The notes below the pieces were generated by a model that saw only the letters and a program-made list of their open reading frames with translations, was not told where the DNA came from and did not search any database. From NCBI RefSeq assembly GCF_000277815.2, contig NW_004057897.1, positions 103,644-167,643 on the forward strand: a DNA stretch of 64,000 nt, written 5' to 3'. The position numbers and the translations under genes are program-made. Position 1 is the first letter of the stretch. Every line of letters starts with the position of its first letter. This document shows positions 1 to 64,000 of the stretch, in pieces. Source of the DNA: Encephalitozoon hellem ATCC 50504 (taxonomy: Eukaryota > Microsporidia > Unikaryonidae).

Positions 1-220
1 GTTCAAGAATGGACTTGAACATTGTGTCTTGATCAACAACGCTCAGGAATTTGATGGAAGCGATGCAGGCGCCAGCCTGGATGAAGCAGTCAGTTGGGGA
101 AAGGTCAAGCCTGGCACAAGCGGTGTCAAGGTGTTTGGAGATGCAACAATACTGTTTCCGCTGATTGTTGGGGCCACGTTTATGAAGAAAAGCAAGAAAC
201 ATCATTCTGAGAAGAAATAA
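1..220 (+). CDS. DYS1: Deoxyhypusine synthase, C-terminal end only (5' cut by window edge)
   Basis: Deoxyhypusine synthase transfers the aminobutyl group of spermidine to one lysine of eIF5A, the first step of hypusine formation in the cytosol. Only the last 72 codons lie here, read from base 2. They contain the family signature [12 protein letters not shown] followed by EAVSWGK; in known enzymes the lysine of WGK forms the enzyme-substrate intermediate. The stretch [19 protein letters not shown] also fits the family C-terminus, and a short basic tail ends the protein. The stop lies 2 bp from the stop of the convergent TRM7 gene. Its substrate eIF5A is encoded at 38182-38631. The N-terminus lies outside the window. 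Confidence 0.9.
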
Positions 221-222
221 AT

Positions 223-939
223 CTAAGCTTTGCTATCTTGTCTCACAGTGTATTCAAGCCCCACTTCTTTACCATATCCGCAGAGCAGTACGGGCACATC
301 ACACCTGGTGGCCATGTCGACCTCATAAGGGTCAATGTCTATAGCCTTCATTCCCTTGCAGTATATAAAACACTCCATGGACTCTATTCTGCTTGCCCTT
401 GGCTTCAGTAGAACAGCATTGTCATAAAACTTTCTGAAGTGGCTGACTACACATGAGATGTGCTCTCCTTGGAGGCATTTACCCACGAACGAAGAGCCCT
501 CCTTCGAAATCCTCAGCGTGGCAGCAAGTGCAGATGCCAACAGCTCCATCTGCAAGTACTCGTCTATCTCATGGATCCCCGTTATATCAGGCGCACCATC
601 GCACATCACAAGATCTGCCTTGGATCCACCAAGCACATCCAGTATACTTTCCAGACACGAGGAAGAGGTTATATCACCTTTGATGTATGTCACACCTTCC
701 ATGGGTATGATGTCTTGCACATCCACAGACACTATCTTTGGGTTTCTGTCTTTCTCTAACTTCTCACATGCATACTGGGACCAGCTTCCTGGTGCTGCAC
801 ATAAATCGACAACATTCTCAATGTTCTGAAACAGATTGTACTCTTCGTCTATGTTTGCAAGCTTGTACACGCTTCTGGCCCTGTAGTTGTTTTTCTTTGC
901 AAGCCTGTAATACACATCTCTTTTTTCCTCTCGATCCAT
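223..939 (-). CDS. TRM7: tRNA 2'-O-ribose methyltransferase, TRM7/FTSJ1 type
   Basis: A 238-aa FtsJ/RrmJ-type SAM-dependent methyltransferase. In yeast and man Trm7 methylates ribose at positions 32 and 34 of the tRNA anticodon loop. The N-terminus has the family substrate segment (YYRLAKK then RARSVYKL), motif I DLCAAPGSWSQ is at about residues 45-55, and the MCDGAPDITG plus HEIDEY block contains the aspartate of the K-D-K-E tetrad. Length and the GDIT/IDEY spacing fit Trm7 better than the longer Spb1 or mitochondrial Mrm2. The ATG follows a CCC (ctcccta) on the minus strand. It is convergent with deoxyhypusine synthase. Confidence 0.88.
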   Translation of the reverse strand: MDREEKRDVYYRLAKKNNYRARSVYKLANIDEEYNLFQNIENVVDLCAAPGSWSQYACEKLEKDRNPKIVSVDVQDIIPMEGVTYIKGDITSSSCLESILDVLGGSKADLVMCDGAPDITGIHEIDEYLQMELLASALAATLRISKEGSSFVGKCLQGEHISCVVSHFRKFYDNAVLLKPRASRIESMECFIYCKGMKAIDIDPYEVDMATRCDVPVLLCGYGKEVGLEYTVRQDSKA

Positions 940-1002
940 TTTCTAGGGAGTAAAAATTAGTGTCCATTCGGGCTCATACTCCCTCCAAGAAAGCCCCTCT
1001 AA

Positions 1003-1242
1003 ATGTTTGGGCTGATGTCTGTCATGTACGGAATCCTGTTTCTCTTGAACTCCGTTGTCATACTCGATGAAAAGAGGTTTCTGTCAAAGGTGGGCCTTCC
1101 CTTATCCCCAGAGGCCAGAGGCGCCCTTGGGCCGAGCCGCCGGAAGATAGTCGACTTGATCAGAGCAATCAAGACTGTAATGAAAATCCCCCTAATGGCG
1201 CTAAACATAATGTGTATAGTATATGAGACATTCCTTGGATAG
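1003..1242 (+). CDS. YOS1: Yos1/IER3IP1-like ER-Golgi transport protein
   Basis: A 79-aa small membrane protein with the Yos1/IER3IP1 pattern: an N-terminal hydrophobic segment, then N-VVILDEKRFLSKVG, then a polar stretch with RRKIVDLIRAIKTVMKIP, and a C-terminal hydrophobic segment. Full length equals the family norm of about 80 aa. In yeast Yos1 belongs to the Yip1-Yif1 complex needed for COPII vesicle traffic from ER to Golgi. The ATG sits just after CCCC at 995-998. It is divergent from TRM7 across a 63-bp gap. Confidence 0.85.
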   Translation: MFGLMSVMYGILFLLNSVVILDEKRFLSKVGLPLSPEARGALGPSRRKIVDLIRAIKTVMKIPLMALNIMCIVYETFLG

Positions 1243-1264
1243 AAAGCAGCAGTAGCCTTTTATT

Positions 1265-1879
1265 TCACAGAGTGTCACTCAGGTCATGGTAGTCTATGTC
1301 AAAGGAGCCATCGCCCTCTTTGTCGGACTCCTCAGACGTTCCGCCATTATTTCTAAATAAATCGTTGGAGTCTAGAGCCTTTTCGTTAATCTTATGGATC
1401 CTCTGTACTTCTCTGATGTAGTTCTTGTCGTAGCAGCAATTTCCTAGCGAATTTCCAAACTGCCTCAGGGCCCTCTTGAGAGCATCAGTTGCTGCCTCTT
1501 TCTTTGCTTTTTCATATGCAGCTGCCTTGCTCCTCTGATTCTCTGCACTTCCAAATCCAATGTCCTCTCTGTATGTCCCGTCCTTCAGCATAACCCTGAC
1601 AAGGCAGGACACACCTAGACTTATCTTCTTGTCTTCAGCCTCCTCGTAGTCCGTGGAGATGCTTCGTATCTCTGACGACCATCCGTTGAATCCAAAGATC
1701 CTATTGGCTAGGCTTATCACCTTCCACCCCTCGACATACGCTATCTTGGACATGTTGAACCCGGGCCTGTAGCTGATGAACTCGGGCCCAAGCTTCTGGC
1801 TGAGAAGCTTCGATATCTTCCTTACTCTCTTCCTACCAAATGCACTAGACTTCCAGCCTCTTGGTTCTTCTTCTCTCAT
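1265..1879 (-). CDS. RAD52: DNA repair protein Rad52 (N-terminal annealing domain)
   Basis: A 204-aa Rad52 homologue that should anneal single strands and load Rad51 in homologous recombination. Visible family blocks are KLLSQKLGPEFIS-R-G, YVEGWKVISLANRIFGFNGWSS, V-RVMLKDGTYREDIGFG and the hallmark KAKKEAATDALKRALRQFGN. The long C-terminal region of yeast Rad52, which binds Rad51 and RPA, is almost absent; only an acidic tail of about 50 aa remains. Start chosen at 1879 because GGGG precedes this ATG on the minus strand and because any longer reading would run into the divergent SFT2 gene. The two genes share a 71-bp promoter region. Confidence 0.9.
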   Translation of the reverse strand: MREEEPRGWKSSAFGRKRVRKISKLLSQKLGPEFISYRPGFNMSKIAYVEGWKVISLANRIFGFNGWSSEIRSISTDYEEAEDKKISLGVSCLVRVMLKDGTYREDIGFGSAENQRSKAAAYEKAKKEAATDALKRALRQFGNSLGNCCYDKNYIREVQRIHKINEKALDSNDLFRNNGGTSEESDKEGDGSFDIDYHDLSDTL

Positions 1880-1950
1880 AATACCCCTTAAAGGACATGC
1901 ATTTCCGAAACAAGAACAAATAAATATTTCTCTTGCAAGGGGCAACAAAA

Positions 1951-2466
1951 ATGGATCCTCTCGTAAGTGCATTGAAGGCAAGAGAAAGCAAGACATTTTG
2001 CAGCCCGATTCCACATAGATACGAGCAGATGTTCAAGTCAAAGAAGTACGATCTCGAGCACTTTGGGATGACGTTCTTCCAGCGTGCGGTGTGCTTTTCG
2101 GCATGCCTGGGCTTGGGAATCCTCTCGTTCCTCTACAGCATGTTCAAAATAGTTCGGCTCTCGCCGTCCGGATTTATACTTCCTTACACCATCTCGAACT
2201 TCTTGTTCTTCATCATGTTTGGATTTCTTCTCGGATTCAGATCGTATCTCGAAGGGCTTTTCTCAAAGAAGAAACGCTTCCACAGCTCGTGGTTCGTCGG
2301 GTGCACGTTCCTAACCCTATATGTTGTTCTGAAGTATGACAGATACTTGCTCAATCTGGCGTTCTGCTTTGTCCAGGTGACGTCATTCATTATGTTTTCA
2401 CTGACGTTTGTTCCTGGAGGAACCTCAGGCATGTCCAGCATGGTCAATATGTTCTTCAAAAAATAA
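1951..2466 (+). CDS. SFT2: SFT2-like vesicle transport protein
   Basis: A 171-aa protein with four hydrophobic segments (roughly residues 40-60, 70-90, 108-125 and 130-150) and the Sft2/Got1 arrangement, including the MTFFQR entry to the first segment, an FLYSMFKIV-like turn, and a final GG-GM--M segment (PGGTSGMSSMVNMFF) typical of Sft2. Sft2 acts in fusion of endosome-derived vesicles with the Golgi. The start follows GGGG at 1939-1942. The CDS is divergent from RAD52. Assignment to Sft2 rather than Got1 rests on the C-terminal glycine-rich turn. Confidence 0.75.
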   Translation: MDPLVSALKARESKTFCSPIPHRYEQMFKSKKYDLEHFGMTFFQRAVCFSACLGLGILSFLYSMFKIVRLSPSGFILPYTISNFLFFIMFGFLLGFRSYLEGLFSKKKRFHSSWFVGCTFLTLYVVLKYDRYLLNLAFCFVQVTSFIMFSLTFVPGGTSGMSSMVNMFFKK

Positions 2467-2542
2467 ATGCTTTCCAGCCTCTTTTGGTCTTGTCGGCCTT
2501 GAGCTCTGATACTTAAAAAACAGGCTTTTACAAAGGATTCAA

Positions 2543-2806
2543 TCATTTACTAGATAGAAAGGAGAATGCGATGGATAGCAGGACAACCATCAGGGCTATT
2601 GCGGCCTGGGGCAGTGACGAGCCAGGCACAAGCTTTGCAAGTATATGCAGAAGAAATACATTTGCAATGAAGATAAGAGATATCACAAGGACTTGCATCG
2701 GAGAAATCAGAAGCCTTGACGGCTGGTTATACAGTAGCTTATTAAGGTTGTTCTGTCTCTTCTTATACTGCTGAATCTGGTTCTTATTGCTTACTTGCTT
2801 CACCAT
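2543..2806 (-). CDS. Small membrane protein resembling Sec61-beta, with an extra hydrophobic segment
   Basis: An 87-aa protein. A basic, glutamine/asparagine-rich N-terminus (about 35 aa) precedes a segment at about 36-60, SPMQVLVISLIFIANVFLLH, which resembles the transmembrane segment of the Sec61 beta subunit (P-VLVMSLLFIASVFMLHI). Sec61-beta is a tail-anchored part of the ER translocon and normally ends soon after this helix. Here a second hydrophobic stretch (about 65-85) follows, so the protein looks like a hairpin or two-span form. The ATG follows CCC. The family call is tentative; any short ER membrane protein is possible. Confidence 0.5.
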   Translation of the reverse strand: MVKQVSNKNQIQQYKKRQNNLNKLLYNQPSRLLISPMQVLVISLIFIANVFLLHILAKLVPGSSLPQAAIALMVVLLSIAFSFLSSK

Positions 2807-2874
2807 TTTGAGGGTTAAACATTCTTGATTTTAAGCCTTCGAAATGACCTGCGTGCCTTTGCTCAGTCCTGGCC

Positions 2875-3924
2875 CTAGAAATCCATGTCAAATCCAAACT
2901 GCAGCCTTTGAACTTGTCTATTGTTGGTCAAGGGAATCGCAAAGCTCACAGTCACCACAGGGCCATCTTTCGATCTCATAACAGGGACACTTGCCCCCAA
3001 CCCGACAGAGGCTCCAAGGCATTCATCGTCTTTGTATGAGCGTGACTTCGTGATCGATCTGAGGCCATTCACTATGCTCCTCTTTTCAGATACATACCCT
3101 AACGACCAAAACACAAACCCTTTTGCTTCCCACCTACACACGCCCATTCTATGCGATGCCTCGAGGAAGGAGTTTCCTCCGATCTTCAAGCCGCAATTGC
3201 TTGGAGATATGCTCATTCCTTTGTATCCTCTAATGTTTTCCCCAAGGTAGTATCTCTCTGCAATATGCGGCTCTCCAAGTATCAGCCCTGTGGAAAGGTG
3301 CATGTCCGTAAATAGGCTCCTTGCAAAAGACTTGCCTAGAACTATCTCGGCCTGTGTTTTCAAAAATAGCCTTGAGGACCGTGAATCGAAGATGCCGATC
3401 TTACTCCTGACGTCAATAGCCCCAAGTTTCTTCTTAATCTCCAGAAATGCCTGGTCTAGATATCCAATCCTCTCTTTTCCTGCACATATCTTCTGCTTTT
3501 CCATTTCAACCTCTAGACTTACACGGGTATGCGGGTATTCTTCGTGCGGAGACTTCATCACATCTCTGGCCCCAAATATGCTGAGGAAGCTTAGAGACTT
3601 TCGAAGGATAGGCTTTGTAAATCTAAGACTCATGTCTCTCGAGGTGGACACAGAAACCTCGAGGTTCTCTGCTCTTCTAAAGAGATTCGGAAGCTTTATC
3701 TTGAGGTATCCCTTCGGGACCCTCCCAGTTGTGTCTCCAGTAAACCTAATGCTCCTCTTCTCTTCAGTAACAGACAGTCCATCATCAGTCTCGGCTATTG
3801 CAGAAAAGATCCTGAGTCTCCTGAGCCTGCCCACAACCTCATCTATGCTGCTGTTCCTAGAAATCCCCTGGATCTTGTCTAAAAAGCCTTTGTCCGTTCT
3901 TTTTGCTCCTGTTATCTTGAACAT
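2875..3924 (-). CDS. SAM50: Omp85/Sam50-like beta-barrel protein (mitosome outer membrane)
   Basis: A 349-aa protein without hydrophobic helices. The C-terminal two-thirds alternates polar and non-polar residues as in a beta-barrel. It carries a block FLGEN-RGY-like (YYLGENIRGYKG) followed by GLKIGGNSFLEAS, which resembles the conserved G-x-RG-x-GG--F block of Omp85/Sam50 proteins, and it ends in the aromatic signature FGFDMDF. Sam50 inserts barrel proteins into the outer membrane of mitochondria; here the site would be the relict mitosome. A POTRA-like N-terminus of about 100 aa could be present. The ATG follows CCCC. Recognition is by pattern only. Confidence 0.5.
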   Translation of the reverse strand: MFKITGAKRTDKGFLDKIQGISRNSSIDEVVGRLRRLRIFSAIAETDDGLSVTEEKRSIRFTGDTTGRVPKGYLKIKLPNLFRRAENLEVSVSTSRDMSLRFTKPILRKSLSFLSIFGARDVMKSPHEEYPHTRVSLEVEMEKQKICAGKERIGYLDQAFLEIKKKLGAIDVRSKIGIFDSRSSRLFLKTQAEIVLGKSFARSLFTDMHLSTGLILGEPHIAERYYLGENIRGYKGMSISPSNCGLKIGGNSFLEASHRMGVCRWEAKGFVFWSLGYVSEKRSIVNGLRSITKSRSYKDDECLGASVGLGASVPVMRSKDGPVVTVSFAIPLTNNRQVQRLQFGFDMDF

Positions 3925-4020
3925 AGGATATCCTTTGGGGATTCCAATGTATTAAATATCGCCGGAATAACTCCAGAACTATCTAATTCATAAAACAGTC
4001 CACTCGAAATCTTTTAATAC

Positions 4021-4476
4021 TTAGATCCTGACATCTGTCTTGCAGAAGAGAACGTCTCTAATCCAGCCGACACGTGGGAAATAGCATCCGCGGAGCTCAA
4101 AGCAGGGGCTGTCAGAGAGGTCCCCCACAATGTCATACGTGCTCCTGAACACACCCACAAGCTTCTTGGGGTCGTCACATCCAATAATTCTGCTCCAAAT
4201 GATCTCCGACTTGTCTGCCTTCCCGCCATAAACAGCCCTTACATACACAAATATCTGCTTCAGGTTAAAATGGAATTGGTTCGAAAGATCGATGCTTGGC
4301 TCAAATAATACAACCTGCGTTCTTCCATATGCCTTGTACTCCCTTATTCTCAGATCAGACGCAGGTGGCGCTTTTGTCACAAAGAACGAAAACAGAAACA
4401 CAGACAGAAGAAGGATGACTGTGGGGCTGAATGTAAACGACACCAATGCGTTGAGTCTTCTACCAGATGTCTTCAT
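4021..4476 (-). CDS. SPC3: Signal peptidase complex subunit 3 (SPC22/23 family)
   Basis: A 151-aa type II membrane protein. An N-terminal anchor (about residues 15-32) is followed by a lumenal domain with F-PSIDLSNQFHFNLKQIFVYVRAVYG, matching the SPC22/23 core in which D-TPLFNWN-KQLF-Y--A-Y is conserved, and then SEIIWSRII. Spc3 is a non-catalytic but essential subunit of ER signal peptidase. The start at 4476 was chosen because CCCC lies immediately upstream and homologues begin at this point; codons further upstream only add a non-conserved extension. The remaining 148 bp to the homeodomain gene show no gene. Confidence 0.82.
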   Translation of the reverse strand: MKTSGRRLNALVSFTFSPTVILLLSVFLFSFFVTKAPPASDLRIREYKAYGRTQVVLFEPSIDLSNQFHFNLKQIFVYVRAVYGGKADKSEIIWSRIIGCDDPKKLVGVFRSTYDIVGDLSDSPCFELRGCYFPRVGWIRDVLFCKTDVRI

Positions 4477-4624
4477 CGGGGCACAACAAAATAATTCGAA
4501 AAAAAACAAGCACTCCTGTCCTACCATACAAGGCCTTATTAGAAACCATGCGACGCGCCTGTGGGTATTAATCAATACATTTATTGGACCTGGGATAATT
4601 TATCCGAGTATTGCAATGCCGTAA

Positions 4625-5023
4625 TTAATTTCCCATCTGGGAATGTGGTGAGCTGCTCAAGATCAACCACACAATATACTTCACAGGAATCGACAGATTG
4701 GTCACCATTTTGATCTTTGTTCTTCCCTCAATGTCTTGGCCCGCCTGAGATTCCTTCTTTTTGGCTCCCTTTGATACAAACCGGGTGTTCTGGAACCATA
4801 TCTGCACTGTTCTTGGTGAAATGTTCAGCAGAATCGCCAGATTTAACCTTGTATCATGCGAAGGATAGTGAGTAATCTCAAAGACTTTCTTCAGGACATC
4901 AACCTGCGTACGCGTCTTGTACTTGTATCCTATAAGCCCAAGATAGCTCTTCTCAGACAGCCTCCTGAGCTTTATAAGCCCGGCAATCGCTTCGCCTTCC
5001 ATCACCCATCTTGTATCCTTCAT
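4625..5023 (-). CDS. Homeodomain transcription factor
   Basis: A 132-aa protein that is mostly one homeodomain (about residues 35-93): YKTRTQVDVLKKVFE, then YPSHDTRLNLAILLNISPRTVQIWFQNTR. The recognition helix reads WFQNTR where most homeodomains have WFQNRR; Trp48, Phe49, Gln50, Asn51 and Arg53 are kept, and position 52 is threonine. Encephalitozoon genomes are known to hold about a dozen such short HD genes. The start at 5023 is the first ATG of the frame and has GGG 11 bases upstream. Target genes cannot be told from the sequence. Confidence 0.88.
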   Translation of the reverse strand: MKDTRWVMEGEAIAGLIKLRRLSEKSYLGLIGYKYKTRTQVDVLKKVFEITHYPSHDTRLNLAILLNISPRTVQIWFQNTRFVSKGAKKKESQAGQDIEGRTKIKMVTNLSIPVKYIVWLILSSSPHSQMGN

Positions 5024-5327
5024 ATGCACAAATCCCTGCCTTCCATTTTTTTATCTGATGAATTGAGCAGATAAATTAAATCGTGAAGATTTCAACCGTA
5101 TTAATTGTCCTCCGTGCTTGAAATACAGTCTCTCATCCACATCCGTCTATCCCCTCAGAGCCCTGTTCTTTATCTCTCCCCGCACAAAAGACCCACCTGT
5201 GCAGAAGTGCTCCCATCAAAGATGCATCCAGGCTATTTCCAGAAATATCCTATGCCCTCTTCAGTCCAGATTATGGATGCAAAAGCTCCCGTGTCCATAG
5301 ATGTATTTGATTTTTAGGCAATCCCTA
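5024..5327. other. 304-bp intergenic region between divergent genes
   Basis: This gap separates the divergent homeodomain and phosphatase genes. A + strand ORF of 31 codons at 5221-5316 follows a CCC, but it has no recognisable family and overlaps the upstream side of the phosphatase start, so I do not call it. No tRNA, repeat or intron signal (GTAAGT or CTAAC-AG) was seen. It probably holds both promoters. Confidence 0.5.
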
Positions 5328-6236
5328 ATGAAGAAGTTTGCGTCCCGGCTTCTAAATCTCGAGTTGCTTTCTGAGGCAGAGGTCCAGAGCATTTGCAACA
5401 AGGTGTCGGAGATCCTCATATGCGAGCCAAACATCCCAAACAAAAGGGCACCTGTCATTGTTTGTGGAGACATCCATGGACAGTTCTTCGACCTGGTAAG
5501 CCTATTCAGGATTGATGGCATTCCTTCGAAAAAGAGATATGTCTTCCTTGGAGACTACGTGGACAGAGGAAAAAACTCCCTTGAATGCATACTGTTTCTT
5601 TTTCTCTTAAAAATTCTGTATCCAGAGAACGTCACGCTTATAAGAGGAAACCATGAGCAGTCCACCATCAACAAGGTGTATGGATTCTACGAGGAGATCG
5701 CCGAGAAGTATGGCAGTCCAAAAATATGGAGGATGATCAACGAGGTATTTAACCTGCTTTGTGTTGGATGTTTGATTGATGGAAGAATACTATGTGTACA
5801 TGGAGGGATATCTCCCAAGATCATGTCCCTGAACCAAATAAGAAGGCTGGACAGGCTGCTTCCCATCGGAGAAGGAAGCGAGTTTGCAGACATTCTCTGG
5901 GGAGATCCATACGACGGGAAGGGCTTCCAGCCTAGTCCCCGGGGGAGTGGATACCTTTACGGAGAGGATGTCGTGATGAGGTTTCTCGAGCTCAATGGAC
6001 TTGCAAGCATTGTGAGATCGCATCAGCTTGTGATAGAGGGATACAAATTCCATTTCCCAGAGAGAAATGTGATTACTGTATGGAGTGCTCCAAACTATAT
6101 GGGGAAGTGCGGAAATCCAGCAAGCATTCTGAGAATCAATGAGACATTGGATATTTCTGACAAGGACTTCTGCATATTCAAGTCCACACCACAGAAAAAG
6201 GAGTTTCTTGAAAAGCTTGAGGGATTTGATCTGTAA
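5328..6236 (+). CDS. PP2A-like serine/threonine phosphatase catalytic subunit (PP2A/PP4/PP6 group)
   Basis: A 302-aa metallophosphatase with all core motifs: GDIHGQFFDL, GDYVDRG, RGNHE, the HGG loop, and the PP2A-group signature SAPNYMGKCGN near the end. These supply the metal ligands and the catalytic histidine. The SAPNY-x-x-(R/K)CGN block separates it from PP1 and calcineurin. The C-terminus is GFDL, not the methylated DYFL of true PP2A, so a PP4/PP6-like role is possible. ATGs at 5301 and 5328 are in frame; 5328 was chosen because CCCT directly precedes it. A PP2A-type scaffold subunit is encoded at 23926-25305. Confidence 0.88.
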   Translation: MKKFASRLLNLELLSEAEVQSICNKVSEILICEPNIPNKRAPVIVCGDIHGQFFDLVSLFRIDGIPSKKRYVFLGDYVDRGKNSLECILFLFLLKILYPENVTLIRGNHEQSTINKVYGFYEEIAEKYGSPKIWRMINEVFNLLCVGCLIDGRILCVHGGISPKIMSLNQIRRLDRLLPIGEGSEFADILWGDPYDGKGFQPSPRGSGYLYGEDVVMRFLELNGLASIVRSHQLVIEGYKFHFPERNVITVWSAPNYMGKCGNPASILRINETLDISDKDFCIFKSTPQKKEFLEKLEGFDL

Positions 6237-6276
6237 ACGATATTCGAGTGATTTCTTTATTTGCACTATCCCATAG

Positions 6277-7098
6277 ATGTTTACCAGGCTTGGGACACCA
6301 GAGGAGGAACGAGAGGTCTGCATTCTCAAGGGGTATGCGATAAGGACTTCCAGAGGTGACATCAAACGGTTTCTGCGCCTTATGGAATACAGGATGCTTC
6401 CAAAGCATATAAAAAGAATCAAGCAGCGCCATGGGGACCTGCTTGTACTTGTTGACGTTGTGGAGGATGAAGATCCTATAGGCGATGTCATGAGTCTTGT
6501 AATGAAGATGACTAAAGAGGGATTTGGATCAGAACTTTCTTCTGGAGACCCAACCTCTCTTATTGAAACAGTGAGTATTCCTAAATATCAGCCATTAACA
6601 GATGTCCAGTACATAGAAAGCACAGCTCTCTGGCCATGCATCAGGTCGTCCAAGCCTACAGAAGAGCTAGATGCTGAGTACACTAAGAATATGGTGAGAG
6701 AGATAATATCAAGAAGGAGTACTCCAATATGCTGCGGGCCCTGCATCATAGCAGATGGAGAGAAAATATTGTCTGCACATGAGGACACCGACAATGTTTT
6801 GGGCCATTCAATACTGAAGTGTGTCGAAGAAGTTAGCAAGGCCCAGATATCTTACCTGTGCACGGGCCTTGATGCATTTATATTCAGAGAACCCTGCTTG
6901 TCATGCTCGATGGCGTTTGTTCATGGGAGGATAAAAAGGGTTTTCTGCATCAATAAGGTTTCTGAAGGACCTTTTTCGAGCCTTAAAATCAATTATAACA
7001 GAAGCCTGAACCACAGGTATCCTGTTTATTTCATGAATGAAGACTGCAAAGACATTCAGCATATAAAAGACTGTGGAAAGGGCTCCTCCAATAAATAA
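6277..7098 (+). CDS. TAD3: tRNA adenosine deaminase subunit Tad3/ADAT3
   Basis: A 273-aa protein whose C-terminal half is a cytidine/deoxycytidylate deaminase fold: GHSI at the first zinc site, then SYLCTGLDAFIFREPCLSCSMAFVHGRIKRVFC with the PCxxC zinc site. The HAE glutamate of active deaminases is replaced (HSI), which is the mark of Tad3/ADAT3, the catalytically silent partner of Tad2 in making inosine at tRNA position 34. The N-terminal 120 aa fits the ADAT3 tRNA-binding region. The ATG follows CCC at 6270-6272. The partner Tad2 is not in this window. Confidence 0.85.
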   Translation: MFTRLGTPEEEREVCILKGYAIRTSRGDIKRFLRLMEYRMLPKHIKRIKQRHGDLLVLVDVVEDEDPIGDVMSLVMKMTKEGFGSELSSGDPTSLIETVSIPKYQPLTDVQYIESTALWPCIRSSKPTEELDAEYTKNMVREIISRRSTPICCGPCIIADGEKILSAHEDTDNVLGHSILKCVEEVSKAQISYLCTGLDAFIFREPCLSCSMAFVHGRIKRVFCINKVSEGPFSSLKINYNRSLNHRYPVYFMNEDCKDIQHIKDCGKGSSNK

Positions 7099-7129
7099 TA
7101 AAGCTTAAAAACCACCTATAATTGAAGGT

Positions 7130-8281
7130 TTAATGGATTTCTGGGGCAACCTCGGCCTTCTTGGCTCCATAGAATGCCCTCTTCTCTTCGCTTGTCTGGA
7201 ATCGCCCATGCCCTATCTTCGACGATGTGTCAACAAACTTGATCACAAGCTCCTCGCTGGGCTTCTGCATGCTAAGGCTCTTTCGTAGCGTCACAACCCT
7301 CTTCCGGGGCCCGACAACAGCCCCTTTCACCATGATAAAGTCGTTCTTCACCTCTCCATAGTGAGGGAACCCTCCCATGGGAGAAATAAACTTCTCGGTC
7401 AGGTCAAACTCAGTCCTGATGCTGCTGCTTCCATTCCCAACCATGTACACCCTCTTGTTCTTCTCCGTCCTTCTATGGAATCCCATCTGCCCCGCCCGTG
7501 CAACAGAGTACATCACACGGCTTGGATGCCATGCACCAATACATGCAACCTTTCGGATCCCCTTTCGCGACTTCCGGGGCTGCTTTCGCACTCCAAACCT
7601 CTTCACAGTCCCTTGGAACCCCTTTCCCTTCGTCACTCCAATAACGTCAATATTCTCGTTCTCTCCAAACACATCTCCAACATGGACCTCCTTCTCAAGC
7701 ATATTCAGAGCCCAGTCCACCTTCTCAGAGATGCTTCCTCCGTTCACCTGGATCTCGGCAATGTGTGCCTTCTTCAGCCCAAGCTTCTTGATCAGCCCAG
7801 GCTGCGTCTGCACAAGAACCCTTACACACTCGGCCCTCTTCTTGATCTCAGAAATCCTAGACTCAGAATCCTCACTGGCACAGAACCCCTTGCTGTTCCC
7901 CTTCTCCACATAGTTGTTCCCAAACATCCTGCGGAGAACCCCGTCGCTCACATAGGATGCAAGAACAATCGGCAGCCTGCGTAGCCCGGTAACCGTCCTC
8001 TCATACCCAACTATCCCATACACAACCATCGGCGGCGCCTCAAGTATGGTCACTGCATCCATCACCTCACGCGAAAGCTGCTTGTTCTTTGCAACCTGTG
8101 TCTTTGTCCTGATCACATGTGTCATCCCAGCCTTGTACCCCATGAACCCAGTGAGGTGCACAGGCTGCGAGCTGTCGTCGGCGGGAAATGCCCCTGCAGA
8201 CGGCCTGATTGTCTTCGACCTCTTTCTCGGGCAGAACTGTAAAGATCCATGTCTCGGTGCATTGAACTTCCTACAGCTCAT
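7130..8281 (-). CDS. RPL3: 60S ribosomal protein L3 (uL3)
   Basis: A 383-aa large-subunit protein with the full uL3 layout. It begins [14 protein letters not shown], continues with [12 protein letters not shown], and carries [16 protein letters not shown] and the [17 protein letters not shown] region that reaches the peptidyl-transferase centre. Length is close to yeast (387 aa). The tail is slightly altered but complete. The promoter has both elements of the strong Encephalitozoon signal (see 8282-8302). It is intronless, although several ribosomal protein genes in the genus carry introns. Confidence 0.97.
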
Positions 8282-8302
8282 TTAGTAAGGGCGCAAATTT
8301 TT
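8282..8302 (-). promoter_or_regulatory. AAATTT plus CCC start signal of RPL3
   Basis: Reading the minus strand toward the RPL3 ATG, an AAATTT box (8295-8300) is followed by CCC (8289-8291) eight bases before the start codon. This pair is the strong promoter signature described for Encephalitozoon genes. The AAATTT box is palindromic and could also serve the + strand ORF at 8314. Confidence 0.7.
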
Positions 8303-8313
8303 CGCATTAAGCA

Positions 8314-8481
8314 ATGCTCTCCGGGAAACATTCAATTGTTGTTGAGGCATCGCATGTCCCATTGATCTCCCCGAAATGTACCATCATCCACTTGATGCAG
8401 GGAATTTTCTACCCTACAGATGAACTTCCGCCCAGAATACAAGGAATACTTCAAGCAGGGATCAACAGCAAAAATATATGA
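8314..8481 (+). CDS. Possible 55-aa small protein overlapping the DPH3 5' end
   Basis: An ATG-initiated 55-codon ORF lies between RPL3 and DPH3. Its 3' part (8420-8481) overlaps the 5' end of the DPH3 reading frame in another frame. An AAATTT box lies 14 bases upstream. The translation is not low-complexity (for example [12 protein letters not shown] and [17 protein letters not shown]), but I do not recognise a family. If real, DPH3 probably begins at the later ATG at 8498, leaving 16 bp between the genes. If not, it is a chance ORF in the DPH3 leader. Confidence 0.3.
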
Positions 8482-8701
8482 CGGAGTATTTGAGGACATG
8501 GGATTCTACGACGAGGTGGATATAAAGGAATTCAAGTACAATAAGGAGGACGAGACATTTTACTATCCATGTCCTTGTGGGGACAACTTCGAGATATCTC
8601 TGGAAGATCTGAGGAATGGAGAGGTTGTTGCAAGATGCCCGTCGTGTTCGTTGATAATCTGTACAGTGTATGAGGCCGAGGACCTTGAGGCATATTTCTG
8701 A
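8420..8701 (+). CDS. DPH3: Diphthamide biosynthesis protein 3 (CSL zinc finger)
   Basis: A CSL-type zinc protein: [33 protein letters not shown], then CPSCSLII. The two Cys pairs bind one metal. Dph3/Kti11 donates electrons to the Dph1-Dph2 enzyme of diphthamide synthesis on EF2 and also works with Elongator. The start shown (8420, 93 aa) follows CCCTACAG but gives about 26 residues not found in other Dph3 proteins. The alternative ATG at 8498 gives 67 aa, close to the canonical start FxDEVxIEDF. The choice affects the overlapping ORF at 8314. Confidence 0.9.
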
Positions 8702-8786
8702 TGCCTAATGAGGCTGGTGACATGGATTCCTTCTTACTGCCTTTGTGTAATCTTCTAAACTTAAACCCATAGTTGCGTGGACCCAA

Positions 8787-9536
8787 ATGGTAAAAAAGCA
8801 GCAGGAAGCCAAGCAGAAATCCACTAGAGATTTGAGGAAGGAGTTGGAAGAAAAGGCATTTGGACTGAAGAACAAGAAGCAGAAGGCGGCCATTCTGAAG
8901 CAGATTGAGAGCCTTAATCTTAAGGAGCAGCTGGAAAAGAAAGAGAAGATGAAAAGGGAGGAGAAGAAGAATATTCCTGTGAAGCAGGTGATTCCTGTGG
9001 GCGTTGATCCAAAGACAATCCAGTGTGTCAACTTCCTGAACAAAGTGTGCACAGAGGGAGATGCATGTAAGTTTGCACACGGAGAAGTCAAGAAGGTTGA
9101 GAAACCAAAGGAAGAGAGTGTACCTTCAGGGCCAAAACGCATATGCCAGTTTCTTATTGATGCTCTGAATTCTGGCGAGTATAACGGCAGTTGGAAGTGT
9201 CCGTTCCCAAAGTGTAATGACATCCACAGGCTGGTGGATATCAAAGAAAACGCGCAGGTTGAGCTGAGCCTTGAGGAGTACATTGAACTGTCTAGGCAGT
9301 CCTTACCAGAGAAGCTGACGCCTCTAACTGAAGAGACATTCAAGCAATGGAAGATTAGAAAGCAAAGAGAGGAGAAGGAACATGCTAGAAAGGTTAAGGC
9401 TCTTGCAACAGGCACGAAGGGAATAGAATTGTTTGAGACAAGGAGAGATTTGTTCAAGGATGACGAGGAGGCAGGAGAACTAGACTATACAGAGAGATGC
9501 TATTCTGAGTCAGAGAGTGAAGAGGGCCCCAAATAA
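8787..9536 (+). CDS. TMA46: CCCH zinc-finger DRG-family regulatory protein 1 (Tma46/ZC3H15)
   Basis: A 249-aa protein. The lysine/glutamate-rich N-terminus (about 1-70) contains the KFGLKNKKQKA-like motif (KAFGLKNKKQKA). It is followed by a CCCH finger CVNFLNKVCTEGDACKFAH at about 79-97 and a second, degenerate Cys/His block ending CNDIH. The C-terminal part (ELSLEEYIELSRQSLP, LTPLTEETFKQWKIRK) is the DFRP domain that binds the GTPase DRG1/Rbg1. Tma46 associates with translating ribosomes. GIR2, the partner of the other DRG GTPase, is at 15753-16211. The ATG follows CCC. Confidence 0.87.
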   Translation: MVKKQQEAKQKSTRDLRKELEEKAFGLKNKKQKAAILKQIESLNLKEQLEKKEKMKREEKKNIPVKQVIPVGVDPKTIQCVNFLNKVCTEGDACKFAHGEVKKVEKPKEESVPSGPKRICQFLIDALNSGEYNGSWKCPFPKCNDIHRLVDIKENAQVELSLEEYIELSRQSLPEKLTPLTEETFKQWKIRKQREEKEHARKVKALATGTKGIELFETRRDLFKDDEEAGELDYTERCYSESESEEGPK

Positions 9537-9550
9537 ATACTTTATTCCCA

Positions 9551-9937
9551 TCAGTCTTTGCTGTGAGGTAAGAAATCTTCCTCGCAGCCTCCATAGTCTT
9601 CTATATCGAAGCCCCACTTCTTAAGGGGAAAGGCCTTGAATATCTCAAGCGGAGGTATACTATATTGATTGCACAGTATTGATATGCATTCGGAAATACA
9701 TTCTTTCCACCTTTCTATTACGCTTTCTAAGTCACCATGTGTTTCTCTAAATTGTCTCATCATCCTTAACTTCCTATTGATATCTTTCTGAATGAACAGT
9801 GGGTCTTTGAACTGATCCGAATATCTTCTTCTTCTTGTTACCTTCTGGACATCTCCCTTGAGCTTATAGAACGTCTTTCCATCGATCTGTAGCTCACGAT
9901 AATCCTCTGGATTTTCTGGCTTGCTAGCAGTGTACAT
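9551..9937 (-). CDS. Small protein, possibly Mei5/Sfr1-like recombination mediator
   Basis: A 128-aa protein with a basic middle (VTRRRRYSDQF), then a helical segment with MRQFRETHGDLESVIERWKE and an end rich in aromatic and acidic residues (KKWGFDIEDYGGCEEDFL). The pattern LE-LI--W+ followed by a short DIEDYG-like tail recalls the C-terminal domain of Mei5/Sfr1, the Swi5 partner that assists Rad51/Dmc1. The match is weak and the first half is unlike anything I know. The start at 9937 is supported by CCC five bases upstream. It ends 14 bp from the convergent TMA46 stop. Confidence 0.45.
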   Translation of the reverse strand: MYTASKPENPEDYRELQIDGKTFYKLKGDVQKVTRRRRYSDQFKDPLFIQKDINRKLRMMRQFRETHGDLESVIERWKECISECISILCNQYSIPPLEIFKAFPLKKWGFDIEDYGGCEEDFLPHSKD

Positions 9938-10091
9938 TGAGGGAGCGTGGATACAGGAATATTTTACCGCTGACAGGACATTACTCCAAGCCACCCAAGT
10001 CGCTGCACCTGTGTTTTCTAGACAAGAATATTGATTAAGTTCTCCCGCCAATATAAGAAATGTTTTTATAGGCAAAAGGGAGCCTGAAGAG

Positions 10092-10718
10092 ATGATGAAA
10101 AGGGTGTTCCAAGATATAACGAATGTCAGCAGAAAGAACATCAAGCTGACAATCCACAAATCATCCCACAGAAGAAAACTGGTGAAGTGGCTGTACGAAG
10201 TCATGGATGACTTTGGGTACTCTCAGGTCACGTTTTCAACAGCTATCTTTATTCTGGACAAATACATAGAAACTCGAGGTCTCGATCTAGAGAAATACCA
10301 GCTCGTAGGAATCTCTGCTCTTTTTCTTAGTGCAAAGATAGAAGAAAAGCAATGCAAGGGAATAGAAGACTACGTGCATGTTACAGACAGCACATGCTCC
10401 AAGGAGGAGATTCTGGAGAAGGAGGTCGATATGCTAGAGGTGTTTGGCTTCAACCTGATGTTCAAGCTCCCGCACTCCTTCCTCAAGGAAAAATACCTTG
10501 AAAAGGTGTCTGACAAGTATACTGTGAAGCAGAGCCAGGAGATATTCTTCTGTGCGTTTTCATATGTAATAGAGAAAAATATCTGTGGAAGTAGTATGTA
10601 CTGGATATACTTGGAGGGAGTCAAGGAGGCCGAGAAGATGCTCTCTGGAGGTGAGGTGGACGCTGGACTCAGGTTCTACCTAGAGAACAACAAGAGGATT
10701 AAAGATATATTTGTGTAA
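10092..10718 (+). CDS. Cyclin (B-type-like cyclin box protein)
   Basis: A 208-aa protein with one clear cyclin box. RRKLVKWLYEVMDDFGYS matches the R--L-DWL-EV start of the N-terminal fold; TAIFILDKYIE and LVGISALFLSAKIEE (K and E of the CDK contact) follow at about residues 55-85, and EILEKEVDMLEVFGFNLMF closes it. The second cyclin fold is short and divergent. B-type cyclins drive mitotic CDK. There is no N-terminal destruction box beyond a few residues, so turnover may differ. Two in-frame ATGs (10092, 10095) are equivalent; GGG precedes at about 10079. Confidence 0.8.
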   Translation: MMKRVFQDITNVSRKNIKLTIHKSSHRRKLVKWLYEVMDDFGYSQVTFSTAIFILDKYIETRGLDLEKYQLVGISALFLSAKIEEKQCKGIEDYVHVTDSTCSKEEILEKEVDMLEVFGFNLMFKLPHSFLKEKYLEKVSDKYTVKQSQEIFFCAFSYVIEKNICGSSMYWIYLEGVKEAEKMLSGGEVDAGLRFYLENNKRIKDIFV

Positions 10719-10734
10719 ACCCGTAGGATTGCCT

Positions 10735-11790
10735 TTACAAAAGAATGTCTTTGAACAACTCATTTTTCTCAGTAGGCTTGCTCCTCTTTGCAGCATCTAC
10801 ATCTCTCTCAACCTCTTCAAGGGTTCTACTTTTCATGGTGTCAATCTCTTCCTCAGTGTAAAATGTAAGAAGACGTCTTCTTACGTCTTCCATGCAGTCA
10901 TTTTTCCTTTCACTATCCATTTCTCCCTCGGCCCTGTAGGCCTCCCTTGAATCCGCAGTCGAGTGCGTGCAAAACCTATATGTATCGACTTGTATAATGA
11001 TTGGGCCTTTCTTGGACGAGTACTTTTTGGCATATTTCAAAACAGATATCAGCCCGAATATGTTGTTATGTGGAACTCGGACTCCAGGGATAGTCCCTCC
11101 TCTGAGATAAAAGTTTGTATCTGCACTGACACTTTCTGCAGAAGTCCACATTCCATACCTGTTGTTTTCACACACAAAAACTATAGGAAGCTTCCAGACC
11201 ATTGCCATGTTAAAGCTCTCCCACACCTGTCCCTGGTTTGCAGCTCCATCTCCATAGAACGCATAGCAGACCTTGCTTCCTTGGGATTCATCTTTGAGCA
11301 GCCTCCTTCTGTATTCCAGTGCATACGAAATTCCTAGTCCAAGAGGAACCTGTGCACCAACAATCCCATGCCCCCCAAAGAAGTTCTTGTTGTACAGGTG
11401 CATGGACCCGCCTTTGCCCTTACACACACCGATTTGCCTTCCAAAGACCTCTCCCATAATCTCCAAAGTCTTGCATCCAGTGACATATGCAAGCCCATGG
11501 CACCTGTATGAGGCAACAACAATGTCATCATCCATTGCGTATTCAAGAGCTGCATATATTCCTTCCTGCCCAACTGAGAGATGGCAAAATCCCCTGATGT
11601 TCTTCTTCCTATACTCTCTGTCCATTATCTGGTCTATAAACCTAATTCTCAGCATCTGCTTGTAGATGTAGGCCATATCGTGCACCTCAAGCTTTTGCAT
11701 CACGCAAATCTCCTCTTTCGGAATTCTGTGGACCTGAACTGAGTTCAATATCGCTTGAGGATCACAGAATACATATCTCTTCTCTTGCAT
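10735..11790 (-). CDS. PDA1: Pyruvate dehydrogenase E1 component, alpha subunit
   Basis: A 351-aa thiamine-diphosphate enzyme subunit. It has GQEGIYAALEYAM, the SYRCHGLAYVTG active-site loop, GKGGSMH, the ThDP motif GDGAANQGQVWE ending in ENNRYGM, and the phosphorylation-loop region YRFCTHSTAD with its histidine and serine kept. Encephalitozoon is known to retain E1 alpha and beta but not E2/E3, so the enzyme is thought to work with pyruvate:ferredoxin-type chemistry rather than a full PDH complex. The start at 11790 is the only ATG compatible with the divergent gene at 11887. No clear mitochondrial presequence is visible. Confidence 0.92.
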   Translation of the reverse strand: MQEKRYVFCDPQAILNSVQVHRIPKEEICVMQKLEVHDMAYIYKQMLRIRFIDQIMDREYRKKNIRGFCHLSVGQEGIYAALEYAMDDDIVVASYRCHGLAYVTGCKTLEIMGEVFGRQIGVCKGKGGSMHLYNKNFFGGHGIVGAQVPLGLGISYALEYRRRLLKDESQGSKVCYAFYGDGAANQGQVWESFNMAMVWKLPIVFVCENNRYGMWTSAESVSADTNFYLRGGTIPGVRVPHNNIFGLISVLKYAKKYSSKKGPIIIQVDTYRFCTHSTADSREAYRAEGEMDSERKNDCMEDVRRRLLTFYTEEEIDTMKSRTLEEVERDVDAAKRSKPTEKNELFKDILL

Positions 11791-11886
11791 GGCTTCAGCA
11801 GCATGGCTGTATTCAAGCCATTCTTTGTAACAGCGTTTTATTTGATGTGATTGAGAGACATGAATGAGGTTGCACACCCCTATCAA

Positions 11887-12459
11887 ATGGCTACCAAGAG
11901 AATTCTGGATGCAGTTGATTTGATCAATAATCTTCTGAAGACATTGCCGATGTGTCCTGCAACTGCAAAGTGCCACGAAACCTTTGTTCCTAGAGAGATG
12001 GTCGGGAATCTAAGAAGAAAGGCATTAGAGAACACACTTCCCATCTTAGGAGAAATTGTAGGTGGCATCAGATCTGCACAGGAAAGACACAGGGAGGCGG
12101 GCCCAAATAGTGTATGCGGCAGAAGAGAGTTTGCAACGAATCAACTCCGCAGCTTGAGGCTCTCGATGGAGAATGAATTTGAAGAAAATAGGATCAATGA
12201 GATCAAGAGCTTACTGGGAGAAATTGAGTATTACGAGAAGATTGGTGTGAGGCACACAGACAAGATGAATGTCGGAAAAGAGGCAACACTCAACATATTC
12301 AGAATGCTGTCCTGTATTGGAGAGGGGCCTGCAGACCCTTATATAGGGGAGTATCTCAAGAGAAGAGTTTGTTTTTCTTACGAAGCCCCATCGGATATCG
12401 AAGTCTCGTCTTTAAAATCGATGCTAAGGTTTCTGCAAGAAGACACAGGCACCAAATGA
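11887..12459 (+). CDS. Hypothetical protein, helical
   Basis: A 190-aa protein I do not recognise. It appears mostly alpha-helical, with a conserved-looking start (RILDAVDLINNLLKTLP), several internal cysteines, and a polar middle containing ENRINEIKSLLGEIEYYEKIG. There is no signal peptide, membrane span or metal motif. The start at 11887 was chosen because CCCC lies just upstream; an in-frame ATG at 11860 has no such signal. It is divergent from PDA1 over 96 bp and followed 65 bp later by a convergent membrane-protein gene. Confidence 0.75.
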   Translation: MATKRILDAVDLINNLLKTLPMCPATAKCHETFVPREMVGNLRRKALENTLPILGEIVGGIRSAQERHREAGPNSVCGRREFATNQLRSLRLSMENEFEENRINEIKSLLGEIEYYEKIGVRHTDKMNVGKEATLNIFRMLSCIGEGPADPYIGEYLKRRVCFSYEAPSDIEVSSLKSMLRFLQEDTGTK

Positions 12460-12524
12460 CCTGTGAATTCGGTTTGTAATGGACAAGAATAAAGTTTAAT
12501 ATGATCTTCTTCCTCCCAGGTATC

Positions 12525-13338
12525 TTAAGGTACAGTTCCTCGGCTTTCCTGCCCAGGGCCATTCACTATCACACGCTTGTTTCTTAAGGACGATGTGTTC
12601 ATCCCCACTCTTGTCTTTTCAACAAAGTTGGGGAGCTTCTGTGGCGGTGCTTCGATGTTGATTGAAATAGCGATTCTGATAAGTATAAGGTTGAGAAGGT
12701 TCAAGCACAGAGATGGAATGGCTATGGTTACGTAGTAGTACTTTATCATCGAGATGTTCTTCATAATTATTCTGGTGCATGTCATCTGGTTGGTACACTC
12801 CATGAAATATAGAATTATGTTTCTAATAGATGCATTGTTGTAGAGTCTTCCAAGTTGTCTGGACACATCGGACTGGTAGCTTATCCTTATATAGAGGAGC
12901 ATGGTTACCAGCATGAGAAGCAGAAGCATTCCGGTTATGAAGTACAGCCTCATGTATAGTCTGGTTTTGCTGTTGATCCCGCAGCTTGCAAATAACCCCA
13001 GGGTTATGTTTGTCATCGATGTAGTTCTGAATATTGTGGTTATACCTCTGATTCCCATCCTAAGGTGCTCAGCCTCCATCCGTACAAACATCAGATGTGG
13101 GATGAGGAAAAACGGCAAGGGAATGTTGATGACAATCAATAGGACGGAAACAAGCTGGCTCAGGGACCTTACGTTCTTGAATGCCGTGGTTGTCATTACA
13201 CAGCCGGCCTGGCTGATTTTTAAGGCCAGGGTCCTCCAATAGAAGCTTTTTTGCTTTAAGGGGCAGCTCTTTCAATCCAACCTGGTAATAAAGGGGAGAA
13301 TACCTGAGCTTCAATGCGTATTCAACCCGCGCCTCCAT
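12525..13338 (-). pseudogene. Multispan membrane protein gene with an apparent one-base frameshift
   Basis: Two overlapping minus-strand frames look like one gene. The first starts at 13338 (ATG with GGGG just upstream, matching the promoter spacing of the divergent GPI8) and reads MEARVEYALKLRYSPLYYQ. The second, open from about 13268 to 12525, carries the hydrophobic segments. The shift falls at a run of six T on the + strand (13247-13252); one base fewer there joins both frames into about 270 aa. The second frame encodes about four membrane spans and a Cys-containing loop (ECTNQMTC) before the last span, a tetraspanin-like layout without the CCG motif. The cause may be sequencing error or real loss. 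Function unknown. Confidence 0.65.
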
Positions 13339-13423
13339 GCATCCCCTACCTATGATCCAAAGACTTTTTGCTCCATTAACGGGACAATATTACGCGGATG
13401 CAAAGTCTACCCATACACAGAAA

Positions 13424-14230
13424 ATGTTTTTAATTCTTCTTTACACTTTAGGAGCACTGGCAAAGAACTATGCCATCTTACTGAACTCGTCCAGAGGATT
13501 CCATAACTACAGACATATGGCGAACGTGTACATTTTTTATAATGTTTTGAAAGAAAACGGGTTTGATGATGACCAGATCCTAATTATCTCCTACGAAAAT
13601 CAAATCCAGGACGTGAGAAATGCCGACAAAAAAGGAGTGTATATAGACGAAGACCTGAGGATTCCTTATTCTGGATTCCGGCCGACAAAAAATGCTCTTG
13701 AAGATCTCCTCAATGCGATTTCAGGCAACTGTGACAAGCTAAAGGATGCAGACGAATCCTCAAACGTCCTTGTGTATCTTAACGGGCATGGGAATGAGAC
13801 ATTCCTGAAGTTTGGGAGCATTCATTTCATGACCAAAGACGATATCATGGCAAGAATACCAAAGCTGGCCAGAAGGGTCGGTAAGGTTCTACTTGTGGTT
13901 GATACATGCCAGGCAGATGCTCTGGTTGATAGGGATGCCTTGCCAGACAATGTGTTTGTAGTTGCGACAAGCAAAATGGGCCAGCCGGCCATTTCTTCAT
14001 TCAGTTCATCATTGATATGCGCAAACGTTGCCGACAATTTCCCGTATTTCTTCTTCAAAAGGTTTGGGGAGGGGATTGATGCAGAGGCCAAGCTTGCAGA
14101 CTTATTTGCTGAGCTCAACAAGGAACCTCTTGGGTCTGAGCTTGTATTTGATGAGGAAAAAGACTTCAGGTTTGGGGACTTCTTTGTACAGAACAACCGC
14201 TACGAGCTTCTTCCCTTCAGAGAAAGCTGA
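13424..14230 (+). CDS. GPI8: GPI-anchor transamidase catalytic subunit (PIG-K)
   Basis: A 268-aa C13-type cysteine protease that swaps a protein's C-terminal signal for a GPI anchor in the ER lumen. A short signal peptide (about 1-15) precedes NYAILLNSSRGFHNYRHMANV, the strongly conserved start of the mature enzyme. The catalytic pair is visible: His122 in LNGHGNE and Cys162 in VVDTCQAD. Most Gpi8 proteins carry a C-terminal membrane anchor; this one ends soon after the protease core, so it may be soluble or held by partners. The start at 13424 follows CCC; an earlier ATG at 13337 would bury the signal peptide. Confidence 0.93.
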   Translation: MFLILLYTLGALAKNYAILLNSSRGFHNYRHMANVYIFYNVLKENGFDDDQILIISYENQIQDVRNADKKGVYIDEDLRIPYSGFRPTKNALEDLLNAISGNCDKLKDADESSNVLVYLNGHGNETFLKFGSIHFMTKDDIMARIPKLARRVGKVLLVVDTCQADALVDRDALPDNVFVVATSKMGQPAISSFSSSLICANVADNFPYFFFKRFGEGIDAEAKLADLFAELNKEPLGSELVFDEEKDFRFGDFFVQNNRYELLPFRES

Positions 14231-14288
14231 AGCTCTCCATTAAAGAACATGACTTTGTAGCTTTTTGTGTTAACAACAAGGTCCCCCG

Positions 14289-15152
14289 ATGGAAGGAGAG
14301 AAAAAGATCTCTATTTCTGAAAGAGGGGCAGATAAGAACGTATGGGACGAGTATAGTATTCTTAATGACAGCGACTGTGAGAAAGGAAGTGTGGACAAAG
14401 AAAACTCTCTGGAATGGAAGTCGTTTGAAAACGGTGAAGGAAGCTTTTCTAGAAAATTGCCAGAGAGTACAAAGCATGACCTGAATGGGAATGTGTCTCC
14501 TGTAAAAAGGCACAAGCATGGTGGAGGGATTGAAGGGAGAGACAGCAGTGTGGAGACGTTGGAAGTGGTGGAGGATAGAGCGAAGAACACTAAGCTTAGT
14601 GATGTAAGAGAAGAGCTCTCTGTGGTAGGAAGAGCTTCTGAGAAAGGCAGCCCTGAGGGCAAGGGAGATATCCTGAACATTTCAAAGCAGAGATACGAGG
14701 AGCATATGAGGAAAGCAAAGTGTATGAATGGAGAGCACGAGCCCGTGAAAGTATTAGGAGAGAATGACGAGAAAGGCCAAGAAATACAACTAAAAAAGGA
14801 GGAAAATATGAGAAGAGCCATCAAGATGCAGGAGGAGGAGATCCAGATGAAGAATCAGGAGATTCTCTTACTCAGAGAAAGGATATCAAGGCTTGAGGCA
14901 AGGATGAAGATAGATGGAAAGGAGTATGTTTCAGAATGTGTTCTTAGGGGAGAGGAGGCGATAAGGATACTGGAAGAGGAGATAAAGAAGGAAAGAAGTG
15001 GATTTCTGAAGAAGATTGGAGAGGAAATGGAAAGGTCGAAGATGCTAATGAAAAGGGTTGATGGACTTAAGAAAATCATAAACGAGCTAGTCCGGAAGAT
15101 AAAGGGGATGAAGCAGAAAACAGAGGGGTCGAGGGCGGAAGGCAGACTTTGA
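14289..15152 (+). CDS. Hypothetical coiled-coil protein
   Basis: A 287-aa hydrophilic protein of unknown function. The first 150 residues are acidic and low in hydrophobics, probably disordered. From about residue 170 to 275 there is a long heptad-rich coiled coil (NMRRAIKMQEEEIQMKNQE, then LLLRERISRLEARMK and a later MKRVDGLKKIINELVRKIK). The ATG follows CCCCC directly (tcccccgATG). It is followed in the same direction after 25 bp by a tail-anchored protein gene. Cytoskeletal, septin-associated or tethering roles are possible, but nothing in the sequence decides between them. Confidence 0.8.
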   Translation: MEGEKKISISERGADKNVWDEYSILNDSDCEKGSVDKENSLEWKSFENGEGSFSRKLPESTKHDLNGNVSPVKRHKHGGGIEGRDSSVETLEVVEDRAKNTKLSDVREELSVVGRASEKGSPEGKGDILNISKQRYEEHMRKAKCMNGEHEPVKVLGENDEKGQEIQLKKEENMRRAIKMQEEEIQMKNQEILLLRERISRLEARMKIDGKEYVSECVLRGEEAIRILEEEIKKERSGFLKKIGEEMERSKMLMKRVDGLKKIINELVRKIKGMKQKTEGSRAEGRL

Positions 15153-15177
15153 CATAGCGTACCAACGGTAACCCCAA

Positions 15178-15702
15178 ATGTTTGATTCGGAATACTTCAA
15201 GAATCTCCTGAATGAGACAACAGCTCTGATAACCAACAAGGCAGAAGAAGGGAACGATGGAGAAGAGATGGAGGCCCGCATAGAGAGCAATGTCACCACA
15301 CTAAAGTACCTTGCAAAGGAAATAACAGATGAAGAGCTGCGAAAGAAGACATTGAAAAGAATAGATATGCTGTGTTTTGAACCGGAGGAGTTTGAAATGA
15401 GTGAGGTAAGGAATAGAATGCCTGAGATTAGAAAGAGCAGCGAGTTTTCTGATAGGATAGAAAGGGACATTCTCAAGTATACCAAGAGACTACATGGGAA
15501 GGTTAAAGAGTTCATGGAGAGTGTCGATGTGGACAGCAAGGTACTGGGGGAGGTGACAGACAAGATGTCAAGAAACCTGATGGGGACATCCGAAACATTG
15601 AGGTCCTTGAAGTCAAAAGGTCAGAACATTCCCATTCTAGGGATTCTTACCTCTGTTATGGTTACTTTTGTTGCGATGTATTTTGTTATAAGATTTTTGT
15701 AG
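15178..15702 (+). CDS. Tail-anchored SNARE-like protein (possibly Use1)
   Basis: A 174-aa protein with one C-terminal hydrophobic segment (about residues 153-172, ILGILTSVMVTFVAMYFVI) and no signal peptide, the topology of a tail-anchored protein. The region before the anchor (SKVLGEVTDKMSRNLMGTSETLRSLK) resembles the end of Use1, the Qc-SNARE of Golgi-to-ER fusion, with upstream helices rich in E and K. No clear central Q-layer glutamine is seen, so the SNARE call is tentative. The start follows CCCC (accccaaATG). Confidence 0.6.
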   Translation: MFDSEYFKNLLNETTALITNKAEEGNDGEEMEARIESNVTTLKYLAKEITDEELRKKTLKRIDMLCFEPEEFEMSEVRNRMPEIRKSSEFSDRIERDILKYTKRLHGKVKEFMESVDVDSKVLGEVTDKMSRNLMGTSETLRSLKSKGQNIPILGILTSVMVTFVAMYFVIRFL

Positions 15703-15752
15703 AATTAGCAAATTGACTTTAATCTGAGGCCTACTTTGTTAAACTTATTGTT

Positions 15753-16211
15753 TTATATGTCATCTTGTATCTCTTCTCTGTTTCTTTTTCTCTCTAGAAA
15801 TATCTCCTTTCCGGTTTTTCCACTCCTTGTTCTTACTGCTATCTGGTTTTTCTTTCTCCAGTTCAAAAAGTCTTCTTCTGTGATTCTTTCTCTATCGTCC
15901 ACAATATAGCAGGCCGATATTCTTTTTCCGATTCCTTCTATGTTACTTTCCTCCAGCTTTTTAAAAGTCAATCTGATCATGTCAAAGATCATAGGCGTCG
16001 AGACATAGCTTTTTGCTTTTTTGGCCACATCCTCCAGAACCTCATTCTCGACATTGGATATCACTCTAGGAATACTATATGGGTAATCTTCTCCACAAGA
16101 GAACTCAAAGTATTTGTCTCCAATTGATATCTTGTAGACTTGTCCTGTACTCTCCACGCAATGTCTCAAGTTGCTTCCAAAAATATACTCCAAAGCATCA
16201 TGCTCATCCAT
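15753..16211 (-). CDS. GIR2: RWD-domain DRG-binding protein Gir2/RWDD1
   Basis: A 152-aa protein. An RWD domain fills the first 100 residues, with EALEYIFG-like opening (DALEYIFG) and the YPYSIPRV turn that stands for the family YPxxxP motif. It is followed by the DFRP tail ITEEDFLNWRKKNQ and GKTGKEIFLERK, which matches the segment (FL-WK----E---TG+--F) that binds DRG2/Rbg2. Gir2 also binds Gcn1 and dampens Gcn2 signalling in yeast. With TMA46 in the same window, adaptors of both DRG GTPases are kept in this reduced genome. The ATG follows CCCC. Confidence 0.82.
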   Translation of the reverse strand: MDEHDALEYIFGSNLRHCVESTGQVYKISIGDKYFEFSCGEDYPYSIPRVISNVENEVLEDVAKKAKSYVSTPMIFDMIRLTFKKLEESNIEGIGKRISACYIVDDRERITEEDFLNWRKKNQIAVRTRSGKTGKEIFLERKRNREEIQDDI

Positions 16212-16411
16212 GGGGTATGCTAACCCTTCTCTTCAAGCACTCGACAACAGGCATGCACGTTTTTGTGCCTTAGACCCTGATGCCATTACGCTTGTATAAA
16301 AGTGCTGTTATTAGCTACCTTCTCCTTTTTATCTACAACGATTTACCTCGTAACATCACCGTATATGGAAAATGAACCCTATATAGCAAATCTGTGCTAC
16401 TGATCCCACAG

Positions 16412-18073
16412 ATGGGATTTCTTGGCAAAGAAGCTATGGAGAGAATAGTAAAACTCCTCCACAACGTGTTTGGCTTCTACGAAGGAAATCTCTTGTGTGT
16501 TGCTGATTATCTACCATTCATAGACGCATGTAATGCCGAGGGAGGTTCTATGAATGCAGAGGACATCGAAAGTAGAGAGATCGATGCTATTGAAAAAGCC
16601 CTAGCCACCTTGAGAAGGCTGAAAGAAGCAACCAATCTTGATTTCTATGATGAAGCTGCCGATATTGAGAAGCTTCTTTCTGATTTCGATGCTTTTGAAA
16701 AGCATTTACAGGATTTGTTCCTGGAATTTAGGAATGCACTTAAGGATGTCAAATCCCTAGTTGAAGAGGCTATAGATAAGGAGAAGGATGACAGCTTGAA
16801 GGAAAGCCTTAGAGGATTTTTATATGTGGTTGAGGAGCTTACGTCTGAAGATCAGACCAGAGCGTTATGTGATCGCAACCTTGGAGCCATTAACTTTTAT
16901 GAGAAAATACAGCAGATGAAAATTGAAGTCTTTGATAGTTGCTTTGATAGGGTTGCTAATCATAAGTTAGGTATAATGGATTCTGTTAGACAAAGTCTGA
17001 ATGCCTTAGAGATTAAGATTTTCTTAGTTCCAGAAAATGAAAAAAAGACGAAATATCTTCACGATATCAGGCAATGTCATGAGGACATTGATAAGGCTCT
17101 AGGGATACTAGAGAGAACGCGTAGTGCGGGCATTAAAAGCATTTCAAATAATGAGGGGATCCTCACTACACTTGAACATGCAAAGGACGTTATTGGTAAG
17201 GTTTCTCTAGGTGACATAGAAAAAAGAATTGAATCTCTCAAGAAAGATGTTATTGAACTGGTGAAAGAATTGGGTGAGGTGGCATCGCTTCAACGTTTGA
17301 ATAGCGGCAAAAATGCCTTGAATACCAAAATCGCTACTTTTCACATTCCATCGCATTTCTACAAGCACAATAAAAAAAAACCTGTGGGTACTGAAAAATC
17401 TATACATGCTGGAAAGCCTATTGAGGAATTATATATTCTGCTCATCATTGTTTTGTGCATACACATTCTTGTTTACTATGTCTTCAGTGATTGTTTTTAT
17501 GCACAGAAGTTGTGGAGTACAGCGCTATATATGCTAGTTATGGGTGGGTGCACCCTGTGGCTTGCATGGATTATGAGAAAGATCTGGGGAGGTGCCATTA
17601 CAGAGAAAGTATTGATAAAAGTGTTGGGTGGAGCAATATACATGATACCTGTAACAATTAATATTTTTTCAACCGCGATTGAAAGTGAGATCTGTTTGGA
17701 AATGATAGGGATTGGTGGGATGCTAATGTATGCACAAGACCTTATTCTGAATGGAATGACATGGAAACAAATGTGTGTAGTTGGAACAGGAAACATTATA
17801 TTGGCTATAGGATGTGTCTGCAAGGCCCTAGGAATGCTTGAAAGAGGCAAGCACGGGCCAGCTTATTTAGAAGGAGGGATCATTATTATATTTGTTATAC
17901 TAGTTGGTATTTTGTGTTACTGTCGAAGCATAAGGAAAGGAGAAAAGATAGGAGGGACTCTCGGAAATGTGATGTTTATTCTAGCCATGTCTATCCTGAC
18001 TATGATTGCCGGAGTTGCTCTAGACTGGAAGTCTAATGAGTATTGCAAGCAGACAGTGCAGAGGGACGCATAA
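16412..18073 (+). CDS. DUF1686-like multispan protein (family usually subtelomeric)
   Basis: A 553-aa protein with a helical, coiled N-terminal domain (about 1-330) and a C-terminal membrane domain with about seven spans. The first spans (LYILLIIVLCIH, then LWSTALYMLVMGGCTLWLAW) align with the protein at 61050-62594 (VLCVHFIL, then AWSTGLYSVSAGGAM-YLLW), so both belong to one family that I recognise as the Encephalitozoon-specific DUF1686 group. Function unknown. The start at 16412 follows CCC. The last 18 codons lie inside a 169-bp inverted repeat whose second copy is at 21200-21368. Base composition is more A+T rich than that of its subtelomeric relative. Confidence 0.8.
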   Translation: MGFLGKEAMERIVKLLHNVFGFYEGNLLCVADYLPFIDACNAEGGSMNAEDIESREIDAIEKALATLRRLKEATNLDFYDEAADIEKLLSDFDAFEKHLQDLFLEFRNALKDVKSLVEEAIDKEKDDSLKESLRGFLYVVEELTSEDQTRALCDRNLGAINFYEKIQQMKIEVFDSCFDRVANHKLGIMDSVRQSLNALEIKIFLVPENEKKTKYLHDIRQCHEDIDKALGILERTRSAGIKSISNNEGILTTLEHAKDVIGKVSLGDIEKRIESLKKDVIELVKELGEVASLQRLNSGKNALNTKIATFHIPSHFYKHNKKKPVGTEKSIHAGKPIEELYILLIIVLCIHILVYYVFSDCFYAQKLWSTALYMLVMGGCTLWLAWIMRKIWGGAITEKVLIKVLGGAIYMIPVTINIFSTAIESEICLEMIGIGGMLMYAQDLILNGMTWKQMCVVGTGNIILAIGCVCKALGMLERGKHGPAYLEGGIIIIFVILVGILCYCRSIRKGEKIGGTLGNVMFILAMSILTMIAGVALDWKSNEYCKQTVQRDA

Positions 18074-18185
18074 GTGGCCAAGGTGATTGGACAAGAACGC
18101 AGACAGGATACACAGGTGGAGTTAATTACCCTTTTTTATTTGAATGTTGTAAAGATAATAGGCTGTCACAGACACAACTGCAGCA
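18017..18185 (+). repeat. 169-bp perfect inverted repeat, left copy
   Basis: Every base from 18017 to 18185 is complementary, in reverse order, to 21200-21368 (coordinates sum to 39385). Identity stops abruptly at both ends. The left copy holds the last 18 codons and stop of the DUF1686-like gene, the 48-bp convergent spacer, and the last 20 codons plus stop of the lectin gene, so it is built from two real gene ends and is the likely source of the right copy. Confidence 0.97.
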
Positions 18186-18937
18186 AGTAGGATCCAAATG
18201 AGTTTTCCTCCACTATGTACATCTTCCTTAGTATACATCCCTCCCATGTTTTTGAGGTGGTAGCCTTCAATCCCAACTATCCTGAAGGAGGTTGAGGACC
18301 TATCCGTTGCTGCAGAAACCCCAAGAGTGTCGCCTTCTTTCACGACGTTTGATCTGTAAGAATGGACCAGCGAGAGGTTGTCAGGCTCCCCTAAATATAT
18401 AGACAGCTCGTAATCCTTCTGCTCGATTCTAAGAACTAGCTTCTCGCCTGTAGGAAAGTTCCTGTACTCAATCCGGTCAAAGCTTCTAACAATATTATTG
18501 GGGTTGATCAAAACATCTCCAGCCTTTACCCCAATATACGACTTTCCAGAGGGCTTTATAACAATCAAGAGGCCCTTGAAGCTGCACGATCTTCCAAAGC
18601 AACTTCCCTCATTAAACGTGTCTTCATTAGATATCCATACAGCCATTCCATCATCTCCATCTTCCTTGCCATCTTCTTCAATCTCAATAATCATATCAAT
18701 ACCAAACTTTTCAGAGCCTATTGGATGCGATGCAAGGATTGCTCCAGAGCTGTTTGGAGACGAGTACCCTAGCTGGACAAACGAGTCCTTCCCATGGACC
18801 TTTATCACCTGCTCTCCAGAAGTCTTCCAGTTAAGGAACCTTCCAATCTCGTCCACATAGGGTGGCAGTAAAGACACCTCCTGAACAAACACATTGTCAT
18901 TACACAAACATCCAAGTGCATAGAGAAAAGCAAACAT
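18122..18937 (-). CDS. L-type lectin-like cargo receptor (ERGIC-53/Emp46-47 type)
   Basis: A 271-aa type I membrane protein. A signal peptide (about 1-15) is followed by an L-type lectin domain: FLNWKTSGEQV, then DDGMAVWIS with CFGRSCSFKGLLIVI, and TLGVSAATD ending in FRIVGIE. A C-terminal span (about 245-262, LIWILLAAVVSVTAYYLY) and the end KKGN follow; KKxx is the classic ER-retrieval signal. Such lectins carry glycoproteins from ER to Golgi. Microsporidia have a very reduced N-glycosylation pathway, so its ligand is unclear. The start at 18937 follows CCCC. The 3' end lies in the left inverted repeat; the gene is divergent from GPI18 over 64 bp. Confidence 0.78.
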   Translation of the reverse strand: MFAFLYALGCLCNDNVFVQEVSLLPPYVDEIGRFLNWKTSGEQVIKVHGKDSFVQLGYSSPNSSGAILASHPIGSEKFGIDMIIEIEEDGKEDGDDGMAVWISNEDTFNEGSCFGRSCSFKGLLIVIKPSGKSYIGVKAGDVLINPNNIVRSFDRIEYRNFPTGEKLVLRIEQKDYELSIYLGEPDNLSLVHSYRSNVVKEGDTLGVSAATDRSSTSFRIVGIEGYHLKNMGGMYTKEDVHSGGKLIWILLAAVVSVTAYYLYNIQIKKGN

Positions 18938-19001
18938 GGGGTATTTTATCTTGTAGAATTTACCAACTAAAATAAACAATTCTGACCTGTTCCCCATCAG
19001 A

Positions 19002-20114
19002 ATGGTATTCGACAAGAACATACGAAGTGTACTCTGCTTTGCTGCTGCATCTAAAGCCTTCTACATAGGCATTGCGTACGTTGCATATGTTCTATTTCCC
19101 CGGTTCGATAAGTCTACAGAACTTATCCCAACCAGCTCGTGCCTGAAGTTCCTTCTCTCATGGGATGCTATCCATTTTTTAGAAATCATGCAAAAGGGAT
19201 ATAGGAAAGCTCATGTGGTTGCGTTCTTCCCTCTTCTTCCATACATGTCCCGTATTATCGCAAGGCTACTTCCTATCGGACCATACACAACAGGTGTCCT
19301 TGTGTCATGCACAACCTCTATCCTGAGCTCTGCACTACTCTACATAATCACCCAAAGAAGATATGGAAGCAGGATAGCAAGAATGAGCTGCATTCTATTC
19401 ATATTTAATCCTGCAGCAATTGTGTACACTGCAATGTATTCTGAACCTTTATTTATGCTAACCTTTCTTCTTGGAATGTACTTTCTTGAGAATAACAGTA
19501 TTGCCCACGGGACGTTGTTTTTGTCCTTATCTGGGTTGTGCAGATCTAATGCAATTCTGTTTGCTCCGTTCATCATGTATCCATTCAACCGAAAGCTCTT
19601 GGTAAGATTGATCATATTCTTACTTCCGCTTGGGATGTTCCAATATTACACTCTGCTCATCATCAACAGGGCCAACAACACATATAGAATCTTCATACCA
19701 TATTCCCACATACAGAAGACTCTCTGGGAACAGGGATTTCTCAGGTTTTTCACTGTCAAGAACATTCCAAATGTCCTTGTCGGGCTTCCGTTCATCCTGA
19801 TTTCTCTATATATTCTCCGAGAGTATTGGAACGAGAGGACCACACTCAATCTAAAGGCACATATGAACTCCCAAAGATTCAATACAGACATGTGTGCTTT
19901 AGTGCTTTTGGCCCAAACTCTCATTACGATATTCCTGATTCATTGGAATATGTATTTCAGATTCATTTCATTCAATCCTTTAATATACTGGACATTGGCA
20001 AGAAAGTACTACACAGTCCAGAATGGACTCTGGAAAAAAGTGCTGTTCAGGTTTTACTTTGCATTTGGGATAGCATATGCAATACTTTTCGGATGCTTCT
20101 ATCCGCCATGCTAA
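19002..20114 (+). CDS. GPI18: GPI mannosyltransferase 2 (PIG-V)
   Basis: A 370-aa ER membrane glycosyltransferase that adds the second mannose to the GPI precursor from dolichol-phosphate-mannose. The lumenal loop after the first span has WDAIHFLEIMQKGY, with the catalytic-type aspartate, and VAFFPLLP; NPAAIVYTAMYSEPLF and SGLCRSNAILF are further PIG-V blocks. At least eight hydrophobic segments are visible. It is somewhat shorter than yeast Gpi18 (433 aa). The ATG follows CCCC. It lies inside the 3.0-kb segment bounded by the 169-bp inverted repeats. Confidence 0.88.
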   Translation: MVFDKNIRSVLCFAAASKAFYIGIAYVAYVLFPRFDKSTELIPTSSCLKFLLSWDAIHFLEIMQKGYRKAHVVAFFPLLPYMSRIIARLLPIGPYTTGVLVSCTTSILSSALLYIITQRRYGSRIARMSCILFIFNPAAIVYTAMYSEPLFMLTFLLGMYFLENNSIAHGTLFLSLSGLCRSNAILFAPFIMYPFNRKLLVRLIIFLLPLGMFQYYTLLIINRANNTYRIFIPYSHIQKTLWEQGFLRFFTVKNIPNVLVGLPFILISLYILREYWNERTTLNLKAHMNSQRFNTDMCALVLLAQTLITIFLIHWNMYFRFISFNPLIYWTLARKYYTVQNGLWKKVLFRFYFAFGIAYAILFGCFYPPC

Positions 20115-20183
20115 TTCTAGCGATTAAATCAGTGGTATAAGAACTTTTAATAGTATTGAAACAATCGGCTTGGTACCGGCCAA

Positions 20184-20969
20184 TTAGTTTCCCTTTTCTT
20201 CATTCTTGCTCCTGAGAAGCAGCTGAGAAACAATTCCCATGGTTATAAGAGATATGTACCCCACAGAAATCTTGTTTTCAACCAAGCCTTGGTAGAAGTC
20301 GCCATTTCGGAGTATTACAATGTACTGGTTGAGGTCAAGATTCAAATTGAATCCAAAGTTTGCACCGACTATGACAAAGAGGGATCCAAAGACGGAGAAA
20401 ACAATAATATAGATCAGGAAAGTGATTGGCTTAACGAGGACTAGAACAAGAATCCCAATGCATAGCATTATTGTTTGGTAGATGTAGTACAAGTTCCCAC
20501 CCATTGTTTCTCCAGCAGACGACTCTAATACTCCCCAGAGATGGAATGCAAGGTATCCCATCAAGATGTATATTATTGTCTTAACAAAGAAAAACATCAC
20601 CAGTCCGAGAGCAACAGACAAAAAGGCCATGAAGAACCTGTTTTCATCAACCTTCCTCAACAACCCAACTACATGGACAATTGCCTTAGGTGCATTCTCA
20701 GCAGTCCCATATTTGGCTGCAACTGCTTGGTTGACAACTTCCATTATGCTTCCAATGCTTAACCTAAGTACCGGGAAGGCAATCACAGATAGAGAGCATC
20801 TCTTTGCACAGATTCCGAGAAAGTTCACCAAAAGCCCTGTAACAAACAGGACCATGGCCACCTCTTTTCTCTCCGCAAGAAAATCTCCATAATAACTCAT
20901 TGAAGTCCAAATGTCGGGTGGGACTCCATCAGTAGCCGCTGCATGCCCAAGAAACAGTATTTCAATCAT
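20184..20969 (-). CDS. Hypothetical multispan membrane protein
   Basis: A 261-aa protein with about six or seven hydrophobic segments (near residues 38-55, 60-75, 113-130, 132-147, 163-180, 182-202 and 233-250). No transporter motif or family is recognisable to me. The N-terminus is short and lumenal-like, and the C-terminus is charged (RSKNEEKGN). The start at 20969 follows CCCC on the minus strand. It is convergent with GPI18 and is the last gene in the segment between the inverted repeats. A role in ER or vacuolar membranes would be guesswork. Confidence 0.75.
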   Translation of the reverse strand: MIEILFLGHAAATDGVPPDIWTSMSYYGDFLAERKEVAMVLFVTGLLVNFLGICAKRCSLSVIAFPVLRLSIGSIMEVVNQAVAAKYGTAENAPKAIVHVVGLLRKVDENRFFMAFLSVALGLVMFFFVKTIIYILMGYLAFHLWGVLESSAGETMGGNLYYIYQTIMLCIGILVLVLVKPITFLIYIIVFSVFGSLFVIVGANFGFNLNLDLNQYIVILRNGDFYQGLVENKISVGYISLITMGIVSQLLLRSKNEEKGN

Positions 20970-21381
20970 AAGGGGTTTCTCTTCATCCCTATTTACAATT
21001 TATATGAGTCAGGGGAATAATCAACAGGTGCTAAGAGTTTACAGGCACATACTTTTCGGCTGATGCAAAATTGTGATATGTGATTGGTATCACAATATTT
21101 AGGAGAAACGGAAAGCATACCAATTTAGGGGGCCCAATGACTCTTTTATTGTACATGTAAATACATCAGACATAATGGAAAGTTTATTCATATCGCCCCT
21201 GCTGCAGTTGTGTCTGTGACAGCCTATTATCTTTACAACATTCAAATAAAAAAGGGTAATTAACTCCACCTGTGTATCCTGTCTGCGTTCTTGTCCAATC
21301 ACCTTGGCCACTTATGCGTCCCTCTGCACTGTCTGCTTGCAATACTCATTAGACTTCCAGTCTAGAGCCGTTACAGCAAAG
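20970..21381. other. 412-bp gene-free region containing the right inverted repeat
   Basis: The first 230 bp (20970-21199) are A+T rich without a convincing gene. The next 169 bp are the right repeat copy, and 13 bp later TSR3 ends. No RNA gene was recognised. A short minus-strand ORF crossing the repeat is made of gene remnants and is not called. Confidence 0.6.
21200..21368 (-). repeat. 169-bp perfect inverted repeat, right copy
   Basis: Reverse complement of 18017-18185 without mismatch. It carries orphan 3' ends of two genes: the final 18 codons of the DUF1686-like gene (minus strand) and the final 20 codons of the lectin gene (+ strand). Neither is connected to the rest of its gene here. 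The copy ends 13 bp before the TSR3 stop codon. Lack of any divergence points to a recent duplication, gene conversion, or an assembly artefact. Confidence 0.97.
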
Positions 21382-21900
21382 TCACTCCTTCTTGGATTGG
21401 CTTTCCAAGAACCTGTTCTGGACTTCCACCACTTCGGCACTTGACGTACATTTTGCATACTCATCGAGAATGTCCGCATTTAACTTGTAAAACTCGTCTC
21501 CATAGTTGAATCCTTCAAGTATCTCATATGCATCTTCTTTGAAACCACAAATATATAGCGAGGCACTCAAGGCCTCTGCACAATTCAGCTTGAAAGGCTT
21601 TCCATAGTTCACCGGATTTGCAGCAACCATGAACGGAAGAAGCCTGTTGTGCTTTCTTGGAAGCCTTTTGAAATCCACGGCGTCCAGTTGGGCCCACGAG
21701 CAGTCTATGAGTCCTATTCCAAACCGCTCTATAATGTCTCTATCAGCGGGAGAGATAGACTGGTCTGCGTCCGGAGAAAGAACCACACCTCCAAAGTTTC
21801 TATTCTTTTTGATTGGCTGGACCTTATTTTGCCTGATAAGCCTCTTTCCAGAACACTTTTTTGGGTCACACTGCTCAAACTCATAGATCACCTTTCTCAT
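21382..21900 (-). CDS. TSR3: 18S rRNA aminocarboxypropyltransferase Tsr3
   Basis: A 172-aa SPOUT-like enzyme that adds the aminocarboxypropyl group to the hypermodified pseudouridine of 18S rRNA late in small-subunit assembly. Family blocks: EFEQCDPKKCSGKRLIR, LSPDADQSISPADRDI, GLIDCSWAQ, then LPFMVAANPVNYGKPFKL and AEALSASLYICGF. Length matches the conserved core; the long acidic tail of yeast Tsr3 is missing. The start at 21900 is the first ATG and fits the family N-terminus. Two other 18S/40S factors, UTP11 and RIO2, are in the window. Confidence 0.93.
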   Translation of the reverse strand: MRKVIYEFEQCDPKKCSGKRLIRQNKVQPIKKNRNFGGVVLSPDADQSISPADRDIIERFGIGLIDCSWAQLDAVDFKRLPRKHNRLLPFMVAANPVNYGKPFKLNCAEALSASLYICGFKEDAYEILEGFNYGDEFYKLNADILDEYAKCTSSAEVVEVQNRFLESQSKKE

Positions 21901-21964
21901 CTTAGGACTGACACTGTAAAAGTTATATGCAATTAAAGACTTTATTCTATGCAAGGGATATTGT

Positions 21965-23149
21965 TCAAAGGCCCTCACCACTTCGCTCAATGCTATTCTC
22001 CATTAGGAGAATCCCATCAACCATCTTTCTGAAGTCCTCATATCCTATCCTATAAATATTCTCGCCCTCTTGTTTCGCAAGAGGACTGCTTCCAACGGCA
22101 ACGACCCTTACGCCTTCTTTCTTCTGGACTTCTCTGTGGATGTCGAAGGAAGCATCCGCCGTCGAAATTACAGTCCTTATGTCCAGGCTTGAATATTCAA
22201 AAAAGAGGAGTTCTGCTAATATCTGCGGAAGAGGCCGCGAAGACATGAAATAAACTGATTGCTTTGTTCTGTGAAGTTTCACAACAGAATCATACAGGCG
22301 TGTTATACGATTCCTCAACAATCTATCTACACTGTAGAAAAGAGGCGTACACGTAAACTTCGACTTCTCAGGCCCGTTGAAGATTCTTTCGAACCTCTGG
22401 TATTTGTCTTTCTTCAGATTCCTGAGCACTGCTGCTTCGCTGTTTCCTTCCCCTTTCTCTTCTCCTAGGGCCCCAAGAGTGAAAATCCTGGAGGGCTTGC
22501 TGTCAATACAGAACAGAACATCCCTGATCTCTGATATCCTTCTTGATGCTTCTTCCTTTGCCTGGCACCTCAGACCACTAATATCAAAGATTGGATCAAG
22601 GTCAATCACAAATGTGCTTTTCACGCTGCTAATACCATCTCTGATCTTGCGCACCTCTCCCATGGTGATCTCAGGGAGCTCTATAAGCAGCGATCTTAGC
22701 TCTTCTTTGGTATCCACAACCTTGTTAAACTCCCTCTTCACCACCTTATCCCTTCTCCTGTCTGCTTCGATCCTAGAAATGATGAATGAGTTTTCTGTGT
22801 CTATAAACATTTTCTCATAGTTCTTCATGCATCGAAAGTACTCCTTCGCACCATCAAACCTGTCTTTTCCAATAAGCCCCATCTTGTACATATAATAGTA
22901 TGTCGAATACACATATTGGTTGATGTTCTTCCTGTCCTCAAGAACAGGTGCAAGCTCGTCTGCAGGGGCATCTACCGCTTCAATAGCCCTTATGGCAATA
23001 ATATTCTTTTTCGTACCCAGCAGCGCCATCACCTGATCCTTTAAAGGCGGCTTCATCATATTTTCTCTTATCCACTCTTTGTTGTCATTCACAAAGGCTT
23101 TGTCCTTGCACTTTTCTAGAAGGTCGGAGATGCCTGTCACCCTTTCCAT
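21965..23149 (-). CDS. Hypothetical protein
   Basis: A 394-aa protein of unknown function. The N-terminal 130 residues are helical with a YVYSTYYYMYKMGLIGKDRF block. The middle is charged (residues 125-250). The C-terminal part has a beta-alpha pattern (KQSVYFMSSRPLPQILAEL, DIRTVISTADASFDIHREV, GVRVVAVGSSPLAKQ), which suggests a Rossmann-like fold, but no nucleotide-binding motif is clear. The start at 23149 follows CCC. It lies 64 bp upstream of TSR3 in the same direction. Confidence 0.8.
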   Translation of the reverse strand: MERVTGISDLLEKCKDKAFVNDNKEWIRENMMKPPLKDQVMALLGTKKNIIAIRAIEAVDAPADELAPVLEDRKNINQYVYSTYYYMYKMGLIGKDRFDGAKEYFRCMKNYEKMFIDTENSFIISRIEADRRRDKVVKREFNKVVDTKEELRSLLIELPEITMGEVRKIRDGISSVKSTFVIDLDPIFDISGLRCQAKEEASRRISEIRDVLFCIDSKPSRIFTLGALGEEKGEGNSEAAVLRNLKKDKYQRFERIFNGPEKSKFTCTPLFYSVDRLLRNRITRLYDSVVKLHRTKQSVYFMSSRPLPQILAELLFFEYSSLDIRTVISTADASFDIHREVQKKEGVRVVAVGSSPLAKQEGENIYRIGYEDFRKMVDGILLMENSIERSGEGL

Positions 23150-23220
23150 TCAAAGGGCTTCAAAATTCTTGATTTGTTCTCGGCCTTTCTCATCAAGTAC
23201 CCGTAGATCTGAAACAGTCC

Positions 23221-23853
23221 CTACTTCTCCAAAGTTATGAACAGGCTTTCCTCCTCAGGCCCATAGTTCAGGATTTTAAACCCAGAGTCCTTGCAGAGCT
23301 CCAGCAGGCCCTCCATATCGTAAAGATAGTAATATCTCTTGACATCGTCTCTAAGATGCCATGTTGCAAAATATTCTTCTCCCGACCTCCCGCCGATCTT
23401 CGAAAACTTCCTTTTTTCCTTCACAGAATTCGCCCACACATACACTAATGCTTTTCCTCCGTCTTTTAGTACCCTCTTCATTTCCTCCATTGCCCTCAGT
23501 CTCCTGTCATGTGTGCTAAGATGGTGGATTACACCAACACTAAGCACAAGATCAAAGCTAGAATCGCAAAAGGGCATGTCTAGGACATCCCCCCTTACCA
23601 ACCCGTGGTTTCTCGTGGCTCTGGCATCCCTCAGAAGATCAAAGCAGTAGTCTAATCCGACAATTCCTGGTACCAAAAAAGACCTTCCGTTTCCACATCC
23701 AGCATCAAGCACAATAGACCTCGGCGTATAGTAATTGTCCAGAAACACCTCTGTCATTTTCCAATGCTTCCGCCTTGTTGCCGAAAACTCTCTTGTGTAC
23801 TCACTGTAGAACTTGTGCACAAATCTTTCTTCAAACCTCTCGGGCTCTTCCAT
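23221..23853 (-). CDS. TRM9: tRNA wobble-uridine methyltransferase Trm9/ALKBH8 type
   Basis: A 210-aa class I SAM-dependent methyltransferase. It opens with KFYSEYTREFSATRRKHW, the Trm9 pattern YD-IA-HFS-TRYKPWP in altered form. Motif I is VLDAGCGNGR, followed by GLDYCFDLL, GDVLDMPFCDSSFDLVLSVGVIHHLST and a late DMEGLLELCKDSGF. Trm9 with Trm112 completes methoxycarbonylmethyl-uridine at tRNA position 34, a pathway that depends on Elongator and Kti11/Dph3 (present at 8420). The start at 23853 is the first ATG of the frame. Confidence 0.85.
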   Translation of the reverse strand: MEEPERFEERFVHKFYSEYTREFSATRRKHWKMTEVFLDNYYTPRSIVLDAGCGNGRSFLVPGIVGLDYCFDLLRDARATRNHGLVRGDVLDMPFCDSSFDLVLSVGVIHHLSTHDRRLRAMEEMKRVLKDGGKALVYVWANSVKEKRKFSKIGGRSGEEYFATWHLRDDVKRYYYLYDMEGLLELCKDSGFKILNYGPEEESLFITLEK

Positions 23854-23925
23854 ATAGTGTAGGCTCAAAGAACAGTAAATTTTAAAAGCTCAAATACATA
23901 TTCTTTATTATCCAAAGACTCTATG

Positions 23926-25305
23926 CTATCCTACCAGGTTTTTTGCTGCCCTTCTAACTTCTCCATCGGAGCTAGTGCACAGACCGGAGACCATCTCCCT
24001 TGTGCTATCATCCATTCCACGTGGATCAATCATTTCCAATGTGTACAGCTTCACATTTTCAATTGGATCAGACAGTAGCCTCTTTGTAAACTCCGTTTTA
24101 TGGACCTTATCAAAAGAAAGTGCCGCACTCACAGAAGTTATCCTATGTAGATATGATCTTGATGAAGTAACTGTCTCAATATCAGGAAGCCATTCAATTG
24201 TCCAGGGATACATCTTGACCAGCTCCCCGACCACCTTTGAGGCTTCAACCCTTACCTCATATACTCTATCGCTGAGGTATCCGAGAAGGTGCTTTCCTAA
24301 GAACATCTTGAGAAGTTTTTCGTCCTGTTTTGAAGCATATGCAATTGATTCAAGGATCTCCTTTCTTATTCTCCAGTTAGGCGTGGAGTTGAGGGAGTTT
24401 ATCAGCGGAACAACTATGCTTTTGTATGTGTCAACCCTTTGGACACACAGCAAGGCCTTTCTGACCTCCCAACTTCCATCCGAGACTATTTCCTTCAGCA
24501 TCTCCTGGAACTCCTCTTTGTTTCCTACCATTTGAATTGCCAGAGCCCTGACAGTGGGGCTGCCGTCCTTCAGAAACAATGGAACAAGCCTGTCCCATCC
24601 CTCTGCATGCTCCATATTGCTTGCAAGGCATATTCTTATTTCCTCTTCTGGATCTTGGGACAAGCATGAGTATATAATGGCTCTGTCACCAGCATTAAGC
24701 TTAGGTATCTTTTTTGCAATTGCATATCTTCTTCTCCATGACTTCGATGAGCATATCTCAGATACAAAGTGTGTTCTTTTTTTTATGAGAGGAATGACAT
24801 AAGAGCTGGTGCACTGGATACACTCTGAATATGAGCTGTGAAGATCCTTCACAATCTCTATGAGCTCATCATCGTCAAATGGAATCTTATTATACCTTTC
24901 CAGAGACAGAGCAGCCCGCCTGGCTACACCCACAATAGAGTCCTTCAGGCATTTTCTCAAGGCCTCTTTTTCCTCCTTGTATTCTATATTTTCAATCAAG
25001 GATGGGACTGCCTGCCTTTGTATATAGAATGGCGACTCGAGAAGCTTTCCGATGAATTCTGAGACTTCTCCTGGAAACGATTCAAATATCCTTCGTATAA
25101 TAGGAATAGTCTTTTCAGGTCTCTCGAGCAAAAGAAGCTCGCAAATACTTAGATGGCTCTTGTCTGGCGGCAGTAAAGCAAGATTTTCAATCAGGAGCCC
25201 ATTGAGCTTCTGATCGATTCCAACAAGCAGCTCCAGCTTTTCCAGAGGTATATGCTCCTTTCCCCCTAGTTTTTCTGCAAGGTTAGACACTTCACCATCA
25301 ATCAT
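23926..25305 (-). CDS. TPD3: PP2A scaffold subunit A (PR65), HEAT-repeat protein
   Basis: A 459-aa solenoid of about 12 HEAT repeats, against 15 and roughly 590-635 aa in animals and yeast. Typical units include SPFYIQRQAVPSLIENI, DSIVGVARRAALSLERY, PEEEIRICLASNM, DGSPTVRALAIQMVG, TPNWRIRKEILESIAY and SDRVYEVRVEASKVVGELV. The NWRIR-E-LE unit and the V-EVR-EA unit are especially like PR65. It would hold a PP2A catalytic subunit and a regulatory B subunit. The 5328-6236 phosphatase is a possible partner. Start at 25305, CCC upstream. Confidence 0.82.
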   Translation of the reverse strand: MIDGEVSNLAEKLGGKEHIPLEKLELLVGIDQKLNGLLIENLALLPPDKSHLSICELLLLERPEKTIPIIRRIFESFPGEVSEFIGKLLESPFYIQRQAVPSLIENIEYKEEKEALRKCLKDSIVGVARRAALSLERYNKIPFDDDELIEIVKDLHSSYSECIQCTSSYVIPLIKKRTHFVSEICSSKSWRRRYAIAKKIPKLNAGDRAIIYSCLSQDPEEEIRICLASNMEHAEGWDRLVPLFLKDGSPTVRALAIQMVGNKEEFQEMLKEIVSDGSWEVRKALLCVQRVDTYKSIVVPLINSLNSTPNWRIRKEILESIAYASKQDEKLLKMFLGKHLLGYLSDRVYEVRVEASKVVGELVKMYPWTIEWLPDIETVTSSRSYLHRITSVSAALSFDKVHKTEFTKRLLSDPIENVKLYTLEMIDPRGMDDSTREMVSGLCTSSDGEVRRAAKNLVG

Positions 25306-25426
25306 TTCAAAGGGCTCTGAAACAGAAGAATTTCAGACTGGAATTAGTAAGGCTTCTGCTTCCTTATTTTCTGTGTGGCTGCTTTGCATGCATCCTCGAT
25401 TAGTTTAGAATAATTTTATCCATAGG

Positions 25427-26269
25427 ATGAGATACAAAATAACTTCAAAAAGACTCAACGAGAAGATCCTGGCAGTACATGTAAACGGAGAGGTCTACAC
25501 GGGAGGAACATCCAAGACACTAATCAATCAGGGCACAGGAGAAGTGATGTGCCGGACTCAGAAATCCATAAGGTCGATAGCAAGCCATGGAAAGTACGTA
25601 TGCTGTGGAAGCTACGATTGTACTGCAGTGCTATTTTGCGATGGAAATGTTGTAGATGTGATTGAGGGCCCGGACACAGAGATCAAGTGTGTTGCATTCT
25701 CTGAGGATGGGAAGTATCTAGCGATGGCAACCAGAGGAAAAGCTGTCTGGGTTGTGAGGATAGGGGAGGAGATAGAGATCGAGGAGATCATAGAGGACCA
25801 TCTCCATGACGTTAAGGGATGCATATTCCACGGGGGATTTCTGTTTACATATGGCTATGACAACACTGTGAAGGTTTATGACAGATTTGATTACGATGGC
25901 ACCTGGGAGCTGGTTCAATCCATTGACGAAAGGAGCACAGTGTGGTGTGTTATTTTCCATGAGGGAAAGATGATATGCACGACTGAGGAAGGAATGGTCA
26001 GCTCGTATATTCTAAGGAACGGATGGGAGTGCGAGGTGTCTAGAAAGCTATCCATGCTCCCTATATATACCATTTGCAGTGTTGGAGGGAACATGGCATA
26101 TGCTCTGAATAGAGGCAGCATTGGGATAATTGATGGAGGTCTTAATGTTGTGGAGACGATTGAGAATGTACACGAAGACTTTATAAATGGGATTGCATAC
26201 GATGAGAGGACAGGCAGAATTGTAAGTGGGGGAGACGATGGGATTCTGAATGTAATTGAGCTACTTTGA
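25427..26269 (+). CDS. CIA1: Cytosolic Fe-S assembly WD40 protein Cia1-like
   Basis: A 280-aa beta-propeller. Weak WD repeats include SIRSIASHGKYVCCGSYDCT, TEIKCVAFSEDGKYLAMAT, EDHLHDVKGCIFH leading to YGYDNTVKVYDR, and ERSTVWCVIFH. The H-HDVK--FH...YD-T+K+Y and STVW--F blocks, in that order, are diagnostic for Cia1/CIAO1, which targets Fe-S clusters to cytosolic and nuclear apoproteins. The protein is shorter than yeast Cia1 (330 aa). Its presence fits the known retention of Fe-S assembly as the main mitosomal task in microsporidia. The ATG follows a tatccatagg leader. Confidence 0.72.
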   Translation: MRYKITSKRLNEKILAVHVNGEVYTGGTSKTLINQGTGEVMCRTQKSIRSIASHGKYVCCGSYDCTAVLFCDGNVVDVIEGPDTEIKCVAFSEDGKYLAMATRGKAVWVVRIGEEIEIEEIIEDHLHDVKGCIFHGGFLFTYGYDNTVKVYDRFDYDGTWELVQSIDERSTVWCVIFHEGKMICTTEEGMVSSYILRNGWECEVSRKLSMLPIYTICSVGGNMAYALNRGSIGIIDGGLNVVETIENVHEDFINGIAYDERTGRIVSGGDDGILNVIELL

Positions 26270-26292
26270 AAACCTTTTTTTAAAAAGACAAG

Positions 26293-26315
26293 AAAAATTT
26301 GCCCCTAAAGAAAGA
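26293..26315 (+). promoter_or_regulatory. AAATTT plus CCCC start signal of the RRM gene
   Basis: AAATTT (26295-26300) is followed by CCCC (26302-26305) eleven bases before the ATG at 26316. This is the strong two-part signal seen at ribosomal protein genes. It supports the ATG at 26316, which lies in the first exon, as the true start of the split RRM gene. Confidence 0.7.
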
Positions 26316-26946
26316 ATGCAATCTGCAAGAAAGACTAATCAACTGGCCATTCCTGATCTCCCGAAGGAGGTAACTGTAAAGGACCTGCTAGAGGCGTTTT
26401 CTAAGTATGGAAAAGAAATGTAAGTGAAGATAAAACATCCTTGGTTCGTGAAACTGAGTCGTGATGAGGATTTTGAGACAGATACTAACTTTTAGAACGG
26501 GCGTTAAGCTTAGCAAGCAAAGAAGATCCAGAGACGAGGATCTTAAGGTGGGGTATGTTGAGTTTGAGACCATTGAGGACACTGAGAAGGCATATGGAGA
26601 GGGGAAGGTTCAGGTAGCTGGAGAACCCAGGCAATTGCACTTTGCAAGAAGAAGAGACCAAAGGATGAAGGAGAGAGTCATTGTGTCGAGCAAGAAGGTG
26701 TATATTTCTGGAATTCCTGATGATACCAACAAGGACGAGCTGTGTTCCCTTTTAGGCAACTGCAAGATATCTGGAGACAAAGGTAAGAACTACCTTTTCG
26801 CAGAGTACGACAACAGTGAGGAGCAAGAAAAAGCACTGAACAAGATCAACAACATGAAGATCAATGGGTCGAAGCTATATGCAATGCCTGCTTATGAGAA
26901 GGCAAACATTGGAAGGATTGGTAGAAAGAGGAGCGACTCCAATTAA
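26316..26946 (+). CDS. Two-RRM RNA-binding protein with one spliceosomal intron
   Basis: Joined exons 26316-26419 and 26496-26946 give a 184-aa protein. RRM1 spans about residues 8-82, with RNP2-like LAIPDLP in exon 1 and RNP1-like VGYVEFE in exon 2, so the intron splits the domain between beta1 and beta3. RRM2 spans about 99-165 (VYISGIP, then NYLFAEYD). A basic tail follows. Without splicing, a TAA at the intron edge would stop translation after 35 codons. The product could be an mRNP or snRNP protein; no specific match to Pab1, U1A or nucleolin is clear. The promoter is of the strong class. Confidence 0.85.
26420..26495 (+). other. 76-nt spliceosomal intron in the RRM gene
   Basis: Donor GTAAGT is at 26420-26425. 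The TACTAAC branch sequence is at 26483-26489 and TTTTAG ends at 26495. Removing it joins exon codons across the boundary as AT|A (Ile) and restores one frame through a complete RRM. The first in-frame codon of the unspliced transcript after the donor G is TAA. The 3' end closely matches that of the second intron in this window (49635-49658). Confidence 0.88.
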
Positions 26947-27035
26947 ACAGGTCTTACTTTTTTAACATAGCGGTTTCTAATTTGTTTGCCTTGTTCTAAG
27001 GCCTAGATTATATTTTTTTTACTGCTACCCGTAGG

Positions 27036-27899
27036 ATGGCCGACTTTGATTCCACCTTGCTAGTAGAAACGGATGCAAAGAAAGACTTTAGGCTTCCCCA
27101 CACTCGGCAAGTGATTCTTGTGGGAGCGGTGTTTGCTGTTCAAAGCTCTCCGTTTCCTAAATATCTCTATGTGTATGACAAGGGGTTTGCAGCCTACCAG
27201 CTTGTTCCGTTCAAGCCCATAGAGACTTTCGAATACAGTGGAGAAGTGCTGGATATCTTTGTTATCAAAGGGAAGATGGTCATTCTCTCGAAGGATTCCG
27301 TGATAGTTTATAATGGAGATGAAAAATGTGTTATTACCGGAGAGTTTAGCGGGAAACTGTCTGAAATAGATGGAAGGCTCGGGATTCAGGAAAGAGCAAA
27401 ACTGACGATATATTCGTTGGACACTCTGGAAGTCCAAGATGTGCATAAGGCGAATGCACACCACTCCATAAGAGACGTACTAATAACGTCTTTTGATACC
27501 ACAGTTTCCCTACATCGCAAAGGTAAAAAGATACTTGAAATTTCCATGCCAGAGAGGATATGCACGGTGTGCACGGATCCACTCCTAACGAACATATATT
27601 GCGGGAGTGACGACGGGACTATATTTTGTTGCAATGCAAACCATATGGAACCAACTGCCATGAAGTATCACAAGAGCAGGATTGTAGGGTTGGACATAAG
27701 TTTCTGTGGAAGATATCTGTATTCTGCAGATGCGGAGGGAGTTGTCTGCATATGGGATGCGAAATTCAATGTAGTGATCGGGAAGGCATGCATGGAATCA
27801 GAAGTAAGGGGGATAAAGGCTGTGTATGCCTCGGAGTGGAGAGGAGAGCTCGATAATGAGGGAAGTGAGCTAGTGATGACAAAGAAAGCAAGTGAATAA
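27036..27899 (+). CDS. WD40 protein, possibly Ipi3/WDR18-like
   Basis: A 287-aa propeller protein. Later repeats are clearest: ERICTVCTDPLLTNIYCGSD-DGTIF and KSRIVGLDISFCGRYLYSADAEGVVCIWDA. The pairing I--V--DPL---IY-GS-DG-IF followed by H---+--L-+S--G--L-S---+G-+-+WD resembles Ipi3/WDR18 of the Rix1 complex, which helps 60S subunit maturation and ITS2 processing. Early repeats are degenerate. A role in another WD complex cannot be excluded. The start follows CCC (27028-27030). Confidence 0.6.
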   Translation: MADFDSTLLVETDAKKDFRLPHTRQVILVGAVFAVQSSPFPKYLYVYDKGFAAYQLVPFKPIETFEYSGEVLDIFVIKGKMVILSKDSVIVYNGDEKCVITGEFSGKLSEIDGRLGIQERAKLTIYSLDTLEVQDVHKANAHHSIRDVLITSFDTTVSLHRKGKKILEISMPERICTVCTDPLLTNIYCGSDDGTIFCCNANHMEPTAMKYHKSRIVGLDISFCGRYLYSADAEGVVCIWDAKFNVVIGKACMESEVRGIKAVYASEWRGELDNEGSELVMTKKASE

Positions 27900-27979
27900 A
27901 GAGCATTGTGCCCAAAGGATTTTATAAAGTATAACAAGTATTTAAAAAGTACAAAGTATACTGCCTCCAGTACATTGTA

Positions 27980-28591
27980 TTAACAACATCTACGATTAAT
28001 CTTTCTATTTATCCCACTAGCAGGGGAGTTACAAAGGCTTCCAGCCTCCCACTTTTGACCTGATGCCTGCTTCTTGAGGAGAATCATAGCCATGTCTTCG
28101 AATATGTTGTTTACATTCTCCCCTGTCTTGGCACTTGTGGTGTAGTACTGCGCCTTCATTTCGTCTGCCTTACTTTTGAATCTACTTTCCATTTCGTAGT
28201 ATGTAGTGCTGTCTACTTTGTCCCTCTTGTTCCCGACAAGAAACAAAGGAACGTTTCCCGTCTCCTCTCTTATACGTCCAAACCATCTATCCACGCAGGA
28301 GAAGGTCCTCTCATCGCTAATATCGAAGATGAGGAGAATCCCATCTGCGTTTCTATAGTAGCTTTTTGTTATCGAAAAAAATCTCTCCTGTCCTGCGGTA
28401 TCCCAGATGTTGAGCATGACATTCTTTCCATTCAAAACTATGTTCTTGGAAACAGTATCCACCCCGATGGTTGTCATTAAGGACTGCTTGAAGTCATCTT
28501 CCTTATACTTGTGGAGAAGACATGTCTTACCTACATCGCTCTCTCCTAAGACAATTATTTTGTAGCGGTAGTCTATCCTTGGTGTAGCCAT
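27980..28591 (-). CDS. Rab/Ypt small GTPase
   Basis: A 203-aa Ras-superfamily GTPase of Rab type. P-loop GESDVGKT, switch I TTIGVDT, switch II WDTAGQERF, then GNKRDK and TSAKT for guanine binding. The C-terminus is RRCC, a double-cysteine geranylgeranylation signal. RabF-like segments (IGVD, KLNIWDTAG-like, YYRNADGILLIFD) support Rab rather than Rho. Subtype is uncertain; the sequence is between Ypt1/Rab1 and Rab18-type proteins. The start at 28591 follows CCCC; nothing upstream in the frame is an ATG. Confidence 0.88.
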   Translation of the reverse strand: MATPRIDYRYKIIVLGESDVGKTCLLHKYKEDDFKQSLMTTIGVDTVSKNIVLNGKNVMLNIWDTAGQERFFSITKSYYRNADGILLIFDISDERTFSCVDRWFGRIREETGNVPLFLVGNKRDKVDSTTYYEMESRFKSKADEMKAQYYTTSAKTGENVNNIFEDMAMILLKKQASGQKWEAGSLCNSPASGINRKINRRCC

Positions 28592-28779
28592 TTTTGATAG
28601 GGGCTTTACTGTTATTTGCAATTGACTCTCATAACCATGAGCCAGCGCTTTACAATTGAAAGATTCACATCAATAGGTTGTCTGAGACAAATCAAAACAA
28701 ACCAATGAGTGATGTGATCTCCTTAAGAACAAATAAAAGAAAATTGATATGATATAATAGGAACCCAAGGATAAGGGTT

Positions 28780-31700
28780 ATGACGGATTTGATGGGAAGA
28801 TTTCGGCACATATCGAGAGAGAAAAGAAGAAGGTATCCTCGGAATATTATAAGGAACCAGAAGTACAAGTGGTATACGTTTATCTTTGCAGTTCTTAGGC
28901 TTCAATTCAGCCATTTTTTCAACACATTTCTGTTTTTTGTGTGCATGACACAGCTGAAAAAGGAGTATCTTGTGTCATCTCTTGTGGCCTCTGTCGGGCC
29001 GTGGGCAATGGTTCTGGCATTTTCGCTTTTTAAGGAGGGAGTGGAGGACTACAAGAGACACGAGAGAGACAAGGTTACAAATAACCAGCTGTATGCAAAG
29101 CTCACAAATCAAGGGTTTGTGCGTGTGCCCAGCTCAAGGATAGAGGTTGGAGACTTGATTTTGCTAGAGAAGAACGAAAGAGTGCCTGCCGACATGGTTC
29201 TTCTCAAGACTTCTGATGTGTCTGGACAGGTGTTTGTAAGGACAGATCAGCTGGATGGGGAAACGGATTGGAAGTTGAAACTGACGATTCCAAGGTTGCA
29301 ATCTGCGGCATTTGATGAGCTTCGGAAGCTAAGTGTGCTTGCAGAGCAGCCAAACAAGAACATATATTCATTTACAGGGAAGATCAAGATAGGTAGGTTT
29401 TCCCAGAATGAGCTTGAGGAAGTGGAAGAGGAGGATGGAGAGGAGCAGGGGTTTGTCCGGCACCTTGAAAGGCTTTTAGAGTTTGATTTTGGAAAGATAG
29501 AGGAAGTGTCAGATGTGTGCGAGAAGCCGCGGGATGTTTCTTGGGTCTACTCTTCGCCCATTCAAGAGAATGAGGAAAATGAGTTTCCACGTGAAAACCT
29601 TTCAGGCTCGGATGAAAACGGTGAGAATTCTGCTGAAGTTCTGACGGAAGGGTTTGAGGTGGGTAACGAAAGTAACGTAGGAAGAGAGGCTGAAGAAGCA
29701 GATACAAGTCTAAGGGACGAGGGCGAAAAAGAGAATATTGCCGAGCCACTTGATTGCGAGAACATGCTATGGATGAACACTGTTGTTGCCACATGCTCGG
29801 TTCTTGGGTGCGTTGTATACACGGGGAAGGATTCAAAGGCTATGCTCAACACCTCCCAGCCACGAAACAAGATAGGAAAGATTGAGCTTGAGCTGAACGG
29901 ATACATGAAAGTTCTGGGGGCAGGGTGCATGATTCTTGCAGGGATCTTTACATACATGCGTGGAGCCACATCTAGGCCGGATATCATATTCATTAGGTTT
30001 CTTGTTCTTTTTTCTTCTGTGATTCCTATTTCGCTGAGGATTACTGTGGATTGGGCACGGTATTGCTACGGAAGGTATATATCTGGGGACGAAAAAATAG
30101 AAGGAGCAATGATGAGGTCGAATGGATTGCCTGAAGAGCTTGGAAGAGTATCTTATTTTCTTACGGACAAGACTGGGACGTTAACTAAAAACGAGATGGA
30201 GATGAAGAAAATACATCTCGGGACTATTTGTTATACAAAGGAGTTGAATAGAGAAATCAGTAAGAACCTTGCAAAAGTCCTGAACAGTAGAAGTGATGGG
30301 AAGGGAGTGTTTTCCAGAGGAAAGAAGGATATTAATGCAAGGGTGTATGACTTGGTGCAAGCGCTCAGCGTATGCCATAATGTTACACCTGTTATTTCTG
30401 AGAACGAGGTAAGCTACCAAGCATCAAGCCCCGATGAGGTTGCAATTGTTCAATGGACGGAGTGTGTTGGAATGAAATTGTACAGAAGAGACAGGTCGAG
30501 GATAATTATAAGAGACCCCTTGAACGATGAGCAGGAGTATCAGGTGCTCTATACTTTTCCATTTACTAGCGAAACGAAGAGAATGGGGATCATAGTGAGG
30601 TACAACGAAGAAATCATATTCTTTTTGAAAGGTGCTGATGCTGTAATGAAAAGGATAGTAAAAGGTAACGACTGGGTTGAGGAAGAAGCAGATAACATGG
30701 CCAGGGACGGGCTAAGAACACTCGTCATAGCGAAGAGAGTTCTTAGCAAAAAGGAATTCGAAACTTTTGAGGAGATGTACAACAAGGCATGGATAAGTCT
30801 AGTTGACAGGGCAGAAGCTGTGGGAAAGGCAATGGAGATGATTGAAAATAATATGAATGTCCTTGGCATAACGGGTGTTGAGGACAAACTCCAGGACGAT
30901 GTCAAGGTTACACTTGAGAATTTGAGGAATGCAGAGATGAAGATCTGGATGCTTACTGGAGACAAGATAGAGACCGCCATCTCGATTGCAAGGTCTTCCA
31001 GGATCTTTCACAGAGGCACTTCATACCTGGTTATCAGCAATGCAAACTCTGCTGGAGAGGTTAAGGCAAAGCTTGACCTGCTACGTGGGTCTGGATATAA
31101 CTCCTTAGTTATTGATGGGCAGAGCCTGTCATTTGTGATTGAAAGTTGTATGGACGAATTCATCGAGGTAACCTCTAAGCTAGAGGCCGTTGTTGGATGT
31201 AGATACACACCCACCCAAAAGGCAGCCATTGCGAGGGAGCTGAAGAACAAAACAAAGAAATGCGTCTGCTGTATTGGAGACGGAGGGAACGACGTTTCAA
31301 TGATAACAGAAGCAAATGTAGGGATAGGGATAGTTGGGAAGGAGGGCAATCAAGCATCTCTGGCAGCCGACTTCAGTATTAATAAGTTCAGTCATGTTTC
31401 CGATCTTCTTTTCTGGCATGGAAGGAACTCATACCAAAGAACAGCAAAGATAGCACACCTGATAATACATAGAGGACTTACCTTGACAGTGATTCAAGCT
31501 ATTTTTTGTTCTCTCATATACTTTGTTCCTGTCGGCCTGTTCAGAGGAGAGCTCCTCATGATGTTTATAACTGTCTATACCTTTCTTCCCATATTCTCCA
31601 TTATTTGCTCGAGTGACATAAGTAGAAGCGTTGTTGTAAAGTTTCCTGAGCTATACAAAGAGCTTACTGAAAACAAACTTTTATCTTACAGGCATTTTTC

Positions 31701-32070
31701 TGTATGGATACTGATATCGTTCTATCAGGGAACGATCATGATGATAACATTCTATCTGCTGAAGCAGGAGTTTTTTATTATCTCGACCTTGACTTTCACA
31801 AGTCTTATCATCAACGAGCTTCTGATGGTGATATTGACAACCACCAGGATGACATCGATGGTCTTTGTATCTTCTGGAGTGTCTCTAGCTATATATATTG
31901 TCTACTTTATCCTTAGAAAAGGACTTCTAAGATACCAGAAGCCCTTCTATCTCTTCCTGCTGAAAATCGCTGTTGTAAACACTCTTGCAATACTAGTTAG
32001 CGTAATTCAGAAGCTTTGGATGAAGTATATGAGCCCCCCAACGTACTCAAAACTGGAGGTTCTAGTATAG
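28780..32070 (+). CDS. P4-type ATPase, phospholipid flippase
   Basis: A 1096-aa P-type ATPase of the aminophospholipid-flippase class. The actuator motif is DQLDGETDWKLK, where P4 enzymes have DGET instead of TGES. The phosphorylated aspartate is at about 463 in DKTGTLTKNEM, and the hinge motif is GDGGNDVSMI. About ten membrane spans are visible. An acidic insert of some 110 residues (about 205-320), rich in E and S, lies between the DGET and DKTGT motifs. P4 ATPases keep lipid asymmetry and support vesicle budding in the late Golgi and at the plasma membrane; they usually need a Cdc50 partner, not seen here. The ATG follows GGG. Confidence 0.92.
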   Translation: MTDLMGRFRHISREKRRRYPRNIIRNQKYKWYTFIFAVLRLQFSHFFNTFLFFVCMTQLKKEYLVSSLVASVGPWAMVLAFSLFKEGVEDYKRHERDKVTNNQLYAKLTNQGFVRVPSSRIEVGDLILLEKNERVPADMVLLKTSDVSGQVFVRTDQLDGETDWKLKLTIPRLQSAAFDELRKLSVLAEQPNKNIYSFTGKIKIGRFSQNELEEVEEEDGEEQGFVRHLERLLEFDFGKIEEVSDVCEKPRDVSWVYSSPIQENEENEFPRENLSGSDENGENSAEVLTEGFEVGNESNVGREAEEADTSLRDEGEKENIAEPLDCENMLWMNTVVATCSVLGCVVYTGKDSKAMLNTSQPRNKIGKIELELNGYMKVLGAGCMILAGIFTYMRGATSRPDIIFIRFLVLFSSVIPISLRITVDWARYCYGRYISGDEKIEGAMMRSNGLPEELGRVSYFLTDKTGTLTKNEMEMKKIHLGTICYTKELNREISKNLAKVLNSRSDGKGVFSRGKKDINARVYDLVQALSVCHNVTPVISENEVSYQASSPDEVAIVQWTECVGMKLYRRDRSRIIIRDPLNDEQEYQVLYTFPFTSETKRMGIIVRYNEEIIFFLKGADAVMKRIVKGNDWVEEEADNMARDGLRTLVIAKRVLSKKEFETFEEMYNKAWISLVDRAEAVGKAMEMIENNMNVLGITGVEDKLQDDVKVTLENLRNAEMKIWMLTGDKIETAISIARSSRIFHRGTSYLVISNANSAGEVKAKLDLLRGSGYNSLVIDGQSLSFVIESCMDEFIEVTSKLEAVVGCRYTPTQKAAIARELKNKTKKCVCCIGDGGNDVSMITEANVGIGIVGKEGNQASLAADFSINKFSHVSDLLFWHGRNSYQRTAKIAHLIIHRGLTLTVIQAIFCSLIYFVPVGLFRGELLMMFITVYTFLPIFSIICSSDISRSVVVKFPELYKELTENKLLSYRHFSVWILISFYQGTIMMITFYLLKQEFFIISTLTFTSLIINELLMVILTTTRMTSMVFVSSGVSLAIYIVYFILRKGLLRYQKPFYLFLLKIAVVNTLAILVSVIQKLWMKYMSPPTYSKLEVLV

Positions 32071-32128
32071 TTTGCTCGCAATGGCAGATAAATCAATTTT
32101 TCAAAAAATACAACTTAATTAAAGAAGT

Positions 32129-32683
32129 TTAATTAGAGATCTGAGCAGCCTCAGTGCTGTATCCCGTTATAACAACATCTCCATAGAATAGCCTTAAGAA
32201 GAACCTTCCTAGCGCACTATGATATATCCTGTAGAGGGGATTGCCTCTGAGATCCAGGCTTTTCAGTGCACCGGTGTTTCTGAGCTTCAAAACATGCCAG
32301 GGAAATGATGTTAGCTTGTTGTTTGATAAATTAAGTACTTCCAAGCTCTTCATGCTGTTCACTTCTTGGGGGATGCTTTCCACTTCATTGTTGGAGAGAT
32401 TGAGCTCTACGAGCCAGTCCAGGGTCCCTATTTCAGAAGGTAGTTCTTTCAGCTTGTTGCTTGACAGATCAAGCTTTTTAATTAAATTGTTAGCTCCAAG
32501 CGCCTCCATAATCTCGGGGGACATAGACTCAAGATCCATGTTGCAAAGATCGCATGCAGGAAGCTCCGTGCTTCCAATTATGCTCACTGCTTCCCGTACA
32601 TTGTCTGCGATAAAGGGCACTGCTGCTAGAGCATACGCCAAAAAGAGAGATAAGGCATTTATTCTGGCTCTCATTATATTCAT
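32129..32683 (-). CDS. Secreted leucine-rich repeat protein
   Basis: A 184-aa protein with a signal peptide (about 1-24, ALSLFLAYALAAVPF) followed by four to five LRR units: LIKKLDLSSNKLKELPSEIG, LVELNLSNNEVESIPQEV, LEVLNLSNNKLTSFPWHVL and LKSLDLRGNPL. The repeats are of the short Ras-binding/SDS22-like kind (LxxLxLSxNxLxxxPxxI). A C-terminal cap has FFLRLFYGD. A set of such secreted LRR proteins is known in Encephalitozoon, with possible host-contact roles; this is inference. The start at 32683 follows CCCC. Confidence 0.82.
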   Translation of the reverse strand: MNIMRARINALSLFLAYALAAVPFIADNVREAVSIIGSTELPACDLCNMDLESMSPEIMEALGANNLIKKLDLSSNKLKELPSEIGTLDWLVELNLSNNEVESIPQEVNSMKSLEVLNLSNNKLTSFPWHVLKLRNTGALKSLDLRGNPLYRIYHSALGRFFLRLFYGDVVITGYSTEAAQISN

Positions 32684-32756
32684 TTGATAGGGGAGACTTT
32701 TTTTATATTTTAACAAAATAGTTTTATTTTTTATTACATTGAAGATATACTAGAAT

Positions 32757-33530
32757 CTAATTTCTTCTATAGTAGTTCATTCCACTTCTTGGGCTCCCAT
32801 CGCTCCACCTGTGCTTTTCCATACGTCCAGTGGGCATTCTTTTAGATCGCTTGGCATTTTCTTGGCTTTCTAGCCTTCTTCTGTCTGCATGGTAATTCTC
32901 GATTCTATTTCCATCTCTTAACGATCCTTCTACCCAATTTGCCTGACTTGTGATATTTCTCTCATCGGGCCTGTTTTTTCCCATAGAACCTATTTGTGTG
33001 TATAGTAGTCTTTGAGATGCAAGTAGCTCCTCCACAAGACTTGCCGTCGCCTTTGCAACATGTATGAATCCGCATCTCTCTCCCTTTGCACACAAGTCTT
33101 TTTCATGATCGGTACACACACCGTCACTTATTCTATAGCAGTTTCCAAGCTCAACAACTATCCTCTTTCCACAATAATATCTTTTTCCGATCTCTTCCAT
33201 GCATCTTAGAGCGGCCCTCTCCTCCTCAAACTCAATGTAAATGTTCCCCAGAAGCTGGGGAGAGATGTTGGAAGCAATTGCAAGCATTCTGACAGCGCCA
33301 TACTTTACAGACATCTCCGAAAACCAATCCTCGTAAAAAAGGTCGAGGTGAATCTGGACCGCATCCTTACTCAGCACAGATTCCGGATCATTCCTAGGAT
33401 ACAAGTACATGTTCTTTATAACAACAACCTTGCTTCTTGAAGGAATCCTGTGAGCCTTTGTGCACTCGAGGCCGTATCTACATCCGTTTGTTTTTGAGTA
33501 GAAAATACACACGTCTTTTCCTGCAACCAT
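32757..33530 (-). CDS. U2AF small subunit (U2AF35)
   Basis: A 257-aa splicing factor. Two CCCH fingers flank a U2AF-homology RRM: CIFYSKTNGCRYGLECTKAH at about 8-27 and CTDHEKDLCAKGERCGFIH at about 139-157, with GNIYIEFEEERAAL as RNP1 and CGKRIVVEL before the second finger. The tail is rich in R, S and N, a modest RS-like region. The protein recognises the 3' splice-site AG with U2AF65. Its retention fits the two introns found here. In both, the AG lies only about 6 nt beyond the branch A, leaving little pyrimidine tract. The start follows CCC. Confidence 0.9.
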   Translation of the reverse strand: MVAGKDVCIFYSKTNGCRYGLECTKAHRIPSRSKVVVIKNMYLYPRNDPESVLSKDAVQIHLDLFYEDWFSEMSVKYGAVRMLAIASNISPQLLGNIYIEFEEERAALRCMEEIGKRYYCGKRIVVELGNCYRISDGVCTDHEKDLCAKGERCGFIHVAKATASLVEELLASQRLLYTQIGSMGKNRPDERNITSQANWVEGSLRDGNRIENYHADRRRLESQENAKRSKRMPTGRMEKHRWSDGSPRSGMNYYRRN

Positions 33531-33611
33531 TTTTGCTCCAGGGATCCCGAGCGGTGAAATTCTGTTGCTGCTTGATATAGAGACCCCAAATTACCTCCCT
33601 TTATAAGCCTT

Positions 33612-34082
33612 ATGGAAGAGAACAAAGTAAAGATTTCTATCACGGCCTTGGGCAAGGAAAGCTATGTGGGTGTGCTTTGCGAGTATGTGCCGGGCAAGCA
33701 CATTGTTTTAGGTGATGTGGTACGAAGGCATATAGGGCCGATTGAAAACAGAAAGGATGCATTCGTATATCCAAGGATGAAGTTCAGGATAGACAACATT
33801 AAAGAGATTGGGGTTGTAGGGGCTTTTAATGGTACTTGGAGGGAAGAGGCACATTTGGTACTTGAGGTCCTAAGGCATAAGGCTCAAGGCCTTGAGAGTA
33901 GGGTATTAGATGAAAAAAGAGCTTCGAAGCCCGACGAAGGTCCTGCAAAGATCAGGAGAAGTAGGGACGGAGAGATGGAAAGGGCTCTGAGCATGTATAG
34001 AAGCCCACGAATAGAGAAGTTATCAAAAACGCTGGCTGCTGGGCCTACTACTAAGTCACAGGCTTCCAGACACGTAAAGTGA
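33612..34082 (+). CDS. Hypothetical protein, N-terminal Sm-like fold possible
   Basis: A 156-aa protein. The first 70 residues have a beta-rich pattern (KVKISITALGKESYVGVLCEY then HIVLGDVVRR) that faintly recalls an Sm1 motif with a G-L turn, as in LSm or Gemin proteins. No Sm2 motif (R-G) is found, so this is only a fold guess. The rest is basic and polar, with a short helix (REEAHLVLEVLRHK). The start follows CCC (ttacctccctt). It is divergent from U2AF35 over 81 bp. Confidence 0.7.
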   Translation: MEENKVKISITALGKESYVGVLCEYVPGKHIVLGDVVRRHIGPIENRKDAFVYPRMKFRIDNIKEIGVVGAFNGTWREEAHLVLEVLRHKAQGLESRVLDEKRASKPDEGPAKIRRSRDGEMERALSMYRSPRIEKLSKTLAAGPTTKSQASRHVK

Positions 34083-34213
34083 TTTACTAGCTAAGAATAA
34101 AATAACTACAATATAAGAGCTGCTGGATTGGATTGTGATTTTTTGACGAGCTTTCTGAAAACTCCTTTATAATGAGGCCGGAGATTTGATTGATCGAAAT
34201 TGATTTAAAACAG

Positions 34214-34966
34214 ATGAAACAACAAGCTCTGATGGAGACAACAAATGACGACGGAGGGTCAAAAAAGATTCTTTACGAGTCTCTTTGTACTGTGGAGGCC
34301 GAGAATTTGAGCGAAGCGTGTAATAACGCAATTGAAGGGAAAAGATCATCCACGGGGAAGAGGGCCAAAATAGCAAGGTTTGTTGGAGAGATGTGCTGCT
34401 GTGGAGATATGTTTGGGTCGGATACATTTATCAATGAGTCGGTGTTTTCTGCAATGGGATACATAGAGAAGAATACCCAGGGAGTAAAGGATATGTTCAT
34501 CAATTCTGAGTCAGAGGAGAACGTGAATAACTGTGTCAAGCTGCTTGAGCTGAATGAAAAGATAGACTATTCTTCTGTTCATCCAAAGGATGTTGGAATG
34601 GGATTCAAGATATATGTGGAGGAGAATCTGAAGAATGTCATTCCGCACAATGTTCGAAAAAGGGTTATAGAGGCGTATAAAAACAAGGACGATGACAAGA
34701 AAAAGATAATAATTCCCAGGATTCCATTTGTGCTGAGTGATCCGAACAGGATGTTTCTTAAATCACTGAAAAGTATTTTCCTTGGGATTGAGGCGAACAG
34801 CAAAGAAAATGAAGTGGATGTTGACGAGATATATAGGCAGTTTGGGCCCCTGATAATAAGAAGGCCAAGCGAAATGCTTGATATGGACACGGATATCTTG
34901 AAGGCGATATTGATTGATTTGATGAAGGCTGATTTTGACGAGTTTCCTATTTCCTTTTATCCATAA
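34214..34966 (+). CDS. RhoGAP-domain-like protein
   Basis: A 250-aa protein. The C-terminal half resembles a RhoGAP domain: IPFVLSDPNRMFLKSLKSIFLGI corresponds to the LP--N---L--L--FL segment, and VDEIYRQFGPLIIRRPSE to the LA-VF-P-LL block. The first half holds a short Cys-rich stretch (GEMCCCGDMFG) that may cover the arginine-finger region, but no clear G-x-x-R-x-S/G finger is seen, so activity is uncertain. The start is the first ATG after an in-frame stop (34187-34189); the next ATG (34232) is also possible. No CCC/GGG is close. Confidence 0.6.
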   Translation: MKQQALMETTNDDGGSKKILYESLCTVEAENLSEACNNAIEGKRSSTGKRAKIARFVGEMCCCGDMFGSDTFINESVFSAMGYIEKNTQGVKDMFINSESEENVNNCVKLLELNEKIDYSSVHPKDVGMGFKIYVEENLKNVIPHNVRKRVIEAYKNKDDDKKKIIIPRIPFVLSDPNRMFLKSLKSIFLGIEANSKENEVDVDEIYRQFGPLIIRRPSEMLDMDTDILKAILIDLMKADFDEFPISFYP

Positions 34967-35042
34967 GGCTAGCATGCTGGATGTTGCTTTGGACAAGAGA
35001 CCTTTACTAATAAACAGATTGGGTGTTTGGGTGTGAAAAAGA

Positions 35043-35115
35043 CGTTCCTGGTGGGACTTGAACCCACGACCTCAGCTTTAGGAGAGCCGCGCTCTACCGA
35101 CTGAGCTACAGGAAC
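35043..35115 (-). tRNA. tRNA-Arg, anticodon CCT
   Basis: A 73-nt cloverleaf on the minus strand. The acceptor stem GTTCCTG pairs with CAGGAAC, with G as discriminator. The D-arm carries the internal A box TAGCTCAGTCGG, and the T-arm contains GGTTCAAGTCC (B box). The anticodon stem CGGCT/AGCTG (one G-T pair) closes loop CTCCTAA, so the anticodon is CCT, reading AGG. No intron. It lies between the RhoGAP-like gene and RVB1, 88 bp from the RVB1 start. Confidence 0.95.
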
Positions 35116-35203
35116 TTGTAGCTTGAGTAACGAGTATCCATCACACAGGCTTTTGTGCGCGCCTGTTGTAAGGATACATTGCGTCTTAAACACTATCCCC
35201 AGG

Positions 35204-36484
35204 ATGGTTAAGAGTAGCAATATAGCAATACACAGCCATGTAAAGTCCTTAGGGCTAGACAACTTTGGGAGACCTGTTGAAAAGCCAAATGCTGTGGTTG
35301 GGCAAGAGGATGCAAGAGAGGCCGCTGGACTTATAGTGGAGATGGTCAAAACAAAGAGAATGTCGGGAAGAGCCGTGCTTATATCTGGGCCTGCCGGATG
35401 CGGAAAGACGGCGCTTGCAGTAGGAATAAGTGAAGAGCTTGGCGCTGGAACGCCGTTTACTTCGATGAGCGGTAGCGAGGTATATTCCAATGAGATAAAG
35501 AAGACCGAGGTTCTTGAGGAGGCATTAAGGAGATCGATTCTTGTTAGGATGAGAGAGTTGAAGGATGTCTATGAGGGGGAGATTGTTGAGCTTAGGATTG
35601 TGGACGAGGAAAACCCACTAAACTCTTACTCCAAAAAGGTCAAGGAAATATTCATTACCCTGAAGACCAGCAAGGAGTCCAAGAAGCTTAAGCTCGCGGC
35701 ATCTCTTTATGAACAGATAGACAAGCAGAGGATAGTCAATGGAGACGTTGTTTACATAGAGGTCAACTCTGGGGTTATTAAGAAGTTGGGTAGAAGCGAG
35801 GCACACATGAATGATTTTGATCTTGAAGCCGACACCTATGTTCCTATTCCCAGGGGAGAGGTTTTGAAGAGAAAAGAGGTGATCCAATCTGTAACGCTTC
35901 ATGACCTGGACATGGCAAATGCCAAGCCCACTGGGCAAGACATGCTTTCTCTTGTTTTTCGAATATTAAGCCCCAAAAAAACCGAGATAACAGAGAGACT
36001 AAGGAGTGACGTCAACAGAATGGTGAACGAGTATCTAGAGAAGGGAAATGCAGAGATTGTTCCCGGGATCCTCTTTATTGATGAGGTCCACCTACTTGAT
36101 ATTGAATGCTTCACCTTCCTCCACAAGGTCATTGAATCACCTCTTAGCCCAACAATAATATTTGCCTCCAATAAAGGAATGGCTCCAATTAAAGGAAGCA
36201 ACGGGCTTTCTGGGCCCTTTGGGATTACAAAAGACTTACTTGACAGAATCATGATTATAACTGTGAAAAAGAATACAGAAGAGACCAACAGAAAGATCAT
36301 TGAGATGAGGCTGAAGGAGGAGGAGTTGCAGATGGATGACAATGCACTTTCTTTTTTTGTGAGTCTAAGCATCTCTAAGGGGCTGAGATATTGCATAAGC
36401 CTCATTCCTCTTCTGAAGACATATGGAGGGTGTGTTACCATCCAGAACGTAGAAGAAGTGAATGAGTTGTTCCACGACCGTTGA
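35204..36484 (+). CDS. RVB1: RuvB-like AAA+ helicase 1 (Rvb1/TIP49)
   Basis: A 426-aa AAA+ ATPase. IHSHVKSLGLD, VGQEDAREAAGLIVEMVKTKRMSGRAVL, Walker A GPAGCGKTAL, GSEVYSNEIKKTEVL, the insertion domain II with VYIEVNSGVIKKLGRS, VTLHDLDMANAKPTGQD, and Walker B LFIDEVHLLDIECF. ARPQGGQD-type sequence and TEITERLR favour Rvb1 over Rvb2. It acts in chromatin remodelling (INO80/SWR1), box C/D snoRNP assembly and TOR-linked complexes. It is slightly shorter than yeast (463 aa). The start at 35204 follows CCCC. Confidence 0.93.
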   Translation: MVKSSNIAIHSHVKSLGLDNFGRPVEKPNAVVGQEDAREAAGLIVEMVKTKRMSGRAVLISGPAGCGKTALAVGISEELGAGTPFTSMSGSEVYSNEIKKTEVLEEALRRSILVRMRELKDVYEGEIVELRIVDEENPLNSYSKKVKEIFITLKTSKESKKLKLAASLYEQIDKQRIVNGDVVYIEVNSGVIKKLGRSEAHMNDFDLEADTYVPIPRGEVLKRKEVIQSVTLHDLDMANAKPTGQDMLSLVFRILSPKKTEITERLRSDVNRMVNEYLEKGNAEIVPGILFIDEVHLLDIECFTFLHKVIESPLSPTIIFASNKGMAPIKGSNGLSGPFGITKDLLDRIMIITVKKNTEETNRKIIEMRLKEEELQMDDNALSFFVSLSISKGLRYCISLIPLLKTYGGCVTIQNVEEVNELFHDR

Positions 36485-36524
36485 TCCGAACGATTAAATA
36501 GTTTAATTATTCACCCTGTTTAGG

Positions 36525-37790
36525 ATGATTTTGTGTTGCAAGTGTGGAATACTTATTGAGCCAAGACTGATGAACATGTGTGACAGATGTCTTGTTACCG
36601 AAGTTACAATATCTGCCAAGGTGAAGAGGAGTCTGTCTGTGGAGAGATGCAGAGGGTGCGAGCGATATCTTCAGCCTCCGAAAAACTGGGTAGAACTGTC
36701 TTGGGGGTCAAAGGAGTTTCTGCTGTTCTTAATAAAGAAGAACAAGACACTCAACGGGCTTTGCATTGTCGATTCGAATTTCATCTACACGGAGCCCAAC
36801 TCAAAGAGGATTATGGTAGGGCTCACTGTCCGAGAATGCGGGGTAGAGCAGCCTTTGGAAATGAAGTATGTCATTAGGAACATGCAGTGCCCTGATTGTG
36901 CAAAGGTGGAAGCAAAGCAATTCTGGAATAGTATTGTCCAGGTAAGGCACAAGAGCAGGCACAAAAGGATGATGATATACCTAGAGCATCTCGTTTTGAA
37001 GAATAATGCATACAAAGACACTAGTAACATAAAGCAAAGGAAGGAAGGACTAGACTTCTACTACATTGATAGAAATGCGGCAATAAGGATGGTGAACTTT
37101 CTACAGAGTGTTCTTCCTGTTAGAACAAAGGTATCCGAGAGATTGATAAGCAAGGATGTCCATACTAGCAAGTGTAACTATAAGTTCAGCCACTCTGTTG
37201 AGATTGCTTCATTGTGCAAGGATGATCTGGTTGTTGTTGGACCGAAGATTAGGCAGAGTCTTGGAGTTGGAAGTCTTGTGATTGTCCAAAAGATAGCCAC
37301 GAGCATTGTTCTCTTTGATGTGAGCTCGATGAAAAGCGTGAAGATTGCAGGATCGTTTTACTGGAGCAACCATGACGAATTCAAAATACTCATGAGCTCA
37401 AGTGACTTCACAAGGTATACTGTTATAATGAAGAATAATAGAAGAATGGAGGGAGCGGGATATGATCTTACCGTGACGTCAGACCATAACGAGTTTTCTG
37501 AGGCCCGGTTCCATCTCGGAAATGTAGAAGAAGACGATGAGGTGCTTGGGTATGATCTTCGTCACCTGAACTTAACTGTTGAGTGCGAGGACAAGCCCGA
37601 GGTAGTTCTTGTACGGAAGATGCCAAAGAGTGATGTTGTGTGGAAGATAGATGTGAGTGATGAGAACAAGATGGAATATAGACTATTTGTTGAGGATGTC
37701 GAGAATGACAAGGAAATGATTGAGGGGCTTTGCACTTTCAAGGGGGAGGAGGAAGGCATCAGTAAGGAGATGAAGGCATTCAAGATCTAA
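36525..37790 (+). CDS. NMD3: 60S export adaptor Nmd3
   Basis: A 421-aa protein with the Nmd3 N-terminal zinc region: CCKCGILIEPRLMNMCDRC, then CRGCERYLQPPKNWV and later MQCPDCAKVEAKQFWNSIVQVR. These supply the CxxC pairs. The middle matches the family (KRMMIYLEHLVLKNNAYKDTSNIKQRKEGLDFYY). Yeast Nmd3 (518 aa) carries a C-terminal nuclear export signal; here the tail is shorter and acidic, with LTVECED- and MIEGLCTF-type hydrophobic positions that could serve. It carries pre-60S subunits out of the nucleus via Crm1. The ATG follows CCC. Confidence 0.92.
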   Translation: MILCCKCGILIEPRLMNMCDRCLVTEVTISAKVKRSLSVERCRGCERYLQPPKNWVELSWGSKEFLLFLIKKNKTLNGLCIVDSNFIYTEPNSKRIMVGLTVRECGVEQPLEMKYVIRNMQCPDCAKVEAKQFWNSIVQVRHKSRHKRMMIYLEHLVLKNNAYKDTSNIKQRKEGLDFYYIDRNAAIRMVNFLQSVLPVRTKVSERLISKDVHTSKCNYKFSHSVEIASLCKDDLVVVGPKIRQSLGVGSLVIVQKIATSIVLFDVSSMKSVKIAGSFYWSNHDEFKILMSSSDFTRYTVIMKNNRRMEGAGYDLTVTSDHNEFSEARFHLGNVEEDDEVLGYDLRHLNLTVECEDKPEVVLVRKMPKSDVVWKIDVSDENKMEYRLFVEDVENDKEMIEGLCTFKGEEEGISKEMKAFKI

Positions 37791-37821
37791 GAATATAATA
37801 ATTGGTAATGTTTGGGGTTAA

Positions 37822-38118
37822 ATGAGTAAGGGTGAGCTGGGAAAAGCCTTGAGCAAGAATGAGAATTTGGTGGTTTCTAAGAGAGGGTGTCCATTTTGTT
37901 TGGATGCTGTCGAGGTGCTGAAAGAGCGGAGGGTTGACTTTGATGAGATCAGGAACACTGAGAATGAGGAGCTTTCGAAAGAAATAGAAAAGGAATATGG
38001 GTTTTACACATTCCCTAAGATTTTTCTTAAGGGGAAGTTTATCGGAGGAGCAAGTGACTTGAGGAAGTATGTGACAACAAAGGAGTTTCTTGATGCCTTT
38101 GGGTCCGGTGAAAAATAA
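37822..38118 (+). CDS. Glutaredoxin (dithiol, CPFC active site)
   Basis: A 98-aa thioredoxin-fold protein. The active site CPFC is at about residues 23-26 in SKRGCPFCLDAVEVL. The TFPKIFLKGKFIGGASDLRKY block contains the cis-proline (TFP) and the glutathione-binding GG-SD. Size is typical of classic glutaredoxins. It reduces protein disulfides and mixed disulfides using glutathione; monothiol Fe-S-type Grx5 would have CGFS instead. The ATG follows GGGG (37814-37817). Confidence 0.92.
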   Translation: MSKGELGKALSKNENLVVSKRGCPFCLDAVEVLKERRVDFDEIRNTENEELSKEIEKEYGFYTFPKIFLKGKFIGGASDLRKYVTTKEFLDAFGSGEK

Positions 38119-38181
38119 AATCTTGTGGCTTACTTTTTATTTTTTGGATGAGAAAAAAATAAAATTAGATGACACCCCGGG

Positions 38182-38631
38182 ATGGACAAACTGAGATTTG
38201 AGGAGACGCCTACCAGTCCTAAAGACATAAGGTCTGGAAACTATATAAAGGTTGAGGTTAACGGGCAGATGAGATCTGCACAAGTCATCGAAACATCTTC
38301 TGTCAAGAATGGGAAGCACGGAGCAGCCAAGACAACCATTCTATCGAAGATTCTTTCTACTGGGTCAAACCACAAGGGAATATACACTGGAAATGATTCT
38401 ATTATTATATGCAGGCCTGAAAAAGTCCAGCTCAAGGTTATTGATATTAGCGAGACCAGTATAACATTTTCCAACAGCGACGGATCATTTGATTCCATTG
38501 ATGTTGCAGGAAAGATGAGCCCCGAGGATATCAGCAAGATTGTTCAAACTGTTGAGGGGTCTAAGAGCGAAAGCTTTGATCTTTCTCTAAGGGTACTACC
38601 TGACTTTTATAAACTCGAGTCTATTAGGTAA
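38182..38631 (+). CDS. TIF51: Translation factor eIF5A
   Basis: A 149-aa factor that relieves ribosome stalling and helps termination. The hypusine loop reads VKNGKHGAAK with the modified lysine at residue 45; most eukaryotes have TGKHGHAK, so a histidine two residues after the Gly is alanine here. It is preceded by PTSPKDIRSGNYIKV and followed by an OB-fold domain. The substrate enzyme, deoxyhypusine synthase, has its 3' end at 1-220. The ATG follows a CCCCGGG. Length is normal (yeast 157 aa). Confidence 0.92.
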   Translation: MDKLRFEETPTSPKDIRSGNYIKVEVNGQMRSAQVIETSSVKNGKHGAAKTTILSKILSTGSNHKGIYTGNDSIIICRPEKVQLKVIDISETSITFSNSDGSFDSIDVAGKMSPEDISKIVQTVEGSKSESFDLSLRVLPDFYKLESIR

Positions 38632-38776
38632 TTTAAAAGGTTTTTTGGCCTTTCACGGGAGGATGATCCACTGTGAAGCCGAATTTTGTTGATATTCCTC
38701 GTAGGACTCTCAATAAAACTTCTTCTGGATGCAGTTTCTGCCTTAATGATTTATCTTTTTCTTTATATCCCTAGGA

Positions 38777-40861
38777 ATGAACCAAGTCAGCGAGCTGCGG
38801 AGGTTCGAGACATCAATTGACTACCAGCTGGATAAGGACAGGTTGGGCAAATTCCTGCTTTTCTACGAGGAGGATGGGGAGCTTGCCTATGTCAACAGGC
38901 TCAGAGAGTCTAAGGGCTGTGTTGAGATTGACATGGAGGATATAGCGGTATATGATGAGAGCGGGCTTGTGAATAGGATTGAAGGGAATGCAATGTCTTA
39001 CATAAATCTACTGTATACAGTGATAGATGAGATTCTCCTTGACAGTGGAGAGATTTCCGGAAGAGAGGAACCAGAAGATGTTTTTTTTTACCACAGGATT
39101 TCGAGGCTCAAGGAAAGATTTCCTGAGAAAAAGGCCACAGACGTGTTTCCTTCGTTTTTGTTAAGAAGGTACTCTCTGGTGCTGAAGCCAAGAAGAAACA
39201 CCAGAGTGTATTCTGTTCGAGAGCTAAAGTCCATGCATATTGGATCCTTGATACGAGTAAGTGGGATTGTCACAAAGGTTAGTCAAGTGAAGCCAAGCAT
39301 TAAGGTTGCAACGTATATCTGTGAGAGCTGTGGAGCAGAGACATACCAGCAGGTAGATGGAGATGTGTTTGATCTTTTGGAAGAATGTGGAAGCGAGAAG
39401 TGCAGAATCAGGAATGTTCGAGGGACTCTAATTCTTGTAACGAGAGGGTCTAAGTTCATCAAGCATCAAACTGTCTATATGCAGGAACTAACTGGGGATA
39501 TTCCACGTGGGTGTATCCCAAGGACATTGGTGATGGAATGCTATTCTTCACTGGCAGAGGAATGCAGGCCTGGGGATGTAGTTGTTGCCGGAGGAGTGTT
39601 TATGCCAAAACCTTATTATGGGATAAAGAAATTGAAGGCAGGACTACTTGCAGACGTCTACTTGCACGCTACCAGTGTTCAAAGAATTGGAGCCAGAGTG
39701 TTTGATATCAATAGGGAGGTAAAAGCGTATCCCGTGGAGCAAATGGTAAGGTCGATAGCACCTGAGATTTTTGGGATGGAAGATATAAAGAAGATTTTGC
39801 TTTTGATGCTTATTGGAGCACCTGGAAGGGTTCGCGAGGATGGAATGAGGATAAGGGGAGACATAAATGTATTACTTGTAGGAGATCCTGGTATCGCAAA
39901 GAGTCAGCTCTTGAAGACATGTGTAAAGATAAGCAGGAGGGGGGTTTACACGACAGGAAAAGGATCTAGTGGGGTTGGTCTTACTGCAAGCGTAACCAAG
40001 GACCAGATAACCGGGGAGATGATTCTTGAGGGAGGAGCCTTAGTTCTTGCAGATGGAGGAATATGTTGCATTGACGAATTAGACAAAATGAACGAAGTTG
40101 ATAGAATTAGTATCCACGAGGTTATGGAACAGCAAAGTGTGTCTATTAGCAAGGCAGGAATCAATACAAGTCTGAATGCAAGATGCTGTGTCCTTGGTGC
40201 AGCCAACCCTGTTCGAGGAAGGTACGATATAAAGCAGAGCATCGAGCATAATATCGGGCTTCCCTGCTCTCTTCTTTCAAGATTTGACGTTGTTGCCATT
40301 CTTCGGGACGAATCCAACTTGGAGAGGGATGAAAGCCTTGCCAACCACATTACATCCCTTCACCTACAGGAAGAGCCAGAAACAATCCCTTATGACGAAA
40401 TTCGAGGAGTCATTGATGAGGCAAAGAAAATAGATCCCATACTTCCTCCTCACCTTTCAAGCAAACTAACGGATGCATATGTGAGAGCCAGGAAGGAAAG
40501 CCCTTATGTAACGCCCAGATATCTTCTATCGCTCATAAGATTAAGCCTCGCACACTGTAGACTTCGGCTTTCCGCAGAAGTTGGCGAGGAGGATATTAAT
40601 GAAGCATTAAGGCTCATGAACGTGACAAGGATCCCCGTTCCAAAGAAAAAGAGAGAGGAGGTGTCAAGCAAGAGGGAAATATATAACCTTATTCTTTCTC
40701 TTGCAGCTGAGGAGGGAAACAGAAAATATGTGAAGCTAGAACGCCTGTGGGAGGCTACAAAGGACAAGTATAGCACCAGCGAGGTCGAGGATGTTATTTC
40801 GGACTTTGCATCGTGTGGAATCTGGATCAGGAATAATGAGGAGCTAGTTATTTTTAATTAA
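38777..40861 (+). CDS. MCM7: MCM7 replicative helicase subunit
   Basis: A 694-aa MCM2-7 subunit. A zinc finger CESCGAE...CGSEKC lies at about 185-213. The AAA+ core has Walker A GDPGIAKSQLL at about 369, YTTGKGSSGVGLTASV, Walker B ICCIDELDKM, and arginine finger LLSRFD. GRYDIKQSIEHNIGLPCSLLSRFDVVAILRD, with ANPVRGRYD, matches MCM7 (ANPAYGRYN...NIQLPAALLSRFD). Walker B has EL instead of EF. A C-terminal winged helix ends the protein. It unwinds DNA within the CMG complex. The ATG follows CCC. Confidence 0.9.
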   Translation: MNQVSELRRFETSIDYQLDKDRLGKFLLFYEEDGELAYVNRLRESKGCVEIDMEDIAVYDESGLVNRIEGNAMSYINLLYTVIDEILLDSGEISGREEPEDVFFYHRISRLKERFPEKKATDVFPSFLLRRYSLVLKPRRNTRVYSVRELKSMHIGSLIRVSGIVTKVSQVKPSIKVATYICESCGAETYQQVDGDVFDLLEECGSEKCRIRNVRGTLILVTRGSKFIKHQTVYMQELTGDIPRGCIPRTLVMECYSSLAEECRPGDVVVAGGVFMPKPYYGIKKLKAGLLADVYLHATSVQRIGARVFDINREVKAYPVEQMVRSIAPEIFGMEDIKKILLLMLIGAPGRVREDGMRIRGDINVLLVGDPGIAKSQLLKTCVKISRRGVYTTGKGSSGVGLTASVTKDQITGEMILEGGALVLADGGICCIDELDKMNEVDRISIHEVMEQQSVSISKAGINTSLNARCCVLGAANPVRGRYDIKQSIEHNIGLPCSLLSRFDVVAILRDESNLERDESLANHITSLHLQEEPETIPYDEIRGVIDEAKKIDPILPPHLSSKLTDAYVRARKESPYVTPRYLLSLIRLSLAHCRLRLSAEVGEEDINEALRLMNVTRIPVPKKKREEVSSKREIYNLILSLAAEEGNRKYVKLERLWEATKDKYSTSEVEDVISDFASCGIWIRNNEELVIFN

Positions 40862-40885
40862 AAGGACCGTAAAAAGGAATAAGTT

Positions 40886-41272
40886 TTAATAGAAGTATCC
40901 AAGAATTTTCCCACCAACGTTTTCTGCTAGGCACTCTCTGTGGTCGAGTATGCCTTTTGAAGTGTTGAACAGAACATGCCCGAACTGTCTAGCAGGCAAG
41001 AGCCTTGCTCTGAAATTCTCAATTCCGTCTTTCTTAACTATATAGTTAGGGGAGATGGCTCCACATCTGTTAAGTCTGCCGTTCAGGTCGATGATGCTCT
41101 TTCCATTTCCTTTATCATGTATGTAGGAAAATCCTGAGATATATCCATACTTCAGCATCTGAAGAAGAAATTTACGCATTTCCTCTGTCGAAAACCTCAG
41201 GAGAAGCTGTCTCTTTCCTGCCCTGCTAGCATTGTTGATAGCCTTGCACATGTTGGCTAATGCTGCGCTCAT
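40886..41272 (-). CDS. RPS22: 40S ribosomal protein S22/S15A (uS8)
   Basis: A 128-aa small-subunit protein matching uS8: [80 protein letters not shown] and the end GGKILGYFY. Length is one or two residues from yeast (130 aa). It is intronless. The start at 41272 has CCCC and an AAATTT box upstream. Confidence 0.96.
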
Positions 41273-41290
41273 TTCAAGGGGCAAAATTTT
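41273..41290 (-). promoter_or_regulatory. AAATTT plus CCCC start signal of RPS22
   Basis: On the minus strand AAATTT (41284-41289) is followed by CCCC (41278-41281) six bases before the RPS22 ATG. It is the same layout as upstream of RPL3, RPS28 and RPS3. Confidence 0.7.
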
Positions 41291-41363
41291 CTTTGGATAA
41301 TTGTTGCTGCCCGTACTAAAACACTAGTGAAAAGTGCTGAATAATCCGGATGCATTGTTACCC

Positions 41364-41804
41364 ATGTTCCTTCTTCTTTTCATCATAGTGTTGGCCATTT
41401 TCATTAGAATTGCAACACATCTTTTTACAAGAAAAGGCACAAGGACTATAAAGTTTGTTGGCCCCCGTGGTGCAGGAAAAACAAGAACACTCAATGCACT
41501 GATCGGAATCAATGGAAAGACTGTTCCGACCCTTGAGACCTACAAGGTTATGTATAAAGACGTGGTTATACACGACGTTGTTCAGAAAGATGGCGACTTT
41601 TGCAAAAGATATGGCATTGATGACCCATCAGTTGCCTATTTCTTCTTCCTGAGAAACTCAGACGACCTGTCTAAGCTTCAAGATCTAAGGGGGTTTGACA
41701 TAAAGCTTGTATCCTGCGGTCCTCATGATCGAGAAAAAACTCTAGGAAAGAATGTTATTTTTCTGGATGAGGACCTAACCCAAATAGAAAAGCACTTTCT
41801 TTAG
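41364..41804 (+). CDS. Signal recognition particle receptor beta-like GTPase (short)
   Basis: A 146-aa protein. An N-terminal anchor (about 1-18, LLLFIIVLAIFIRIA) is followed by an Arf/SRPRB-like P-loop GPRGAGKTRTLNAL. Family members are about 240-270 aa; this one seems to lack later G-motifs (no NKxD), although FDIKLVSCG may stand in the G4 region. SRPRB anchors the SRP receptor at the ER. The start at 41364 has CCC directly before it. It may be a reduced SRPRB or another membrane-anchored P-loop protein. Confidence 0.7.
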   Translation: MFLLLFIIVLAIFIRIATHLFTRKGTRTIKFVGPRGAGKTRTLNALIGINGKTVPTLETYKVMYKDVVIHDVVQKDGDFCKRYGIDDPSVAYFFFLRNSDDLSKLQDLRGFDIKLVSCGPHDREKTLGKNVIFLDEDLTQIEKHFL

Positions 41805-41829
41805 AAGCTCAAGTAAACTTAGATAAGAT

Positions 41830-42759
41830 TTATGATCTCTTACTATGCATGTTAAGGATATCATGAAACATTCCGTAGAATTGGAGCCTCGAGTTAACGC
41901 CCTCAGATATTCTTAGGTTTGTCAATCCAATCACCTTAAGTAGTTCGTAGTTTTCCATGTTCTTTGCAGCCCTAAAAAACGAGTTTATCAAGTCCAAAGG
42001 ATCGAACTTCTCATCCCAGATCGTATCAAACATCTCTAATGCCTCTTCAACTTCATTCTTCACAAGCCTTTCCAGGACCTTCTCGATCCTTTTTGGAGAC
42101 GGAAGGCCTATTATCTTGATTATGCGGTCCCGATCTATTGTCTCAGAAGAATTAATGCATGCCTGGAGGATGTTTAGTGATTGCCTCATGTCCCCATCAC
42201 TGAGCTCGACGACAAGATCAAGAGCCTCACAGCTTATCTTGATGCCTTCATTGCCACAAATTTCTTTTAATTTCCCAAGAATTGTAGAATGCTCTATCCT
42301 TTCGAACCTTAGTATTGCACATCTACTCTGAATAGGCTCAAATATCTTTGTAAGTGTATTACAGATCAAGATGAATCTACATTCGGAGCTGTGTACTTCC
42401 ATCACTCTGCGCATCGCCTGCTGAGCAGCTGATGTCATGGAGTCTGCCTCGTCCAAGATTATGATCTTGAATTCACAGCCTTTAACCTTTCTCTGGGCAA
42501 AGTTTTTAATGGTGGTTCTGACTGTATCTATTCCTCTCTCGTCTGATGCATTCAGCTCTAATAATCCCTCCCTGCTAGGCAGAAGCTTTCTTGTGAGTAT
42601 CCTTGCACAGGTTGTCTTTCCTGTTCCCGGAGGGCCTGAGAGAAGCAGGTGTGGCATGTCTCTACTTTCAATGATAAGCGAAACCAGCTCTACCGTAGTG
42701 TGGTTTCCAACTATGTCTTGTATCTCGTTTGGACGATATTTGTTCACAAGTAAGTCCAT
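41830..42759 (-). CDS. RFC4: Replication factor C small subunit (yeast Rfc4/human RFC2)
   Basis: A 309-aa AAA+ clamp-loader subunit. KYRPNEIQDIVGN, Walker A GPPGTGKTTCARIL, ELNASDERGIDTVR, Walker B IIILDEADSM, the SRC arginine-finger motif in QSRCAILRF, and GDMRQSLNILQA are all present. The FEPIQSRCAILRFERI and late LRISEGVNSRLQ blocks fit the Rfc4/RFC2 type. It loads PCNA on primed DNA, and also works in checkpoint loaders. The ATG follows CCC. Confidence 0.9.
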   Translation of the reverse strand: MDLLVNKYRPNEIQDIVGNHTTVELVSLIIESRDMPHLLLSGPPGTGKTTCARILTRKLLPSREGLLELNASDERGIDTVRTTIKNFAQRKVKGCEFKIIILDEADSMTSAAQQAMRRVMEVHSSECRFILICNTLTKIFEPIQSRCAILRFERIEHSTILGKLKEICGNEGIKISCEALDLVVELSDGDMRQSLNILQACINSSETIDRDRIIKIIGLPSPKRIEKVLERLVKNEVEEALEMFDTIWDEKFDPLDLINSFFRAAKNMENYELLKVIGLTNLRISEGVNSRLQFYGMFHDILNMHSKRS

Positions 42760-42943
42760 TAGGGTTATGCAATTGCTTCTTGATAATTGCCTCTAGTGGA
42801 CGATGTGTTCCAGAGTTGTGCTAGGTCGTTACACTTAAAACAGAATGAGGTATGTGCCAGTACTCAAGGTATTGTTATTATACTTATGAAACCATTGTTT
42901 CGAGGTCTTTGTTGATAAATCTTTACCAAATGCATTAGGTAGA

Positions 42944-44671
42944 ATGATGGTCTTCTTTTTAGGCCTAACATTTGCGAAAAACGCTTGTGTTTCCGGGTCT
43001 GCAGAATGTGTTGCAAACACCTTGAGAGTATGTGGCATAAAGAATCAATGGATATATGTTGACTGCCCCACAGGTACTGAGTGTGCTGTTAAAGGCAACG
43101 AGATAGCTTGTGTTCCACGTACTAACAAAGAAGAAGGAGAGCCTCACGATAAGGCTAAGCCAGAAAGGAGGAAGGACGAGTCCTCAGCCTCTCTAGATCC
43201 TGAGGAAGAACAGGACTCAAAAAACAGTCAGGACGAAAATAGCAAGGATAGCAAGAAGATTGAGGAGGGCAGTTCGGAAGAGGATGATGAAAGGGGGAGA
43301 AGGAAAGGCCGTGGAAAGAAAGGAAGTGGAGATGTGGGAGATAGAAAAAAGCCAAAGAATGAGACCGGAAGGAACAAGCACCAAAGCTTAAGGGACGAAG
43401 AGGGGGAAAGAGAGCAAAGGGAAAATAGAAAGAAAGAGCCCAAAACGGTAATAAAGACAATCAGCACTTCGAAAAAAGATAGCACCACCACTGTTACTGT
43501 AACAAAAGTAGTCATTCAAAAGCAGCAGCCAACAGAGATAAAGTTGGAATATACATCAAGCGATGTTGAATCAAAAGTGAAACCTGTAGGGTCCCCATTG
43601 CCTTCCCAAACACAAGCTCCACAAGGCCCTGGAAAGGGTGCTTCGATGTCTGGCCAGTCTTCTTTATCTTCTGCACAAAGTAGTACTGGAGGAGGCTCTT
43701 CATCTGGAAAGCTCAGCTCCATCTCACCATCTCCATCACAAGCCACATCCTCTAGTCCTGCGGGATCATCGGGAAACCAGTCTTCACCAGCCTCTTCTTC
43801 TTTATCGGGCACCAAGCCTGCAGCTACCCCGTCATCTCCAAGTAGCCCGAGCAGCACTCAGAAATCTTCAGAGCAAGAAAAGCCCCAAACATCTGGAAGT
43901 ACGTCTCAGAAAACATCCACAGGGACTTCCGGAGGTAGCACTGGAGAACAGAAGAGTGCGGGTGCTAGCGGGTCCACATCTCCACAACAAGGTACCCAGG
44001 CCGGGGAATCTGGAGGTAGCAAACCATCTGGAAGTTCCAAATCTTCTTCTGGAACTGAAGGCACGAAGTCTTCCGGAGGAGGAGGAGTAAACATCTCATC
44101 CGACCAACTTACTCAAGCAATGACAAAGCTAGGCTACTCGCCAAAGCCAGAATATATCGATGCAGTTGTCTCTAGAGTAAATGAAAAATTCAATGACATG
44201 AATGAAGCAACAATGTTCATAGCTCAGTGTGCTCATGAATCCGGAGGATATCAATATATTGAGGAGATAGCATGTGCTGGAGGAACAAGCTGTGCAGGGC
44301 AATACGGAACCGGGGCGCCTGGAAAGTCTTACCATGGGCGAGGATTTATACAACTCTCATGGCCTGATAACTACAAGGCGGCAGGAGAAGCACTAGGCTT
44401 AGGAGATGAGCTTTATAATAATCCAGAAAAGGTTGCCGAAGATCCAAATCTTGGAGCAGATGTATCGATATTCTACTGGGAGACAAGGGTTGCAAATGCC
44501 CCAGGTGTCAAAGAAAATCACTTTGGTGCCACAACAAAAGCAATCAACGGAGCACTAGAATGTACAGGTTCTAATGTCGATAAGAGTAAGAAGAGGTATG
44601 AGATATACAAGGCTCTTGTTGAGGCATTTGGAGTCAGCAACCCTGCAGATGAAAGCGGGTGCTATAGCTAG
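42944..44671 (+). CDS. Secreted GH19 chitinase with N-terminal chitin-binding module
   Basis: A 575-aa protein. A very short signal peptide (about 1-11) leads into a Cys-rich module with six Cys (CVSGSAECVANTLRVCG, then CPTGTECAV and a final Cys) that resembles CBM19. A long charged then Ser/Gly/Thr/Pro-rich linker (about 60-385) follows. The GH19 domain (about 390-560) has the catalytic Glu in AQCAHESGGYQY (about E432), YHGRGFIQLSWPDNY, and FYWETRV; Cys pairs are kept. It would cut chitin of the spore wall, perhaps at spore maturation or germination. GH19 is known in Encephalitozoon. The ATG pair at 42944/42947 has no CCC in its usual place. Confidence 0.92.
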   Translation: MMVFFLGLTFAKNACVSGSAECVANTLRVCGIKNQWIYVDCPTGTECAVKGNEIACVPRTNKEEGEPHDKAKPERRKDESSASLDPEEEQDSKNSQDENSKDSKKIEEGSSEEDDERGRRKGRGKKGSGDVGDRKKPKNETGRNKHQSLRDEEGEREQRENRKKEPKTVIKTISTSKKDSTTTVTVTKVVIQKQQPTEIKLEYTSSDVESKVKPVGSPLPSQTQAPQGPGKGASMSGQSSLSSAQSSTGGGSSSGKLSSISPSPSQATSSSPAGSSGNQSSPASSSLSGTKPAATPSSPSSPSSTQKSSEQEKPQTSGSTSQKTSTGTSGGSTGEQKSAGASGSTSPQQGTQAGESGGSKPSGSSKSSSGTEGTKSSGGGGVNISSDQLTQAMTKLGYSPKPEYIDAVVSRVNEKFNDMNEATMFIAQCAHESGGYQYIEEIACAGGTSCAGQYGTGAPGKSYHGRGFIQLSWPDNYKAAGEALGLGDELYNNPEKVAEDPNLGADVSIFYWETRVANAPGVKENHFGATTKAINGALECTGSNVDKSKKRYEIYKALVEAFGVSNPADESGCYS

Positions 44672-44720
44672 TAAGAAAGTATATCAAATTCAAAATCTTG
44701 CGTTTATATTAAATCTTAAT

Positions 44721-45587
44721 CTAAAGAGCCAAGCGGTCTTTTTTGCATTCCCTGAATGGTGTGGAAGCCTTGCCAGATACATCGTAGGTATCGCTTTCTG
44801 GATTTATGTCTAGAAGTTCCAGGCCATGAATGGTGTCGTCTATCGAAAGGCCGGACTGTGTAGATATGTCCTTTATCGACATTTCTTGGTTAGCCATTCC
44901 TTGGAGCACACTCAGCACTTTGTTCCTCCAATATTTTTTGTAGACAGCACGGCCCTCCTTGCTTAGAGGCTTTTCTGGTGTTCCTGTCCCCAGGGCATAG
45001 CTCAGATCTACCAACAATGTGCCGTATCCCTTGGATCTATATGGGGGCAGTACTAGGAGGCAAGACAGGTTGTGCTTGGTGCTTCCCTTTTCCTTGCTAA
45101 AAAAACCAGAAAATTTCCCTTCAGTAAACAGAATATAGAAAAGATATCCATCGACGTCAAGGTACAAAGTCTTTCTTCGTATAAAGGCCTTTCCTATTGT
45201 GCATATTCTTCTGCATAAAACGCTTTCGTCTTTTCCGTCAATCTCAAGTACAAATATGTTCTCCTCTTCGTCAGTATATACACACCTCCCTGGTATACTC
45301 AGAATGCAATTCTTTTTATGGTTGTCAAAGGAAACGGAATCCCAGTATTGCAACAGGCACTGATCGCATATGTATACCACACTTTTATCGGAGAACAGCC
45401 AAATCCTGTTGGGAAGGTCTAATAGCTCATTTCCAAGCATAATCTGTGTTACTTCTACGTTTCTTCTTAAAAACCTCACGGAAGGAAAGGATTCCTCAGC
45501 TTCATACTTTCTTCCGATAGCTTCGTAGTATTCGACAAACTCCGGGTCATTCTTCAGCATAGCTACCTGTTCATCATCAAGATTCAT
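44721..45587 (-). CDS. MYST-family histone acetyltransferase
   Basis: A 288-aa acetyltransferase. A C2HC finger (YICDQCLLQYWDSVSFDNHKKNC) precedes the acetyl-CoA fold, with NLSCLLVLPPYRSKGYGTLLVDLSYAL carrying the R/Q-x-x-G-x-G/A signature, and then GTPEKPLSKEGRAVYKKYW. The order and spacing fit the catalytic MYST core. No chromodomain is present in the short N-terminus, so it is more like Sas2 than Esa1, but Esa1 in reduced genomes cannot be excluded. It acetylates histones H4 or H3. The start follows CCC. Confidence 0.88.
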   Translation of the reverse strand: MNLDDEQVAMLKNDPEFVEYYEAIGRKYEAEESFPSVRFLRRNVEVTQIMLGNELLDLPNRIWLFSDKSVVYICDQCLLQYWDSVSFDNHKKNCILSIPGRCVYTDEEENIFVLEIDGKDESVLCRRICTIGKAFIRRKTLYLDVDGYLFYILFTEGKFSGFFSKEKGSTKHNLSCLLVLPPYRSKGYGTLLVDLSYALGTGTPEKPLSKEGRAVYKKYWRNKVLSVLQGMANQEMSIKDISTQSGLSIDDTIHGLELLDINPESDTYDVSGKASTPFRECKKDRLAL

Positions 45588-45635
45588 GGGCCCTGAAAGA
45601 TACTAATATAAACAAATGGAGCTGAAGACCTTTCT

Positions 45636-46046
45636 ATGGAAGAGCATATTGCAAGAAGAGAAGAGGCATTGAGAAAAGCAAAGGCCATTATAGCAAAGTC
45701 TGACGATGTTTCAGAGGAGTTGTTGAGGAAGATCTTGATTCACCAAGAGCTCCTTTCAAACAAAGACATCATTTTGAATGATGACTTCTACTCAATTCTG
45801 AACAGTAGGATTAGTGTCCATCCGGAAATGGTCGAGCTGATCAGTAGGAAGGAACGGGTTGAATGTGTTAGGATGGAGAGGAAATTAATATGCCCTATTA
45901 GCCAAAAGGAAGTGGTTGATCCGTATATCGGGGAATGCGGCCATGCACTGGAGAAGAAGGAAGCCATGAAGTATATCAGAAGCAATCCCAGGGCTGTCTG
46001 CCCACAGATTGGATGCAACAAGATACTTGTGAAGAAAAAAAGATGA
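45636..46046 (+). CDS. MMS21: Nse2/Mms21-like SUMO ligase (SP-RING)
   Basis: A 136-aa protein that is short compared with yeast Mms21 (267 aa). The helical N-terminal half would bind Smc5. The SP-RING at about 85-130 reads LICPISQKEVVDPYIGECGHALEK, then CPQIGCNKIL, with the Cys-His-Cys-Cys zinc ligands of the Nse2 class. It would SUMOylate repair proteins in the Smc5/6 complex. PIAS/Siz proteins have a similar ring but longer flanks. No CCC is very close to the ATG. Confidence 0.75.
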   Translation: MEEHIARREEALRKAKAIIAKSDDVSEELLRKILIHQELLSNKDIILNDDFYSILNSRISVHPEMVELISRKERVECVRMERKLICPISQKEVVDPYIGECGHALEKKEAMKYIRSNPRAVCPQIGCNKILVKKKR

Positions 46047-46116
46047 ATTTCGGCTATGGATTGATGTTCTTTAGATTTCAATTTGTTAAAGTGCCACCAG
46101 CTGATGCCCAGGAAAG

Positions 46117-46605
46117 ATGAGGGAAAAGGTGTATAAGGAGAGAGCACAGCCAAAAAGCCGCAGAAAGTATGGAAAACTTGAGAAAAAAAAGGATTTAGTG
46201 AAGAGGCTTTCAAAGATCAAGAAGCAAAAGGATGAGATTAAGAAAGCCAAGGAAGAAATAAGAAACAAAAGTGGACAGGAGTACTTCTTTGGATACCACT
46301 CTGTAAGAAAGGATGGGGCCAGCCTGTATAAGGTTGAAAAACCCACTCTGGAAGAGCTTAGAAAGATAAAGGTTTACATTGATAATGAAATCCAGAGGTC
46401 AAAGATGAAATTGGAGAAATATATTCCAGCACCAAGTGGAACACACATTATATTTGAAGAAGACGGCTCTAAGAAGGATAACGAAACAGTTTTTGGAAAG
46501 AATGAAGAAATCAGAAAAGAGTTTGAAAGATACATAGAAGAACTAGTTGTGAAGAGAAATGAAGTTCTAGAAAAGATGGACGAACTGAAAAATAGGATGT
46601 CATAG
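46117..46605 (+). CDS. UTP11: Small-subunit processome protein Utp11
   Basis: A 162-aa basic, helical protein. The N-terminus (KERAQPKSRRKYGKLEKKKDLVKR) matches Utp11's RSQP-xR-hLGxLEKKKDYxxRA segment, followed by a second helix ending in EEIRNKSGQEYFFGYHSV, corresponding to the NxDEFYF-M block. Utp11 binds the 5' end of 18S pre-rRNA in the SSU processome. Compared with yeast (250 aa) the central part is shortened. The ATG follows CCC (46108-46110). Confidence 0.82.
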   Translation: MREKVYKERAQPKSRRKYGKLEKKKDLVKRLSKIKKQKDEIKKAKEEIRNKSGQEYFFGYHSVRKDGASLYKVEKPTLEELRKIKVYIDNEIQRSKMKLEKYIPAPSGTHIIFEEDGSKKDNETVFGKNEEIRKEFERYIEELVVKRNEVLEKMDELKNRMS

Positions 46606-46661
46606 CACTACGGAGAAGGATTTATTTTAAGACTTCATATATTAAAAGCTAATTCGTCTTT

Positions 46662-47177
46662 CTATTCAATAACGTCCATTGCTGAATTTAAAACATCCTT
46701 GCAGATAGGATGTCCGTTGGATCGGCAGAAATTAAGGATAGTGGAATTTATGGATGCAGGATAGTTCTTGCACATTACATGGAGTAGCTTGAGATGCTTC
46801 AGGGTGACTGGGCGATTTATCTCCTCACAGAAGTACCTCTGAACAGCATCCGTGGATATCTTTTTTTTCTTTTCAAGTAGGTATCTTAAAAGCACGGGCG
46901 TGTTTTCGTCTCTCTTTTTGACCAGGATGTCTATCATATCATTCACGTGGTTCAACGAGACTTTTTTTAGTGCACTTCCAAGAACTTCTGCCTCCTTTCT
47001 GGATAGATCTAGTCTCAGGATGTTATATATCTTGCTTGTTTTGACAAGCCTACAGAGATCATGCCATTCTACGGGTGGGAGCTTTGACCTTTCTGCAAGA
47101 ATGTCCCTATATATCTGGAAGTCTGAAGGCCTGTCCATCTGCTTGAGAGTACGGATTATCTTATCTGGAAGAGACAT
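46662..47177 (-). CDS. Hypothetical helical protein
   Basis: A 171-aa protein I cannot assign. It looks all-helical, with short hydrophobic repeats (VEWHDLCRLVKTSKIYNIL, EAEVLGSALKKVSLNHV, LKHLKLLHVMCKNYPAS), like a small helical-repeat or adaptor domain. No metal, membrane or signal motif. The start at 47177 is fixed by CCCC just upstream and by the divergent RPS28 promoter only 46 bp away. Confidence 0.75.
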   Translation of the reverse strand: MSLPDKIIRTLKQMDRPSDFQIYRDILAERSKLPPVEWHDLCRLVKTSKIYNILRLDLSRKEAEVLGSALKKVSLNHVNDMIDILVKKRDENTPVLLRYLLEKKKKISTDAVQRYFCEEINRPVTLKHLKLLHVMCKNYPASINSTILNFCRSNGHPICKDVLNSAMDVIE

Positions 47178-47201
47178 TTGGGGTGGATGTTTTAGAAACC
47201 G

Positions 47202-47223
47202 AAAAATTTTATCCCTACAAAGG
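47202..47223 (+). promoter_or_regulatory. AAATTT plus CCC start signal of RPS28
   Basis: AAATTT (47204-47209) and CCC (47213-47215) lie upstream of the RPS28 ATG at 47224. The whole divergent spacer to the minus-strand gene is 46 bp and holds signals for both genes: GGGG on the + strand at 47179-47182 reads CCCC for the minus gene. Confidence 0.7.
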
Positions 47224-47421
47224 ATGGAGGAACAGCAGCAATTTTTTGGAAAGGTTACGCATGTGCTTGCAAGGACTGGGGGGTCTGGGCTGCTGACACA
47301 GGTGAAGATGGAGCTTATGCACAATAAGAGGACGATCCAAAGGGCGATCAAAGGACCTGTGGCAGTAGGGGATATTATTGAGATATTAGAATGCGAGCGC
47401 GAGCACCGAAAGACAAGATAA
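47224..47421 (+). CDS. RPS28: 40S ribosomal protein S28 (eS28)
   Basis: A 65-aa protein with the eS28 pattern: GKVTHVLARTGGSGLLTQVKMELM, then RTIQRAIKGPVAVGDIIEILECEREHRKTR. The KGPV--GDII-L-E-EREARR end is diagnostic. Length is normal (yeast 67 aa). The protein sits near the mRNA exit channel of the 40S subunit. The start at 47224 is set by homology and the strong promoter; a longer frame further upstream overlaps the divergent gene and is not used. Confidence 0.95.
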   Translation: MEEQQQFFGKVTHVLARTGGSGLLTQVKMELMHNKRTIQRAIKGPVAVGDIIEILECEREHRKTR

Positions 47422-47517
47422 GAGACATCCAATAAAGATGATTTAATGTTCTTTAACTATATATTTGACTGTTTTTGGCGGATGCAACTGAAAGGCGCGT
47501 GAGATCTAGACCCTAGG

Positions 47518-48525
47518 ATGTGGGATGAGAAAGAAATCCGCAATGAATGGGATAAGGAGGCCAAACATTTAAACTATGGGGAGATTGAAAGAAAGCGTAA
47601 GGAAAAGGTTGACGAGTTAGCATATAGGCTTTTGGTAGAAAGGGAAAAGGCAAATAAAAACATTGAGGAAGAGCTTCAAAGGCTTCGTGACCAGGAGAAG
47701 GATCTTACTGAAGCAAGAAGCATTTCTGTAGATGTAGAAGAGATGACTGAGGAGACGCACGCCGATGACCCTGACGTCTCTGATTTTTCTACATCTGGTA
47801 AAGAGTTACAAAATAGTATCAATGAAGCACAGCCCTCATGCCCTACGAACATACCTTTCACGGAGGAGCTTGTCTCAAGATTTATTTTGAACAATGGCTA
47901 TGTGTCAATAGAAGAAAATATCTGGAAAGAAAAGCTCGTCATGCCAAAGGCAGCACAAATGCAGGCAAAGATCCAGATTAATAAAAGGCTGACCCAAGTC
48001 AGCGGAAAGGCCGGGCAGGTAGGAAAAATATTCAATGTCCTTAGAGAATATTCACATTCTTATGTGTTTTTAGAGACATTTACCTTAAAAATAGTTGAAC
48101 AAGGAAGATTGCAGGTAAGCTCATGCCCTGGCTCATATAGGGAATTTTCTGAGCTTTTCTGTATGTTCTACTCTCCTGAACTGATGGAATACTTTCGGGT
48201 TATTTTATTTACTAGGGAAGCTTCTGTAAATACTATCAAAGGAATCTACAGCATTTACTTTGGAGTGCTTGAAATTCAGAATAATGCCGATGAAGCATGG
48301 TTTTTTATCGCATCTGTACTGAACTCGAAGCAGAACAAACTATCATGCTATGTTGTAGAGTGTTTTTTCTCCATACTAGGAGACTTACTGTTTAGAGAAT
48401 GCAGGAGGCCTTTCTTCAAGCTCATGGAATATGTCAAGAAGTATTACTTCAAAGAGATGAACAACGAGCCATGCAAGACAAGGATAGTCTCTGCGTTTGA
48501 GAGATATGGGATGCAATGCGACTGA
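47518..48525 (+). CDS. GLE1: mRNA export factor Gle1-like
   Basis: A 335-aa protein. The N-terminal third is charged and coiled (ERKRKEKVDELAYRLLVERE). The C-terminal 200 residues look like the Gle1 helical domain: KIQINKRLTQVSGKAGQVGKIF recalls the K--+GQLTN----I--I start, and FLETFTLKIVEQGRLQVSSCPGSYREFSELFCMFYSP fits the KS+V-QAE-EV----A-PL---+--+---P pattern. Gle1 activates the DEAD-box ATPase Dbp5 at the nuclear pore cytoplasmic side. The stop overlaps by 10 bp an upstream ATG of RIO2, but RIO2 most likely starts later. The ATG follows CCC. Confidence 0.65.
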   Translation: MWDEKEIRNEWDKEAKHLNYGEIERKRKEKVDELAYRLLVEREKANKNIEEELQRLRDQEKDLTEARSISVDVEEMTEETHADDPDVSDFSTSGKELQNSINEAQPSCPTNIPFTEELVSRFILNNGYVSIEENIWKEKLVMPKAAQMQAKIQINKRLTQVSGKAGQVGKIFNVLREYSHSYVFLETFTLKIVEQGRLQVSSCPGSYREFSELFCMFYSPELMEYFRVILFTREASVNTIKGIYSIYFGVLEIQNNADEAWFFIASVLNSKQNKLSCYVVECFFSILGDLLFRECRRPFFKLMEYVKKYYFKEMNNEPCKTRIVSAFERYGMQCD

Positions 48526-48578
48526 AAGGCAAAACTGCAGGATATAAGTTTTTGATCAGCTTCAATTTTCATGCCCCG

Positions 48579-49556
48579 ATGAAGCTTATAACCGATGGAG
48601 TCTGGTCTCTTTCCAAGGAACACTTGAAGATACTTAAGACTGCAGAAAGATGCATGAAATCCCACACGACCATCCCTTTTGACACGCTAAAGCATCGATC
48701 GCAGATAAGAGGAAACTTTATGGAGCATGCGATAGACCTATGCAAATTGAAATTTCTCTCCTATGTTGAGAATGGATACAAGCTAACGTATTCTGGCCAC
48801 GATTGCCTTGCTATCAACAGTCTGAGGCTACGCGGACTTGAGATGATGGGGGACAAGATAGGGGTTGGAAAGGAGTCCGACATCTACCTTGGGGTGTACT
48901 GTGGAAAAGACTCTATACTAAAATTCCACAGGCTCGGAAGGTCCAGCTTCAGGAATGTCCGAAAGAATAGGGAGTATGCTAGCGAGAGAGTCGATTGGCT
49001 TGGCCTATCCAAAACATCCTGTAAAAGAGAAGTTGCATACCTAGAGAAGTTCAAGGACATGAATGTCCCTGCAGTGCTTGACTATGACAGACATGTTATT
49101 GTGCAAGAGTTGCTAGACTATCTTCCTCTTTACAAGACGTGTGTGTCCGATGTAAGTACGATCTTTTGGCTTATGATAGAGTTTATCAAAGACTTATGGA
49201 GAAGAGGATATGTGCATGGAGACTTTAATGAATTCAATGTTTTAGTGAAGGACGACATAAAAGTCATAGACTTTCCTCAGTGTATTCGGAATAGTGATGA
49301 AAGAGCAGTGCATTACCTCAGAAGGGACTTTGAGTGTGTCCTGACATATTTCAAAAAAAAATATAGATACGAGCCGGAATACGGATTGGATACCTTCATG
49401 AGTGAATTAGGCATCGAAGACCATCCATGCAAATCTCACGGCACAACCCCTGAGGACCTATCTACCTTCTCAGCTGATGAGGGTGACATCCAAAAAGAAG
49501 AAAGGCTATTGGAATCAAGGATAGAGGAAGTTTCCATTTTCTCTCACGAAGGCTGA
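48579..49556 (+). CDS. RIO2: RIO2 atypical protein kinase
   Basis: A 325-aa RIO-family kinase/ATPase of late 40S maturation. A winged-helix domain covers residues 1-80 (VWSLSKEHLKILKTAE, YKLTYSGHDCLAI). The kinase part has GVGKESDIYLG as a RIO2-type P-loop, KFHRLGRSSFR, the catalytic YVHGDFNEFNVLV and metal-binding VIDFPQ. The start at 48579 matches homologues and has CCCC directly before it; an in-frame ATG at 48516 adds 21 non-conserved residues and overlaps GLE1. The C-terminal tail is short. Confidence 0.93.
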   Translation: MKLITDGVWSLSKEHLKILKTAERCMKSHTTIPFDTLKHRSQIRGNFMEHAIDLCKLKFLSYVENGYKLTYSGHDCLAINSLRLRGLEMMGDKIGVGKESDIYLGVYCGKDSILKFHRLGRSSFRNVRKNREYASERVDWLGLSKTSCKREVAYLEKFKDMNVPAVLDYDRHVIVQELLDYLPLYKTCVSDVSTIFWLMIEFIKDLWRRGYVHGDFNEFNVLVKDDIKVIDFPQCIRNSDERAVHYLRRDFECVLTYFKKKYRYEPEYGLDTFMSELGIEDHPCKSHGTTPEDLSTFSADEGDIQKEERLLESRIEEVSIFSHEG

Positions 49557-49562
49557 TGAAGG

Positions 49563-49718
49563 CTATTTGCTTCCAAAGGTGCTTTTCATCCTGTCCAGCA
49601 AGGAGACTGCTCTGGAAACATCGTTTTTGTATTCCTAAAGTTAGATGAATCCACTTACCTGTAGGATGTCGTTATATTTGTCGAGAATCTCTTCCAGAGA
49701 CTGCTCAAAATTATTCAT
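49563..49718 (-). CDS. 43-aa micro-protein gene with a 24-nt intron
   Basis: Exon 1 (49718-49659, 20 codons) and exon 2 (49634-49563, 23 codons plus TAG) join in frame across a 24-nt intron. The ATG is preceded by CCC (taccctggatATG). The product is helical and charged: NNFEQSLEEILDKYNDILQ, then EYKNDVSRAVSLLDRMKS. The ILDKY---L------+S-+LL pattern recalls Dad3 of the DASH/Dam1 kinetochore complex, but the protein is much shorter and the likeness is weak. It fills the otherwise empty spacer between RIO2 and RPS3, ending 6 bp from the RIO2 stop. Confidence 0.75.
49635..49658 (-). other. 24-nt spliceosomal intron
   Basis: On the minus strand the intron starts GTAAGT (49658-49653) and ends CTAACTTTAG (49644-49635), with the branch A six nucleotides before the final G. 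Its 3' end nearly repeats that of the 76-nt intron at 26420-26495. Read through without splicing, exon 1 meets a stop (TAA of the branch region) within the intron. The 24-nt size is near the lower limit known for spliceosomal introns. Confidence 0.82.
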
Positions 49719-49750
49719 ATCCAGGGTACTCTGGCTGATTTCAGGAAATA

Positions 49751-49767
49751 AAAAATTTGCCCTCGAA
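49751..49767 (+). promoter_or_regulatory. AAATTT plus CCC start signal of RPS3
   Basis: AAATTT (49753-49758) and CCC (49760-49762) directly precede the RPS3 ATG at 49768. The motif lies 32 bp from the divergent micro-gene start (49718), so both genes share a very short regulatory region. Confidence 0.7.
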
Positions 49768-50418
49768 ATGAGTGATGATCAAGTTCTGAAAAGGTTCATG
49801 AAGAATGGACTTATAAATGCAGAGCTCAAGGAGTTTTTTGAGAAGGCGCTTGTGAACGAGGGCTTTAGCACCATGGAGCTCCGAATGCAGGAAACACCTA
49901 TAAAGATCATTCTGAAGGTTGCAAAGCCACACGAGGCAATAGGGGAGAAGAAGATTAGGCTGAAGCAGTTCCAGCATTTGGTTGCACAAAGACTTGAGGT
50001 TCCTGATGAGAATGTCGAGATAGTTGTTGAAAAGGTTCATGAGAAAGGGCTTTGTGCTCTCATCCAAGCAAATTTTATCAGAGAAAAGATGCTAGGAGGT
50101 GTTCAATACAGGAGGGCTGTGAATATGGCTTTAAAGGCCACGAGGCATTCTGGAGCACAGGGGTGCCAAATCATAGTCAGTGGGAAGTTGAAGGGACAGC
50201 GTGCTAAGTCTGTGAAGTTCCAGGACGGAGTGCTAATTCACAGTGGAAATGCAGTTAATGACTATATTAATACAGGATATGCTACTGTTGAAACTAAGCA
50301 AGGCATCATTGGTATTCAGGTTAGAATAATGTTACCGCACGATCCTGAAGGAGTGATTGGACCAAGCTATGCCCTTCCTGATAGGATTACTATTCTTGAG
50401 CCCAGCGAGACCCAGTAG
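49768..50418 (+). CDS. RPS3: 40S ribosomal protein S3 (uS3)
   Basis: A 216-aa uS3 protein. A KH domain (residues about 20-95) has LKEFFEKALVNEGFSTMELR and TPIKIILKVAKPHEAIGEKKIRLKQF; the C-terminal part has RRAVNMALKATRHSGAQGCQIIVSGKLKGQRAKSVKF and the end HDPEG--GPS--LPDRITI. It lines the mRNA entry channel. In many organisms it also takes part in DNA repair; nothing here speaks to that. The true start is 49768, supported by the strong promoter. Confidence 0.96.
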   Translation: MSDDQVLKRFMKNGLINAELKEFFEKALVNEGFSTMELRMQETPIKIILKVAKPHEAIGEKKIRLKQFQHLVAQRLEVPDENVEIVVEKVHEKGLCALIQANFIREKMLGGVQYRRAVNMALKATRHSGAQGCQIIVSGKLKGQRAKSVKFQDGVLIHSGNAVNDYINTGYATVETKQGIIGIQVRIMLPHDPEGVIGPSYALPDRITILEPSETQ

Positions 50419-50475
50419 TTAATTAAAACTAAGTTCAAAGTATTTATTACTATGCAGCTTTCTTGTACCAAAAGA

Positions 50476-51048
50476 TTAAGTCGGTGCATCCTCGTGCAAA
50501 AGGTGGTATATGTCTCTTATGTCAGTGTCTTTCTCCGCATCGATCCAAACAAATCCATTCAGTCCTAGTGCAATTCGGAACTTATACTTTTTTCCTATTG
50601 TGGACAACGTGCTATTCAAGTAGAGAAGACGTATCTTCCAAGGGTCTAGTGGGAGTACAACACCATTCAATTTCCCAAAACCTTCTCCAACACATGTGAG
50701 CAATGGCTCGATGCCCATTCGAGAAATCTTACATAAGAGATAATCTCCCTTACTTATTTCTGGCTTATTTCTTTTCGTTGCATTAGTGAAGCTAAGAGAG
50801 GGAAGTATTCCTACTACTCCTCCCAAGTCTATTCTATGAATGTCTTGGGAAGTAACCATAGCCTTTCCTATTACGATATCATCGATGCATGGGTGATACC
50901 TATTTGTCCTTGACATTACAAACAGATGCTTTGATGCTCTACACAAAGTTCCCACGACCATGGCTTTGTTTCCGTGGATGCCGAGAGATTTTGAGTTGTT
51001 GGAAGGCACCTCATCTCCGGGAAGTACATTTCTTATCTTGGTTAACAT
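50476..51048 (-). CDS. RRP40: Exosome RNA-binding subunit Rrp40
   Basis: A 190-aa exosome cap subunit with an S1 and a KH-type region. LPGDEV opens the fold, YHPCIDDIVIGKAMVTSQDIHRIDLGG is the S1 part, LPSLSFTNATKRNKPEISKGDYLLCKI the strongly conserved core (NATKRNRP, GD-V-A-I), and GFGKLNGVVLPLDPWKIRLLY begins the KH-like domain. The exosome trims and degrades RNA 3' ends. The start at 51048 is the ATG nearest the family start and fits the 50-bp divergent spacer to the next gene. It is shorter than yeast Rrp40 (240 aa). Confidence 0.85.
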   Translation of the reverse strand: MLTKIRNVLPGDEVPSNNSKSLGIHGNKAMVVGTLCRASKHLFVMSRTNRYHPCIDDIVIGKAMVTSQDIHRIDLGGVVGILPSLSFTNATKRNKPEISKGDYLLCKISRMGIEPLLTCVGEGFGKLNGVVLPLDPWKIRLLYLNSTLSTIGKKYKFRIALGLNGFVWIDAEKDTDIRDIYHLLHEDAPT

Positions 51049-51098
51049 TGAGAAGGAGGAAAATATCGAAGAATTATTGCAGGGTACAAGGGCCCATA

Positions 51099-51509
51099 AT
51101 GAATGTAAGGCCGAGAAAGTCTGCATCAAAATATTCCTTTGAGCCAAAGATTCCTCAGAGTCAAGAGTTGTTTGAGGTAGAGGAGGAGCAGGTAGCAAAA
51201 AAAGAGTTTATGCTTGAGAGCCAGGGAGAATACACGCCGAGATCGATGGGCCAAGACACTGCTCTCGAGCATCCTTTTATTCTTGGAGAGCAGGAAGGGC
51301 TTCTACTCACTCTCCCCCGTGATGTATCCATGTCAAAAATAGTTGTTTATGAAGACGGAAGCTGTGGGTTAAAGATTGGAGATGAGGTGTTCCCGATGTC
51401 TGCAAGATTCGTTGGGGAGTCCTTAGTGGTCGAGCACAAGGAGATGGCATATGGCATTGGTAGTGCAAAGTTCCAATTAACTCCACAGCTTCAGGAGTTC
51501 AAGAAGTAG
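51099..51509 (+). CDS. RNA polymerase III subunit RPC4/Rpc53-like
   Basis: A 136-aa protein. The C-terminal half resembles the conserved end of Rpc53/POLR3D: GLLLTLPRDVSMSKIVVYEDGSCGLKIGDEVF corresponds to LP-GK-GK+-V-+SG-+-L-+G, followed by SARFVGESLVVE and AYGIGSAKFQLTPQLQEF like the -G-+--K-++-PD-E-L end. The long basic N-terminus of yeast Rpc53 is missing. With Rpc37 it would form the TFIIF-like part of Pol III. The start follows GGGCCC (51091-51096). The call is moderate. Confidence 0.6.
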   Translation: MNVRPRKSASKYSFEPKIPQSQELFEVEEEQVAKKEFMLESQGEYTPRSMGQDTALEHPFILGEQEGLLLTLPRDVSMSKIVVYEDGSCGLKIGDEVFPMSARFVGESLVVEHKEMAYGIGSAKFQLTPQLQEFKK

Positions 51510-51539
51510 GAAGTTATAGAAGAATAAACAACATAGGGT

Positions 51540-51962
51540 TTAATATCCAAATATGTTCTTGATTATCAGATCATAACAGATCTTTCCATCTCCATCCGGG
51601 TTTAAGATGTTCAAGAGCTCCTCAATCTCTTCTTCAGTGAATTTGTTCTCTCCAGAAGAAAGAATCTGCACCAGCCTTCCAGCATCGATGTGAGACGTGT
51701 TATCTACGTCAAGTCTCCTGAAGGATTTCTGCAGTTCTTCGCGTGTTATTTCCCTTTCCCTTATCCTTTCGCATATGTCTACTAGCTGGCTGAAGTCAAA
51801 TGTCTCTCCGGGAATAGAAGCAGTGAGCTCTTCTGCATAGCTTTCAGACACGATGTATCCTGCAAATCTCAGAATGTCTCCCAGCTTTTGTGTAGAAACT
51901 TTTTCTGTGGGTGTTTCTGCAAATAGTTGGTAAACCTTTTGAAGGCGTTTCATCTCCTCCAT
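51540..51962 (-). CDS. EF-hand protein, calmodulin/myosin light chain type
   Basis: A 140-aa protein of the calmodulin superfamily: four helix-loop-helix units with LQKVYQLFAE and EELQKSFRRLDVDNTSHIDAGRLVQIL, then EEEIEELLNILNPDGDGKICYDLIIKNIFG. Loops 3 and 4 (DVDNTSHID and NPDGDGKIC) lack the glutamate at position 12, and the first two are degenerate, so calcium binding is probably lost or weak. This fits a myosin light chain better than calmodulin or centrin. The start at 51962 follows CCCC. Confidence 0.75.
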   Translation of the reverse strand: MEEMKRLQKVYQLFAETPTEKVSTQKLGDILRFAGYIVSESYAEELTASIPGETFDFSQLVDICERIREREITREELQKSFRRLDVDNTSHIDAGRLVQILSSGENKFTEEEIEELLNILNPDGDGKICYDLIIKNIFGY

Positions 51963-52168
51963 CCCTCTGGGGTATATTCCTGAATCATTTTGGACTTGGA
52001 TAGATGAATAGAAGGTGTAAACCTGCTGCCTGGTACTGGCAGTAAACAAAAAAACCCTTCGTTTAAATCAAGGCACTACTTTTGATTTCTCAGAAGTATT
52101 TTTCATTCTAGCTCTAGATTAATTGGCTTAAGAAATTACCCAAACAAACCTTATAGGCTAAGAATCAA

Positions 52169-53407
52169 ATGAGGAGACTAAACATTGCAATGGTATCGGA
52201 CTTCTTCTATCCATCCATGGGCGGTATAGAAACACACATAAAGTATCTGAGTGAAGAGTTGATTGCCATGGGCCACAAAGTTATAGTCATCACGCATAGA
52301 ACCGGGGATCTTGCTGGCTGTAGAATGGTGGGGACAATCAAGGTTTATTTTCTTGACATTCCTGTTCTATGCAGGAATACAACATTTCCAAGTCTTTACT
52401 CAAATTTTCCATTGTTCAAAGAAATCTTCGATAGTGAAGAAATAGAGATAGTCCATGGCCATCAAACGATGTCGAATATGTGTATTGAGGGACTATTTCA
52501 TGCAAGAACATTGAATCTCAAGACAGTAATTACAGATCATTCAATATTTGAGGTGGGTCCTTTTGAAAACATTGTTGTCAATGCTTTATGTCGCCTTGCA
52601 TTAAAGAACATAGATAGATGTATATGTGTGTCGTATACATCCAAAGAAAATACTCACATCAGAACAATGATTCCCCTCGAGAGAATTCATGTCATTCCAA
52701 ATGCAATAGTTTCTGATATATTCTGTCCAAGAGAGGAAAGATGCTCTGACCAGAAAACTGTTGTGGTTGCATCCAGGCTCGTGTTTAGGAAGGGGATAGA
52801 CCTGCTTATTGGAGCAATCCCGTTGATCTGCAAAGGAGATCCAAACGTCCGTATCATTATAGTGGGTGATGGGCCCATGAAGGAAGGAATCGAGCAAGTA
52901 CTGGATGAGAATGAATTGTATGATAGAGTAGAGATAATGCATGAAGTTGACCACGAGAAGGTTGGGGATATAATGAGAAGGGGGGATGTTTTCCTCAACA
53001 CATCCCTAACAGAAACCTTTTGCATAGCCATAGTTGAGGCTGCCTCGTGTGGTCTCCATGTAGTTAGTACCAATGTTGGTGGAATAAGCGAAGTATTGCC
53101 TCCAGACATGATAACATTTAGTAAAATCACGTCTGAAGACCTTGCTGAAAAGGTATTGATAGCTTTGAGAAAGAGCAACCACAATCCTCAGGACTACAAC
53201 AAGAGGCTCAAAGACATATATAATTGGAAGAGGGTAGCAAAGATGACCGAGAAAGTATACATGAATATTGAGCAGACCTTCCTGAGCTACAGAAACAGGA
53301 GAGAGCTATACAGGGGAGTCACCGGATTTCTCTCAAGACTCATGATAACAATAGAATACTTGTTTCTTTTTTTTATAGCCCAAAGAATAGATTGTAGAGA
53401 AGAATGA
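52169..53407 (+). CDS. GPI3: GPI-GlcNAc transferase catalytic subunit (PIG-A)
   Basis: A 412-aa GT4-family glycosyltransferase that makes GlcNAc-PI, the first step of GPI synthesis on the cytosolic ER face. AMVSDFFYPSMGGIETHIKYL, HGHQTMSNMCIEG, TDHSIFEV and VIPNAIVSDIFCP are PIG-A blocks. The EX7E motif is in TETFCIAIVEAASCGL followed by VSTNVGGISEVLP. A C-terminal membrane segment is at about 380-402. Other GPI genes in the window are GPI8, GPI18 and PER1. Start at 52169; no CCC is directly adjacent. Confidence 0.95.
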   Translation: MRRLNIAMVSDFFYPSMGGIETHIKYLSEELIAMGHKVIVITHRTGDLAGCRMVGTIKVYFLDIPVLCRNTTFPSLYSNFPLFKEIFDSEEIEIVHGHQTMSNMCIEGLFHARTLNLKTVITDHSIFEVGPFENIVVNALCRLALKNIDRCICVSYTSKENTHIRTMIPLERIHVIPNAIVSDIFCPREERCSDQKTVVVASRLVFRKGIDLLIGAIPLICKGDPNVRIIIVGDGPMKEGIEQVLDENELYDRVEIMHEVDHEKVGDIMRRGDVFLNTSLTETFCIAIVEAASCGLHVVSTNVGGISEVLPPDMITFSKITSEDLAEKVLIALRKSNHNPQDYNKRLKDIYNWKRVAKMTEKVYMNIEQTFLSYRNRRELYRGVTGFLSRLMITIEYLFLFFIAQRIDCREE

Positions 53408-53427
53408 TATTCAATCCATTAGACATT

Positions 53428-54705
53428 TTATTGAAAACTAAAATCTGCAGGAAGTTCCTTGATGGTAGTGTTATAGAATCTTTCGATTGCTTTAAGATTC
53501 TTCAGCTCGTATTCATAAACAATGTTTATAGCTATTCCCTTTCTTCCGTATCTTCCAGACCTTCCTATCCTGTGGATATAGGTACTCTTTCTCTCAAATG
53601 ATGGCACATCCAAACAGAACACTACAGAAAGGTTCTGAATATCAATTCCTCTTGAAAGTAGCCCAGAGGAGATTAGGCATCTTGCAGTTCCTCCTCTGAA
53701 CCTGTTCAATGTTCTTTCTCTCTCAGCCTGTGTTAACTCTGCAGATATAAGCTCGCACTCCCACTCATGTTTAATCAACCAATCATAAACTATCCTAGCA
53801 TCCTCTTTGCTATTGATAAACACAATTGACTGTCCTAGACGTTGCTTACGGAATATATCATATAGAGTCACAAGTTTGGGAAGCAGATAGTCTTCTCTTC
53901 CCTTTCTGAATGGAGGCTCCTTCTTTAAATCAATGAAGTACTGCCTTATCCCCTTAAGTGTTTGGTCGTTATATCTCAGATCAATTATAACAGGGTTGAT
54001 GAGAATTTCCTCACTAACCCTAAGCTCCTCTTCGTCATATGTTGCGGAGAACATTGCTATCTGCACCTCATCCTTGTTTGTAATTCTTCGGAATATAGAC
54101 TTCACCTGCTCCTGGAATCCAGCCTTTAACATTTCATCAGCCTCGTCAATCACAAATAACTTAATGTTGTCCATGTTCAGCTCGTTTATGTTAATCATAT
54201 GCTCTACCCTTCCAGGCGTTCCGACAACAATATGTGGGTTTTTTTCCAGTGCCATCTTGTCTGCAGATATTGGGCTTCCTCCAGAAAGTAGGGCCACTCT
54301 TGCACCCATAAAACATCCAAGATCCTCAAACCTTGCCGCGTTTTGTGCTGCGATCTCCCTTGTAGATGCAAGAACAAGGATTTGGGTGACATCCTGGCTC
54401 ATATCACATATTTGAAGCGCCGCTACAGCAAATGCGCCGGTCTTTCCAGTACCACTCTGTGCTTGTGCCCTTATATCTCTCCCATCTATTATCGGCTGAA
54501 TGGCAGCCTTTTGAATAAAAGATGGTGTTTCAAATCCTATACCATAGATTCCTTTTAGCAGATCTTCTTTTAAGCCATAGTCCTCCCACGTGTCAAACAT
54601 TCTAATTTGAGATGAATCGCTTCTCAAATCCTCGAAGTCCTTGATCTCTGCGTTACTACCTTTCAAGTTTTCAAAATCTTCCGCGTTCTCTAGCGCTTGT
54701 TTCAT
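53428..54705 (-). CDS. DEAD-box RNA helicase eIF4A/eIF4A-III type
   Basis: A 425-aa DEAD-box ATPase with all motifs: Q motif IGFETPSFIQKAAIQPII, AQSGTGKTGAF, a modified Ia (ASTREIAAQ where PTRELA is usual), VGTPGR, DEAD, SAT, SRGIDIQ and HRIGRSGRYGRKG. Spacing and the FDTWEDYGLKEDLLKGIYG start fit the eIF4A group. Whether it is translation eIF4A or eIF4A-III/Fal1 is open; the 45-aa charged N-terminus is normal. The start at 54705 is set by CCCC and AAATTT just upstream. Confidence 0.92.
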   Translation of the reverse strand: MKQALENAEDFENLKGSNAEIKDFEDLRSDSSQIRMFDTWEDYGLKEDLLKGIYGIGFETPSFIQKAAIQPIIDGRDIRAQAQSGTGKTGAFAVAALQICDMSQDVTQILVLASTREIAAQNAARFEDLGCFMGARVALLSGGSPISADKMALEKNPHIVVGTPGRVEHMININELNMDNIKLFVIDEADEMLKAGFQEQVKSIFRRITNKDEVQIAMFSATYDEEELRVSEEILINPVIIDLRYNDQTLKGIRQYFIDLKKEPPFRKGREDYLLPKLVTLYDIFRKQRLGQSIVFINSKEDARIVYDWLIKHEWECELISAELTQAERERTLNRFRGGTARCLISSGLLSRGIDIQNLSVVFCLDVPSFERKSTYIHRIGRSGRYGRKGIAINIVYEYELKNLKAIERFYNTTIKELPADFSFQ

Positions 54706-54720
54706 AGGGGTAAATTTTTC
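54706..54720 (-). promoter_or_regulatory. AAATTT plus CCCC start signal of the eIF4A gene
   Basis: On the minus strand AAATTT (54712-54717) and CCCC (54707-54710) lie within 15 bases of the ATG at 54705. It is the same layout as at ribosomal protein genes, in line with high expression of a translation factor. Confidence 0.65.
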
Positions 54721-54806
54721 TCTAAATAATTTCTTTTTCTTCAATGTCTTTCACAGACTAGATACACATAGATCCTTAGATATGCTCTTCAGAGGAGAAT
54801 CCCCTA

Positions 54807-54989
54807 ATGGCCCTATCCCTTCAAGAAAGAAAGTCAAAGATTCTCAAGAGGCTGGAGTTTACCCTTGAAAACACCCACACCATCATATGTGACATAAACA
54901 ACAAATTAGAAAGGATAGTTGGCGACTCAGAGGTGCTCGAAAGAACTGCATGTGCTTATGAAATATGGTCCAGAAAAAATGCCTCCTGA
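54807..54989 (+). CDS. 60-aa protein, DASH/Dam1 subunit Dad1-like
   Basis: A 60-aa helical protein with CCCC just before its ATG (tcccctaATG). The pattern ERKSKILKRLEFTLENTHTI, then NNKLERIVGDSEVL and a final YEIW recalls Dad1 (R--LI--I---L----N-LN--LE--I-+G-EFE-+--LW). Dad1 is a small subunit of the DASH ring that couples kinetochores to microtubules. The likeness rests on a short helix and needs a profile search. It is divergent from the eIF4A gene and lies 87 bp before the permease gene. Confidence 0.6.
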   Translation: MALSLQERKSKILKRLEFTLENTHTIICDINNKLERIVGDSEVLERTACAYEIWSRKNAS

Positions 54990-55076
54990 GATCCTCAGCA
55001 ATTTCAATAAAGTCCTTTGCTTCATTATCCGATCTGAAACGTCTCAAGCTCAAAACCATATGTGTGGGCCGTAAAC

Positions 55077-56243
55077 ATGGCCACGACACTGGCTTCTGGA
55101 TACGTTACACTTCTCAAAACATCCATAGGCAGCGGAATCCTTTCATTTCCATACCTATTCAAAACGTATGGAATCCTCACAGGTATTGCATTAACAATGA
55201 TATCAGGCTTTTTCTCCGTGTTAGGCCTTATTCTCTATGCGATTTGTAGTCAGGAACTAGGAAGAACGGCAACCTTATCAAGGCTTGCTACAGAAAGCAT
55301 GCCATACACAAGGATAATAGTAGACTTCTCAGTATTTCTCAAGTGCTTTGGAGTTGCCCTTTCATATCTCATAATCACAAGGCAGCTTCTCCCTGTCCTG
55401 ATAGAAACAATATTCGGTGTTTCAATGCTGTCAGATCCAAACATTTCTCTTTTGGCATTTATATCGTGCATAGGTCCCTTTGCCTATTTTGACAAGCTTG
55501 ATAGACTCAAATATACCTCTTTCTGTGGAGTTATTGCAATAATCGTAGTGGTCATTGCATCGTTTTACAGATATGAATACACTCCTGTTTCCACAACAAT
55601 CAAAGTAGAGTACTTCGTTCCATTTTCTTATTCATGGATGGGCGGGTTTGGGAAGTTTGTGTTTTCATTTACTTGCCACCAGAATATATTTGCAATCCAC
55701 TCTGAGATGGAAGATAATTCCTTCCCAAGAATGAAGCGCCTCATATACATGGTTGCTACATCTGCTGCTGTGATATATATTTCTTTTGGGATACTAAACT
55801 ACCTTCTCTATGGAGACAAGGTCAAGGACAATGTCTTAGAAAACTATCCAAACGACGTCCTGGCCTCAGTAGTAAGAGGACTTTACATAGTGGTTATGGG
55901 CGTCTCGTATCCACTCCAGGTAAACCCTTGCAGAAACCACCTCATAAACATCATTTCATTCTCGCAGAACTCAAGAAAAAGGCTTCTAAGATTCATCGTC
56001 ACAACAGGTATTATCATATCGACATGTCTGCTAGCCGTCTCAGGAATGGGTCTTGGGATAATATACTCTGTCATAGGTTCAACGGCCTCGACATTCATGT
56101 GCCTAATATTTCCTGCTCTTTTCTATTTCAATATGAGCATCACAAAGCCAAAGGGATTGGTCATCATGTCCTATTTGGCATTCCTGTTTGGGGTCTTTGT
56201 CTTTACCACATCCCTTTTCAGCACCATACTTCGTAACATTTAG
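55077..56243 (+). CDS. Amino-acid permease of the AAAP/SLC36-38 family
   Basis: A 388-aa transporter with about 11 spans. TLLKTSIGSGILSFPYLFKTYG is the hallmark first span with the unwound G-G-L-P motif. Later spans include CIGPFAYFDKLDRLKYTS and the FSFTCHQNIFAIHSEME block, which matches the F-CH-N-F-I--EL segment of vacuolar or plasma-membrane amino-acid transporters. It probably imports amino acids from host cytosol or moves them across an internal membrane. Only the first ATG is considered; GGG lies 10 bases upstream. Confidence 0.9.
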   Translation: MATTLASGYVTLLKTSIGSGILSFPYLFKTYGILTGIALTMISGFFSVLGLILYAICSQELGRTATLSRLATESMPYTRIIVDFSVFLKCFGVALSYLIITRQLLPVLIETIFGVSMLSDPNISLLAFISCIGPFAYFDKLDRLKYTSFCGVIAIIVVVIASFYRYEYTPVSTTIKVEYFVPFSYSWMGGFGKFVFSFTCHQNIFAIHSEMEDNSFPRMKRLIYMVATSAAVIYISFGILNYLLYGDKVKDNVLENYPNDVLASVVRGLYIVVMGVSYPLQVNPCRNHLINIISFSQNSRKRLLRFIVTTGIIISTCLLAVSGMGLGIIYSVIGSTASTFMCLIFPALFYFNMSITKPKGLVIMSYLAFLFGVFVFTTSLFSTILRNI

Positions 56244-56294
56244 ATTGCGTGACTTAGGCTTAAGGATTTATATTCCCTTTGTTTTTGTCTAAGA

Positions 56295-56996
56295 ATGGAT
56301 CTGAAAGAAATAGAGAGATACTTCAACAAGAAAAGGCAGTACTTGACTAAAGAGGAATACAAGACAATCATCGGTGCATTAAAGAAGCTCGATATTGCAG
56401 AAAAGGCTTCAAACAAACATCTGGCTGAGGAAATGAAGAACAAAGGGAACGAGGAGTATAGTAATGGAGACTTCCAATCTGCCATAGACTCTTACACTCA
56501 GGCCATTATTTATGATCCGACAAACGTAGTTTGCTTTTCAAACAGAGCCGCAGCATATTCAAAACTCGGAATGACGGAAAATGCAATTGAGGATTGCGAG
56601 AATGGATTGAAAATTGATGATAAGTTTGTAAAGCTATACATAAGACTTGGGATGCTATATCTTAACAAAGATAAAAATAGGGCATACCACATTTTCAAAA
56701 AAGGACTAGAGATTGACCCAGAAAACAAAGCTCTCAAAAGGCAGCTCGATCTTCTTGATAAAGAAGTGTCTAATGTCTCTTTGGAGAACACTCAAGCCTC
56801 TTCTCTGGATGACATGATCAAGAATATGGGAATGGAGGGTTTCAAAGACAACAAAATCGATTTCAATTCACTTTTTAGCAATAAGAATATCAAAGATGTC
56901 TTTGACACAGTTATTAAGGACAAGTCCCCCAGTGACCTTATGAATATGGTTAAAGATATGATCGGCGCAATGGGAAGCCAAGACATCAAAAAATAA
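56295..56996 (+). CDS. SGT2: TPR co-chaperone Sgt2
   Basis: A 233-aa protein. Three TPR units lie at about 46-150 (AEEMKNKGNEEYSNGDFQSAIDSYTQAI, CFSNRAAAYSKLGMTENAIEDCENGL, VKLYIRLGMLYLN). An N-terminal helical part would dimerise and bind Get5, and the C-terminal Met/Asn-rich part (MGMEGFKDNKID, MVKDMIGAMG) binds hydrophobic tails. Sgt2 passes tail-anchored proteins to the GET pathway; candidate clients here are the SNARE-like and Sec61-beta-like proteins. Confidence 0.88.
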   Translation: MDLKEIERYFNKKRQYLTKEEYKTIIGALKKLDIAEKASNKHLAEEMKNKGNEEYSNGDFQSAIDSYTQAIIYDPTNVVCFSNRAAAYSKLGMTENAIEDCENGLKIDDKFVKLYIRLGMLYLNKDKNRAYHIFKKGLEIDPENKALKRQLDLLDKEVSNVSLENTQASSLDDMIKNMGMEGFKDNKIDFNSLFSNKNIKDVFDTVIKDKSPSDLMNMVKDMIGAMGSQDIKK

Positions 56997-57392
56997 AATT
57001 TTCCTAATGACATCAACTTCAAAACAAACAACAAAGACATTAGACGAAAATGTGGTTTCAAAACTATGAGAAGCACAAGAGTGCTCTCAACTCTCAAGAA
57101 ACCTTTATATCCCATGTGTGTAACGAATAGATGGAATCAACCAACATCCTGACTAAACATGGAGGCAAAAGCCAGGGTCCATTAGAATACTGAATTAAAA
57201 AGAAAGCACAACATTAATTTTTAATGAGGTTTCAAACATAAAGCAAAGAAGTCTGCATTCTTCTGTGAAATACCACCCGGAAAAGCATGGTTAAAGGGTG
57301 ATGTCAAAAAATGAGTCCTGTCATACACTCCGAGACGCTTTCATTGGTCCAGTAGAGTATATTTTCTTAGAGATTCTCACAATCCCTAGAAC
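56997..57392. other. 396-bp intergenic region
   Basis: Located between SGT2 and PER1. No ORF of 40 codons or more with a family or start signal is seen on either strand, and no tRNA or intron motif. A 20-codon + strand ORF at 57131 is too short to support. The sequence is A+T rich. A non-coding RNA cannot be ruled out. Confidence 0.5.
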
Positions 57393-58217
57393 ATGAAGTA
57401 TTGTTTCTGCAAATGCTTTGAAGAATCAAGAGATTTTGTGAAAACAGATCTTATTGACTGGATCTTTAACAGAGATGTAGACGAAAAAACTAGCAGCATG
57501 TGCCATCTTCTTTGCCTTAAGCTTACAAACAGTGGAAATATAAAAAGAAATGGTAGATGGGGATTCCAGCCAATTCTAGGAATGACAGAATTCTTCTCTG
57601 CACTCTTCTCGTTCATAAATCTTATAACAAACATATTTTGCTTCCACAGGATGTTGAAGAAACACTTAAGAGTTACAAGGCTAGGAAAACTCTATTACAT
57701 CCAGTATTATATATGCAATCTAGCATTCATTGCCAGCACACTTTTCCACATCCACGAAAACTCCTTCACGAGAAACTGTGACTATTTTCTTGCATTCTTA
57801 ACTATTCTTTTTGGATTCTATATGGCGCTTGTCAGAGTTATCCTAATAGTAAGTCCTTCCCTGGAAAGAGCAATAAGAACGCCACTCCAATCTGCCTTCA
57901 TCTTATTTTATGCATATCACATCTACAGAATGTCAAATATAGAGTTTGATTACGTTTACAACAAGATATCTTGTGCCATAATTATCACACTCACTCTCCT
58001 ATCGCACCTAGTAACATTTCTTAAGTATAGGAATATGAGCCATACCAAGAACATCTTGTTATTTACCTTTTTCTTCTTCCTTGCCGGAGCAATAGAAATT
58101 CAGGACGTACCACCATATGCTTATCTCATCGATTCCCATGCAATATGGCATTTAATATCCTGTATCTCGACACCTTTCTATCTCCTCTTCTGGAGCGGAG
58201 ATGTTTATATGCACTAA
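57393..58217 (+). CDS. PER1: Per1/PGAP3-like GPI phospholipase (CREST family)
   Basis: A 274-aa ER membrane protein with about seven spans. NGRWGFQPILGMTEFFSALFSFINL matches the GKWPF-R--GMQEP-SV-FS--N start of Per1/PGAP3. FHIHENSFTRNCDYFLAF stands for the FH-RD---TE--DYF-A catalytic-type block, and HAIWHLISCISTPFYLLFW matches the late HA-WH motif. These His and Asp residues define the CREST hydrolases. Per1 removes an acyl chain from GPI lipids during anchor remodelling. It lacks a clear signal peptide and the Cys-rich N-terminal domain of yeast Per1 (357 aa). The ATG follows CCC. Confidence 0.78.
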   Translation: MKYCFCKCFEESRDFVKTDLIDWIFNRDVDEKTSSMCHLLCLKLTNSGNIKRNGRWGFQPILGMTEFFSALFSFINLITNIFCFHRMLKKHLRVTRLGKLYYIQYYICNLAFIASTLFHIHENSFTRNCDYFLAFLTILFGFYMALVRVILIVSPSLERAIRTPLQSAFILFYAYHIYRMSNIEFDYVYNKISCAIIITLTLLSHLVTFLKYRNMSHTKNILLFTFFFFLAGAIEIQDVPPYAYLIDSHAIWHLISCISTPFYLLFWSGDVYMH

Positions 58218-58811
58218 TACAATACAATAAACGCATATTTACCTATTACTCGCACAGTTTTCATTGTAAATGTTTTGTGGTCAATAGTAAATCATTCCTT
58301 AGACCATAGAGACTAATCATGGTATAACCAAATATGGATTAGAAAAGCACAAAGGACTTTATTGATATTGAAGGAGAAAGATAAGATCCTGAAGATATTT
58401 ACCTTCTCAATAAACTAGACGCAATAAAATCATCAAAGGGCCTTCAGTTGCAAGTCGTTTCTCTCTAATAACAGCCTAGGATTCATCTTTCTTCCATACA
58501 TCTTATGAAAAATTATGGAAATTTTTAGATAGAAATATTAGAAAATCAAGCCTAAGACTATGGATTGATATAAAGTAGGACTAAATCTGCCTCATTCCTC
58601 CATTGTGTAGGAAATTGCCGTATGTGATTATGGGAGCCTTTACCAATACCCAAAATGGGATTCCTAAAGAGTTGTAGGGATGATAGGTGATTTATGTGGA
58701 AATGGAGGAAGCCCAATTATAAGGAACTGATTAATGGAGGATTTTAGGTGATAGGGAATGATGTACAGGAAAAGGAGATGAGTGTATTAAGCACCGAGGA
58801 AAGAGGAGGGG
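58218..58811. other. 594-bp gene-free boundary between core and subtelomeric-type genes
   Basis: An A+T-rich stretch with no ORF worth calling. From about 58600 the sequence becomes rich in G and A on the + strand (many GGA/AGG triplets), as in the downstream DUF1609-like genes. It may mark the edge of the conserved chromosome core. No tRNA, repeat or telomere-like array was seen. Confidence 0.55.
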
Positions 58812-60716
58812 ATGAGATGGGATGTGTTCTGCCTGGTAGCTCTTGTTTATAGGGCATTTTGCACATCTTTGAGGCAAGAAAAAGAAAGTGGCAAAATGAA
58901 AAGAGGTATTGTGGCCGTGCTTCCGCTAGGATTTGTAGGAAACACTACGACTTTGCAACCAACGATAAGTCTTAGAAACTTGAAGACCGTACTGTCGAAA
59001 GATGCTTACTCTGTTGTTGATTATATTGTTAGAGTGATATGTATGTATAACTTCTCAGATGTAGTGAGTGTAGCGATAAATGACGAGGAGATTGAAAGAT
59101 TGTTTTTGGAAGAGATTAGAAAGTACCTAAAGGTGATATCCGGGGATGTATTGAAGAAGTGCAAGGAAAGCAGCACACTCTATGATATAGTGGAGATAGT
59201 GTTTGAAGAGATGCTGGAATACAAGGAGAATGCGGAGGGAGTGAAGATGTCGAAGCTTAGGATGATCATTGAAAGGGAGTTGGGGGAGAAGCTGAAGGTG
59301 ATAGAGAGCTTGGCGAATGTGGAGATGTCTGAGGAGGGAAGAAGGAAGTATGAGCTTCGCAAGTTGTTGAACATACACATTAGATCGTTTTTGGGGATTT
59401 TGTGTTTGGAGGATCAATGGGAGCAGCGGGTCGCTGTGCAGAAGATAGTGTGCAGTGTGTTTAAGAACCTCTATTCGAGGCTGAAAAGAGAACAGATTCT
59501 CGGAATAATGGTTGAAGGAAACATAGGGAAGCAGTTGAGGCCTGAATATGCAAATAACATGGATGAGTTTAGTACCAAAATGTACTTAGAAATAATCAAT
59601 GTCAGGTATGACGAGTTTCTGGGAATATGCAATGAGTATGACGAAGGGGTTGTGGAGGAGATAGTGAAGCAGATATTGCTGGGAAAAGATGGGAGGAGCA
59701 TCGACAGGAAGTATGCTGAGAAGGTCAAGAATATGATTGAGAGAAGAAGGGAGAAGGAAAGGAAAGTAGAGGAGAGGAAGAAAGAGCTGGCTGAAAGGAA
59801 TGCAAGGAAGCTGTTGAAAGAGGAGGAGAGAGACAAAGCTGCTCTTAGGCGTGCCCGAGGAGGGGCAGGCAAGGGGAAGGGAGGTAGCAGGAGCAGTAGA
59901 GGGAAGGGCAAGAGAAGTGGAAAGAGAGATGCAGATAATGCAGAGAGGACGGAGGATGTAGAAGATGTGGAGGCGCCGGAGGATGTGTATGATGAGAAGG
60001 ATGTGGAGGCGCCGGAGAAGGAGGGTTCTGGGGATGTGGAGGATGTTGTAGAACCCTACCAGGCTGTGCATAGCTACGGAGTTCATAGAAGAGTGTTGGT
60101 ATGGAGGAAGGATGAGGGTAGCATTGCAAGGTGGTGGAATGAAAGTTCTGAGACGAGGTGGAAGAACAGGCCACCGCGTATAATTAGGGAGCAGAAGAAG
60201 AAGCACAACATAATGGAGGTTTTGGAGCTGTTCCGAAGTAAGTATAGAGATTGCTTTTTCAAAAAAGAGAAGTATGATGTGGATAGAGTGGCGGGGAGGA
60301 ACAGATGGCAAAGTGTAAGTGTTGCAAGGTTCTGGGAGTGTGGCCAGGATTCTGAGAAGCTGGGGATTGTGGAGATAGGGACGTTTGAGTCTGAAGGAGG
60401 GACTGAGGTGATATACCACCTACTGTTTAAAGAGATGGAGAAGAGCTCGATAAAGGAGGTCATGAAGATTGAGGGAGATTTCGGGGTGGAGGAGATGTCT
60501 GGTGAGAGTGCCTTTCATGAGGAGAGTCTGCAGGGGAGGGGCGGTGGGGATGGATGGACAGATGATGGAGACTCTTCTAAGGATGGAGGTTCTGAAGGGA
60601 TGGGATGTCTAGTGATTAGAAGGCCGCCATTTGGGTTTACTGTTGAGTGGAGGGGTGCTGAGAATGAGGTTGTCAGACGGCTTACCATGGTTCCTAGGGA
60701 AGAGGTGATATCATGA
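58812..60716 (+). CDS. DUF1609/UPF0329-like subtelomeric family protein
   Basis: A 634-aa protein. A signal-like hydrophobic start (about 1-20, FCLVALVYRAFCTSL) is followed by an all-helical domain, then a family block VVEEIVKQILLGKDGRSIDRKYAEKVKNMIERRREKE at about 280-316. A very basic stretch, an acidic run with a duplicated DVEAPE unit (about 385-405), and a C-terminal domain (RVLVWRKDEGSIARWWNES, VARFWECGQDSEK) complete it. I recognise this as the Encephalitozoon-restricted UPF0329/DUF1609 family, whose function is unknown. The ATG follows GGGG. The frame is intact. Confidence 0.85.
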   Translation: MRWDVFCLVALVYRAFCTSLRQEKESGKMKRGIVAVLPLGFVGNTTTLQPTISLRNLKTVLSKDAYSVVDYIVRVICMYNFSDVVSVAINDEEIERLFLEEIRKYLKVISGDVLKKCKESSTLYDIVEIVFEEMLEYKENAEGVKMSKLRMIIERELGEKLKVIESLANVEMSEEGRRKYELRKLLNIHIRSFLGILCLEDQWEQRVAVQKIVCSVFKNLYSRLKREQILGIMVEGNIGKQLRPEYANNMDEFSTKMYLEIINVRYDEFLGICNEYDEGVVEEIVKQILLGKDGRSIDRKYAEKVKNMIERRREKERKVEERKKELAERNARKLLKEEERDKAALRRARGGAGKGKGGSRSSRGKGKRSGKRDADNAERTEDVEDVEAPEDVYDEKDVEAPEKEGSGDVEDVVEPYQAVHSYGVHRRVLVWRKDEGSIARWWNESSETRWKNRPPRIIREQKKKHNIMEVLELFRSKYRDCFFKKEKYDVDRVAGRNRWQSVSVARFWECGQDSEKLGIVEIGTFESEGGTEVIYHLLFKEMEKSSIKEVMKIEGDFGVEEMSGESAFHEESLQGRGGGDGWTDDGDSSKDGGSEGMGCLVIRRPPFGFTVEWRGAENEVVRRLTMVPREEVIS

Positions 60717-61049
60717 GGTGGTAAGGATACCAAATAAAGATATAGATATATTGAGTGTATGGGAGATTTATGGGTATGTTATTTATAGGGTTATTATGGA
60801 GGAAAACCTTTTGAGGGCTTTGGGGCTCTAAAATGATTATAGCGATGTCCGTGCAGGGTGAAGAGAATATGGGCACATATGGATGACGAGGGACGTGTGT
60901 CGGTGTGGAGGCTTTCCTCTTTGTGACGAGTCTGTTCTCCTCAAGAGCAATTAGCTGTTAGGGCGATGTTGCTGGTGTGAGGACGGGTGTGTGGATCATC
61001 CCGATATGGAAAATCTAGTGGAGATGCAAGGAATCCGATATGCTGTCCC
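60717..61049. other. 333-bp spacer between subtelomeric family genes
   Basis: No ORF, RNA gene or repeat is supported in this stretch. It is moderately G-rich on the + strand. Confidence 0.5.
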
Positions 61050-62594
61050 ATGGAGAAGGTGTTTTCTGGGCCTGTGTCTGAGCTTTGGGATGTACTTTTG
61101 TGTGTGCCTGAGAGGATTAGGATTAAGGTGAGTAGGGGCCTGATTGAGGAGCTGGCGGGTCTGGCTAAGAACCACTTTAGAGGCACTTGTCTTGAGAAGG
61201 TGAAGGAAAAGCTTGAATCTTTGAGTAGGTTGAATGAAAGGAAAGATGTCCTCGACACCGTTGATGGGGCGCAAAGGGCCGTGGATAGCATAATCAGGTC
61301 TCTTAGTTGGAGTGATGGAACAGCAGGATTGGAAGAGGCTGATTTGAATGATGTCTTTCCCTTAGTAACAAAGAGTTGTTCGATTGTGGATTCTATTGAA
61401 TATCTTTCAGAGGGCATCCGTGAGGGAAGTGTATGTACCGGGGACTTTGAGACGAAGAGGCTTATCCTAACATCGACGGAGAGGGTTTTGGAGGCGTATA
61501 GGAGCTTTTTTGAGAGTCTTCTGAAAGATAAAAATCTAGTGGGCAGATTGGATTTGGTCGAGAGAGAAGGATTCATTGAGTTTCCCAACTTGGTTTCCGA
61601 TAAGTGCAATGGTGTTCTCGAGTATCTTAAGGAGAAAAGAGACAAACTGCCAGAGTGGATTGATGAGTTGGATGTTTCACAGGTGGCGAGAGATAGGCTT
61701 AAGAAGTTTGAAGAATGTAGCAACGCTGTGAGCGGTCCTATAAGGAAGCTCCTGTGTGGATGCCGTAGGGCTGGTAAGTCGAAGTACAAATTTACTATTG
61801 CTGGGGATTTATTAGACTTAGTTTTAGATCTTAAAGATAAATTAGCAGGGGTTGATCCCGATATATTCGAGTGTTCTGTGGAAGGTATATTAGGTGGTAT
61901 TCAGTGGCAGGCACCTTCTGGGTTGTTTGAGGGAGATTTTGCGGAGAAGAAAGGAACGGGAGCAGGGACTGCGATTAGGGATCTGTATGCCATCTTTGCT
62001 GTTGTGTTGTGTGTCCATTTTATTCTGTGTGAGAGTATCAAGGAGGACAGACTTGCCAGGGCATGGAGCACGGGATTGTATTCTGTTTCTGCGGGTGGGG
62101 CAATGGTATATCTACTATGGGTTGTCGGACGGGACTATTCACGTGACGGGATGTCGGGGATGGACGGCGATTGCAGGTATGGTGCCAGTGGCTGTTGGAC
62201 TTGTCCATGGGGGTTTGGAAGGAGCGGTGTGCAGAGTGCAACGATGATGGGGATAGGTTTTGTGACGTTGTGGGCACAGTACTTTGCAGGCAAGGGAATG
62301 GGGTAGAGGGTGGCTGCTGTTAGTGCCATTGGAAGTGCGATGATTGCAGTGCTATGCTTTGATGTGACGAGGCGATACTTTGTGGGGGATGTGTATGGAT
62401 GCGAGTATGCCCTGTGTGTTGGAATGATTGTGTTTGTGAGCATGCTGATTGGTGTGTCATACATGTGGGAGGACACCTGTGCACCGAAGGCTGTGGAGCG
62501 CCATGCTGTGTTTATGGCAATGCTGGCGGTGAGCACGCTTGTTTCGTGGAGGATGAGTGGAGAATGTGTTACACTCGGGATGTGTGCCGGATGA
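61050..62594 (+). pseudogene. DUF1686-like gene broken by a frameshift pair and an in-frame stop
   Basis: The frame from 61050 (CCC just before the ATG) codes 418 aa up to a TAG at 62304-62306. The N-terminal part is helical (about 1-300) and the first spans match the gene at 16412. Between about 62147 and 62240 the family-like sequence sits in another frame (GMVPVAVGLVHGG instead of a Cys/Trp/Gly-rich run) and then returns (MMGIGFVTLWAQYFAGKGMG). After the TAG the same frame continues for 95 codons with further spans (YALCVGMIVFVSMLIGV, HAVFMAMLAVSTLVS) that match the 16412 protein's end. A decaying gene is likely; sequencing errors are possible. Confidence 0.75.
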
Positions 62595-62823
62595 GTTCTA
62601 ATAAAGACGTTTTGGTTTGTTTGATTTGATGTGGGATATGAAGTATTATGGGAGTGTACAGGGCATGGAGGGCTTTTGTTCTCTAGAAGGCCACGGTTGA
62701 GTGTATTCTTGGGGTATTAGAGGCCATGGCGAGATAGGGGAGTGGATAGATGGCAGTGCTGTAGAAGGAGTACGAAAAGGAGTACGATAAAAGGAAGTGA
62801 TATGGGAGTAAGGGTCTGGGCCG

Positions 62824-64000
62824 ATGAGATTTGGCGCATTGCAAGTACTTGTTCTGTTTGGGTGGATGACATGCTCCACATTTAGGGTGGAAAGTCTTGG
62901 AGTGTTTGATTTGGCAGAGAACGAAAGACCTGTGTTATTTCCAATAATCTTCTATGGAAGCAATGCGATTGTGCTGCCAAATACAAGATTCAAAGATTTG
63001 GAGAAGGGGACGAGTGAGGAAGTGCATGCGAAAAGGTTTATAAGTTGTATTCCGCGTATGGTGCTATCGTTTATGTTTTATGATGTATACTGTAAGGATG
63101 ATAGCCGGCTTGAGAGGATATTTGTAAGAGAGATGGGAAGGTACATGGAAAGGATATCTGAAGAGGCATTGAGTGTGTATGCAAAGGGGAGAAAGACGTT
63201 TGGGGAGTTGCTGTTGATGGTGTACGATAGATTGTTTGAATGCGATGTTCGGGATAGAAACAGGAGGATGACGATACTTGGAAGGCGCCTTATTGAGGAA
63301 GCTGATAAGATGATGGATGATATAGGTGATGATATAGATGTTGAGGAAAGGGAGGAGAGAGAGGATTTTTGTAGTGTGATCAAGGAACGTGGAGAGAAAT
63401 GCTGCAATGTAGAGAGATGGAGGCGGATAGTTCGTGCAGAGAGTGTGGTGTGTGATGCATCTGCGAGCCTTTATAGTAAGCTTCCTGAGGAGGAGCTTTT
63501 GGGGCTGCTGGCTGAAGGATGTACCAAAAAGATTCTTAAAAAGAAAGGACTTAGTGAGGAGGAACTCAGTGAAAAAGGATATTTAGAACACAATATTATT
63601 GACACTGGATTATTTCTAGATACGTATGATAAGCACGGGAGTGAAGTTGTGAAAGAGATAGTTAGGCAGATGATGCTGGGGAAGGATGGAAGGGAGATAG
63701 ATGCTAAGTATGTTGAGAAGGTTGTTCGGGTTGTTGATGAGAGGAGGAGAAGAAGGGAGATTGAGGCTAGTAGGCATGCGGCTGAGTTGCTAGGGGAGGA
63801 GTTGTCAGGTAAGAAGAGTAAAGGAAAGGCAACGGGGAAGAAGAGTAAGAGGAAGAGCGATGGGAAAACGGATAAGAAGGGTCCAGCTGTCTCAAGGGAA
63901 GAAGAGAGGGTGGATAAGGAGTCTAAGGCTTCTGATGAAGAGTTGGCAGGTGCAGTAGGTGGAGTATCTATTGAGGATCACAGACCCAAGAGGAGTGATA
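62824..64000 (+). CDS. DUF1609/UPF0329-like protein, 5' part (runs off window)
   Basis: An open frame of 392 codons begins at an ATG right after GGGCC and has no stop before the window ends. It starts with a signal-like segment (LQVLVLFGWMTCSTF) and carries the same block as the gene at 58812 (VVKEIVRQMMLGKDGREIDAKYVEKV), followed by a basic Lys/Ser-rich stretch and an acidic run. The two are clear paralogues but differ at most positions. The C-terminal WW-containing domain of the family would lie outside the window. Function unknown. Confidence 0.85.
   Translation, partial: MRFGALQVLVLFGWMTCSTFRVESLGVFDLAENERPVLFPIIFYGSNAIVLPNTRFKDLEKGTSEEVHAKRFISCIPRMVLSFMFYDVYCKDDSRLERIFVREMGRYMERISEEALSVYAKGRKTFGELLLMVYDRLFECDVRDRNRRMTILGRRLIEEADKMMDDIGDDIDVEEREEREDFCSVIKERGEKCCNVERWRRIVRAESVVCDASASLYSKLPEEELLGLLAEGCTKKILKKKGLSEEELSEKGYLEHNIIDTGLFLDTYDKHGSEVVKEIVRQMMLGKDGREIDAKYVEKVVRVVDERRRRREIEASRHAAELLGEELSGKKSKGKATGKKSKRKSDGKTDKKGPAVSREEERVDKESKASDEELAGAVGGVSIEDHRPKRSD

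Follow-up and report, generated by a model that had tools for sequence, protein, structure and literature searches.

A small intron-split gene between RIO2 and RPS3 of Encephalitozoon hellem is very probably the orthologue of ECU09_1255

Does the short spacer between the RIO2 kinase gene and RPS3 of Encephalitozoon hellem ATCC 50504 contain a gene of its own and, if so, which one? The original prediction for this locus placed in the spacer a minus-strand gene of 43 codons whose reading frame exists only once a 24-nt intron has been removed. We examined the locus within a window of 64,000 nucleotides, the whole stretch of DNA analysed (contig NW_004057897.1), in which the spacer is 211 nt long. 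Every element that had been read from the letters (the ATG, the CCC upstream of it, the GTAAGT donor, the CTAAC branch site, the AG acceptor, the in-frame stop, and the removal of exactly 24 nt) proved base-exact on the minus strand, and Pfam confirmed both flanking genes. The explanation that had been offered for why ordinary ORF calling overlooks the gene, namely that each exon is shorter than 25 codons, is right. The CCC (49726–49724) lies 5 bases ahead of the ATG at 49718, and when exon 1 and exon 2 are joined without the 24-nt intron (GTAAGTGGATTCATCTAACTTTAG, of the form GTAAGT...CTAACTTTAG) a frame of 43 amino acids results (Table 1).

Table 1 Features of the RIO2–RPS3 locus, in window coordinates.
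Feature	Position	Strand	Description
RIO2 kinase	48516..49556	+	Convergent with the small gene; Pfam
Exon 2	49563..49634	-	23 codons plus TAG stop; EYKNDVSRAVSLLDRMKSTFGSK
Spliceosomal intron	49635..49658	-	24 nt, phase 0; donor GTAAGT, branch CTAAC, acceptor TTTAG
Intron-retained frame	49641..49718	-	25 aa; exon 1 followed by five intron codons, then the TAA of the branch-site CTAAC
Exon 1	49659..49718	-	20 codons (60 nt); MNNFEQSLEEILDKYNDILQ
CCC start-proximal signal of the small gene	49724..49726	-	CCC-like signal as in PMC2803860
AAAAAATTTGCCC	49750..49762	+	AAATTT-like and CCC signals of RPS3, signal types as in PMC2803860
RPS3	49768..50418	+	Divergent from the small gene; Pfam; start inferred from the CCC signal

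The small gene is tightly packed between its neighbours, with 6 nt between its stop codon and that of RIO2 and 49 nt between its start codon and the inferred start codon of RPS3. The AAATTT-like and CCC signals of RPS3 could possibly serve the divergent small gene as well. A search of the 163 nt that follow the stop codon of the small gene found none of six AATAAA-like hexamers. Upstream of its likely start at 49768 the frame of RPS3 stays open as far back as an ATG at 49645 and on paper overlaps the small gene; since this frame is open over 49645–49768 on the plus strand, an annotation that favours the longest ORF would overrun the small gene.

The intron has the properties of an Encephalitozoon spliceosomal intron (GT-AG ends, 24 nt, GTAAGT, CTAAC, AG), and its length, donor, branch site and acceptor fit both the published description (PMC3629993) and four other sites in this genome. 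These sites came from a search of the 2.25-Mb genome with a strict motif, GTAAGT N(3-33) TAACTTTAG, with the reversed motif as control; the size range of 22–76 nt and the strictness of the motif were taken from PMC3629993, and the letters of the small gene's intron were compared with the other strict-motif sites of this genome. The strict motif occurs at five sites, compared with none for the reversed control, and an open frame is joined at all five. Three of the strict-motif genes other than the small gene have a Pfam domain (eS8, eS30 and VPS9), and the 106-aa joined frame at the fifth site has no Pfam match. As these domains lie mostly in second exons, what they show is that the motif sits next to genuine genes, not that it is spliced. 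In the ribosomal genes found here the intron follows the first 3–4 nt, whereas that of the small gene, which is non-ribosomal, lies mid-gene.

The small gene is already known, and our description is for the most part a renewed sighting of it in E. hellem. The novelty that the original prediction implied was thus mistaken, since both gene and intron were in print in 2013 for E. cuniculi and the gene was listed for four species in 2015. Grisdale et al. (2013) reported the E. cuniculi gene ECU09_1255 and its intron from RNA-Seq, with more than 100 spliced transcripts; in the same study, whose E. cuniculi reads are public under SRP017112, splicing stayed under 50% for 30 of 37 introns (PMC3629993). 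Belkorchia et al. (2015), whose scan was a TBLASTX comparison of intergenic regions, listed ECU09_1255, Eint_091465, EHEL_091435 and EROM_090625, one for each of four Encephalitozoon species, confirmed the ECU09_1255 transcript by RACE in E. cuniculi, reported finding no orthologue of ECU09_1255 outside the genus, and gave its product in their Table 1 as 25 aa (PMC4589312).

We consider it very probable that the small gene, with its intron, is EHEL_091435, the E. hellem orthologue of the intron-containing ECU09_1255. Like ECU09_1255, which is expressed, it is tiny, owes its reading frame to an intron (PMC3629993 for E. cuniculi) and, by tag order, occupies the same spacer; it differs in that its spliced frame has 43 aa, compared with the 25 aa of the 2015 table (PMC4589312). 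Its placement draws on a Gle1-like gene that adjoins RIO2, has a Pfam GLE1 match just below the cut-off, is named nucleoporin Gle1 in E. cuniculi, and is 99% identical to an E. hellem protein. Gle1 bears the tags EROM_090640 in E. romaleae and Eint_091450 in E. intestinalis. On the assumption that tags step by ten, RIO2 would be 0630 and 1460, respectively, and the small gene would come next, at 0625 and 1465, as listed. The tag gap between Gle1 and the small gene accordingly fits one gene, RIO2, the same order as in the window, and under this assumption the Gle1 tags and the Pfam assignments place the gene between RIO2 and RPS3. We found no text in the literature that names RPS3 as ECU09_1250, so the link between spacer and tag rests on the Gle1 tags; the relevant text of PMC2803860 does no more than include ECU09_1250 in a list of abundant proteins that have an AAATTT-like signal, and that of PMC2474625 gives for S3 an accession only. 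A protein search with the 43-aa product found no relative, and RPS3 scans of the viral_contigs and genome_contigs sets found no sister locus. Three passages on introns from the 2023 telomere-to-telomere paper make no mention of the small gene; introns were added by hand to the 2023 annotations, and the records may therefore hold it (PMC10158259).

Two observations were made alongside these comparisons. Table 1 of PMC4589312 prints Eint_071493 for four different genes (ECU07_1645, ECU07_1775, ECU08_1445 and ECU08_1555), which looks like an error in the table. Eight lgn/jgi proteins (P0056, P0059–P0062, P0065–P0067) share 50–79% identity with the Gle1 neighbour; undescribed relatives may be their source, and the contigs of such relatives could show the same spacer.

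The 43-codon frame has a codon score of 15.0 bits, compared with at most 3.3 bits in the five other frames, a score that on its own is weak because 43 of 229 open 43-codon pieces from other spacers reach it. The helical moment of residues 3–40 was reached by none of 10,000 shuffles and their heptad score by 26 of 10,000, and the hydrophobic faces of the parts encoded by the two exons point in directions only 17.8 degrees apart. Among eight offsets tried at the exon join, the helix moment is best with zero residues added (0.533), with four or seven added residues nearly equal (0.529 and 0.511, respectively). Judged from its residues, the 43-aa product looks like one amphipathic helix. Against Pfam the 43-aa product drew five matches, all below threshold (the best, Clusterin, reached 17.3 bits where the cut-off is 23.6), and a PDB search gave 17 matches up to E 10, of which the best (E 0.37) is at chance level. 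The likeliest role, to which we give about an even chance, is that of a small coiled-coil partner in a larger complex.

Chance intron-like words in a random spacer are an exceedingly improbable source of this gene. Such an origin could draw support from the behaviour of a looser genome-wide pattern, which is no commoner than its reversed control (7 rows, representing 5 distinct sites, against 22), and from the presence in the window of a likely spurious antisense model. Since the control outnumbers the matches of the looser pattern, only the strict motif is informative, and at L001, an intron-like site from the looser pattern, no frame is joined. Against a chance origin, neither the strict motif nor a complete start-intron-stop model ever arose when the 211-nt spacer was shuffled 20,000 times with its dinucleotides preserved, and expression and splicing of the orthologue are both in print (PMC4589312, PMC3629993). 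Across the window the start-intron-stop models use three distinct introns, one of them probably spurious; 200 whole-window shuffles gave a mean of 0.155 models and reached three in one case only. As far as shuffles can tell, chance origin is excluded. That the gene is instead the unspliced 25-aa frame, its intron motif unused, we regard as highly unlikely, even though Table 1 of PMC4589312 gives ECU09_1255 just this length together with RACE-confirmed transcription in E. cuniculi, and the unspliced frame in E. hellem is likewise 25 aa, an exact agreement. Over a hundred spliced transcripts of ECU09_1255 (PMC3629993) argue otherwise, as does exon 2 itself: it keeps the reading frame, its separate codon score is positive (7.1 bits), and it carries on the helix face of exon 1. 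Most simply, the 2015 scan would have picked up exon 1 together with the intron, and the true product would be the spliced form. We also think it very unlikely that inefficient splicing yields a 43-aa spliced and a 25-aa intron-retained helix that are both used, the 25-aa frame being deliberately conserved between species.

The original prediction had further offered, as a weak pattern match, a role like that of Dad3, a subunit of the DASH/Dam1 kinetochore complex. What the small protein shares with Dad3 (PF08656) is helical character and a short stretch, EEILDKY, similar to the QEVLDKY found close to the N-terminus of yeast Dad3. The HMM comparison that had been proposed as a check, run with a home-made profile built from 54 Dad3 sequences, gave 5.4 bits, below the family cut-off of 23.1 bits; among 5000 shuffles of each kind, this score was equalled by only 62 when composition was kept but by 1643 when the hydrophobic pattern was preserved. 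Only residues 9–23 align, to profile positions 10–24, and the second half, which is common to both solved Dad3 chains (yeast and Chaetomium), is missing. Dad3 is absent from the hmmscan matches to Pfam, and the 17 PDB matches up to E 10 include neither Dad3 chain. Six-frame searches of the genome, with exons unjoined and without a positive control genome, found nothing for Dad1, Dad3 or Dad4 and, for Dad2, one weak piece of a 539-aa frame; a single-frame search of this kind cannot test the joined 43-aa protein for Dad3. On the Pfam, PDB and profile results we do not count the product as a Dad3 and hold a reduced Dad3 subunit to be a highly improbable identity. The Dad2 piece (L010, G000:C9:11459-11686) scores 17.9 bits against a cut-off of 26.9 and is probably a chance match of a coiled coil.

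Under the preferred reading, that of a spliced gene orthologous to ECU09_1255, transcription of the small gene, known from RACE in E. cuniculi (PMC4589312), would use a CCC-type start and run away from RPS3, and the reduced spliceosome would cut out the 24-nt intron, for which RNA-Seq of the E. cuniculi gene provides the precedent (PMC3629993). The spliced mRNA would then yield a protein of 43 aa, folded as one amphipathic helix, which would most likely act as a small coiled-coil partner of a larger complex; were the intron retained, the branch-site TAA would cut translation short at 25 aa. These findings indicate that a gene reported from RNA-Seq in 2013 can be recovered by reading raw sequence. 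Because the length given in 2015 matches the intron-retained frame (PMC4589312), the annotation of the small gene needs checking, and searches for homologues outside the genus are worth redoing with the spliced 43-aa protein. The conflict between 25 and 43 aa is the chief remaining point of interest.

The suggestion that more intron-split micro-genes are hidden in spacers gained no support within the window. When the criteria were relaxed to five donor words, a CCC or GGG upstream and a product of 30 aa or more, a scan returned nine models, comprising the small gene, an RRM-domain gene, and seven that overlap frames of at least 100 codons; two of these seven, which use a single donor at 36372, are antisense inside such a frame. 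The intron-like model at 36372-35899 on the minus strand lies antisense within the long plus-strand frame 35204-36484 and is probably a chance product. The RRM-domain gene (26316-26946, plus strand) is split by a 76-nt intron at 26420-26495 and, with an exon 1 of 104 nt, departs from the ribosomal 3–4 nt pattern as the small gene does. In E. cuniculi the range of intron sizes tops out at 76 nt, and the longest intron belongs to ECU09_1470, a gene with an RNA-binding domain (PMC3629993). The RRM-domain gene fits this longest-intron gene and provides a second, looser check on the link between the published locus tags and the spacer.
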